Source: Candidatus Moraniibacteriota bacterium
GTDB taxonomy: Bacteria; Patescibacteriota; Minisyncoccia; Moranbacterales; DUUL01
Assembly (NCBI GenBank): GCA_027008775.1
Contig: JALVDV010000002.1
Span: forward strand, 1 to 39,888
Length of the DNA stretch: 39,888 bases
Direction: 5' to 3'
The notes under the pieces were generated by a model. It searched no databases. It saw nothing but the letters and a program-made list of their open reading frames with translations, and was not told the DNA's origin. This document shows positions 1-39,888 of this stretch, piece after piece. The translations under genes and the position numbers were made by a program. Every line of letters begins with the position of its first letter. The first letter of the stretch is position 1.

Positions 1-3000
1 GCTTTTTGTTCCGACAAACTACCTCTGTTGTAAACAATTTCCGCAAATAAGACGTTCTTTTCTATTCTTTTCAGGATAGCTAATGATTTTTCATAGGAAT
101 ACCCTGTTTTACGACTAATTATTCTGGCTTTCTTGTCTATTTCTCTTTTTCTCAGCCAGGAGCCAATTACTCCTTTATTTTGGTGTTTGATTATTAAATC
201 ACTACGGCTTACATTCTTGGTGTCATCTAAAATATGATTATGCCAAATGTCTTGAATAATATTCCCAATGCTTTTCAAAAACTGAAGGCTTCCTCTGGTT
301 TTACCTCCCAAATAATACAAAGGGGACTTTGTTTTTTTGTTTGGAGAATATTTGTAGGAGATAAGCTTTAGTAAAGGGTCAACACCTTTCAACACTATTG
401 GCGCCAAAACAACCGCTCCGGTGATTTTAGCTGTCTTCTTAGTGTCATTATACCACTGTTTGGCATTTTCCCAAGCATCTCCAAATCCTTGTTTAATAAC
501 GTTCCAAGTATTTTTTAAGGAATTAGTTGCTTTTTGGTAAGCTTTAACAACTCCTCCGCCAAAAATGGAATTTTTAAACCCATTCCACTTTTTCCTTCCC
601 CAACCCTTAACTCTGCTCCACCAAGTCTTCTTTGGTTTGTAGAGGTTGGCGGGAGTTAGAGTGGAAGCGTAAGCGGTAGAACCGAGGAGTTTTTGGTACC
701 AAGGGGTTTTGGTTGAACTAACGGAACAGTAATTGGATTGACTGAATTGATTAGTTGGATTGTATCCCAAGTAAACCGGTTTGGTTTTGGAATAGCCTTC
801 TTCTTTGGAATAGTAACCGGAATAACCATTACCAAAGGAATCAAACCAGATCCCGGGAGTTTTACCTTTAAATCTGCTTGTTTCTTGTTTTTGCTCTTGT
901 CTACTTCTCCTTTCTTCTTGTTGTTTTCGCCATTCTCTTAACCTGGCATAGTAAGCTCTTCTTCGGGCCTCTCTTCTTCTCCTCTCTTCCTCTTGTTTTC
1001 TCCTGGCTTTCTTCTCTGCCTTCTTGTAGGCTTTTTTAGCTTTCTTTCGGAGTTTTTGGAGAGAATCTTTTAGTTTGCTTAAAGCTTTTAAACCAACAGA
1101 GAAATCCAAGTTAAAGGAAGAAGCTATTGTTTGAGTAGAGATGGTAGCGGGAATGAGAGAAAGATAATAATCTAAATCAGAATTGTCCTTATTGGCTATT
1201 TGTTCATACTCTTCTCTTAAAACAGCTTGGGACAGTTGTTTTTGGTAAACAACTCTTTCTTGTTCGGCTTGTTTGATTAAGGAATCTTTAAAGGCTTGCG
1301 CTTCTTTTAAAGAAACCTGATATTCTTTCTGCGCTTGTTGTTGTTCTTGGACTAAAAGATTAAACTGTTCTTCATATTGTTTCAGAATGTTTTTAGCTGA
1401 TTGATAACTTTGTTGGTAAGCTTTTTTTAGAGAGTCGTATTTGAGATACTTTTTCAGATATTTACGATATTTCTTCCGAGTGGAACTCAGCTTGTTATTG
1501 TATTTCTTGTATTTCTTTCGATTGTGTTTGTATTTTTTAATCTTTTTTGTGTATTTCTTTATCTTTTTGGCATACTTCTTTACTTTCTTTTTGTACTTTC
1601 TGTTTTCTTGATAGGCTTCTTTTAGATCTTTGACTTTTCTTTTCATCTTGTCCAAAGACTGTCTAGCTGCAGAGACTTTAGAGTTTAGGGTGTTTAAGAG
1701 AAGCAAAGGATTTTTAACCAATCCTTTAAAAACAGTCTCCGCTATTTGCATTGTTTTTTGATAACGATTGCTAATTCTAACCTCCGCTTCCTTTTTGGCC
1801 AACAAGCTTGATTGATAAAGTTCTTTCAGATAGTTCTCTCTTTCTTTTCTGGTCAGAAAAACCAAAGGGGAATGAGTAAAAAGATAATCAAGGTTGTCTT
1901 GGTAAACTTTTGTCTTTTTTAAGTCCTCTTGATAGTTATCTTCTATTTCCCTTTGTTTGTTTTGATAAATATTAGTTAAAGAAGCTAAATCCTCTTGGTA
2001 TTTTCTTTTAGCTTCTTTAACCAAGGTTTCAAAGGAAGGCGGAGTTAGACTTCTTAAGCTCTTTTCCAAGACAGACTTCTCCCTTAGCAAAGAGGATAAA
2101 ACCTGTTTGTCTTCAGTCAAAGCAAGCAATTCTTTTCTTAAACCGTCATAAAGCCGAGCTTGGGCCAGTTTCTTTCTTTCGTAGGAGTTATACTTCTCTC
2201 TTTCTTTTCTCGCTCTATCTTTGTGAGCTTGGTATCTTTTCTTGTATTTCTTGTATCTTTTTTTGTATTTCTTCTTTCTTTTTTTACGATACTTTCTTTT
2301 GTAGTGTTTGTATTTCCTTTTATTCCGCTCAGCTTCTTTTCTTTCTCTGTCATAAGCGAGACGATGTTCTTTTTCTTTTCTTTGGAAGTAACGGAAACCA
2401 TTTAAAGCCAGAGTTAATCTCCTTGAGAGAGAAGAGCTTTGGCTTAGTTTGTCTTGCAAGCTCTTAATCCTTGCGGAAAGAAGGGATAACTTGTTTTGCA
2501 ATCTTTCTTTAGACTTTCGGTAATCTTTAAACCTTCTTTTCAATTCAGCCAGGAAGCTTTGCAGCTTAAGAAGAAGGTTTTTCTTTTTAAGAAGAAAGTC
2601 TTTTTCATTCTTTGATAACAGTTCTCTTCTTTTTCGCTCCGCTTCCGCCAAGAGATGGAGATAGTCTTGATAGGTAAGAAGCAAGAAACGATTGCTTCGC
2701 AAATCAGAGAAAGAACCAAGAAAGTAGGAAAGATAAAGAGAAGAAAGATTGGAGAGAAAAGGAACAGAAAAAGCTTTTTTCTTTGTTTCTTCATCCCTTT
2801 CTTTGTTTTCTGTTTCTTCACTTTTTTCCTTATCTATTATTCCCTTCATTTTCCCCTTCCCTTTCTCATTCTTTGTTCCATTCTTTTCTCTATTCTTTTC
2901 TCTATTCTTTTCTCCACTGTTTTCTCCACTCATTCCTTTTTCTTCCGCCAAGGAAGGTAACTGCGCCGGCAGTTGGTTATGAAACCCTTGGTAGACGGGA

Positions 3001-3125
3001 GGATCTCCGATTTGGTTGTCTTGAGTCAGAGGCGGTTGAAAAAGAGGAGCGGAGATAACAACCTTGGGCAAGAGAGAAGAAAGAAAAAAGGCCGTCAGCA
3101 AGAAAGAGCTGAAGGCCCTAGCATA
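1..3125 (-). CDS. Giant secreted Lys/Tyr-rich coiled-coil protein (3' end outside window)
   Basis: Reading the minus strand from an ATG at 3125-3123, the frame stays open to the left edge with no stop, giving at least 1,041 residues. The N-terminus is a classic export signal: MLRAFSSFLLTAFFLSSLLP, then a VISA-P cleavage-like site near residue 27. Residues about 65-100 are a low-complexity charged stretch with GEKNREKN-type repeats. From about residue 140 to 750 the protein is almost continuous charged helix, rich in K, E, R, Q and Y, with KY-periodic tracts near residues 278-298 and 505-563 and an EEERRRREARRR tract near 720. Residues about 755-820 are Gly/Ser/Tyr-rich. The last 220 residues (Trp-rich linker, a hydrophobic AVVLAPIVL segment, then a mixed basic region) look more globular. 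Upstream in frame there is a TGA at 3161-3159, so only a TTG at 3149 competes as start. I recognise no family. It is probably a surface or secreted structural protein; a C-terminal effector domain beyond the edge cannot be excluded. Confidence 0.85.
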
Positions 3126-3132
3126 TCTTTTC

Positions 3133-3342
3133 TTAAGAGAAAAACCAAAAGAAGAATTCATACTTTAAATTGGAAACAATAGTTAAAGCATTTGTTTTTC
3201 TTTTGGTTTTTCTCTTTTTGCAATTCTTTTCTTTTCTCTCCTTTCCTCTTCTTCTCTTTTCTTCTCTCTTCTTATTCCTCAATCCTTCCTTTTTCTTTTT
3301 TCCATTCTCCTCCTCTATTCTTTCTTCCCTGTCCCACTCCAA
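3133..3342 (-). CDS. Possible purine-rich leader ORF upstream of the giant gene
   Basis: A 69-codon minus-strand frame begins with ATG at 3342 and ends 7 bases before the start of the giant coiled-coil gene. Its product would be extremely basic and charged (runs of K, R, E), ending in a hydrophobic FFFWFFS tail. The composition is that of a purine-rich transcript and may be only the 5' leader of the giant gene read as protein. The tight spacing to the next start would allow translational coupling, which is the only argument that it is translated. Confidence 0.2.
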   Translation of the reverse strand: MEWDREERIEEENGKKKKEGLRNKKREEKRRRGKERKEKNCKKRKTKRKTNALTIVSNLKYEFFFWFFS

Positions 3343-3356
3343 CCGATTGGAAGGTT

Positions 3357-3385
3357 AGCTTAGGGGAAAAGGGAAAAGTTGTCAA
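3357..3385 (-). promoter_or_regulatory. Candidate promoter for the giant coiled-coil gene
   Basis: On the minus strand a perfect TTGACA lies at 3385-3380, followed after 17 bases by TAAGCT at 3362-3357, a weak -10 match. It would give a purine-rich leader of roughly 225 bases. The -35 box and spacing are good, the -10 is poor. Confidence 0.35.
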
Positions 3386-3583
3386 GGGCAATGAGAGGGA
3401 ATTGGGGTGGTTGGTGAAGTTTAGTGAGAAAAGCAACAACAAAAGTGGATAAGGAGGGCGGTATTATGTTGCGATTTGAGTTGGGGGGAATGAAAATTTT
3501 TTCTTGCGAAGAAAATTTTTTGTGTTAGAGTTGGGATTGATGAAAAAGAAGTAAAAAAATTATATAGAGGAAAGGAGTTGATT
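3386..3583. other. Intergenic region with AT-rich hairpin
   Basis: This stretch between the divergent giant gene and the small membrane protein holds no gene I can support. At 3499-3515 there is a hairpin, TTTTCTT and AAGAAAA around a GCG loop, followed by a T run, which could be a weak plus-strand terminator. A purine-rich ribosome binding site for the next gene sits at its right end. Confidence 0.4.
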
Positions 3584-3730
3584 ATGATGTTCTTTAATGC
3601 GCTATTGTTCTTTTGGCCGGTGGTTGTTTTGCCGATGTTTTTTTCGGCTGTGTTGGGGGTAGGTTTCATTTTTACTGCCTGGCCGTTTTTTGGTCGGAAG
3701 GATAAAAATAAAGGGGAGATAAAGAAGTAA
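3584..3730 (+). CDS. Small membrane protein, 48 residues
   Basis: ATG at 3584 to TAA at 3728-3730. A strong ribosome binding site, GAGGAAAGGAG, lies 6 bases upstream. The protein starts MMFFNALLFFWPVVVLPMFF and is one or two hydrophobic segments (residues 3-37) followed by a charged cytoplasmic-looking tail GRKDKNKGEIKK. It is closely followed by a strong hairpin terminator, so it is an independent short transcription unit. No family recognised. A second ATG immediately follows the first (3587) and could be the real start. It lies divergent to the giant secreted gene; a functional link is only a guess. Confidence 0.6.
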   Translation: MMFFNALLFFWPVVVLPMFFSAVLGVGFIFTAWPFFGRKDKNKGEIKK

Positions 3731-3734
3731 ATCA

Positions 3735-3770
3735 AGAGGTCGCTGAAGTCTCAGCGACCTCTAAGATTTT
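3735..3770 (+). terminator. Intrinsic terminator, 12-bp perfect stem
   Basis: AGAGGTCGCTGA at 3735-3746 pairs perfectly with TCAGCGACCTCT at 3751-3762 around an AGTC loop, followed by AAGATTTTT. It closes the 48-residue gene and may also act for the oppositely oriented ychF transcript. Confidence 0.85.
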
Positions 3771-3912
3771 TGAGAGAAAAATTGGGTTGTATAAAAATGT
3801 GTGGAATATTTTTGTTTTAGTTTTTTGGGGACTCTCGAAGTGTTGGCCGATATTGGAATATTGGTGATAATGGGGAGATTGGCAGTGTAATGAGGTTGGG
3901 CTTGAAGTTTAT

Positions 3913-4983
3913 TTATATTTTGAATTCAATAACGTCGCCATCTTGGACGATGTAATCTTTACCTTCTACTCGGATGAGACCTTGTTCTTTGGCTTTGGAG
4001 CGAGAGCCGGCTTTGATGAGGTCTTCGTAAGAAATAACTTCGGCGCAAATAAATTTTTCTTGGAAATCACTGTGGATGGCGCGACCGGCTTGGGGAGCGG
4101 TGGAATTTTTTTTGATGGGCCATGACCTGGTTTCGTCCGGACCGGTGGTTAAAAATGTTATTAAGTTTAAGAGTTGGTAACTTTTTTCTATCAATTTTTT
4201 TAGACCTGATTTTAGTCCCAATTCTTTTATCTCGCTTTTGTTCAGTTCCAACAATTCCTCTTCAGTTTTGACATCAAGAGCCAAATATTTTTCCGGCGGA
4301 AGTTTGATATCGTGTTTTTTCAGTTCCTCTGTGATTTTTTCCGGGTTTTGAGTGTTGAAAGCGTAAAGAATTGGTTTAAAGGTGAGCAGTTGCAGATCTT
4401 TAATCAGGGAAAAATCTTCTTCGGAAAGAGAGTTAAGAAAAGAGTGAATTTTTTCCAAATTATTTTCGTTGAGAATTTTTTGCAATTCTTCAGTCAATTC
4501 TTTTTGGCGGAGGAGTATTTTGTCGGATGATCCTTTAATTTCCTTATTGAGCTTGGATAATCTTTTTTCCACTGTTTCCAAGTCGGCCAGAATCAGTTCG
4601 GTGTTGATTATTTCCATATCGCGTTTGGGGTCAATGGTTTCGTGGACGTGAGTAATGTTTTTGTTTTCAAAAGTGCGAACCACTTGCACCAAGGCGTCAA
4701 CTTCTCTGATGTTGTGGAGGAATTTATTGCCCAACCCCTGTCCTTCGGCGGCGCCTTTGACCAAGCCGGCAATGTCAACAAACTCAACGGTGCTGTAAAG
4801 TTTTTTGGCTGACCGGAACAGTTCGGCCAGTTTATCAACTCTTTTGTCGGGGACTTCCACTATGCCAACATTCGGTTCTATGGTGCAGAAGGGGTAGTTG
4901 TTGATATCCACTTGGATTTTGGTTAGAGCTTTGAAAAGAGTTGATTTGCCGACATTGGGCAGGCCGATTATTCCAATTTTCAT
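3913..4983 (-). CDS. ychF: Ribosome-binding ATPase/GTPase YchF
   Basis: 356 residues, full length for the YchF/OLA1 branch of the Obg superfamily. The P-loop GLPNVGKST is at residues 8-16, the switch II DIAG at 70-73 is followed by the Obg-type [12 protein letters not shown], and a coiled-coil insertion covers about 130-190. The C-terminal TGS domain (about 275-356) ends in DGDVIEFKI. Family knowledge: YchF prefers ATP, binds ribosomes and is linked to stress adaptation and translation fidelity. The gene stands alone on the minus strand and converges on the small membrane protein at its 3' side. Nothing looks broken. Confidence 0.95.
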
Positions 4984-5095
4984 TTGGGTTGTTTGTTAAG
5001 CTTTAAGCTGAGAGGCGAGGTGATTTTTGTTATCAATATCATCTTTTTTATATTCTTACTTTTTAGGGGAAAAGTCAAATACTTGTTTAACTATT

Positions 5096-5128
5096 TTGAC
5101 TGGGAATAATCCTCGCCTGTGTTATAAT
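5096..5128 (+). promoter_or_regulatory. Candidate promoter of the polysaccharide cluster
   Basis: A perfect TATAAT at 5123-5128 with TG extension (TGTTATAAT) lies about 100 bases before the flippase. TTGACT at 5096-5101 is the best -35 but the spacer is 21 bases, so the extended -10 probably carries recognition. Confidence 0.5.
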
Positions 5129-5230
5129 GGGGTTGTTTTTGGGTTAAGAGGTGGAAGTGAAGATAGCAGAGAAGAGGTGAAGAGAGAAATTTAATTTTTG
5201 AGAATCGTTTCAATTTTTTGAAGACTTTTT

Positions 5231-6538
5231 ATGAAAATTATTGAGAAAACAAAGAAAAGGTTAATAAAAATTGCCGAGTTTGTCCATCTGAAATTTTTTG
5301 GCCATCCGATGAGTGATACGATGCGAGAATTTTTGGGGAATCTTTCCTGGTCTTTTTTTGGAGGAATAATTGCGATGGGATTCTTGTTTCTTATTGACGT
5401 CATGGCCGGCAGGATTCTTGGTCCTAAAGAATACGGGAAATATGCATTGATGATTGCCATGGCTAATATATTTATTATCCCTATGCTTTTTGGTTTGAAT
5501 ATCGGGGTTAATCATTATGTGGCTAAAGTTGATGATGTAAAAATTAAGAAGCAATATATTGGTTCGGCAATTTTCCTTTTTATTGTTTTGCTTTTATTAA
5601 CCACTTTTACTTTTTATGTATTTCGAGGCTTGTGGGGTAAATTATTCTCTGTGCAGGTGAGTGTTGTTCTTGTGACCATTGTTTTCTCGATTTTATTAGC
5701 CACTAAAAATCTTGCAGATTCCTTTATAAGGGGTCTTAGACTGTTTAGGTTTCAATCAATATTAAAAATATCTGAGGCTGTTGTTATAGGTCTATTTTTC
5801 TTTTTAGTTTATATTAAATTGCGACGCTTGTTTTTTATACATTATATTTGGTCTGTGATGGTCGGGTATATATTTTTCGTGGGGTTACTATTTTGGAAGT
5901 TAAAGCCCTATCTTTGTTTGTCGTTAACATATGTGCGTAAACTTTTACGATACGGCTTTTATGCTACTGTAGGAGCGATTACTGGAGTTGTTGTCACGAG
6001 TTTTGATAAGGTTATTGTCAATAAGTATCTCGGTCAAGAGCAATTGGGAATTTATAATGCTTACTACATGGCTTCTGTAATTATCCTGAATCAAATAGTT
6101 GTTATCTTTATCAATGTGTTTTTTTCTCACCTCTCTTCTGCTAAGCATAAAATAAATGTTTTGAAAAAAGTTAATCGTCTATACATTTTTTTATTTGTGC
6201 CATTATTCTTTATTATGATCGGAATGATTTCACTGGTAATTCTTATGTTTGGTGAAAAATATGTTTTTAACTTATTTTTGGTACTTGAGTTTGCTTTATT
6301 GGCCGTGATTATGTTTTATTTTACTGTTATTTGGTGGTTGATTGCATCACAAGGACTTTGGGGAATTAGGTTTACGGCAATGCACGGTACCATTACCAGT
6401 TTGTTTTTTGTCTTATTGTGCTTACTTTTTAAAAATGTCTTGACTGTGAATTTAGTGGTCATCTTTTTAACAATAAGTCTTTTTTATGCTATTATTGTGG
6501 GGAATTTGCGAGGAATAAAAATATTAAAACCAAATTAA
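5231..6538 (+). CDS. Oligosaccharide flippase (Wzx/MATE-like)
   Basis: 435 residues with about 12 hydrophobic segments spread over the whole length, starting after a basic N-terminus. The first segment contains GGIIAMGFLFLIDVMAGRIL followed by LGPKEYGKYAL, the typical first-loop pattern of polysaccharide biosynthesis flippases, and the VVTSFDKVIVNKYLG motif near residue 260 is the internal repeat of the same signature (D-K-x-x-x-x-x-x-L-G). Family role: moving lipid-linked sugar repeats across the cytoplasmic membrane. It heads a rightward run with the methyltransferase and GT2 genes, 22 bases apart, consistent with a Wzx role in a surface glycan pathway. Confidence 0.85.
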   Translation: MKIIEKTKKRLIKIAEFVHLKFFGHPMSDTMREFLGNLSWSFFGGIIAMGFLFLIDVMAGRILGPKEYGKYALMIAMANIFIIPMLFGLNIGVNHYVAKVDDVKIKKQYIGSAIFLFIVLLLLTTFTFYVFRGLWGKLFSVQVSVVLVTIVFSILLATKNLADSFIRGLRLFRFQSILKISEAVVIGLFFFLVYIKLRRLFFIHYIWSVMVGYIFFVGLLFWKLKPYLCLSLTYVRKLLRYGFYATVGAITGVVVTSFDKVIVNKYLGQEQLGIYNAYYMASVIILNQIVVIFINVFFSHLSSAKHKINVLKKVNRLYIFLFVPLFFIMIGMISLVILMFGEKYVFNLFLVLEFALLAVIMFYFTVIWWLIASQGLWGIRFTAMHGTITSLFFVLLCLLFKNVLTVNLVVIFLTISLFYAIIVGNLRGIKILKPN

Positions 6539-6560
6539 TAATTTTTTTTGCGTTATAAAA

Positions 6561-7127
6561 ATGGTCAATATTGATGGAGCATTAAGAATTGACTTGGGTT
6601 GTGGGGATAATAAGAAGAAAGACTTTATTGGTGTTGATAAAGTGAATCTGCAAGGTGTTGATATTGTATGCGATATTGACAAGGAAAGTCTACCTTTAGA
6701 TGACAATTCAGTGGAGGAGATTTTTTCTATGCATTTTATGGAACACGTAAATGATGTTGTGGCTGTCATGGAAGAGTTGTGGAGAGTTTCTAAGAATGGG
6801 GCGAGAATTGTGATTGCTGTACCTTATTTTACTTCTGTCGGAGCTTTTCGAGATCCGACACATAAGCATTTTTTTACTTATGAAACATTTGATTATTTTA
6901 CCGATAGTAACAGGGTCCCGACTTTTTATTCAAAAGCAAAGTTTAAAATCGTTAAGAAAAGAATTTTATTTTATCCGAGCAATTCTAATTTTTATGGAAA
7001 GTTAAGATTTGCTCATATGTTGCCATTTCAGTTTATAGCCAACCTGTTCCCTTATTTTTATGAGCATTCTTTGTTAAAACTTTTTTCTCCCAGAGATTTA
7101 TATGTGGAATTGGAAGTGATTAAGTGA
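6561..7127 (+). CDS. SAM-dependent methyltransferase, class I
   Basis: 188 residues. Motif I reads RIDLGCGDNKK at residues 9-19, followed by an acidic residue at the end of the second strand (IGVDKV), and the post-I pattern SVEEIFSMHFMEHV matches the methyltransferase type 11 fold. ATG at 6561 is chosen because it puts motif I at the usual distance from the N-terminus. It sits 22 bases after the flippase and 19 before a GT2 gene, so it most likely methylates a sugar or glycan intermediate of the cluster; the acceptor cannot be read from sequence. It ends in TGA, showing that TGA is a stop here. Confidence 0.8.
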   Translation: MVNIDGALRIDLGCGDNKKKDFIGVDKVNLQGVDIVCDIDKESLPLDDNSVEEIFSMHFMEHVNDVVAVMEELWRVSKNGARIVIAVPYFTSVGAFRDPTHKHFFTYETFDYFTDSNRVPTFYSKAKFKIVKKRILFYPSNSNFYGKLRFAHMLPFQFIANLFPYFYEHSLLKLFSPRDLYVELEVIK

Positions 7128-7146
7128 AAAGGATTAAGCTAAAAAC

Positions 7147-7980
7147 GTGAATAAATTAGTTAGTATTTTACTTGCTACCTATAATGCGGAAAAATATATT
7201 AAAAAAACACTTTATAGTTGTCTGAATCAGAGCTATAAAGATATAGAGATTTTAATAGTGGATGATAATTCACAGGACAATACTGTCAAAATAATAGAAG
7301 GGATACAAAATGGGAGTAAGAATGGTAGCAAAATTAAGTTGTTTAAAAATAAAAAAAATATTGGTCCATATAATAATTTAAATTTTTTACTGAAAAAAGC
7401 TCAAGGTGAATATATTGCTATTCAGGATCATGACGATGTTTGGTTTTCGGAGAAAATAGAGAAACAAGTGGAGTTTTTAGAAAAAAATAAGAATAAGGGC
7501 TTTATTGCTTGTGGGACAAACACTTTTTATTATTATGAAGACAGAAAACTTTTTATTTTAAACAAAAAGCCGTTTTTAACCGATTTTGTTGATCATACAT
7601 CTTTAATGTTTCGCAACAGGGGTTTTAAATATAATACTGATTATTTACTGACGGATGAATATTTTGAAAAGAAAGTTTTGGCAAAAGAGGGGAGTATAGC
7701 TTGTATTCAGGATGCTTTGACTGTTCATAGAATTAAAAGTGATGGCACCAATTTATCTAATAGTAGATTTAGGATATCTTTAAAAAGCATCAAGGATTTT
7801 TTTGTGGTTAATGGTTTTAGCTTTGGCAGTCTTTCGTACTTGCTGTATTTGGTTATTGGTAGGCATATCCCCGGGAAGTTGATTTGGTTTATTAGACTAC
7901 ATTTGACACAAAGAAAAAATTTAAAGTTTTATTTAAATGATTTTTTGTTAAGATACCAAAAAATGAAGAGGTATATTTAA
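7147..7980 (+). CDS. GT2 family glycosyltransferase
   Basis: 277 residues, starting at GTG. The GT-A fold is plain: SILLATYNAEKYIKKTLYS at the start, the nucleotide-binding VDDNSQDNT near residue 38, and QDHDDVWF near 96 as the metal-binding acidic motif. The region between the catalytic core and the C-terminus is short, and the usual ED-type motif is replaced by the weak TDYLLTDEYFEK and CIQDALTVHRI patterns, so it may be a compact member. It transfers an activated sugar in the surface glycan pathway; donor unknown. Its stop overlaps by 4 bases the stop of the convergent GT4 gene. Confidence 0.85.
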   Translation: MNKLVSILLATYNAEKYIKKTLYSCLNQSYKDIEILIVDDNSQDNTVKIIEGIQNGSKNGSKIKLFKNKKNIGPYNNLNFLLKKAQGEYIAIQDHDDVWFSEKIEKQVEFLEKNKNKGFIACGTNTFYYYEDRKLFILNKKPFLTDFVDHTSLMFRNRGFKYNTDYLLTDEYFEKKVLAKEGSIACIQDALTVHRIKSDGTNLSNSRFRISLKSIKDFFVVNGFSFGSLSYLLYLVIGRHIPGKLIWFIRLHLTQRKNLKFYLNDFLLRYQKMKRYI

Positions 7981-9095
7981 TTGATAAGCTTTTTCCATTC
8001 GGTTATTACTTTTTCTAGTGCAAATTTTTCAAAACCAATCTTTTTTTGGTTTAGCTTCTTAAAATCTATTTTCTGAAAATCATTTGTAAAATTTTCCAAA
8101 CTTAACAATATCCCGTTAGGTCCGTAATGAGGGTATTTTATTTTTTTTTGAAAGGTTAAGTCAGGGTCAATAATTTCTCGGGCGCCGGTTTTGAAATCAG
8201 AGGTGATAATTGGTAAATTACAGGCCATAGCTTCAATTAAAACATTAGGGAAACCTTCCGCCTTAGATGAAAAGATGAAATAATCGGCGATATTTAAATA
8301 TTTGTAAACATTTTTTTGGCGGCCCAAAAGAAAAATTTGTTTTTGCAGGTTGTGTTTTTTGATAAAATTTTCCAAGTTGTTTCTTTCCGGACCCTCTCCA
8401 ACGATAAGTAAAATATTATTGGGAGATATATTTTGAAATGTTTTTAATAGCGCTGGTAAATTTTTTTGTTGATTTAATCGTCCGACGGTGATAAATATTT
8501 TATGATTAGTTGTTCTTTGAAATGGTAATTTGGCAAATTTATTTTTAGATTGTTTAATTTGAGAAATATTTATTGGATTGTAAATCGTTCTTATTTTATC
8601 TAGGGAAATATTTAATTGTTGTGATAAATCTTGTCTATTTTCCTCTGAGTTAACAATAATTTTTTGTGCTCTCGGATATAAAAAATTTATAAGAAATCTA
8701 TATATTTTATTTATGAGTCCTTTGTTAAAAAACACTAAAGATGTTCGAAAAGAAACAATTGCTTGTTTGTTGGAAATAATATTCACAAAATTGGCAATTT
8801 CCAGAAGACTGATAATTTTATGAGGCCGATATTGTTTAATTAACTTTTTAAGTTTCCAAATATAAATAGGAAATAGTGGTATCATTAAAAAATTATTTTG
8901 TATTTTGGAGAGAGGAGTTATTCTTATGTTTTTTGGCAAATTATAAAAACGGCTGTTTTTGAGAAGCACAAGGTGAACGGTATATTGTTCAGATAAAAAA
9001 GGAAGAATGTTTGATAAAACTCTTTCCGCTCCACCGTTTTCCATTGAGTTGATTAGAAAGAATATGGTTTTTTTACTTGCTTTGTTTTTTAACAT
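7977..9095 (-). CDS. GT4 family glycosyltransferase
   Basis: 372 residues with the GT-B layout. The N-terminal domain opens FFLINSMENGGAERVLSNIL, the standard GGAER acceptor-side motif of GT4 enzymes. The C-terminal domain starts near TVGRLNQQKNLPALLKTF, has IVGEGPERNNLE, and ends with the donor-binding SKAEGFPNVLIEAMACNLP, where the two glutamates of the E-x7-E motif are present. Expected role: retaining transfer of a nucleotide sugar onto a lipid-linked acceptor at the cytoplasmic face. It overlaps the preceding gene by 23 bases, so it is translated in the same leftward operon. Confidence 0.9.
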   Translation of the reverse strand: MLKNKASKKTIFFLINSMENGGAERVLSNILPFLSEQYTVHLVLLKNSRFYNLPKNIRITPLSKIQNNFLMIPLFPIYIWKLKKLIKQYRPHKIISLLEIANFVNIISNKQAIVSFRTSLVFFNKGLINKIYRFLINFLYPRAQKIIVNSEENRQDLSQQLNISLDKIRTIYNPINISQIKQSKNKFAKLPFQRTTNHKIFITVGRLNQQKNLPALLKTFQNISPNNILLIVGEGPERNNLENFIKKHNLQKQIFLLGRQKNVYKYLNIADYFIFSSKAEGFPNVLIEAMACNLPIITSDFKTGAREIIDPDLTFQKKIKYPHYGPNGILLSLENFTNDFQKIDFKKLNQKKIGFEKFALEKVITEWKKLIN

Positions 9096-9930
9096 ATTTT
9101 TTCTTTAAGTTTATCCAGGTGAAAGGGACAATTAAAAATGTTGGGATAATCCAAATAAAAATATATGATAGGTCTTCTATTAATTTACGTATTCCATTGC
9201 AGTTAGCATATCCAGGACCATTATGTTTGTAGATAGTTCTTTGATTAATATTACTACTATTGAAAATTGTCATAAGGCGCTTGATCTCTTTGTTTGAATA
9301 GCCGGCATGTTTATATACGGGTATTAGTATTGATGGATCTTTGGCGATATCATTTATGGAATGTTCAATGATTACGCCATAGTCAGGATCAACAACCCAT
9401 CGTTTGTTATTTGTAATTTGTATCTCTGTCACTACATGTTGTGGCCAAGAGATAATATTCGTTGGGATATGTTTTTTATTTAAGAGGTCAGCTAATGCTG
9501 TTGATTCTTGTGAGCACCAACCAACACCTCTTGCTATGGTCTTTTTATAATTACAAAATTCATATTTTAAAGCCGATTGTCTAAATAAAGTATGTGTAAG
9601 AATGAATAAAATATAATTTTCATAAAATGGCAAAATTACATTGTATTTTTTGTCATTTTTACCGCCCCAGTAATGTAAAATACCTTTGTTTATAGCATAG
9701 GTTACGTTGCGGACATACTGCTCGGTGTTTGCTGTCGGTTGATTGATAATGGACAAAGCCTCCTTTGCGGATAGAGTTATGTCATCTTTAAAGCTGGTTT
9801 TTTCTTTGTAAATATCCGGATTTTTAAGTGGTATCAACAGTCCAGTAATATTAACTAGGAATAAAAAAATTCCTATAACAAAAAAGGGTAGAGCGATTTT
9901 TTCCAAATATTTTTTTATAAATTTTTGCAT
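9073..9930 (-). CDS. Membrane-anchored transglutaminase-like protein
   Basis: 285 residues. A transmembrane segment near residues 13-35 and a second near 250-270 bracket an extracytoplasmic domain. That domain has a complete transglutaminase-like triad: Cys139 in GVGWCSQES, His165 in SWPQHVVTEI, and Asp181 in RWVVDPDYGV, in the usual order and spacing. Family members act as cysteine proteases, cross-linkers or amidases on proteins or peptidoglycan, so the activity cannot be fixed. Placement between a GT4 and an asparagine synthase in a glycan cluster is unusual; a role in processing or attaching the surface polymer is inference. It ends in a basic cytoplasmic tail, LKKKYVKKQSK. Confidence 0.75.
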   Translation of the reverse strand: MQKFIKKYLEKIALPFFVIGIFLFLVNITGLLIPLKNPDIYKEKTSFKDDITLSAKEALSIINQPTANTEQYVRNVTYAINKGILHYWGGKNDKKYNVILPFYENYILFILTHTLFRQSALKYEFCNYKKTIARGVGWCSQESTALADLLNKKHIPTNIISWPQHVVTEIQITNNKRWVVDPDYGVIIEHSINDIAKDPSILIPVYKHAGYSNKEIKRLMTIFNSSNINQRTIYKHNGPGYANCNGIRKLIEDLSYIFIWIIPTFLIVPFTWINLKKKYVKKQSK

Positions 9931-9939
9931 AATATTTTT

Positions 9940-11847
9940 CTAGTCAAAGAATTCTTGAAACCAGAGTTCCAAAGTAATTAATGCCCAGATGCGGTAGGCG
10001 TGATTTATGTTAGTGTTGACATGGGTATCCAATAATTTTTTGATTGCTTCTTTGTTAAAGATACCACGATTAATGGCTTTGTTGGATAGTAATATTTCAT
10101 ACATATAATTTTTCATTTCTCTGCGAAACCAATGCTCAATGGGAACGCCAAAACCCATTTTTTTGCGGTATAGAATTTCTTTGGGTACCAATTCTTTTTC
10201 CAGAGCTTTTTTAAGGATGTACTTTTTATTATTTAATCCTTTGAGTTTAAGATTAGCCGGGATTTTGGCAGTCATTTCCATAAATTTGTGGTCAAGAAAA
10301 GGGGAACGACTTTCCAAACCATGAGCCATAGTGGCAATGTCCACTTTAACCAATAAAGCATCCGGTAAATAGGTGGCAATGTCGGCGTAAACGGTTTGGT
10401 CAATTTTATCGGTAGCTTTGGCTTTATGGAACGCTTGAGAAATGATATTTGCAGTTTTGAGGCCGTGGGTTTTTTGGCGCATATTTTCGGTGTAAAGTCG
10501 ATTTTTCTGAAGGGCGGAAAAATACTGAATGTAGTAAATGTAACGTTGGTTATAGGGTAGAGATAAGGTTTCGGCAAAGGTTTGAGCGTGATTAGTTAAA
10601 GTGGTTTGAAAAATGGAATTAATAAACTTGGCCATTGGTTTGGCTAATAAATTGTGTAAGGGGCCAATTTTGTCATACCATAGTCCAAATTTTTGCACGC
10701 TATAACGACCGTAACCGGCAAAATTTTCATCTCCACCATCGCCATTGAGAGCAACGGTAACATGTTCCCGTGTTTTTTTTGCCAGATAGTATGTTGGTAA
10801 AGCACTGGAGTCAGCATAGGGTTCTTCATATTGTTTAACCAGTGTCGGCAACAGCTCCATGGCATCCGGCTTAACAATAAACTTTGTATGATCGGTCTTG
10901 TATTTGTCGGCAATCATTTGGGCATATTTTGTTTCATCGTGATCACTTTCATTGAAACCGATAGAGAAAGTTTTAATTGGTTGTGAGCTGTTTTTGGCCA
11001 TTAACGCCACCACAGCACTGGAGTCAATTCCTCCGGATAAAAAAGCTCCCAAAGGAACATCGGCTATCATTCTCAACTTAACCGCCTCCTCCAATTCTGT
11101 CAGAATTTTATTTTCCCATTTTTTTTCTGATAAGTTTAGTTTTTGAGTGTAATCCAGTTGCCAATATCTTTCTTTTTTGATTTGACCATTATTACAGTCA
11201 ATAATTAAATAATGCGCCGGTTCCAATTTTTTAATATTTTTAAAACCGGTTAGAGGAGCGGGGGCGTACTGCAAAGTTAAATAGTGGTGAATGGCAATAT
11301 AATCTATTTCTTTCCTATATTCCGGCTGGGTCAGAATTGATTTGAGCTCCGACGCAAATATAAAAGTGTTGTTGTCGGTGTAGTATTTAAACGGCTTCTT
11401 ACCCAATCTATCTCTGGCACAAACCAACTGATTTTTTTGATGGTCATACAAAGCGAAGGCAAACATTCCGCGAAGGTGTTCTAGAAACTCCATATCATAT
11501 TTATCATACAGAGCCATTATGACTTCGGTATCTGTTTTGGACCTAAATTGATAACCATCTTTTTTGAGTTGTTCTCGTTTTTCCTGAAAATTGTAAATTT
11601 CACCATTAAAGACAATGGTGTATTTTTTATCATTGTGTTGATAATGCATCGGTTGATGTCCGAGTGGCGATAGATCAATAATTGAAAGTCGTTGTTGTCC
11701 CAAACCGATTTTGTTATCAGAGGAAAGGTAAATACCACTATCATCCGGTCCGCGATGGGCGATAGCTTTATTCATTCTGGCGATGTCATTCTCTGAAACG
11801 GTTTGAGAATTATTTTTAAAATAAATTTTTCCGGTTATTCCACACAT
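9940..11847 (-). CDS. asnB: Asparagine synthase (glutamine-hydrolysing)
   Basis: 635 residues, full length. It begins MCGITGKIYF, with the N-terminal nucleophile Cys2 of the class II glutamine amidotransferase domain, and has HRGPDDSG and NGEIYN substrate motifs. The synthetase domain carries the PP-loop SGGIDSS at residues 271-277. The family makes Asn from Asp with Gln and ATP, and paralogs in surface polysaccharide clusters are often thought to amidate sugar carboxylates. The location, 9 bases upstream of the transglutaminase-like gene start in the same leftward operon, favours the latter, but biosynthetic AsnB is not excluded. Confidence 0.92.
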   Translation of the reverse strand: MCGITGKIYFKNNSQTVSENDIARMNKAIAHRGPDDSGIYLSSDNKIGLGQQRLSIIDLSPLGHQPMHYQHNDKKYTIVFNGEIYNFQEKREQLKKDGYQFRSKTDTEVIMALYDKYDMEFLEHLRGMFAFALYDHQKNQLVCARDRLGKKPFKYYTDNNTFIFASELKSILTQPEYRKEIDYIAIHHYLTLQYAPAPLTGFKNIKKLEPAHYLIIDCNNGQIKKERYWQLDYTQKLNLSEKKWENKILTELEEAVKLRMIADVPLGAFLSGGIDSSAVVALMAKNSSQPIKTFSIGFNESDHDETKYAQMIADKYKTDHTKFIVKPDAMELLPTLVKQYEEPYADSSALPTYYLAKKTREHVTVALNGDGGDENFAGYGRYSVQKFGLWYDKIGPLHNLLAKPMAKFINSIFQTTLTNHAQTFAETLSLPYNQRYIYYIQYFSALQKNRLYTENMRQKTHGLKTANIISQAFHKAKATDKIDQTVYADIATYLPDALLVKVDIATMAHGLESRSPFLDHKFMEMTAKIPANLKLKGLNNKKYILKKALEKELVPKEILYRKKMGFGVPIEHWFRREMKNYMYEILLSNKAINRGIFNKEAIKKLLDTHVNTNINHAYRIWALITLELWFQEFFD

Positions 11848-11856
11848 AGTTTATTG

Positions 11857-13995
11857 TTATTTAATTTTCCAAATATAGATTCCATTTTGATTATATATCA
11901 ATGGAAAGTATTTGGATATTTTATCTGGATTTAAATTGAAAAAATTGGCTTTTTGCCACCATTCTCGTTGACTATAAATGGTTTTAAATTTGTCTTTGGA
12001 GAACAAAAGATAAATCGGTGGACTGCAGTTAGTGTTTGTGGTTTGACAACTGATGCCAGAGTGTAATTTTTGGGAATAAATTTTTTCCTTTTTCAGCTTA
12101 TTAATCAGATGTTTTGTTTGCTTGGATTGTGAGATAATTGTATCAATGTCATTTGTGTTTTTGATTGTTTTTTGTTGAAGAAATTTTTGATAGTTATCCA
12201 TGACCTGTTTGATTTTTTGGCTGGGGGATGACGATAAATTTTGTAGGTATGAATTGTTGTAAAGGTTCTGGAGATTAGTTTGTGAAAGTGGAACCATAGT
12301 TCTGTTACTAAAATAGATGATCATTGGTTTGTTGGCGGCTTGACTGATAAAAATGGCATTTTCCGGTGTGTTTTTTCGGATCCAGTGACTGGCTTTAAAC
12401 TCATTTCTACTGACAAGTGATTTTTTAGCTTGGGCTATATAAAGTGTGCCGGCTATGCCGGTGATTGATAATGTTGTTACCAAAAGTAAAAAATAAGGGG
12501 TGTATTTTTGATGGTATTTTTTGATGACGTAAAATATGGCTGGTGCAGAAATAATAATTAGAATATCAATAATGAGCCAAATTCTTTCCGGGAGAAAGAT
12601 GTAATTTAAGCGTGGCAGTAATTCCGAATAGATTAGGAGGGGGATTATCATAGTTAAAGTTAAATATAACAAAAGAATTTTTTTATTTTTTCGTTTTGTT
12701 TTTATAACAATCATTATGGATGCTACCAAATAAAACAAAGCTAGCGGACTGAAATAATAACTGTAATATTTTATGGCGCCAAATACTCCCGGCCAACCGA
12801 GTTGTTGGCCCGAGTTGTCGGCAATGTAGTTATCAAGGAACCATAATCGCCACTTATGAACTTGTTGAACTTGTTGTAAAATTTTTTGTCCAGATGACAG
12901 AATGTAATTAGTGATTTTTAAATGCTCAAAAATGATGATTCCAATAAATATTAAGTTTGAAATTAGTAGAGCAAATATTAGACGATTTTTGGGGATGTTT
13001 GTTTGCAGATAATATTTTTTGAAGATATAGATTGTGATTATGGAAAAATGCGTTAAGAATAAAAAAAGAAAAAATTCGTGATAATTTAATCCGGCAATGA
13101 CAATTATTGAAGATAATATCCAGTATGACAAATTGTTTTTAACGGTTAGAGAGCGATAAATGAAATAAATATAAATTGGTAGCAGTATAACAAAGACAGT
13201 TTGGGGACGCACTATATCAATTTCCAAACTTAGAACCGGAATTCCCAGAGTTGAGAGGAGAATAATAAACTGTTGTAGTTTATTATTTATGTTGTATATT
13301 TTGATAAATTGATAGATTACAAAAACAATGCTTGCTTGTAAGGCGATAAACCAGAGGGTAAAGATGGAGTAGGGATTAAGTTTGCTTATTTTTGAGACAA
13401 TAATAATAGCTACAGTGAAAAATCCACGGTAGGTTGTTGACAGAATATTTGTTTGGATTGTTTTTTTGATGTCAACAAGATTGGAATAACCATCCCACTC
13501 CGGCATAAAAACGTAAAAATGATAGTTTATACTGTGTATGATGATGTAAAGAAGAATGGTTAGTAAGATTGGCCAATGTTTTTGTGGCAATTCTTTCGTG
13601 TGATGTAAGAAATTCCATTTTTGCAGAGGTATTTTTAAAGGAGATAAAATGATAATAATGGCTGAGATGGACAGATTTGTCAGTAAGATTGTATTAAAGC
13701 TAAAGGGAATATTCAGAAAATAATTGGCGCTGAAATAAAGAGGGACGATAACTGTAAAAAATATTGTTAGAGTTGCCAAAAAATATTCTATAGTTCCTTT
13801 TAATTTTATTCTGAAAAGAAATAATAGATTGAGAGGAGTTACAAATACAACATAAAAAAACCCTATTAAGTTTACCAGGGTATCATTGGAATAAAATTTT
13901 GAAACGAAAAGTCCGAAAAAATATAGGAAGATTGTGATTATATTTACAAGTGACAGGTTATTTTTCAGCCAGGATTTCTTTAAATATCTTTTCAT
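11857..13995 (-). CDS. Large multipass membrane protein, GT-C-like
   Basis: 712 residues with roughly a dozen hydrophobic segments over the first 530 residues, then a soluble domain (about 540-712) beginning near KASHWIRKNTPENAIFISQ. That is the architecture of GT-C glycosyltransferases and related dolichyl/undecaprenyl-phosphate-sugar-dependent enzymes. An acidic motif in an early loop, MPEWDGYSNLVDI near residue 167, fits the GT-C catalytic aspartate position, and ASHWIRKNTPENA resembles the start of their periplasmic domains. No specific subfamily recognised. It overlaps the upstream GT4 gene by 38 bases, so they are co-translated. Confidence 0.65.
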   Translation of the reverse strand: MKRYLKKSWLKNNLSLVNIITIFLYFFGLFVSKFYSNDTLVNLIGFFYVVFVTPLNLLFLFRIKLKGTIEYFLATLTIFFTVIVPLYFSANYFLNIPFSFNTILLTNLSISAIIIILSPLKIPLQKWNFLHHTKELPQKHWPILLTILLYIIIHSINYHFYVFMPEWDGYSNLVDIKKTIQTNILSTTYRGFFTVAIIIVSKISKLNPYSIFTLWFIALQASIVFVIYQFIKIYNINNKLQQFIILLSTLGIPVLSLEIDIVRPQTVFVILLPIYIYFIYRSLTVKNNLSYWILSSIIVIAGLNYHEFFLFLFLTHFSIITIYIFKKYYLQTNIPKNRLIFALLISNLIFIGIIIFEHLKITNYILSSGQKILQQVQQVHKWRLWFLDNYIADNSGQQLGWPGVFGAIKYYSYYFSPLALFYLVASIMIVIKTKRKNKKILLLYLTLTMIIPLLIYSELLPRLNYIFLPERIWLIIDILIIISAPAIFYVIKKYHQKYTPYFLLLVTTLSITGIAGTLYIAQAKKSLVSRNEFKASHWIRKNTPENAIFISQAANKPMIIYFSNRTMVPLSQTNLQNLYNNSYLQNLSSSPSQKIKQVMDNYQKFLQQKTIKNTNDIDTIISQSKQTKHLINKLKKEKIYSQKLHSGISCQTTNTNCSPPIYLLFSKDKFKTIYSQREWWQKANFFNLNPDKISKYFPLIYNQNGIYIWKIK

Positions 13996-15115
13996 ATTTT
14001 TCTATTGATTTTTGCCAATTGATTTTTTTAACAATGGTTTTTTTGGCTTCTTTTGATAAGCGGTGTATTAAATTTTTATTCCGTACTAGCGCTGTAATTG
14101 CTTTGGCGATAAGCTGAGGATCGGGGTTGTTGATTAATATACCATTTTTGTTATTTTCTATTATTTCTTTTGCGCCTTCATTCGGAGTGGCTATGATTGC
14201 ATTTTGGCAATACATTGCTTCTAAAAGCGATGTTGATAAACCTCCTCCCGGTTGGGCAGAGTGAATGTATATTTGTGAGGATTTTAAAATGCTAATCGCT
14301 TTGTCTCTGGGCACATTGCCCGTAAATATAATATCTGTTTCATTTCCGGCTATTTTTTTAAGATGTTCAAAATCCTCTCCGTTGCCAACAATAATAAATG
14401 TTATACCTTTTTTAAGCTTTGTCGGCAAATTTTTAACAGCCTTAATACTATTTTCTACACCTTTCCACTTGTATAGTCTACCAACGAAAGCAATTATAAT
14501 TTTGTCGGGATATTTTTGTTGAATAGTTGTGTCTGTATTAATGTTATCAATTTCTTTTATATTTAATCCACGATAAATTATTGGTGATGGTTGTTTGTCA
14601 AATTTGTAAATAAATTCTTGAACAGCTTTGGAAATAGAAATGTTAATATCAGAAAATTTAAATATCAATTGACCAAAACCGTAATCATACAGCTTAGCCA
14701 GAAAATTTTTAAATTTACTGGAAAGTTGCACAAAATCGGAACCGTGTTCGATATGTATAAATTTTATCCTTTTGGTTTTGGCAAAAATTAGAGCCATAAA
14801 TGATGAAAAGAAAAATCTTGTTCGAGAAATTGTAATATCAAAATTTTGTTTGTATAGAGCGCAAAACAATTTCCAAAATTTTAATGACCAAAATTTCGGT
14901 AGAGGGTAGTTGGGGACAATTTCCCAAGCTGGGTAGCGAATGATAGTTAGATATTTATTATCAATTTGTTTTTCCGGAGTGTTTTTTGGTAGTTGGGGAG
15001 AAAAAACAGTTATGACAAAGTCTTCATTTGCTAGGTGTTTGTTAAATTCTTCCGCATGAGACTCTAATCCACCAGTGTGTGGAGGATAATAGGGTGTAAA
15101 TATTAAAAGATTCAT
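13958..15115 (-). CDS. GT4 family glycosyltransferase
   Basis: 385 residues, GT-B fold. N-terminal signature LLIFTPYYPPHTGGLESHAEEF is the typical GT4 opening with the glycine-rich acceptor loop. The C-terminal half has IAFVGRLYKWKGVENSIKAV, ITFIIVGNGEDFEHL, and a donor site of the form GGGLSTSLLEAMYCQNAI, with one of the two usual glutamates replaced (the first position reads Gly/Gln-rich HSAQPGG rather than a plain E). It is the first gene of the leftward operon and is divergent from the 15241 GT2 gene. Confidence 0.88.
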   Translation of the reverse strand: MNLLIFTPYYPPHTGGLESHAEEFNKHLANEDFVITVFSPQLPKNTPEKQIDNKYLTIIRYPAWEIVPNYPLPKFWSLKFWKLFCALYKQNFDITISRTRFFFSSFMALIFAKTKRIKFIHIEHGSDFVQLSSKFKNFLAKLYDYGFGQLIFKFSDINISISKAVQEFIYKFDKQPSPIIYRGLNIKEIDNINTDTTIQQKYPDKIIIAFVGRLYKWKGVENSIKAVKNLPTKLKKGITFIIVGNGEDFEHLKKIAGNETDIIFTGNVPRDKAISILKSSQIYIHSAQPGGGLSTSLLEAMYCQNAIIATPNEGAKEIIENNKNGILINNPDPQLIAKAITALVRNKNLIHRLSKEAKKTIVKKINWQKSIEKYEKIFKEILAEK

Positions 15116-15163
15116 AAAAAGTGATTGAATTTGATGTTTGAGTTAACGAAAAGATTGTGTCGT

Positions 15164-15192
15164 TTGCCGTTATTTGTCTTTTATTATATTAT
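15164..15192 (+). promoter_or_regulatory. Candidate promoter for the GT2/DUF2304 pair
   Basis: TTGCCG at 15164-15169 and TATTAT at 15187-15192 are separated by exactly 17 bases, about 50 bases before the ATG at 15241. Confidence 0.5.
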
Positions 15193-15240
15193 ACATCCGG
15201 GGTTTTGGGTAGGATAATGAATGGAATAATTTGATTTTTT

Positions 15241-15915
15241 ATGCAAGAAAAAAAAGTTTATGTTGTTGTACCGGTTTATAATGAAGCTCCTGTTATTCAG
15301 AAAACAATTACGGAAATAAAAAATGCCGGTTATGATAATATCATAGTGGTTGATGACGGAAGCACTGATAACAGTTATTATCGGTTTGCTAAAATGAATG
15401 TTGTTCCATTGAAGTTGGCAATTAATCGTGGTAAGGGAGCAGCGGTTAAGACGGGAATGGAAGCAGCCAAAGTTTTAGGGGCTGATATCGTTGTAACATT
15501 GGATGGTGATGGTCAGCATAATCCAAAAGATATTAAAAAAATGCTTGAATTGATAAACCGTGGGTATGATGTTGTTTTAGGTAGTAGATTAAAGAATCCG
15601 AAAGGAATGCCCTGGCACAAAATTGTTGTTAATTATATTGGTAACATTGTTACTTTTTTCTTGTACGGTTTGTGGGTAACGGATAGCCAGTCTGGGTTTA
15701 GGGCATTTTCCAAAAGGGCGATAAATCTGATAGATACCCAGACTGATAGGTATGAATATGATAGTGAAGTTATAAGGGAGATAGAACGGCATGGTTTAAA
15801 ATATGCTGAAGTTCCAATAGAGGTTAGATATACGAAATATTCCATGAATAAAAATAATAAACAGAATCTTAAAAATGGGATAAAAACTTTGATAAAATTG
15901 TTAATTTCCGGTTAG
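15241..15915 (+). CDS. Polyprenyl-phosphate glycosyltransferase (GtrB/DPM1-like GT2)
   Basis: 224 residues. The GT-A core reads VVPVYNEAPVIQKTI at 9-23, VVDDGSTDNS at 36-45, and LDGDGQHNPKDI at 87-98, the signature of dolichyl-phosphate mannosyltransferase and undecaprenyl-phosphate glucosyltransferase families. The conserved GSR and SQSGFRAFS motifs are also present. It lacks the two C-terminal membrane helices of GtrB, but the next gene, two bases downstream, encodes a small DUF2304 membrane protein that often accompanies such soluble enzymes. Expected reaction: sugar from UDP- or GDP-sugar to undecaprenyl phosphate, feeding GT-C enzymes such as the one at 11857. Confidence 0.9.
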   Translation: MQEKKVYVVVPVYNEAPVIQKTITEIKNAGYDNIIVVDDGSTDNSYYRFAKMNVVPLKLAINRGKGAAVKTGMEAAKVLGADIVVTLDGDGQHNPKDIKKMLELINRGYDVVLGSRLKNPKGMPWHKIVVNYIGNIVTFFLYGLWVTDSQSGFRAFSKRAINLIDTQTDRYEYDSEVIREIERHGLKYAEVPIEVRYTKYSMNKNNKQNLKNGIKTLIKLLISG

Positions 15916-15917
15916 AT

Positions 15918-16292
15918 ATGAAAGATGCATTTATTATTTTTCAAGTTATTATTGCTTTGATTTCATCTTATTTCTTGTTAAATGGTTTGTGGAAATTTGT
16001 GAAAAGGGAACAGAAGCAAACTTTTTTAAAGGTTTTTTATACGGCTGTAATTTGGGCTGGCATCTTGTTCTTATCCATTTTCCCCGACTCCTTAAGAGTT
16101 TTTTCCGTGAAATTTGGTTTGGGAGAAAATTTAAACACTATTATTTTTATAGGATTTGTTTTGGTTTTTATGGCTATTTTTAAGCTTTTAACCAGTATTG
16201 AGCGTTTGGAACAAACAATTTCTGAACTGGTGAGAAAAAATGCTTTAGACGATTTGAGTGACTTTGTTGAGGAAAAAGATAAAAAACATTAA
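15918..16292 (+). CDS. DUF2304 small membrane protein
   Basis: 124 residues with three hydrophobic segments (about 5-22, 42-60, 73-92) followed by a charged helix with TSIERLEQTISELVRK and an acidic/basic tail. The pattern and gene neighbourhood match DUF2304, which is regularly found immediately downstream of DPM1/GtrB-like GT2 genes. Two bases separate it from the preceding stop. It probably anchors or assists the GT2 enzyme at the membrane. Its 3' end overlaps the convergent P-loop gene by 4 bases. Confidence 0.8.
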   Translation: MKDAFIIFQVIIALISSYFLLNGLWKFVKREQKQTFLKVFYTAVIWAGILFLSIFPDSLRVFSVKFGLGENLNTIIFIGFVLVFMAIFKLLTSIERLEQTISELVRKNALDDLSDFVEEKDKKH

Positions 16293-16843
16293 ATTTTTTG
16301 ACTGATTTTTTTATGTAGTTGATAAAGCTTGTTGCCCAATTTGTAGCTTATTACTCCGCGGAGGAGAAGATAGGTGCGGGGCCAGCTTTCCGGTGAGTGT
16401 TCTTGTTGTCGGTTTTGGAAATATCTTTTTAGAAGGCGCCAGATGAGGAGAAAAGTATTTGGGTTAAGCCAAATGATTTGTTCGGCTGATTGGACGATTT
16501 GTCGGCTAAATTCGGGGGAAGCACCTTCAATGATCCAACCATGATTGAAGTTTGGGGGTTTAGGGGCTTGGAAATTTTGAGATTTGGATTGACTGTTTAA
16601 GGTGTTGTATTGAGATCGCTCCGACGTTGTTTGGGGGCGGAATGAGTAAGGGTTGTTTAGGAATTTTTGGAGAAGAGCTTGTTTTTGCTTGGGAGAATTT
16701 TGTTGAGTGTATTTTACTTTCCAGAATATATCATCTAAATTTAAAACCGGTAAATTATATTTTTTACCCAACTTTTTAGCCAGGGTGGTTTTACCGCTTC
16801 CGGCCGGTCCGATGATGTATATTTTTCTAATTTTTCTTTGCAT
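16289..16843 (-). CDS. Small P-loop kinase-like protein (adenylate kinase/FlaR type)
   Basis: 184 residues from the ATG at 16843. A P-loop IIGPAGSGKTTLAKKLG is near residues 10-26, followed by the acceptor-side NLDDIFWK, the pattern of adenylate-kinase-related and topology-modulation (FlaR-like) ATPases. Further on, GWIIEGASPEF and IIWLNPNTFLLIWRLLKRYF match the same group, including the basic lid. A longer frame to 16888 exists, but its extra 15 residues are Cys/Ser-rich and unlike the family, so I prefer the internal ATG. The substrate is unknown. Middle segment 75-105 is a Gln/Ser/Asn-rich insertion. Confidence 0.75.
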   Translation of the reverse strand: MQRKIRKIYIIGPAGSGKTTLAKKLGKKYNLPVLNLDDIFWKVKYTQQNSPKQKQALLQKFLNNPYSFRPQTTSERSQYNTLNSQSKSQNFQAPKPPNFNHGWIIEGASPEFSRQIVQSAEQIIWLNPNTFLLIWRLLKRYFQNRQQEHSPESWPRTYLLLRGVISYKLGNKLYQLHKKISQKI

Positions 16844-16956
16844 GCTATTATTGTAACACAATGGTGAGCAGTGGGCACTAGTTGACAATGGGAGGTTGCT
16901 AGGGAGTGACGGTTTTTGTTTTTCCGGCTTTTAAGCGATGGGTAAATTGAAGTAGA

Positions 16957-16985
16957 TTGGTTGCCAGAAAAAATGGGGGTACAAT
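16957..16985 (+). promoter_or_regulatory. Candidate promoter of the ABC exporter adaptor gene
   Basis: TTGGTT at 16957-16962, a 17-base spacer and TACAAT at 16980-16985, 43 bases before the ATG of the adaptor. Confidence 0.45.
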
Positions 16986-17028
16986 TTAAGAAATTAATAT
17001 GGGGATTAACTTTTAACTTAGGTTTTAG

Positions 17029-18012
17029 ATGAAAAAAGCTGTTGTCATTATCTTGTTGGTTCTGTTGGTATTGGGAGTGGCCGGAATGGTTTGGTGGAAT
17101 AGTGGAGGCATGGTAAAGGAGCTTTCTGTGACGGAGGTTAAGATTGGTTCGGTCCGGAAAACTATTGATATTGATGTGACTGTGCGCCCAAGTGTCTATG
17201 CCGACATTTCTACGGAGATTCCGGCTTTGGTGAAAAAAGTTTATAAAAAAGAGGGTGATCCAGTGGAGAAAGGGGAAGTTTTGTTTGAGTTAGACAGAGA
17301 TGCTTTGCGGGCGCAGGTGGCTGAGGCGCGTTTGGCGGTCCGTAAGGCGGAATTGGCTGAAAAGAATGCTCGGCGACATTGGAGAGATTTAAAGCCGGAA
17401 GAAAGGGCGGAGATAGTGGCTACCACCCAACAGGCCAGGGAAAACTTGAGGCGAGTACTGGCACAGGCCAAGAAAACAACGATAATTTCTCCCCTGATTG
17501 GAATTTTAACAAAGCAATTAGCAAGGGTTGGTGAAGTGGCCACCGGCGTGGTGGCTCGCGTGATAGATCCCGATTCTTTACAGGCTGAGGGTTTGGTGCC
17601 GGAAGTTGACATTGTTAAAGTTAAGGAAAGTATGCCGGTTTTTTTGGGTCTGGATTCTTTTCCGGATAATCGGATAGAGACAAGGGTGAAAAAAATTTAT
17701 CCCGGTAGCGTGGAGAAAGGTGGAAATGTTTATTACAAAGTTGATATTTCTTTACCGGTAGGTTTAAATGCTTTAGAGGGGATGACCGGTGAAGCTTGGC
17801 TGGTGATTACTTCCAAAGAAGGAGTGCCGACCGTGGAAAGGAATTTTGTTCAAAAAGACGAGAAGGGTTACTTTGTTTATGTCTTGGGCGCCGGTGGCAG
17901 GAAGCCAATTAAGAAATATTTTCAAGCTGGTCTGTTGGGAGATGATTTGGTGGAGATTAAAAAGGGGTTGAGTGTTGGGGAAAAGGTGGTATTGGTTGGC
18001 AGTGGAAAGTAA
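17029..18012 (+). CDS. Exporter periplasmic adaptor (HlyD/MacA-like)
   Basis: 327 residues. One N-terminal membrane anchor (about 4-23) precedes a typical membrane-fusion layout: first half of a lipoyl/barrel-sandwich domain with VKKVYKKEGDPVEKGEVLFELD near 68-89, a short helical hairpin (about 90-145), the second lipoyl half TTIISPLIGILTKQLARVGEVA, then beta-barrel and membrane-proximal domains. The hairpin is short, which fits an organism without an outer-membrane TolC. Family role: partner of MacB-type ABC permease and ATPase in export of peptides, lipids or drugs. The permease follows at 18586 and the ATPase only at 22952. Confidence 0.85.
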   Translation: MKKAVVIILLVLLVLGVAGMVWWNSGGMVKELSVTEVKIGSVRKTIDIDVTVRPSVYADISTEIPALVKKVYKKEGDPVEKGEVLFELDRDALRAQVAEARLAVRKAELAEKNARRHWRDLKPEERAEIVATTQQARENLRRVLAQAKKTTIISPLIGILTKQLARVGEVATGVVARVIDPDSLQAEGLVPEVDIVKVKESMPVFLGLDSFPDNRIETRVKKIYPGSVEKGGNVYYKVDISLPVGLNALEGMTGEAWLVITSKEGVPTVERNFVQKDEKGYFVYVLGAGGRKPIKKYFQAGLLGDDLVEIKKGLSVGEKVVLVGSGK

Positions 18013-18040
18013 CTAAAAATAATGTGCAAAATTTTTGTTT

Positions 18041-18099
18041 CCTTATACCCATATAAGAAAGTGAAGGGGTATTGGGCTGTTACCTTATGACCATATAAG
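18041..18099. repeat. Two copies of an imperfect-palindrome motif
   Basis: CCTTATACCCATATAAG at 18041-18057 and CCTTATGACCATATAAG at 18083-18099 are 42 bases apart. Each has CTTAT/ATAAG arms. They sit between the adaptor stop and the MazG-like gene. A third, diverged copy is at 19909-19926. Confidence 0.7.
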
Positions 18100-18134
18100 A
18101 TGACAAAAATAAAAGATTGTTTGTAAATAAAAAT

Positions 18135-18428
18135 ATGGAAATCAAAAAATTATTAAGGGAGGCCAGGGAAATTTGGGGTGAAGAGAGATTGACATTGGGA
18201 GAAATTATTGTGCGAATGGGAAAAGTTTTTGGTGATCTGTGTCGTTGGGAGCGAAAGGCGGACAAGGACAAGTCGGTTTGTACGGAAGATGAGTTAAAAA
18301 AGGAGTTGGGTAATATGATTTTCTCCACTATTCGCTGGTGTGATGATTTGGGATATGATCTGGAAGAATGCATTGAGTTGGCTAAAAAGGCACAGAAACG
18401 TTTTGCGGAGGAGAATGCAAATGATTAG
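18135..18428 (+). CDS. MazG-like small protein
   Basis: 97 residues from ATG 18135; a TTG six codons earlier is less likely. All-alpha, with DELKKELGNMIFSTIRWCDDLGYDLEECIELAKKAQKRF near the C-terminal half, which matches the second part of the MazG/NTP-pyrophosphohydrolase helix bundle (E-L-G-N/D, then L-G-x-D-L-E-E). The first acidic E-x-x-E metal site of MazG is not obvious; residues 3-20 (LLREAREIWGEERLTL) occupy that place. It could hydrolyse non-canonical NTPs or be an inactive relative. It lies between the exporter adaptor and permease genes, possibly inserted, and the palindrome repeats precede it. Confidence 0.55.
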   Translation: MEIKKLLREAREIWGEERLTLGEIIVRMGKVFGDLCRWERKADKDKSVCTEDELKKELGNMIFSTIRWCDDLGYDLEECIELAKKAQKRFAEENAND

Positions 18429-18585
18429 TGATTTTTTGAAACGTTCACGAGAAAAGCAGAGGAAGTTTTGTTGGGTTGTTTGTTGTTTTTTGTGTGTCGG
18501 TTGATGGGGAAGTTGATTCTTGTGTTTATGAAAATCTTTATGGAGATGTTGCTATTCAGTGTCAGTCATTTAAATATCTTTTGTT

Positions 18586-19809
18586 ATGTTTAGAAATCTT
18601 AAGTTGGCTTTCTTTTTGGCGGTGAGGGCGATTGTTAGAAGTGATAAGAGCTCTCTGTTTTTGACTATTTTCATAATGGCAGTGGTTTTTTTGAATTTGC
18701 TGTTTATTGATTCTATTTTCGCCGGTATATCTAAGGCAATGGATGAGGAAAAAATCAATTACCAATTCGGTGAAGTGATAATTGAACCGAAGTCCGGGGA
18801 GCAATATATTAAGAATGTTGGCAGAGTGGTGGATTTTATTCGGGATTATCACTATGTCAGAAGTGTTGCTCCTCGTTTAATAGTTTTGGCCACTCTTAAA
18901 AATGACAAAAATAAAGACGGGCGAGATGTGGCTACTTTTACCACCGGAGTGGTGGGTATTAATCCAGAGAAAGACAACGACGCCATTAATATTGAAGCAA
19001 ATATGATTGCCGGCAGATACTTGCGGAAAGGCGATTTTGGCAAAGCCATTTTGGGCGCCGATGTGGCCGGAGGCTACGGCAGTTCGGTTTTTCCCGATGA
19101 TTTGGAGGGTGTGCGAGTGGGAGATAAAATTAAGGCAAAATTTGCCAACGGATTGGAAAAAGAATACAGGATAGTGGGAATTTTTAAAACCAAGAATTTT
19201 GATACCGATTCCAAAATGTTTGTAATAAGGAGAGATTTGGATAGAGTGCTGGGAACAAGCAGGGAAGAAGCCAGCGAAATCGTTGTTAGATTGAATGATA
19301 AAAATTTTTCCAAGCAGGCAATAAAAGATTGGCGAAAGTTGTCTTTAGCCGGCTTGAGCTTGGTTGATTGGGAAGAGAAATTGGCTTTTGGTCGGAAAAT
19401 AAACAAGTCGTTTGATATGGTGGGAAATATTTTACGGATGATTGGCTCTCTGGTGGCCGGTCTGGTTATTTTTATCGTTATATTTGTGGAGGTGGTAAAT
19501 CGGCGAAAACAGATTGGGATTTTGAAAGCAATCGGCTTGCCGGAAGTCACTCTGGTTTATTCTTATATTATTCAGGGATTATTTTTTACTTTGACCGGAA
19601 TTTTGTTAGGCTACCTGTTAATGTCCGGCGGAGTGATTGGTTTTTTCAAAAAATACCCGATAGATTTTCCAATGGGTTGGGTAGTGCCGGTGGTGAAAAA
19701 TAGATCCTTGCGGTTGAGTGTGGAACTTTTCTTGCTGGCCGGTTTTATTGGTTCGCTTTTTCCGGCTTGGCGCGAGGTTCGGAAAAGGATTTTGGATTTA
19801 ATGAGATGA
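18586..19809 (+). CDS. ABC exporter permease (MacB/LolCE/FtsX type)
   Basis: 407 residues. Layout is that of type VII ABC permeases: N-terminal helix (about 22-45), a large extracytoplasmic MacB-PCD domain (about 46-275) and three C-terminal helices. The FtsX domain contains EVVNRRKQIGILKAIGLPEV near 305-324, the conserved coupling region R-x-x-x-I-G-x-L-K-A-x-G, and terminates SLFPAWREVRKRILDLMR. It works with the 17029 adaptor and 22952 ATPase. Such complexes act as mechanotransmission exporters. Three kilobases of accessory DNA lie between it and the ATPase. Confidence 0.9.
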   Translation: MFRNLKLAFFLAVRAIVRSDKSSLFLTIFIMAVVFLNLLFIDSIFAGISKAMDEEKINYQFGEVIIEPKSGEQYIKNVGRVVDFIRDYHYVRSVAPRLIVLATLKNDKNKDGRDVATFTTGVVGINPEKDNDAINIEANMIAGRYLRKGDFGKAILGADVAGGYGSSVFPDDLEGVRVGDKIKAKFANGLEKEYRIVGIFKTKNFDTDSKMFVIRRDLDRVLGTSREEASEIVVRLNDKNFSKQAIKDWRKLSLAGLSLVDWEEKLAFGRKINKSFDMVGNILRMIGSLVAGLVIFIVIFVEVVNRRKQIGILKAIGLPEVTLVYSYIIQGLFFTLTGILLGYLLMSGGVIGFFKKYPIDFPMGWVVPVVKNRSLRLSVELFLLAGFIGSLFPAWREVRKRILDLMR

Positions 19810-19814
19810 AGACG

Positions 19815-19844
19815 GTTATATGGATAGAGGTTGTATGGATAGAG
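19815..19844. repeat. Tandem 15-base direct repeat
   Basis: GTTATATGGATAGAG at 19815-19829 is followed without a gap by GTTGTATGGATAGAG, one mismatch. It lies just after the permease stop. The TTATATGG core resembles the reverse complement of the CCATATAAG motif found around it. Confidence 0.7.
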
Positions 19845-19908
19845 AACGATCTCTTATTTCTAACCGATGAAAGGTAGTTACTCCAAACACAAGAGAAACT
19901 ATTTGTTT

Positions 19909-19926
19909 CCTTTTAACCGTATAAGG
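19909..19926. repeat. Third copy of the CCTT-TATAAG motif
   Basis: CCTTTTAACCGTATAAGG, preceded by GTTT exactly as in the copy at 18041. It lies about 60 bases before the SGNH pseudogene. Confidence 0.55.
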
Positions 19927-19987
19927 CAACAAGGAGGGTGGTAGGGTAGGCCGAGAGAGTGTTTTCTAATTTCTAACTTTTAAATTT

Positions 19988-20592
19988 ATGTCTAACAGGA
20001 TTTGTGTTTTTGGAGATAGTGTTGTTTATGGTTATGACGATATTGATCAGGGAGGGTGGTGCGACAGACTTAAGCAAGAATGTTTTAAGAGAGATGAATG
20101 GTCGGTATATAACCTGTGAATTTCCGGCGACACTTCCGAATCCGTGGCAAGAAGATTTAAAAATGAATGTGGCGTAAGGCTTCCAAAAATTATTTTAGTT
20201 GCTGTCAGACTTAATGATTCCACTTTTGATAGAGATTTGAATAAATGTCGAGTTACACCTGAAAAAACAAAAGAAAATTTGGAGGAGTTTATTGAAGTTG
20301 CGAAAAAAAAATGATAGCGAGATTGTCTTCATCGGGTTAACTAGAGTGGTTGATAAATTGTTGATGCCGGTACCATGGCAGAAAAATTTGTCGTATTCCA
20401 ATGAAAATGTTAAGAAATATGATACGGTGATTAAGAGGGTAGCCGAGGAGAATAATGTTCTATATTGTCCGATATTTGATCTACTGGATGACAAAGATTT
20501 GTCGGGCGGATTACACCAATTCTGTTGGTCACCGGAAGATGTCTGAGAAAATTAAAGAATTTCTAAAAAGAGAATGGATTGACAAGGTTTAA
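19988..20592 (+). pseudogene. SGNH/GDSL hydrolase pseudogene
   Basis: The translation starts MSNRICVFGDSVVYGYDD, block I with the catalytic Ser of GDS. At 20117-20119 a TGA replaces the Gly expected in YNLGISGDTS (block II). Block III reads VAVRLNDS, with Arg where Gly is usual. Near 20303-20311 a run of nine A shifts the frame; with eight A the reading continues KKNDSEIVFIGLTRVV. A 2-base deletion near 20517 breaks block V, which should read LHPNSVGHRK; the frame then resumes as GHRKMSEKIKEFLKRE to a TAA at 20590-20592. One nonsense and two frameshift lesions make this a decaying gene. An intact family member would be a small esterase or lipase acting on acyl groups. A second copy of its 3' end lies at 21971. 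Confidence 0.85.
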
Positions 20593-20600
20593 TTAGTGTT

Positions 20601-20639
20601 GTAAACTCTAAGTAAGAATAAATCATACTTTTAGTTTAC
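20601..20639. promoter_or_regulatory. Candidate operator of the AbiE-type operon
   Basis: GTAAACTCTAAGTA at 20601-20614 and TACTTTTAGTTTAC at 20626-20639 form an inverted repeat (12 of 14 positions) ending 4 bases before the antitoxin ATG. AbiEi antitoxins are known to repress their own promoter by binding inverted repeats upstream, so this is a good operator candidate. Confidence 0.55.
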
Positions 20640-20643
20640 TAAT

Positions 20644-21216
20644 ATGCGAAAAAGTCCTATTTTACAATTGTATAAAAGCAAAGACACGGTTTTTACGGCT
20701 CGGGAAATAGCTTTGATTTGGCGCGAAGACGATTTAGATCGCTTAAAAAACAAAATAAAATATTATTTAGGCAAAGGTGATTTAATCAGATTGCGTAGGG
20801 GTGTTTATGCTAAATCTGGCTATGATGTCAAGGAAGCGGCTGTTCAAATTTACAAGCCGTCGTATATCAGTTTTGAAACAGTTTTGTCTTCAGTAGGAAT
20901 AACTTTTCAATATTATGATACAATTTTTGTAGCCAGTTACCTTTCCAGGGAAATTATATTAAATGATGGCCAAAAAATCAGGTATCGTAAATTGAAAAAC
21001 GATGTTTTATTAAATGACAAAGGAGTTATGCAAAAAAATGGGATTGCTATCGCCTCGGTTGAAAGAGCATTTTTAGATATGATCTATGTTAATCCGAAAT
21101 ATTATTTTGATAATTTGTCAGTGATTGATTGGGAGAAATGTTTTCGGTTGGCGGGGATTTATAAAAACAGGTCATTGATAAAGATAGTAAGCAATTATTA
21201 TAAACAAAATGCTTGA
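20644..21216 (+). CDS. AbiEi-like antitoxin/transcriptional regulator
   Basis: 190 residues. The N-terminal winged helix-turn-helix covers about 12-60 (TVFTAREIALIWREDD, then LIRLRRGVYAK as the wing), followed by a domain with YISFETVLSSVGITFQYYDT and IAIASVERAFLDMIY, both typical of AbiEi-type proteins of type IV toxin-antitoxin systems. The gene overlaps the toxin gene by 8 bases. Family role: it neutralises the nucleotidyltransferase toxin indirectly and represses the operon. The inverted repeat just upstream supports autoregulation. Confidence 0.8.
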   Translation: MRKSPILQLYKSKDTVFTAREIALIWREDDLDRLKNKIKYYLGKGDLIRLRRGVYAKSGYDVKEAAVQIYKPSYISFETVLSSVGITFQYYDTIFVASYLSREIILNDGQKIRYRKLKNDVLLNDKGVMQKNGIAIASVERAFLDMIYVNPKYYFDNLSVIDWEKCFRLAGIYKNRSLIKIVSNYYKQNA

Positions 21217-21961
21217 CTGGGAAAAACACAAATTTAATATGGTGCGGATTTTGAAAGACATTTATGAGCATCCGCGATTGGGAAATTATCTTGGTTTTAA
21301 GGGTGGAACGGCTTGCAATTTCTTTTACGGTTTGCCACGCCATTCGGTTGATTTAGATTTTGATTTGTTGTTTTCGGAAAATATGACCGAGGATGATAGA
21401 CAGGAAAGAGAAAAATTTGTTTTTGAAGAGATTAATAAAATATTAAAGCGATATTCTGAGTTTAAAGTTCGTGAAGCAACGATAAAGCGCTATACGATTT
21501 TCTTTTTATTGAGTTATGGCGAGGGAGAGCATACTGTTAAGATAGAAATTTCCCGTCGTCCCATGAAAAGTAAATTTGTTGTGGAAGAGTATTTGGGAAT
21601 CCCGATGTTAGTGATTGTAAAGGAGGACGCTTTTGCTAATAAATTGGTGGCGTTACTGGATCGAAAAAAGGTGGCAATGCGTGACCTTTTTGATGTTCAT
21701 TTTTTCTTTTCAGATGGCTGGGAGATTAATGAGGAGATCATTAGGGAAAAAACTGGAAAAAAACTGGATGAATACTTGGATGATTGTGTTAAATTTATCA
21801 AGAAACTTTCTGTCAGAAATATTTTAGATGGATTGGGGGAGTTGCTTGATCAAAGTCAAAAAGATTGGGCAAGGGATAAATTAAAAGACGATACGATTTT
21901 TTTGATAAAAGCATATCGGGAGAGGTTGGTGAAAAAAGGTTTTGTGAAAGGGAGAAAATAA
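21209..21961 (+). CDS. AbiEii/AbiGii-type nucleotidyltransferase toxin
   Basis: 250 residues. The nucleotidyltransferase signature is clear: FKGGTACNFFYGLPRHSVDLDFDL, with GG at 32-33 and the metal-binding Asp pair in SVDLDFDL at 48-50. The KEDAFANKLVALLDRKKVAMRDLFDVHFF block (about 136-165) is the second conserved motif of the family. AbiEii-type proteins are toxins that use NTPs to modify target RNA or similar, and related systems abort phage infection. The pair with AbiEi is translationally coupled. The whole operon is bounded by two copies of an SGNH 3' end, so it looks acquired. Confidence 0.85.
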   Translation: MLDWEKHKFNMVRILKDIYEHPRLGNYLGFKGGTACNFFYGLPRHSVDLDFDLLFSENMTEDDRQEREKFVFEEINKILKRYSEFKVREATIKRYTIFFLLSYGEGEHTVKIEISRRPMKSKFVVEEYLGIPMLVIVKEDAFANKLVALLDRKKVAMRDLFDVHFFFSDGWEINEEIIREKTGKKLDEYLDDCVKFIKKLSVRNILDGLGELLDQSQKDWARDKLKDDTIFLIKAYRERLVKKGFVKGRK

Positions 21962-21970
21962 ATTTTATCT

Positions 21971-22089
21971 CGATATTTGACCTACTGGATGACAAAGATT
22001 TGTCGGACGGATTGCATCCCAGCTTTGTCGGTCATCAGAAGATATTTGAGAGGATTAGAGAATTTTTAAAAGAGAATGGATTGGTGTAA
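21971..22089 (+). pseudogene. Second copy of the SGNH hydrolase 3' end
   Basis: Ten bases after the toxin stop the sequence reads IFDLLDDKDLSDGLHPSFVG and continues HQKIFERIREFL to a TAA at 22087-22089. This is block V of SGNH enzymes, with the catalytic Asp and His in DGLHP intact. It aligns with the end of the pseudogene at 20470-20592; the first 41 bases differ at only two positions, and the later part more. There is no 5' part, so it is a fragment. Confidence 0.85.
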
Positions 22090-22262
22090 TGACTAAGGTT
22101 GATTTACAGAGTAATTTATTACCCAATGTTATGTGTTTATATTTGTAAGGGTTGGACATTTACATTTTGTTAATCAGTAAACAGAAAATGGCGTGAATAT
22201 TGGCAACCAAATTTAAAACCTGTTAATTTCAATTTAGATTTTATTTTTTAAGTTTTTTTACA

Positions 22263-22871
22263 ATGGATTGGCGATTTTTGGAAATTTTTATCACTTTCTT
22301 TTTGACCGGTTTTATCACTTGGTACGGAACCGGTTTAGATGATCTTTTGTTTATGTCTGTCATTTTTAAAAACAAAAATCATAAGCAAAAATTGGCTATG
22401 TTTTTTGGTAACCTTACAGCGGTTTCTTTAATAGTTTTGTTGTCCGCTTATTTATCTCATTTTAACGAAAAACTGTCTGATTATCCGTTCTTGTTGCGGT
22501 TACCGGGAATAATTCCCATTGTGATTGGATTTTTGGAAATAAAAAACTTAGCTTCTCAAAAAAGAAGGAAGAAAATAAAGAAGGAGTTTAGAAGAGGAGG
22601 TTGTTATCGTTTGTTTTCTTTCGCTTTTTTTCTTTATATTTTCAACAGTGTTGACGATTTTGTGGTAACCTCTTCCATATTTTTTGTTAACAGTGAATTT
22701 GTCAAAATTTTAGCCTATGGCCTGGGTTTTGTGTTTGGGTCGGCGGTGTCATTGTATTTAGCTTCAAAATTTTCCAGAATAACCAGAAAAATTTCATTTT
22801 TGGAATTTCTTGCTCCAGTGGTGCTGATTATTATCGGTACGTTAATTTTGTTCGGATTTTTTGAACGTTGA
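22263..22871 (+). CDS. CadD-like transporter, LysE superfamily
   Basis: 202 residues with about six transmembrane segments. The two inverted halves each have an acidic pair at the start of a helix: GTGLDDLLFMSVIF near 22-35 and NSVDDFVVTSSIFF near 124-137, as in CadD cadmium-resistance transporters (usually N-x-D-D). The link to cadmium is by family resemblance only; efflux of another cation or small molecule is possible. It sits between the AbiE island and the exporter ATPase, with no clear operon partner. Confidence 0.7.
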   Translation: MDWRFLEIFITFFLTGFITWYGTGLDDLLFMSVIFKNKNHKQKLAMFFGNLTAVSLIVLLSAYLSHFNEKLSDYPFLLRLPGIIPIVIGFLEIKNLASQKRRKKIKKEFRRGGCYRLFSFAFFLYIFNSVDDFVVTSSIFFVNSEFVKILAYGLGFVFGSAVSLYLASKFSRITRKISFLEFLAPVVLIIIGTLILFGFFER

Positions 22872-22951
22872 TTTACGTTGAGGATTTGAAGTTTCTAAAA
22901 ATTTGATGTCTAGTGGAGTTTTTAAATAGTGTCTAAATAGTCAAGCAAAAA

Positions 22952-23650
22952 ATGACTGAAACCGTTTTAAAAGTAAAAAATTTGGTGAAAGTTTATCAAC
23001 CGGAAAGTGTAAAGCCAGTGAAAGCTTTACAAGGTGTTGATTTAGAGTTGAAAAGGGGGGAATTTGTGGCTCTGATGGGTCGGAGCGGTTCGGGAAAGTC
23101 AACTCTTTTGCATCAGTTGGCTTTGTTGGACCGGCCGACATCCGGTGAGGTGAAAATAAAAGGTGTCAATATTGCCGAATTATCAGAAAAAGAGAGAGCG
23201 CGTTTTCGTTTGGAAGTTTTGGGATATGTCTTTCAGGATTATGCTTTAATGCCGGAACTGACTTTGTATGAAAATGTTGCTTTGCCAATGATGGCCCTGG
23301 GTGTATCCAAGAGAGAATATGATAAAGATGTGAGAGAGGTTATTGAAAAGGTCGGGTTAAAGGGAAGGGAGGATTTTTTGCCGGCGGAATTGTCCGGTGG
23401 AGAACAACAAAGGGTTTCCATTGCGCGAGCGGTGGTTAATAAGCCGGAAATTCTTTTCGCCGATGAACCGACGGCTAATTTAGATTCTGAATCGGCCAGG
23501 GCGGTGATGGAATTGATGAGCGACTTGGTAAAAAAACACGGACAGACGATTCTTTTAGTGACCCATGAACCCGATGATGAACGTTATGTTGATAGGAGTC
23601 TTTGGCTTCGTGATGGTCGGTTGGTGAATAGTAAAGTTGTAAATAAATAA
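22952..23650 (+). CDS. ABC exporter ATPase (LolD/MacB type)
   Basis: 232 residues, complete nucleotide-binding domain. Walker A GRSGSGKST at 43-51, Q-loop VFQDYALMPELTLYENVALP, signature LSGGEQQRVSIARA, Walker B ILFADEPTANLD, and switch His in LLVTHEPDD are all present. The PELT-ENV pattern is typical of the MacB/LolD/FtsE subfamily, matching the permease and adaptor. It is the missing third subunit, displaced more than 3 kb downstream. The next gene starts 1 base after its stop region. Confidence 0.93.
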   Translation: MTETVLKVKNLVKVYQPESVKPVKALQGVDLELKRGEFVALMGRSGSGKSTLLHQLALLDRPTSGEVKIKGVNIAELSEKERARFRLEVLGYVFQDYALMPELTLYENVALPMMALGVSKREYDKDVREVIEKVGLKGREDFLPAELSGGEQQRVSIARAVVNKPEILFADEPTANLDSESARAVMELMSDLVKKHGQTILLVTHEPDDERYVDRSLWLRDGRLVNSKVVNK

Positions 23651-23651
23651 G

Positions 23652-24236
23652 ATGGGTATTTATAAATTTATTGACGGAGAAAGTGGAAGAGGTTTTGAGT
23701 TTAGAGTTCGCTTGAGCGATCGAGCTAAGACTTTGCTCGTGCTTATTACTAAGGATAGACGAGTGATTGTAACGATACCACGGAGAAAGGCGTCTTTTGT
23801 TAGGGCTTCGTTGGTCACAAAGTTTTTGGATGAAAAAAAGGAGAATATTTTTGCGGTTTTGGAAAAATACGAGCGATTGGCAAAACTCTATCCGGATTTG
23901 TTTGATTTCAGTCGGAAACATTATTTGCGATATAAGGAAGCGGCGCGAGATTTAATCCGGCGGAAGGTTGATTATTATGCCAAGAAATATGGTTTTCAAT
24001 ATAAACGTTTGTCAATCAGAAATCAAATGACTCGCTGGGGGAGTTGCTCGGCTTCCGGCGGTTTAAATTTCAGTTATCGTTTGTTGTTTTTGCGACCGGA
24101 GGAGCAGGACTATATAATAGTGCATGAACTTTGTCACTTGCGTCAACCAAATCATTCTGGAAAATTTTGGCGAGAGGTGGAAAAAATATTGCCGAATTAC
24201 AAAGATATTCACCGGAGTTTAAAAGCCAAAAGCTGA
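23652..24236 (+). CDS. YgjP-like metallopeptidase (DUF45)
   Basis: 194 residues. The zinc site is HELCH at residues 158-162, followed by LRQPNHSGKFW, with His168 as likely third ligand. The upstream RWGSCSASGGLNFSYRL motif is a hallmark of the YgjP/DUF45 group in the M48-like clan. Members are soluble, and their substrates are unknown. The gene begins one base after the ATPase stop, so the two are co-transcribed. Confidence 0.85.
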   Translation: MGIYKFIDGESGRGFEFRVRLSDRAKTLLVLITKDRRVIVTIPRRKASFVRASLVTKFLDEKKENIFAVLEKYERLAKLYPDLFDFSRKHYLRYKEAARDLIRRKVDYYAKKYGFQYKRLSIRNQMTRWGSCSASGGLNFSYRLLFLRPEEQDYIIVHELCHLRQPNHSGKFWREVEKILPNYKDIHRSLKAKS

Positions 24237-24828
24237 TTGACATGTTTGCTGGTGATTTTATGTCTTCAAGATTGTTGATATTTGTTTGATATTTTCTAAT
24301 GCAAAAAGAGCTACCTCTCAGCTTGTTGTAGGGTAGCTTACTGCTTGTGGATTTTGTTTCCAGAGTCCAGTCCGGGTGACTTAACAGGCTGCGATAAATT
24401 TTGGCTACTTGTTTGAAATTATGGTCCAAATAAGTTGTTACCGTCTTTCTTTCCTTTGATAAATCTTGTACCTTTCTTTCGTTTTGACTAATGGATTCCG
24501 ACTTTATCTTATTGGTTGATTTTGTTTGCTACCAAGATTGGAAGTATTATGATATTATTGATAATATCATAATAAAAGATTGATTATTTAAGAGATTGGA
24601 GAAGAGGGAGTTGTTAGCTCCGATTTTGTTTTTTTAACTTCAATATTCGGGGTGGTTTTTTGCGCAGTTTATCGATGAAACGTTAAATGGGCTATTCCGT
24701 GGTAAGCTGACGGAGAATTCTTTTTGATCAAATTAACCAACTGCATATTGTTGCTGAATTGCGATGTCATTTTTAATGATTTATCAAGAGAGCCGTCGGT
24801 ATCATTTTGGATGATTTGATGCGTTAAC
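24237..24828. other. 676-base non-coding stretch (with hairpins)
   Basis: No convincing gene lies between the metallopeptidase and rpmF. A hairpin with a 7-bp stem (AGCTACC at 24309-24315 with GGTAGCT at 24332-24338) occurs near the left end, and the perfect palindrome described separately is at 24545. A minus-strand frame reaching in from the metallopeptidase gene shows no recognisable motif. It could host a small RNA, but there is no direct evidence. Confidence 0.4.
24545..24574. repeat. 30-base perfect palindrome, copy 1
   Basis: TATTATGATATTAT, a TG centre and ATAATATCATAATA form a 14-bp perfect stem. An identical 30-base copy is at 34716-34745. It has no T run or GC, so it is not a normal terminator and is more likely a protein-binding site or mobile repeat. 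Confidence 0.85.
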
Positions 24829-24857
24829 TTGCAATATTTAAATCTCTGTGCTATCCT
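24829..24857 (+). promoter_or_regulatory. Promoter of the rpmF-nusB-rnc unit
   Basis: TTGCAA at 24829-24834, exactly 17 bases, then TATCCT at 24852-24857 within TGTGCTATCCT. Fifty-six bases lie between the -10 and the rpmF start. Confidence 0.6.
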
Positions 24858-24912
24858 TTGGGGAGTTGATAGCCGAGAGATTGGTGTTTAGTTAAGCTTT
24901 TAATTTGAATCA

Positions 24913-25095
24913 ATGGCAGTACCAAAGCAAAGACAGACCAGGGGTCGCACGAGAAGGCGAAGAGCCGGGCACAGAAAAATTACAGCAAAAAAATTGGTTG
25001 TTTGTTCCAATTGTGGCAGGAAGATTTTGCCACACCGAGCCTGTCCTTATTGCGGATATTACAAAGGCAAAAAGGTAGCCCCGGTGGTTAAATAG
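24913..25095 (+). CDS. rpmF: 50S ribosomal protein L32
   Basis: 60 residues, starting MAVPKQRQTRGRTRRRRAGH, the usual L32 opening. The zinc ribbon is complete: CSNC and CPYC pairs with 10 residues between. It precedes nusB by 20 bases and rnc by about 640, an arrangement of ribosome and RNA-processing functions. Small, basic, and full length. Confidence 0.97.
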   Translation: MAVPKQRQTRGRTRRRRAGHRKITAKKLVVCSNCGRKILPHRACPYCGYYKGKKVAPVVK

Positions 25096-25115
25096 CGTAA
25101 ATAAAAAGTAATAAA

Positions 25116-25664
25116 ATGATTTCCCGTCACTTAGCCAGAGTTATAGCTTTGCAAAGTTTATATGAATGGGATTTTAACAAATTGCCCAAAGAGAAAGTGG
25201 GTGATGTTTTGGAGCATAACTTGGCTCAATTTGTCAAAGACGTGGAAAAGGATAAAGCCGGAATTGAATTTGCGACTGAATTGGTTTTTAACACGATAGA
25301 AAATCGAGACAAAATAGACCCGATTATTGAAAAGTGCGCCCCCGATTGGCCCTTGGAGCAAATAACGGTGGTGGACCGCAATGTTTTGCGTTTGGGAATC
25401 TACGAGTTGTTATTCAGCGATTATTCCAAAACTCCGCCGAAAGTGGCTATCAATGAAGCCATTGAGCTGGCCAAAACTTTTGGTGGAGAAAAATCGGGAA
25501 AATTTGTTAACGGAGTGCTGGGAACTGTTTACAAGCAGTTGGGTGAACCGATGAAGGAAGACGGGAAGGAAAAAACGAAGAATGAAGAACAGAAGAAGAC
25601 CGAAAGTAAAGACCAAAAAAAAGATAAAGAACTTGGAGGGAAAAACATGAAAAATAAATCTTGA
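25116..25664 (+). CDS. nusB: Transcription antitermination factor NusB
   Basis: 182 residues. Residues 1-145 are a normal NusB helical domain: [19 protein letters not shown] at the start, [21 protein letters not shown] in the middle, and [32 protein letters not shown] at the end of the core. A tail of about 35 residues is extremely rich in K, E, D and Q ([16 protein letters not shown]...), longer than usual. NusB with S10 binds boxA in rRNA leaders. It is between rpmF and rnc in one unit. Confidence 0.93.
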
Positions 25665-25733
25665 TTGTAGATTCCGAGAGTGGAAGTTGGCTTGACTGTT
25701 TGAGGATTTTGATTACCAGTTTATTTTAAAAAA

Positions 25734-26426
25734 ATGACGGAAGACTATAGCGAGCTAGAGAAAATTTTAAAAGTTGATTTTAAGAATAAAGATTTGTTGG
25801 CGGAAGCTTTGACGCATCGTTCCTATTTGAATGAGCACCGGGGTTATAGATTGGATCACAATGAGCGATTGGAATTCCTGGGTGATGCTGTTTTGGAGTT
25901 GGTGGTAACGGAATATCTTTTCAAAAACTATTCAAATCCGGAGGGGGAGCTAACTAATTGGCGAGCGGCCTTGGTTAAGGGAGATAATTTGGCGGTAGTG
26001 GCCGATGAGCTTGGTTTGGAACGTTTTCTAAAAATGTCCAAAGGTGAGAAAAATACTCTGGGGCGAGCCAGAAGGTACCGGCTGGCAAATCTGGTGGAGG
26101 CGATAATAGGGGCGATTTATTTAGACCAGGGTTATGTGAAGGCGCAGAGATTTATTTTGGATAATGTTGTGGTGAAATTGGATGAAATTTTGAAGAATAA
26201 AAGCTATTTGGACGCCAAGAGTTACTTTCAACAAAAAGCGCAGGAATTGGAGCGTCAAACGCCACACTATGAAGTGTTGTCAGAAAGCGGTCCGGATCAT
26301 GATAAAACTTTTAAAGTGGGAGTTTTTATTGGCGAGGAAAAGGTGGCCGAGGGTGAAGGACATTCCAAACAGGAGGCGCAAAGAGTGGCGGCAGCTAACG
26401 GTTTAAAAGTGAAAGGTTGGAATTAG
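25734..26426 (+). CDS. rnc: Ribonuclease III
   Basis: 230 residues. The catalytic signature HNERLEFLGDAVLELVV is at residues 42-58, with the second acidic site in LANLVEAIIGAIYLDQGY. A double-stranded-RNA-binding domain covers about 155-228, ending SKQEAQRVAAANGLKVKG. Processes rRNA precursors and structured RNAs. It shares the operon with nusB, 69 bases apart. Confidence 0.95.
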   Translation: MTEDYSELEKILKVDFKNKDLLAEALTHRSYLNEHRGYRLDHNERLEFLGDAVLELVVTEYLFKNYSNPEGELTNWRAALVKGDNLAVVADELGLERFLKMSKGEKNTLGRARRYRLANLVEAIIGAIYLDQGYVKAQRFILDNVVVKLDEILKNKSYLDAKSYFQQKAQELERQTPHYEVLSESGPDHDKTFKVGVFIGEEKVAEGEGHSKQEAQRVAAANGLKVKGWN

Positions 26427-26444
26427 TTGAGATGATATTCGGGG

Positions 26445-26472
26445 TTGACAGAAATCTTTTTTGTGCTACATT
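26445..26472 (+). promoter_or_regulatory. Promoter of tRNA-fMet
   Basis: Perfect TTGACA at 26445-26450, 16 bases, then TACATT at 26467-26472 in a TGTGCTACATT context. Twenty-seven bases precede the tRNA. Confidence 0.65.
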
Positions 26473-26499
26473 TATCTAGCTGACAATATTGAGATATAT

Positions 26500-26574
<75 letters not shown>

Positions 26575-26586
26575 AAAAAGTGAAAG

Positions 26587-26615
26587 AGGCTTTCCTGTGG
26601 GAAGGTCTTTTATTT
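26587..26615 (+). terminator. Intrinsic terminator after tRNA-fMet
   Basis: AGGCTTTCC at 26587-26595 pairs with GGAAGGTCT at 26600-26608 (two wobbles) around TGTG, followed by a T-rich run. Confidence 0.75.
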
Positions 26616-26925
26616 TTTTAAGTTGGAGTGGTACGCAATGAGAATATAGTGAGTGGCAAGTAATGAGTGAAATATCAGATAACGAAGTGGCGAGTAGTTA
26701 GGAAACTGGATAGTAAGAAGTGAAAGATGAAAAAAGTGGCCCTATTTTGTTTGTGGCTTTTCACTAATTTAGAGTTTGGAGCTATCTCAGGTTTGTTTTG
26801 TTGGGAACTTTATTGAAGGTGAATGTTGTATTTAAGATTGACTAAAACTTGCTTTTTTTGTAAACTTTGAGGGTGAATTTGGCAAAAGTTTTTGTTTAAT
26901 TGGATGCCGAGGCTTATTTGGAGAG
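26616..26925. other. Intergenic spacer between the two tRNAs
   Basis: No gene. A promoter candidate sits at 26838-26866: TTGACT, 17 bases, TAAACT, about 60 bases before the second tRNA. Confidence 0.5.
26838..26866 (+). promoter_or_regulatory. Candidate promoter of the second CAT tRNA
   Basis: TTGACT at 26838-26843, 17-base spacer, TAAACT at 26861-26866. The transcript would include the tRNA and the GT4 gene that starts 20 bases after it. Confidence 0.45.
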
Positions 26926-26999
26926 GCCAGGGTAGCTCAGTTGGTTAGAGCGCGGGACTCATAAGCCCGAGGTCGTGAGTTCAATCCTCACCCCTGGTA
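26926..26999 (+). tRNA. tRNA with CAT anticodon (elongator Met or Ile2)
   Basis: Acceptor GCCAGGG with CCCTGGT (G-T at 1-72), D arm, anticodon loop CTCATAA, T arm GTGAG-TTCAATC-CTCAC. It lacks the C1-A72 mismatch, so it is not an initiator. Distinguishing Met from lysidine-modified Ile needs identity-element comparison. Position 31-39 is an A-G mismatch. CCA is not encoded. Confidence 0.88.
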
Positions 27000-27019
27000 C
27001 AAGCGAGTAAAACTAAAAT

Positions 27020-28192
27020 ATGAAAATAGGTATTGATATCAGGGCCATAGCCAGTCAGAGAACCGGTGATGAAACTTACACGCTGGAATTGGTGAAGAAT
27101 TTGGCTAGGATTGACAGGAAGAATGAATATTTTTTGTACACAGATACTTTTTCCGAAGAAAAATTGGCAAAAATAAAAAAACTTTTATCTTTGGATAATG
27201 CTAACTTTTTTATAAAGTCCGTTGGTCCAACCAGTAAGCTCTTTTGGACATTTTATTCTTTAGCTAAGCAAGCGCGGAAAGACAAGTTGGATATTTTGCA
27301 TGTTCAGTATATTGCGCCGATTTTTTTAAGAAAAGATATTAGAATAATTACTACTATTCATGATATTTCCTTTGAGCGTTATCCGCAGTTTATTGCCAAG
27401 AAGGATTTGCTTGCTTTGAAGTTGTTAATACCACCATCTTTGCATCGGGCAGACAAGATAATAGCTGTCTCCAAGTTTACCGCTCAGGAAATAAAAAATG
27501 TTTATCCAAGGGTAGCTGGTAAAGTTGAGATGATTTATAATGGCGGAGTGTCGGAGGATTTCGGGGTTGTGACAAAGAAAGACGTTTTGAATTTTAGGAA
27601 AAAATATGGTAAACTAAAACCGTATTTGCTGTATTTAGGAACCTTGCAACCGCGCAAGAATGTTCCGTTTTTATTAAGGGCTTTCCGGGAGTTAAAGAAA
27701 AAGCATTCTCAAAGAGATTCTTTGGTTAAGAATTGTAAATTAGTAATTAGGGGGACACGTGGCGGTCGCAACTATGATTGGCGAATAGACTCTATTTTGG
27801 AGGATATTCGCAAAGATAATCCGAACATCTACAACGACATAAAGTTTTTAGGATATCAATCAACAAAGGAATTGGCTGTTCTGTTGCGGGAGGCTGAAGT
27901 TTTTTGCTTTCCTTCTTTGTATGAAGGCTTCGGTTTGCCAGTATTGGAAACGATGGCTGTGGGAACGCCTGTTTTGGCCAGTGATAGTTCCTGTTTGCCG
28001 GAAATTGTAGGTGATGGCGGTGTGCTTTATAGAGGTGACAATCAAAGTGATTTTGTAGAAAAGGTCCGTCGTCTTTTGCTTGACAGGGATTTACGAAGTA
28101 GAGTTGCGGAGGCCGGGCGACTAAGAGTGAAAGATTTTTCTTGGGAGAAAACCGCCCGGGAAACTTTGGAGCTGTATAATAAATTAAGATAG
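27020..28192 (+). CDS. GT4 family glycosyltransferase
   Basis: 390 residues, GT-B. It opens KIGIDIRAIASQRTGDETYTLEL, the R-x-x-x-G-x-x-x-Y variant seen in mannosyl- or rhamnosyltransferase relatives. Core motifs: TTIHDISFERYP, IIAVSKFTAQEI, YLLYLGTLQPRKN near the domain junction, and FPSLYEGFGLPVLETMAVGTPVLASD as the donor site with both glutamates. It starts 20 bases after the tRNA and is followed 7 bases later by an LCP protein, then a GT2, so it belongs to a wall or surface-glycan assembly group. Confidence 0.9.
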   Translation: MKIGIDIRAIASQRTGDETYTLELVKNLARIDRKNEYFLYTDTFSEEKLAKIKKLLSLDNANFFIKSVGPTSKLFWTFYSLAKQARKDKLDILHVQYIAPIFLRKDIRIITTIHDISFERYPQFIAKKDLLALKLLIPPSLHRADKIIAVSKFTAQEIKNVYPRVAGKVEMIYNGGVSEDFGVVTKKDVLNFRKKYGKLKPYLLYLGTLQPRKNVPFLLRAFRELKKKHSQRDSLVKNCKLVIRGTRGGRNYDWRIDSILEDIRKDNPNIYNDIKFLGYQSTKELAVLLREAEVFCFPSLYEGFGLPVLETMAVGTPVLASDSSCLPEIVGDGGVLYRGDNQSDFVEKVRRLLLDRDLRSRVAEAGRLRVKDFSWEKTARETLELYNKLR

Positions 28193-28199
28193 TAATATT

Positions 28200-29456
28200 A
28201 TGTCTATTTCTGTTGTGCCCAAATCCAAGAGTAATTTGTTTAAGCGTTGGTGGTTTTGGCTCTTAGTGGTTTTGGTGGTATTTTTTGCGGGGCTGGGCTT
28301 TTTTATTTATAAAACCGGTTTGACATTAAACAAAATCTCTACCAAAGATAGCTCTATTTTTCAGAGCTTGGCCGGAGTGGTGGCCAGTGGTTCAAAAAAT
28401 GAAATAAAAGAAGACGACGGTCGCACCAATATTTTGTTGTTGGGAATGAGAGGAGCCAATGTACCGGGTGGAGGGTTGCTGGCTGATACTATCATGGTGG
28501 CCTCCATTAAGAATGATGAAAACAAAGTGGCTTTGATTTCCATTCCGCGTGATTTGTATGTAAAAATTCCCGGAACAGAAAATCGTTCCAAGATAAACGC
28601 TGTTTACGCTTACGGGGAGGAAAAGGGTAAAAATCAAGGAATGGAATATATGAAAAGAATTGTCAGTGAGGTAACAGGTTTGCCCATCCATTATGTAGTG
28701 GCTATAAATTTTGCCGGTTTTAAACAGTTAATTGATGCGGTGGGTGGAATAGATATTGATTTGAAGGAACCGTTTAGCGAGCCATTGCAGTTTCACCAAA
28801 TGCAGGTTTGTGATCCTAATGTTTTTACGGTTAGGTCCGGAAAAGTGCAAAGAAAAATAGACCATCGGGGTAAAGTGGTGGCGGAGTATCCGCTTTGTTA
28901 CAATAAGAATGAAGAATGTGGCGGAGAGTTTCATTTGCCGGCGGGTAAAAATCATCTGGATGGCGAAAAAGCCTTATGTTATGTACGCTCCCGAATGACT
29001 TCCAGTGATTATGAAAGGGCTAAAAGACAGCAGGTGGTTTTAAGTCTGTTGAAAGATAAACTGATTTCTATGGGTACTCTTGGTAACTTTTCCAAAGTGA
29101 ATAAAATTTTGAGCGCTTTAGGGAATAATGTAACTACTGATATGTCTATGGCCACCATTAAAAAGTTTTATTCCAAATATTCCAAAATGAAGAATCCGCA
29201 AATTTATCGTCGGGTCTTTGAAAATTCGCCGGAGGGTTTATTGATGGTGCCAAAGAATTCTCCCAAAGAAGCCGGATTTATTTTGGTGCCGCGAGCCGGT
29301 TGGGATAATTATTCGGCCATTCATGATGTTTGTAAAAATATTTTTACTCTACCTTCGCAAAGTGATATCAAGTCTTTGGATGAGTTTTCTGTTTCTAAAA
29401 AACATGAAGTATCCGTCGGAGATGAAGCAAAAAATGGGGCTGATTCTCAAAGATAA
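28200..29456 (+). CDS. LytR-CpsA-Psr (LCP) family protein
   Basis: 418 residues. A short basic cytoplasmic start and one membrane helix (about 17-40) precede an extracytoplasmic LCP domain: TNILLLGMRG, LADTIMVASIKNDENKVALISIPRDLYV, KINAVYAYG, and YVRSRMTSSDYERAKRQQVVL with the Arg residues that bind the pyrophosphate lipid. Family role: moving a glycan from undecaprenyl diphosphate to the cell wall. Two cysteine-containing loops (CDPN, CYNKNEECGG) interrupt the domain near 205-245. The C-terminal 60 residues vary. Tight spacing with flanking GT genes suggests a common operon. Confidence 0.92.
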   Translation: MSISVVPKSKSNLFKRWWFWLLVVLVVFFAGLGFFIYKTGLTLNKISTKDSSIFQSLAGVVASGSKNEIKEDDGRTNILLLGMRGANVPGGGLLADTIMVASIKNDENKVALISIPRDLYVKIPGTENRSKINAVYAYGEEKGKNQGMEYMKRIVSEVTGLPIHYVVAINFAGFKQLIDAVGGIDIDLKEPFSEPLQFHQMQVCDPNVFTVRSGKVQRKIDHRGKVVAEYPLCYNKNEECGGEFHLPAGKNHLDGEKALCYVRSRMTSSDYERAKRQQVVLSLLKDKLISMGTLGNFSKVNKILSALGNNVTTDMSMATIKKFYSKYSKMKNPQIYRRVFENSPEGLLMVPKNSPKEAGFILVPRAGWDNYSAIHDVCKNIFTLPSQSDIKSLDEFSVSKKHEVSVGDEAKNGADSQR

Positions 29457-29535
29457 TTTTCCTTTTTGGGTCTATCTTAGAGTTTTATTTTTAGCTTTAA
29501 TTTTAGGATTGTATTTTTTGGTGTATCGTCTTTAG
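29404..29535 (+). CDS. Small membrane protein overlapping the LCP gene end
   Basis: 43 residues from an ATG inside the LCP reading frame end, in another frame, ending TAG one base before the next GT2 start. The C-terminal half is one hydrophobic segment, FWVYLRVLFLALILGLYFLV, ending YRL. The frame overlaps the LCP gene by 53 bases. The exact fit between neighbours argues for coupled translation, but it is not recognised, and the start could be one of the ATGs further in (29422). Confidence 0.5.
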   Translation: MKYPSEMKQKMGLILKDNFPFWVYLRVLFLALILGLYFLVYRL

Positions 29536-29536
29536 T

Positions 29537-30355
29537 ATGAAAGAAAAAGAGTTGTCTATCATTGTTACTTCTTATCGTAAGCCGGAGCTGTTGGAGTTGT
29601 GTTTGAATTCTATTTTTGCCAATTTGAAAAATGATTTAGACTACGAAGTGATTGTGGCTGATAGTGAAACGCGAGAGGAGACCAGGGATTTGATGCGAGA
29701 GAAATTTCCGGAAATAACATTTATTTCTAATGAAAAAAATGTCGGTTTTGGCGTTTTGGCAAATCAGGGAATGAGAAAGGCAAGGGGGAGTTACTATTTT
29801 ATCATTAATCATGATATTATAATCAAAGATGACGCCATCCAAAGCTTGCTGAGCTATTTAAGGAATGAAAGAAATGTTGGATTGGTTGGTCCGAAGTTGG
29901 TTAATTTTGATGGCAGTATTCAACCCTCGGCTTTTCGTTTTTACAAATTGAGAACGATTGTTTTTCGGCGGACTTTTTTACAAAAATTTGCTTTTGCCAA
30001 AAGGCACCTGGATTGGTTTTTAATGAAGGATGAAATAGCTAAAAAAAAGATATTGGAGGTTGATTGGGTAATGGGTTCGGCGATGATGGTTTCTCGGGAG
30101 GCGGTGGAAAAAGTCGGTGGGTTTGACGAGCACTTTTTTCTTTATTTTGAAGATGTGGATTGGTGTTGGCGTTTTTGGCAGGCTGGCTACAAAGTGATTT
30201 ACAATCAGAATGTTACGGTAGCTCATTATCATGGGAAGGCCAGCGGAAACAAGTCGGTGTTGGAAGCGGTTCTGCTAAATAAGTTTGCCCGAATTCACAT
30301 TAAAAGCGCTCTTTATTTCTTTTGGAAACACTGGGGGGAGGAGCGTCCTCATTAG
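29537..30355 (+). CDS. GT2 family glycosyltransferase (rhamnosyltransferase-like)
   Basis: 272 residues. GT-A core: SIIVTSYRKPELLELCL, VADSETREETRDL near residue 40, NEKNVGFGVLANQG, and FIINHDIIIKDDAI as the metal site. VDWVMGSAMMVSREAVEKVG followed by DEHFFLYFEDVDWCWRFWQAGY is the WbbL/rhamnosyltransferase-type signature with the ED catalytic motif. No N-terminal membrane anchor. It begins 1 base after the small membrane protein stop. Confidence 0.9.
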   Translation: MKEKELSIIVTSYRKPELLELCLNSIFANLKNDLDYEVIVADSETREETRDLMREKFPEITFISNEKNVGFGVLANQGMRKARGSYYFIINHDIIIKDDAIQSLLSYLRNERNVGLVGPKLVNFDGSIQPSAFRFYKLRTIVFRRTFLQKFAFAKRHLDWFLMKDEIAKKKILEVDWVMGSAMMVSREAVEKVGGFDEHFFLYFEDVDWCWRFWQAGYKVIYNQNVTVAHYHGKASGNKSVLEAVLLNKFARIHIKSALYFFWKHWGEERPH

Positions 30356-30431
30356 AATTGGTTTGCTGAGGACTAGAAAGAATAATTTGTTTGAGTAGAG
30401 TGAATAGTTTTTAGTTTTAAGATTAGAGAAA

Positions 30432-31700
30432 ATGAAAAATTTTAAATATCATTTGTTGGCGATTTTGATTTTGGGATTGGTTTTTTATTCCGGTGTGGCT
30501 TGGGGTAAATATACTAGTAAACCCTTGTCTCCAGACAAAGGCACGCGGTCATTTTTGCAACAACTGGCTAATCCAAAGGAAGTTTTTTCCGGAGATCCGG
30601 AAGCAGAGAAACCGAAAAAAGTTCGTTTTGATATTTTCTGGAATGTTTGGAAGAAAGTTGATTTGGAGTATGTTGACCAAAAGACTGTGAAAAATACACA
30701 AAAGAGAGTTTATGGCGCAGTGAAGGGAATGGTGGCGGCCTTGGGCGATCCTTACTCCGTCTTTTTTGATCCGGAAGAAAGTAAAATTTTTACCACCGAA
30801 TTGGACGGTAAATTTACCGGTATTGGGGCGGAGTTGACCATTAAAGACGGTGTTTTGACAGTAGTGGCGCCGATTGATGGAATGCCGGCGCAAAAAGCCG
30901 GACTTTTGGCCGGAGATAAAATCATTAAAATTGATGGCAAGTTAACCACCAATATAACCTTGTCGGAAGCGGTGAAAAAAATCAGAGGGGAGAAGGGAAC
31001 AAAAGTGGTTTTGACTGTTTTACATAAAGGGGCGGAGAAGCCGGAAGATATTGAAATTGTCAGGGACGAAATTGATATTAAGAGTGTTGAGTATGAGAAA
31101 AAAGATGACAGCATTGCTTATATAAGGATTAAAGGGTTTATGGAGGACACGGCTGATGAATTCAGGGAAGTTATTCCCAAAATTTTGAAGGACAAACCTA
31201 AAGGAATTATTCTGGACGTCAGAAGTAATCCGGGGGGCAGTTTGACGGTGGCGGAAAACATAATCTCCAAGTTTGTGAATAAGGGAGAAGTTATTTTGTG
31301 GGAGCGAGATAAAAATGGTCGGGAAACGGCTCATTATGCCAAGGGCAAGGCTTTGTTCAATGATTTACCGGTGGTCGTTCTGATTGACGGAGGAAGCGCC
31401 AGCGCTTCGGAAATTTTGGCCGGTGCCTTGCGGGATATTAGAGAGGCTATGTTGGTGGGAGAGAAAACTTTTGGTAAAGGCTCGGTGCAAGCGTTTGAAC
31501 GTTTGAAAGATGGTTCCAGTTTAAAAATTACTGTGGCCAAATGGTTAACGCCCAGTAAACAATCCATTGATAAGGTGGGAATAAAACCAACGGTGGAAGT
31601 AAAGTTGACTTTGGATGATATTAAGAAGCGAAATGACAAGCAATTGCAAAGAGCTTTGGAGGAATTGAAAAAGATGATTGCAACAAGGAAGGCAGACTAA
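30432..31700 (+). CDS. C-terminal processing peptidase, S41 family
   Basis: 422 residues. An N-terminal signal anchor (about 6-24) leads to a PDZ domain (about 130-215, with GIGAELTIKDGVLTVVAPIDG and AGLLAGDKIIKIDG) and the S41 catalytic domain. The catalytic site is in IDGGSASASEILAG (331-340) with the Lys in FGKGSVQ at residue 359. The family cleaves the C-termini of secreted proteins and helps remodel the envelope. It is followed directly by a tRNA pair. Confidence 0.92.
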   Translation: MKNFKYHLLAILILGLVFYSGVAWGKYTSKPLSPDKGTRSFLQQLANPKEVFSGDPEAEKPKKVRFDIFWNVWKKVDLEYVDQKTVKNTQKRVYGAVKGMVAALGDPYSVFFDPEESKIFTTELDGKFTGIGAELTIKDGVLTVVAPIDGMPAQKAGLLAGDKIIKIDGKLTTNITLSEAVKKIRGEKGTKVVLTVLHKGAEKPEDIEIVRDEIDIKSVEYEKKDDSIAYIRIKGFMEDTADEFREVIPKILKDKPKGIILDVRSNPGGSLTVAENIISKFVNKGEVILWERDKNGRETAHYAKGKALFNDLPVVVLIDGGSASASEILAGALRDIREAMLVGEKTFGKGSVQAFERLKDGSSLKITVAKWLTPSKQSIDKVGIKPTVEVKLTLDDIKKRNDKQLQRALEELKKMIATRKAD

Positions 31701-31706
31701 TTTTAG

Positions 31707-31735
31707 TTGACAGGGGAGGGTTTTTAAATTAGACT
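31707..31735 (+). promoter_or_regulatory. Promoter of tRNA-Lys/tRNA-Arg
   Basis: Perfect TTGACA at 31707-31712, 17 bases, TAGACT at 31730-31735, 15 bases before tRNA-Lys. Confidence 0.6.
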
Positions 31736-31749
31736 GAGTTGGTTGATTG

Positions 31750-31822
31750 GCGCCATTAGCTCAGTTGGTAGAGCAGTCGCCTCTTAAGCGAATGGTCGGG
31801 GGTTCAAATCCCTCATGGCGCA
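31750..31822 (+). tRNA. tRNA-Lys (CTT)
   Basis: Acceptor GCGCCAT with ATGGCGC, D arm TAGCTCAGTTGGTAGAGC, anticodon loop CTCTTAA giving CTT. CCA is not encoded. Confidence 0.93.
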
Positions 31823-31872
31823 CGGATTTTTGTTTGTTTTTGGAAGAGGATTGGTCTTTTATTTTTTGTTGG

Positions 31873-31946
31873 GCATCCGTAGCTCAATTGGATAGAGCAC
31901 TTGGCTTCGGACCAAGGGGTTGCAGGTTCGAGTCCTGCCGGATGTA
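31873..31946 (+). tRNA. tRNA-Arg (TCG)
   Basis: Acceptor GCATCCG with CGGATGT (G-T at 1-72), anticodon loop CTTCGGA within a CTTGG/CCAAG stem giving TCG, T arm GCAGG-TTCGAGT-CCTGC. CCA is not encoded. Confidence 0.9.
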
Positions 31947-31988
31947 CTTTTGATTTTTTAATATCTTTTAAAAATAATGTTGCCGGCT

Positions 31989-32038
31989 TGACATTATTTT
32001 TTTTAAAGCTATAATTCCTAGTAGTTTAGTAGGAATTA
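31989..32038 (+). promoter_or_regulatory. Promoter and Rrf2-type operator of the Fe-S locus
   Basis: TTGACA at 31989-31994, 16 bases, TATAAT at 32011-32016. Overlapping the -10 box is the inverted repeat AATTCCTA (32014-32021), 9 bases, TAGGAATT (32031-32038), which closely resembles Rrf2/IscR-family binding sites. It is placed 22 bases before the regulator gene, so negative autoregulation is likely. Confidence 0.75.
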
Positions 32039-32060
32039 AGAAGTTGTTTTTGATGCTGAT

Positions 32061-32492
32061 ATGAAATTTTCCAGGGCAACCACCTACGGTTTGCGCGCTC
32101 TGGGTAACTTACTGTCGGCAGGAGCCGATGATATTTCCAGAGTAAAGTCTTTGCAGTTAATAGCCAGAGAAGAAAAAATTTCCTTGAAGTTTTTGGAAAG
32201 GCTGTTTTCTCAGCTTAGAAAGGCCGGAATCGTTGCTTCTGTCAGGGGCGCAAATGGCGGCTATTATTTGCAGAGAGGCGCTGAAAAAATCAGTTTGTTG
32301 GATGTTTTGCAGGCTCTGGGAGAGGATTTGGCTGTTTTCGGTTGTCTGGCGGATACAACCGGAAGAGTAAAATGTCGCCATAGCGAAAATTGTGGAGCGG
32401 TGCCGGTATTGCAGAGAGTACAGGGAGCGATTAATCAGACTTTGGGAGAAATGAGATTGAGAGATTTGATAGAGTCTGTTGAGGAATTTTGA
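32061..32492 (+). CDS. iscR: Rrf2-family Fe-S cluster regulator (IscR-like)
   Basis: 143 residues. Winged helix-turn-helix at the N-terminus (SRATTYGLRALGNLL, then LIAREEKISLKFLERLFSQL and VRGANGGYYL as the wing) is the Rrf2 type. Three cysteines, Cys95, Cys105 and Cys111, occupy the ligand region of IscR, with spacing 9 and 5 instead of the usual 5 and 5. It leads the iscU-iscS genes. A sensor-repressor of cluster assembly is inferred. It may be cysteine-metabolism-related (CymR-like), but the Cys set and neighbours favour Fe-S sensing. Confidence 0.88.
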   Translation: MKFSRATTYGLRALGNLLSAGADDISRVKSLQLIAREEKISLKFLERLFSQLRKAGIVASVRGANGGYYLQRGAEKISLLDVLQALGEDLAVFGCLADTTGRVKCRHSENCGAVPVLQRVQGAINQTLGEMRLRDLIESVEEF

Positions 32493-32500
32493 TTTGTAAA

Positions 32501-32692
32501 TTTGTCAGCCCTAGGCTAATCAGTCTAGGACTTGATAAATTTTAGTTCAAATATAATTGTTCAAATTTTAAATTCTTCAAACAAGCTGTAAATTGCCGAA
32601 CATTTTGTAATTATTATTGTTTTAAACATTTAAAATTAAGTTATTTAAAATTGAATTAAAATTTAAAATTTACAAATTAAAATTATAAAACC
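32501..32692. repeat. 192-base leader repeat, copy 1 (before iscU)
   Basis: This AT-rich stretch begins 9 bases after the regulator stop and ends immediately before the iscU ATG. The copy at 33142-33333 matches 187 of 192 positions, all differences being transitions, four of them within positions 14-27. Positions 10-29 can form a small hairpin (CCTAG with CTAGG in this copy). Confidence 0.95.
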
Positions 32693-33061
32693 ATGTATTC
32701 AAAAAAGGTTTTAGATCATTTTAAAAATCCTCGCAATCAAGGCAAATTGGAGGATGCCAATGCGGTAGCGCAGAAGGGTAATCCGGTTTGCGGAGATGTG
32801 ATGAAGATTTATTTGAAAATTGAGAATGGCATTATTAAAGACGCCAAATTTGAGACTTTGGGTTGCGCGGCGGCCATTGCGGTTTCTTCCCTATTGACGG
32901 AGTATATCAAGGGAATGACTTTAGAGGAGGCAAAAAAGGTGACCAAAGATGATATTATTAGAGAAGCTGACGGTTTGCCTCCGGCCAAGGTTCACTGTTC
33001 TATGCTGGGAATTGATGCGGCTTTAACAGCTCTAAAGAATTATGAGGAAAGGGAAAAATAA
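32693..33061 (+). CDS. iscU: Fe-S cluster assembly scaffold IscU/NifU-like
   Basis: 122 residues. Conserved Cys33 (NPVCGDVM), Cys58 (TLGCAAA) and Cys102 (KVHCSMLG) plus Asp35 form the cluster-binding set. Opening YSKKVLDHFKNPRNQGKLED is the usual IscU/NifU N-terminus. It is transcribed with iscS and accepts sulfur from it. The ATG immediately follows the leader repeat. Confidence 0.95.
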   Translation: MYSKKVLDHFKNPRNQGKLEDANAVAQKGNPVCGDVMKIYLKIENGIIKDAKFETLGCAAAIAVSSLLTEYIKGMTLEEAKKVTKDDIIREADGLPPAKVHCSMLGIDAALTALKNYEEREK

Positions 33062-33141
33062 TTTGTGGAGCTTATCCTGTTAAGGTTTTAACAGTAGTGA
33101 AGGTTGATAAATCTATTTTGCTAAACAATTTTAATTTGTAA

Positions 33142-33333
33142 TTTGTCAGCCCTAAGCTGATCGGTCTGGGACTTGATAAATTTTAGTTTAAATATAATTG
33201 TTCAAATTTTAAATTCTTCAAACAAGCTGTAAATTGCCGAACATTTTGTAATTATTATTGTTTTAAACATTTAAAATTAAGTTATTTAAAATTGAATTAA
33301 AATTTAAAATTTACAAATTAAAATTATAAAACC
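33142..33333. repeat. 192-base leader repeat, copy 2 (before iscS)
   Basis: Same length and order as copy 1, ending at the iscS ATG. The only differences are at repeat positions 14, 18, 22, 27 and 47. Eighty bases separate the iscU stop from its start. In this copy the small hairpin is weakened to a G-T pair and one mismatch. Confidence 0.95.
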
Positions 33334-34548
33334 ATGATTTATCTAGATCACAGCGCAACTACGCCGGTGAACGAGGAAGTTTTCCGAAAGATGAAGCCTT
33401 ATTTTTCGGAAAAATTTGGTAATGCTTCCTCCATTCATTCTTACGGTTTAGAGGCTTTTGAAGCGGTGGAAGAGACCAGAAAAAAGGTGGCCGATTTTTT
33501 GGGCGCCGATCCCAAAGAGGTGCTTTTTACTTCCGGAGCGACAGAGTCAGACAACCTGGCTGTTTTTGGAGTGGCGGAGGCTCAAGAGAAAGAAGGAAAA
33601 AAATTGTCTGAATTACATTTTATTACCACTTCAGTGGAGCATCCGGCAATAGAAGAGCCGTTTTTAAAATTAAAAAGAAAGGGAGCGCAAGTGACCTTTT
33701 TACCGGTTCAATCAAATGGAATAGTGGATTTAAAGGAAGTGGAAAAGGCTATTCAGGACAACACGGTTTTTATTTCCATGGTTTATGTTAACAGCGAGGT
33801 TGGCGCTAAACAGCCGATAAAGGAAGTTGGGCGCTTGGTTAAGAATGTTAGAGAGATCAGAAAAAAGAAAAACAATCTTTTGCCTTTGTTATTCCACACT
33901 GATGCGGTTCAGGCAGCTAATTTCTTTACTTGTGATGTTAACGAGTTGGGAGTTGATTTAATGTCTTTGTCCGGGCATAAAGTTTATGGTCCCAAGGGCG
34001 TTGGCGCTTTGTTTGTTCGCCGAGGAGTGAAATTGATGCCTCAACAGATTGGCGGGCATCAGGAAAACAATTTGCGCAGTGGAACTTATAATGTGCCGGC
34101 GATTGTGGGAATGGGAGAGGCTTTAAAAATTGTCAAACGTGATCGGGCCAAGAACAATGTTTATTTGCGTTCTCTGCAAAAAAAGTTGATAGACGGAATT
34201 TTAAATAAAGTTCCTCAGGCTCATTTGACGACTGATGTTAAGAACTCCAGTCCGGCCCATGTGCATTTTATCTTTCCCGGAGCAGAAGGGGAATCCGTTC
34301 TGATGGATTTGGATTTGAATGGAATCTGTGTTTCCACCGGTTCGGCTTGCGCTTCCAGTAGCTTGAAATCATCGTCAACTTTGGCGGCTATGGGCGTTTC
34401 TAAAGAAATAGTGCACGGGGCGATTAGAATGACTTTGGGTTTAGATAATACGGAAGAGCAAATTGATAAAGTGTTGGAGATTTTGCCAAAGGTGGTAGAA
34501 AAGTATCGCTCTATGTCGCCCGATGATTTGTTTACTTCCGAGAAGTAA
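33334..34548 (+). CDS. iscS: Cysteine desulfurase IscS/NifS-like
   Basis: 404 residues. The PLP lysine is Lys216 in SGHKVYGPKG, the stacking His is in VEHPAI (103), and the catalytic Cys339 is in the GSACASSSLK loop, the type I IscS-like form. It opens MIYLDHSATTPVNEEVF, the standard NifS start. It supplies persulfide sulfur to IscU. The ATG follows directly on the second leader copy, as in iscU. Confidence 0.96.
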   Translation: MIYLDHSATTPVNEEVFRKMKPYFSEKFGNASSIHSYGLEAFEAVEETRKKVADFLGADPKEVLFTSGATESDNLAVFGVAEAQEKEGKKLSELHFITTSVEHPAIEEPFLKLKRKGAQVTFLPVQSNGIVDLKEVEKAIQDNTVFISMVYVNSEVGAKQPIKEVGRLVKNVREIRKKKNNLLPLLFHTDAVQAANFFTCDVNELGVDLMSLSGHKVYGPKGVGALFVRRGVKLMPQQIGGHQENNLRSGTYNVPAIVGMGEALKIVKRDRAKNNVYLRSLQKKLIDGILNKVPQAHLTTDVKNSSPAHVHFIFPGAEGESVLMDLDLNGICVSTGSACASSSLKSSSTLAAMGVSKEIVHGAIRMTLGLDNTEEQIDKVLEILPKVVEKYRSMSPDDLFTSEK

Positions 34549-34806
34549 GCCAGATTCTTGATTTTTTGCAAAATCTTTACTGAAGGCGGAGTTAAAATTA
34601 GTTTTTTTATTGTTCCCTTTTTTGTTTTTTTTGATAATTTGTCCCTTTCCTTTTTTGTATTTTTGTGTTTCTAGAGAAATTGGACATTTTCTTTTTAAAA
34701 ATTGTGAAGATGGACTATTATGATATTATTGATAATATCATAATAGGTGGCGAGAGATGGTTGTGAGTGGGACAGTGAGAAAAAGGTGGTCATCTAATAC
34801 ATAATC
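34549..34806. other. Intergenic region with palindrome copy 2
   Basis: No gene seen between iscS and tRNA-His. The only feature left of the promoter is the 30-base palindrome at 34716. A short GATTTT-TTGC-AAAATC hairpin at about 34560-34575 could end the iscS transcript but has no T run. Confidence 0.45.
34716..34745. repeat. 30-base perfect palindrome, copy 2
   Basis: Identical to 24545-24574 (TATTATGATATTAT, TG centre, ATAATATCATAATA). Outside the 30 bases the two loci differ. Here it lies about 90 bases before the tRNA-His promoter. Confidence 0.85.
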
Positions 34807-34834
34807 TTGAAAAAATCCACTCTTGTGCTATACT
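34807..34834 (+). promoter_or_regulatory. Promoter of tRNA-His
   Basis: TTGAAA at 34807-34812, 16 bases, TATACT at 34829-34834 in a TGTGCTATACT context. Confidence 0.6.
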
Positions 34835-34878
34835 GTGGCGGTGAATTTGATTTTTGTGAATTGAAAAAATGTTGAGAT

Positions 34879-34950
34879 GGCGGGTATAGTTCAATGGTAG
34901 AACACTGGTTTGTGGCACCAGTTACGAGGGTTCGATTCCCTCTACTCGCC
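34879..34950 (+). tRNA. tRNA-His (GTG)
   Basis: The 8-bp acceptor with the encoded G-1 paired to C73 is diagnostic for tRNA-His: GGCGGGTA and TACTCGCC. Anticodon loop TTGTGGC gives GTG, within CTGGT/ACCAG. T arm GAGGG-TTCGATT-CCCTC. Confidence 0.94.
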
Positions 34951-35004
34951 CACTTGGTTTTGATTTATTGTATCTTTGATTAAGTCCGGTTTCTTCAGAG
35001 AAAG

Positions 35005-35026
35005 CAGTCGTTCCCGGCTGTTTTTT
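35005..35026 (+). terminator. Terminator after tRNA-His
   Basis: CAGTCG at 35005-35010 with CGGCTG at 35015-35020 (one G-T pair) around TTCC, followed by six T. Confidence 0.7.
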
Positions 35027-35028
35027 GT

Positions 35029-35057
35029 TTGGCAAATTTTGGATTTGGGTGTATAAT
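35029..35057 (+). promoter_or_regulatory. Promoter of the htrA-like gene
   Basis: TTGGCA at 35029-35034, exactly 17 bases, TATAAT at 35052-35057. The leader to the ATG at 35272 is about 205 bases and shows no ORF. Confidence 0.65.
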
Positions 35058-35271
35058 GTCGTGACGAGAAACTTATCTAGGGTTTTTTCTTTCCGATATT
35101 CAATTAAACTTTTTGGATGTTATTTTCTATACTTGATGTTTGACACTTTGTTAACTGAAGAAGGACTCAAACATATGTCCGAAAATAGCATCCGGAAAGC
35201 TTGAAGGGCAGAGAGTTTGGGAGAGTAGTCCCGAATGAGTTAGAGAAATTAAAAATTAAAATTAAAAAATT
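35058..35271. other. Long 5' leader of the HtrA gene
   Basis: Two hundred bases without a gene between the promoter and the ATG. The last 30 bases are A-rich. A regulatory RNA or stress-response site could hide here, but I see no clear structure. Confidence 0.35.
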
Positions 35272-36576
35272 ATGAATAAAGAAACATATAGAATTTCCAA
35301 GGGAAAATTAGTTGTTCTTTTGTTGGTGGCCTTGCTGTTTGGTATTTTCTTAGCTTCGGTGGGAGACAGAGCTTTGGATAATTTGAGAACCGATTTGCAT
35401 AACCAGAAGATTCTATTGGCGAAAAAAGTGCAGCGTTGGAAAATTTTTCCCAAAAATTTCTGGCGAAGTAAAAATATTGAGGGGCAAAAAGAGGTAATAA
35501 AAGTTGTAGATGAACAATCGCAAGTTATTAAAGTTGTTAAGGAAGCTTCGCCGGCGGTAGTGAGCATTGTGGCTTCGGCTCAAGTGCCAACCTTTGAGAC
35601 TTACTTTGAAAACCCTTTTGGAGATTTGCCGGACGGTTTTGGTGATTTTTTTGATTTTAGAATTCCTCGGCGCAGACAGAATGGCACTCGAGAAATGAAA
35701 ATAGGAGCCGGTACCGGTTTTATAGTTTCTTCCGATGGTTATATAGTGACCAATAAACACGTGGTATCCAATCCGGAGGCAAAGTATGTTGTTTACCTAA
35801 ACAGCGGAAAAGACAAAGGAGAAAAAATAGAAGCCAAAGTTTTGGCGCGCGATCCTAACACAGATTTGGCTATTTTGAAGATAGACAAGGATAACTTACC
35901 TTATCTTAAATTTGGTGATTCCAGTAAGTTGCAAGTTGGACAGACAGCAATTACTATTGGCTACGCTTTGGGAGAATTTGATAATACGGTTAGCAAGGGA
36001 GTGGTTTCCGGTCTTTCCCGTTCCATAACAGCCGGTGGACCTTTGGGGATGGGAGAGGAAAGATTGGTTGGTTTGATTCAAACCGATGCGGCCATTAATC
36101 CGGGAAATTCCGGTGGTCCGATGTTGGATATTGCCGGCCGAGTGATAGGGGTGAATGTGGCGATGGCCAACGCAGAGAACATCGGCTTTGCCATTCCGGC
36201 CAATGTTGCCAAAGCTGATTTTGAAGAAGTGAGAAAGAATGGAAGTATTGCCAAAAAAGATAAAGCTTTTTTGGGAGTGCGTTATTTGCCGATTGATGCC
36301 GACATTAAAGCCAAAAATAATTTGCCTTATGATTACGGGGTTTTGGTAGTTAGAGGTCAAGGGCGAGGAGAGCTGGCGGTGGTCCCCGGTTCACCGGCGG
36401 ATAAAGCCGGCATTGTGGAAAATGATATTATTTTGGAAGTTGATGGGCAGAGAATCAATGAACGAAACAGTTTAATAGATTTAATTTCTAAACACAAACC
36501 GGGCGACAAAGTGAAACTAAAGATTTATCACAAAGGGAAGGAAAAAGAAGTGGAGGTCACTCTGGCGAAGAGATAG
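35272..36576 (+). CDS. HtrA/Deg-like trypsin-type serine protease with PDZ
   Basis: 434 residues. A single N-terminal membrane anchor (about 12-30) is followed by a trypsin-like domain with a complete triad: His163 (TNKHVVSN), Asp198 (DPNTDLAIL) and Ser270 (NPGNSGGPML). A C-terminal PDZ domain (about 335-430) contains GVLVVRGQGRGELAVVPGSPADKAG and NDIILEVDGQRI. Family role: degradation or refolding of misfolded envelope proteins. It is monocistronic, with its own promoter and terminator. Confidence 0.94.
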   Translation: MNKETYRISKGKLVVLLLVALLFGIFLASVGDRALDNLRTDLHNQKILLAKKVQRWKIFPKNFWRSKNIEGQKEVIKVVDEQSQVIKVVKEASPAVVSIVASAQVPTFETYFENPFGDLPDGFGDFFDFRIPRRRQNGTREMKIGAGTGFIVSSDGYIVTNKHVVSNPEAKYVVYLNSGKDKGEKIEAKVLARDPNTDLAILKIDKDNLPYLKFGDSSKLQVGQTAITIGYALGEFDNTVSKGVVSGLSRSITAGGPLGMGEERLVGLIQTDAAINPGNSGGPMLDIAGRVIGVNVAMANAENIGFAIPANVAKADFEEVRKNGSIAKKDKAFLGVRYLPIDADIKAKNNLPYDYGVLVVRGQGRGELAVVPGSPADKAGIVENDIILEVDGQRINERNSLIDLISKHKPGDKVKLKIYHKGKEKEVEVTLAKR

Positions 36577-36612
36577 AAAGTAGGTGGGAAATTAGTGAAA
36601 GATAATAACCGG

Positions 36613-36660
36613 AGCGGGCTGTTTGGTCCGCTTTTTGTTTTAGAAAAAATTTGTTATAAT
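36613..36660 (+). terminator. Terminator/promoter module, copy 1
   Basis: AGCGGGC at 36613-36619 and GTCCGCT at 36626-36632 (one G-T pair) with TTTTTG tail end the htrA transcript. It is followed within 25 bases by TGTTATAAT (TATAAT at 36655-36660), an extended -10 promoter for the zinc-ribbon gene. The whole block recurs at 38469. Confidence 0.7.
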
Positions 36661-36701
36661 TTGGTTGTGGATTAGTTATCTAAAATTTAATTGTTATTTT
36701 T

Positions 36702-38360
36702 ATGACTAAGCAACAAAAAAACAAAAACTGTCAAAAGTGTGGGCAGAAATTTGTTATTTCAGAAAATGATCTTAAACTTTATGAAAAAATGCAAGTTCCG
36801 GAGCCGGAATGGTGTCCGAATTGTCGTCTGGAGTACGGCTTGGCCTTTTGGGCTTTTGGGAAGTTTAACATTCGCCAGAGTGATTTAAGTGGGGAAAAAA
36901 TTATTTCTATTTTTCCTCCTGAGGCGGATTTTCCCGTTTACCACTCTAAGGAGTGGCATTCTGATAAATGGGAGGCTCCGGAGATGGATTTGGATCTGGA
37001 TAAACCATTTTTTCAGCAATTGAAAGAATTGCAGTCAAAATCTCCGCATCCTCATCAGTTGGGATCTAATAATGTAAATTGTGATTATTGTGATGATGTT
37101 TGGAATTCCAAGAATTGTTATCTTTGTCGTTCTTTGGCTAACGGGGAGAATTTGCTTTATAGTTATCGAGTGATAGGTTGTCGCGATTCTATTGATGTAA
37201 CTTATTCTTATAATCTGGAACGAAGTTATGATGCTGTTTATTGTTTTGATTCTTACAATATTAAGTATGCCTTTAATTCCCGAAATTGTTCTCATTCAAG
37301 TTTTATTTACGACTGTCGCAATGTTGACAATTGTTTTATGTGTTGGAATTTGCGTAATAAATCATATTGTATTTTAAATAAACAGTATTCCAAGGAGGAA
37401 TACGAGAAAAAAATAAAAGAATATAATTTGGGAAGTTATCAGGTGGTGCAAGAATTAAAGAAAAAATTTGCTGATATTTTACAGAAAGAGGCTATTCACA
37501 GGGAAAATATTGATTTTAAAACGGTTGATTGTACGGGAAATTATATTGATGAAAGCAAAAATTGCCACGACTGCTATTTTTTGGAAACTTCGGAAAATTG
37601 CTCTCATGTTTTTCGAGGTCTTAAGAATAAAGACTGTATTGATTCCCCCGGTCTTTTTGGTTGTGAATTGAGTCACGCTTCTATGCAAATAGCCGACTCC
37701 TACAACACGAAAAATTCTATGTATGCGGTTAATTGTAGAGACTCGGAATATCTTGATTTTTGTTATGATTGTGAGAAATGTTTTGGCTGCGTTGGTTTGA
37801 AAAAGAAAAAATATTGTATCCTAAATAAAGAATACAGTCCGGAAGAGTATGAGAGTTTGGTGAAAAAATTGAAAGAAAAGATTAAAGAGGAGGGCAAAGA
37901 ATCGCACAACTTTTTCCCGTTAAACATGGCTCTTCTTGGTTACAATTTATCTCTGGCGGAGACCTATTATCCGAAAACGAGGGAAGAGGTGGAAAAAATG
38001 GGTGGCCGTTGGGATGAAGTTGAAACGGTTAAAAATACACAGAGAGAAATAATTCCTTTTATAGATGATATTAAGGATGTTTCCGATGATGTTTTGCAGA
38101 AAGGTTTTCAGTGCGAAGTTAGTGGTAGACCATTTAGTATTACTAAGGATGAATTAAAATTTTATAGACAAAATAACATTCCTCTTCCCCATCATTATCC
38201 GGACGAGAGAACGAAAACCAGGCTTAAAGCAATGACAGGACCGTTTCCTCGTCAGGAACATTGCCATTTTTGTCAGAAAGAAATTACCACTTATTACCCA
38301 AAGAACTGGGGTTATGAAAAGATTGCTTGCAAGCAGTGTTACAACAAAGAAGTAAACTAA
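36702..38360 (+). CDS. Zinc-ribbon, Cys/Asn/Tyr-rich repeat protein
   Basis: 552 residues. N-terminal zinc knuckle: CQKCGQKF at 10-17 with WCPNC at 37-41. The middle (about 125-385) is rich in Cys, Asn, Tyr and Ser in short periodic runs such as NSKNCYLC, CRDSIDVTYSYN and YNTKNSMYAVNC, resembling a beta-solenoid. Two near-copies of one module occur: CFMCWNLRNKSYCILNKQYS (211-230) and CFGCVGLKKKKYCILNKEYS (about 360-379), each followed by a KEEYE helix. A C-terminal treble-clef-like module has CEVSGRPF (471) and CHFCQKE / CKQC pairs (521-546). A family seen in CPR genomes, of unknown function; no secretion signal, so cytoplasmic or nucleic-acid-associated is possible. A paralog follows. Confidence 0.7.
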   Translation: MTKQQKNKNCQKCGQKFVISENDLKLYEKMQVPEPEWCPNCRLEYGLAFWAFGKFNIRQSDLSGEKIISIFPPEADFPVYHSKEWHSDKWEAPEMDLDLDKPFFQQLKELQSKSPHPHQLGSNNVNCDYCDDVWNSKNCYLCRSLANGENLLYSYRVIGCRDSIDVTYSYNLERSYDAVYCFDSYNIKYAFNSRNCSHSSFIYDCRNVDNCFMCWNLRNKSYCILNKQYSKEEYEKKIKEYNLGSYQVVQELKKKFADILQKEAIHRENIDFKTVDCTGNYIDESKNCHDCYFLETSENCSHVFRGLKNKDCIDSPGLFGCELSHASMQIADSYNTKNSMYAVNCRDSEYLDFCYDCEKCFGCVGLKKKKYCILNKEYSPEEYESLVKKLKEKIKEEGKESHNFFPLNMALLGYNLSLAETYYPKTREEVEKMGGRWDEVETVKNTQREIIPFIDDIKDVSDDVLQKGFQCEVSGRPFSITKDELKFYRQNNIPLPHHYPDERTKTRLKAMTGPFPRQEHCHFCQKEITTYYPKNWGYEKIACKQCYNKEVN

Positions 38361-38468
38361 TTTGTATCGCAGAAGGTGGTTGAATGAGAACAGGTGAGGT
38401 GATTTTGTGTGCCGAATACTTTTTTGGTTTGAGTCGGTCAATCTCAATTGTGAAGTGGTGGTGTTTAA

Positions 38469-38516
38469 AGCGGGCTGTTTAGTCCGCTTTTTGTTTTGGA
38501 TTTAGTTTGTTATAAT
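38469..38516 (+). terminator. Terminator/promoter module, copy 2
   Basis: AGCGGGC (38469-38475), TGTTTA, GTCCGCT (38482-38488), T tail, then TGTTATAAT with TATAAT at 38511-38516. Nearly the same sequence as at 36613. Confidence 0.7.
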
Positions 38517-38553
38517 TTAGTTGTGAAGCTGATTTGAGTACTTAAAAATATTG

Positions 38554-38634
38554 ATGCTAAGTCAGGGTGAGAAAGCCAGATGTTGTCAAAATTGCCAAAA
38601 AGAATTTGCCATTAAGCCGGAATCTACGTCCTGA
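38554..38634 (+). pseudogene. Truncated zinc-ribbon start (26 codons)
   Basis: ATG at 38554 to TGA at 38632-38634 reads MLSQGEKARCCQNCQKEFAI and then KPESTS. Its CQNCQKEF part matches the start of the next gene (CQNCQKEFIIEPEDF), so it is an internal duplication or the leftover N-terminus of a lost paralog. It might still be translated as a 26-residue peptide. Confidence 0.6.
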
Positions 38635-38678
38635 GCACAAAGAGGGGTTTCGCTTGATTAATCATTAAATTAAACATT

Positions 38679-39888
38679 GTGCAAGAAACAAGGATTTGCC
38701 AAAATTGCCAAAAAGAATTTATCATTGAGCCGGAAGACTTTGAATTTTATGAAAAAATTAAAGTGCCGGCGCCAACCTGGTGTCCGGAGTGTCGGTTGCA
38801 AAGAAGGATGGTTTGGAGAAATGAGAATAAGCTGTACAAAAGAAAGTGTGATGCAACGGGGAAAACTATTTTTTCTTGTTACAGCGAAGATGCGCCGGTG
38901 AAAGTTTTTGATACCAACTATTGGTGGTCTGATAAATGGGATGCATTGGAGTATGGGCAGGATTATAACTTTGCAAAAAATTTTTTTGAGCAATTACGCA
39001 GTTTGTATAAAGAGGTCCCGCTGATGAGTCGTTCTGTCATTGCTTTAATCAACAGTGATTATTGTATGAATGCCGGCTATTTAAAGAATTGTTATATGCT
39101 TTTTGATTCGGATAATGATGAGGATTGTTTATACGGAGTATCTGTCTATAATTCTAAAAAGAGTGTGGACAACGATTATTTGGAGTCTTCAGAACTGTGT
39201 TACGAAGACTTTCTCTGTGATAAATCTTATAAAGTATTTAACTCTGTAAGTTGCAAAAATTGTCAGGATGTTTATTTTTCCAAAAACCTTAAAAATTGTT
39301 CCAACTGTTTTGCCTGTGTAAATTTAAGAAACAAATCTTATTGCATCTTTAATAAACAATATACTAAAGAGGCTTACAAGCGAGTGTTGGCTAATTTTGA
39401 TTTTAGTTCTTGGCAGTTTTGGGAAACCATTGGAAAAAAAGTGGAAAAATTTTTTCTTTCTTTTCCCAATAAATATTACCATGGTTGGCAAAATGTAGAC
39501 TTCTCTGGTGATTATGTGTATGAATCAAAGAATGCCAAGAATTCGTATTTTGTTTATAGAAATGAGGACACTAAGTTTTGTCAGTTCAATATGGGAGGTG
39601 AGGTGAAGGATAGTTGCGATTATTCTATTTGGGGAAATAAGGTTGAACTTACCTATGAAAGTAGTCAGGTCGGGAACAATGCTTATGGAGTAAAGTTTTG
39701 TAATTTGTGTTTTGATAGTGTTCAGGATTTGGAATATTGTATTAGTTGTGTTTCTTCTCAAAATTGCTTCGCCTGCATCGGCCTCCGCAACAAACAATAC
39801 TGCATCCTCAACAAACAATACTCCAAAGGAGAATACTTCCCAATGGTGGAAAAGATCAAAAAACATATGAATGAAATGCCTTACATTG
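38679..39888 (+). CDS. Zinc-ribbon, Cys-rich repeat protein, paralog 2 (3' end outside window)
   Basis: Open from GTG at 38679 to the right edge, 403 codons; an in-frame TGA at 38655 bounds the start, with no ATG between. N-terminal CQNCQKEFIIEPEDFEFYEK then WCPECRLQRR is the same zinc knuckle as the previous gene. NDYLESSELCYEDFLC and the repeat modules CFACVNLRNKSYCIFNKQYT (about residue 210) and CFACIGLRNKQYCILNKQYS (about 365) match the first paralog's modules. The C-terminal treble-clef is beyond the window. Duplicated upstream promoter block indicates a recent gene duplication or shared regulation. Confidence 0.7.
   Translation, partial: MQETRICQNCQKEFIIEPEDFEFYEKIKVPAPTWCPECRLQRRMVWRNENKLYKRKCDATGKTIFSCYSEDAPVKVFDTNYWWSDKWDALEYGQDYNFAKNFFEQLRSLYKEVPLMSRSVIALINSDYCMNAGYLKNCYMLFDSDNDEDCLYGVSVYNSKKSVDNDYLESSELCYEDFLCDKSYKVFNSVSCKNCQDVYFSKNLKNCSNCFACVNLRNKSYCIFNKQYTKEAYKRVLANFDFSSWQFWETIGKKVEKFFLSFPNKYYHGWQNVDFSGDYVYESKNAKNSYFVYRNEDTKFCQFNMGGEVKDSCDYSIWGNKVELTYESSQVGNNAYGVKFCNLCFDSVQDLEYCISCVSSQNCFACIGLRNKQYCILNKQYSKGEYFPMVEKIKKHMNEMPYI

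Follow-up and report, generated by a model that had tools for sequence, protein, structure and literature searches.

The duplicated leaders of iscU and iscS are very probably dispersed palindromic repeats

In the window, by which we mean the whole stretch of 39,888 nt analysed here, iscU and iscS are each preceded by a copy of nearly the same sequence, which a preliminary description had regarded as a cis-regulatory leader. We conclude that the two "leaders" are very probably non-autonomous palindromic repeats, each composed of an element A with a nested hairpin B', which were inserted before two genera split and were later homogenised. The conclusion draws on features that can be seen directly, namely the dispersal and palindromic structure of A, its orthologous insertions and their empty counterparts, and an in-frame insertion. 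Because the repeat is scattered through the genome and through those of relatives, even within rRNA and protein genes, the pair at the isc genes is most likely selfish DNA, and an apparent isc regulator is recast as such.

Results

The duplicated stretch is longer than 192 nt and differs only at its left end

The genes and repeats at the locus are collected in Table 1. An ungapped comparison upstream of each ATG reproduced the identity of 187 of 192 positions given in the preliminary description, and all five differences are indeed transitions (copy 1 positions 32514, 32518, 32522, 32527, and 32548). It was also correct that the left flanks of the copies differ and that the duplicate ends at the start codon, which is exactly so for both iscU and iscS. 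The real repeat extends further (32485–32692 versus 33127–33333, 96.6% identical), with 16 nt of extra homology, containing one 1-nt indel, upstream of the 192-nt core; its length and identity exclude a chance likeness of the two copies. The 144 nt preceding the ATG are identical between the copies, and the six differences, counting the indel, are all found within the left 64 nt (p about 0.0008 under a uniform distribution). Thus, although four of the five substitutions do fall inside the nested hairpin, as had been noticed, the clustering concerns the left end as a whole and not the hairpin as such.

Table 1. Positions of the genes and repeats at the isc locus, and of module B in relatives
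Feature	Position	Strand	Evidence or remark
Rrf2-family (IscR-like) regulator gene, end overlapping copy 1	32061..32492	+	PF02082, E 9.6e-31
Copy 1 of palindromic element A with nested B', before iscU	32485..32684	+	model R1, 142 bits
B' in left arm of copy 1, 31-nt hairpin	32505..32535	+	fold -11.4 kcal/mol
ATAAAACC, 8 nt from palindrome end to iscU start codon	32685..32692	+	outside palindrome
iscU (NifU_N scaffold)	32693..33061	+	PF01592, E 3.5e-47
Copy 2 of element A with nested B', before iscS	33127..33325	+	model R1, 144 bits over 33134-33325
B' of copy 2	33146..33176	+	three substitutions off the consensus of the other copies
ATAAAACC ahead of iscS start codon	33326..33333	+	same as at copy 1
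iscS (IscS/NifS-type cysteine desulfurase, class V aminotransferase)	33334..34548	+	PF00266, E 2.5e-75
B inserts in protein genes of relatives	L160, L163, L165, L166, L168, L174, L202		B at about position 1500 or 900
5' tRNA fragment with B in D-arm, then GIY-YIG ORF, then intact tRNA	L176 882-1273, L195 520-923, L183, L199		

The best model for the iscS product was TIGR03402, at a score under that model's cut-off, and a search of named genomes with IscS returned only Clostridia and others at about 47%, which was not informative. The final Phe codon and the stop of the Rrf2 gene (GAA TTT TGA) are supplied by the left end of copy 1; the equivalent gene in a genome of a related genus (G002) ends in GAA TTT TAA. 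Elsewhere in the window, positions 36702–38360 encode a cysteine-rich protein of 552 aa for which neither Pfam nor NCBIfam gave a match.

Each copy is a palindrome with a second hairpin nested in its left arm

Both copies are imperfect palindromes over their full length of ~200 nt, with the GC-rich, 31-nt B' nested in the left arm. Element A is AT-rich and measures ~150–170 bp without B and about 200 bp (range to 210) with it. The left end of A, AATTTT(A/G)ATTTGTAAATTTG, base-pairs with the right end, AAATTTACAAATTAAAATT, and the terminal inverted repeat of copy 1 reads AATTTTGATTTG...CAAATTAAAATT. Compared with dinucleotide shuffles, the folding of copy 1 has a z-score of -4.5 as DNA and -6.6 as RNA, and 14 of the 15 A copies tested fold far below shuffled sequence.

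The octamer ATAAAACC between the palindrome and the start codon is common to both genes in both genomes, with a difference of one base at iscU of G002, and was absent downstream of the other A copies whose flanks were compared. Independent insertions do not explain this shared flank; either the second copy may have arisen together with it, or both genes may already have had this start context.

Element A is dispersed in this genome and in a related genus

Further copies, for which the preliminary description had recommended a search, were found: this genome has at least six good ones, and G002 has at least 14 full ones, which lie between unrelated genes and share the same conserved ends (AATTTTAATTTGTAATTTG...CAAATTACAAATTAAAATT). 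In the present genome, which is 0.93 Mb in size, one full copy lies between the 23S and 5S rRNA genes, a copy lies between a glycosyltransferase gene and its neighbour, and partial copies occur on contigs 1, 3, 4, and 7. On a different contig from the copies of the window, two A inserts sit inside the 23S rRNA gene, both in hairpin loops, with 150 and 226 nt at places where the Rfam model has 7 and 6 nt. The same gene also contains a group I intron (contig 4, L009 4742–5043) besides these two palindromic inserts. Finally, an A element carrying two B modules lies within a glycosyltransferase ORF, adding about 60 aa and leaving the frame open; homologues from nine other genomes align at residues 1–96 and 158–465 and do not have the intervening segment, and the insert is shared with G002 only. 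Two neighbouring proteins (L010, about 2080–2150 and near 4600) contain in-frame low-complexity peptides encoded by a different repeat, made of GAACAGTGAACAG units; at the first of these sites G002 carries another repeat.

A search model built from 13 copies and run against 131 genomes gave, after calibration, matches in 12 of them, which were strong only in G000, G002, and G059. G059, from another family of the order, has a single copy, and matches elsewhere among the 131 genomes were weak or absent. The G059 locus (L134 1834–2039, beside an rnhB-like gene) is a composite of A and B' with a near-identical B' sequence, which suggests that A and B' spread together as one composite. Matches by blastn in 44 of 57 relatives were not counted as A carriers because most of them are short AT-rich arms.

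Element A has the features of a MITE-type repeat, being short, non-coding, dispersed, and bounded by terminal inverted repeats with conserved ends (AATTTTAATTTG...CAAATTAAAATT). No target-site duplication was apparent by eye in the flanks of about 14 copies, and a fixed AATT duplication inside the A ends is possible. A search covering Y1 transposases found none with ends matching those of A; the only Y1 match of the genome has other end hairpins, and a RAYT/IS200 system was rejected as the mover of A for this reason. Viral contigs searched with the A end gave no match. Because multi-copy A is known from two genera only, together with the single copy in G059, we infer rather than observe active mobility.

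The two isc insertions predate the split from G002 and were later homogenised

Both isc sites are empty in G006, which belongs to the same family and has just short spacers ahead of iscU and iscS. G002 has an A element at the identical position before iscU, from which B' is missing as an exact alignment gap. Ahead of iscS in G002 stands an A element reduced to its right half, whose right junction is the same as here; the left half has been lost, and the sequence to the left of the remnant is homologous to the 3' part of iscU. Copy 2 therefore predates the divergence from G002. This makes two accounts that involve no gene conversion unlikely: that the iscU leader was recently duplicated as a segment, and that one source copy was recently inserted at the two sites independently. 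The 8-nt flank beyond the palindrome would, however, fit a copied leader.

Outside B', the two copies in the present genome are identical at 166 of 168 positions (99%), whereas copy 1 and its G002 counterpart at iscU are 81% identical and in G002 the two copies agree at 83% over the half that they share. The central loop is identical at 41 of 41 positions between the two copies here and strongly different between the two genera. Because the insertions are common to both genera, later gene conversion best explains the identity of the copies in the present genome. Conversion was one of two options offered in the preliminary description and is now well supported, since G002 has the same two sites with copies that have diverged; it can be assessed on the right half only, as the iscS-side copy of G002 has lost its left half. 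With all six differences confined to the left 64 nt, the hairpin cluster described earlier is mostly the part outside the conversion tract.

The probable history is as follows. An ancestor of this genus and that of G002 would have acquired A insertions ahead of both iscU and iscS, and gene conversion in the present lineage would then have let one copy overwrite the right ~144 nt of its partner. The partners would be direct repeats 641 bp apart, and recombination between them would be expected to delete 641 bp including iscU, in agreement with the preliminary description.

A regulatory leader is improbable

The proposal that the stretch is a cis-regulatory unit (promoter, riboswitch-like RNA, or translation element) copied to give iscU and iscS joint and equal control was not supported, and we consider it even less probable than a recent duplication. 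Both copies do terminate at start codons in the ATAAAACC context, the arrangement is partly retained in G002, and promoter-like hexamers, though weak, are more numerous than expected (9 versus 3.7). However, members of the same family lie in 23S rRNA, within a protein ORF, and beside many unrelated genes; the element is absent from the isc genes of relatives such as G006; and G002 has lost its left half before iscS. In addition, an Rfam search detected no leader-RNA family at the copies, with only the tRNAs of the window reaching the gathering score. Covariation in the hairpin, for which the preliminary description had proposed an analysis, was not supported: relative to the copy between 23S and 5S rRNA, the three hairpin changes of copy 2 weaken B' from -11.4 to -6.8 kcal/mol and are uncompensated. 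That the assembler duplicated or homogenised a single repeat is conceivable for an apparently draft genome of 11 contigs with a repeat of about read length, but it is extremely improbable given that six differences are retained, that the left flanks differ, that both copies are on one contig, and that the separate genome G002 carries the element at both places.

B' belongs to a second family that also exists on its own

B' is a decayed relative (23 of 31 positions identical) of a module, B, which is a 30-nt double hairpin (TCCGCCCAAGGCGGACCAGCCTTGGGCTGG). A survey with strict filters across the order found B in 36 of 124 genomes (up to three mismatches), and 12 of 380 genomes of the phylum contained it at up to two mismatches; the reversed sequence, used as a control, gave zero matches. 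In other genomes, open frames and Pfam domains place B in the reading frame of PolA, Tgt, RsmH, DnaJ (five genomes), glycosyltransferases, and a Mur ligase, where it encodes the 10-aa peptide SA(Q/K/P)GGPA(S/L/F)GW or a near form. Comparison of Tgt with structure 10fb revealed B as an exact 10-residue insert. In TsaD, RlmN, and UvrB, B is read in another frame.

B also interrupts truncated copies of tRNA (in the D-arm), 5S rRNA, and tmRNA genes that stand beside an intact gene. At four loci (Table 1), an ORF of ~90 aa for a GIY-YIG endonuclease, recognised from its motif alone, lies between the B-interrupted tRNA piece and the intact tRNA, and the unit of tRNA fragment, B, and GIY-YIG ORF looks like a tRNA-associated mobile unit. 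Tandem duplicates of tRNA-Ser or tRNA-Val with B in the D-loop adjoin intact copies at L191 953–1260, L190, and L186, and partial 5S rRNA or tmRNA copies containing B adjoin the intact gene at L182, L189, and L170. The idea that B is an intron of functional tRNAs was rejected because the interrupted pieces mostly adjoin an intact copy.

Discussion

The isc pair may be one converted example of something broader. We regard the arguments as evenly poised on whether two interlocking, coding-tolerant palindrome families, B (in frame as SAQGGPASGW and in tRNA, 5S, and tmRNA duplicates, some of them by small GIY-YIG genes) and A, which takes up B, are the sources of many unexplained inserts in the rRNA and proteins of these reduced genomes. 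At the isc genes themselves, A elements occupy permissive spots of a compact operon, and A most likely has no isc-specific function. Both genes would remain expressed because the inserts occupy gaps between stop and start codons. As RNA, each copy is predicted to form a strong stem (about -49 kcal/mol) on which RNase III, as with Correia elements, or RNA polymerase could act, or which could alter the balance of iscU and iscS. An acquired effect of A on isc expression is possible, and any such effect would have arisen as a by-product or been co-opted later. The pair would also offer a natural example of direct repeats, here flanking iscU, that undergo gene conversion.

In our search of the literature on palindromic or MITE elements in CPR bacteria, nothing direct was found. 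With REP/BIME/REPIN sequences, which go with RAYT transposases, B shares its form, a short double hairpin, and its dispersal over many genomes; unlike them, it lies inside ORFs and RNA-gene fragments and has no visible GTAG tag, and at first look its presence did not follow that of Y1 transposases. Like Correia/NEMIS elements and other bacterial MITEs, A is short, AT-rich, non-coding, flanked by terminal inverted repeats, and often located just upstream of genes, but it has no visible TA target duplication, and the search of Y1 transposases found no matching autonomous transposon. RNase III cleaves the transcripts of Correia elements (PMC10969869).

Rickettsia palindromic elements (RPEs) are small self-folding repeats found between genes, in frame in protein genes, and in RNA genes (PMC2229807, PMC10969869). 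A resembles them in being self-complementary and multi-copy in one genome, at 150–170 bp without B beside the about 100–150 bp of RPEs; further, in-frame inserts in protein genes occur for A (one glycosyltransferase) and for B (several proteins). It differs in being longer (150–210 bp), in carrying a second palindromic module that also exists alone, and in having sites in 23S rRNA. We do not claim membership of A in the RPE or MITE families because the likeness is one of form and sites, no target duplication was seen, and no mover was found. In these respects A appears to work like RPEs and MITEs, and a small genome, probably of the Patescibacteria/CPR to judge by its size and by the group I intron and inserts of its 23S rRNA, thus harbours palindromes comparable with those of Rickettsia and tolerated in rRNA, operon spacers, and proteins. 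Lastly, 23S genes of CPR bacteria commonly hold short (<200 bp) unexplained inserts (PMC11270868). The two A inserts in 23S rRNA are, like intervening sequences, hairpins at the tips of 23S helices, but the sequence of A also occurs outside rRNA, so that some of the short 23S inserts in these bacteria may derive from A elements.
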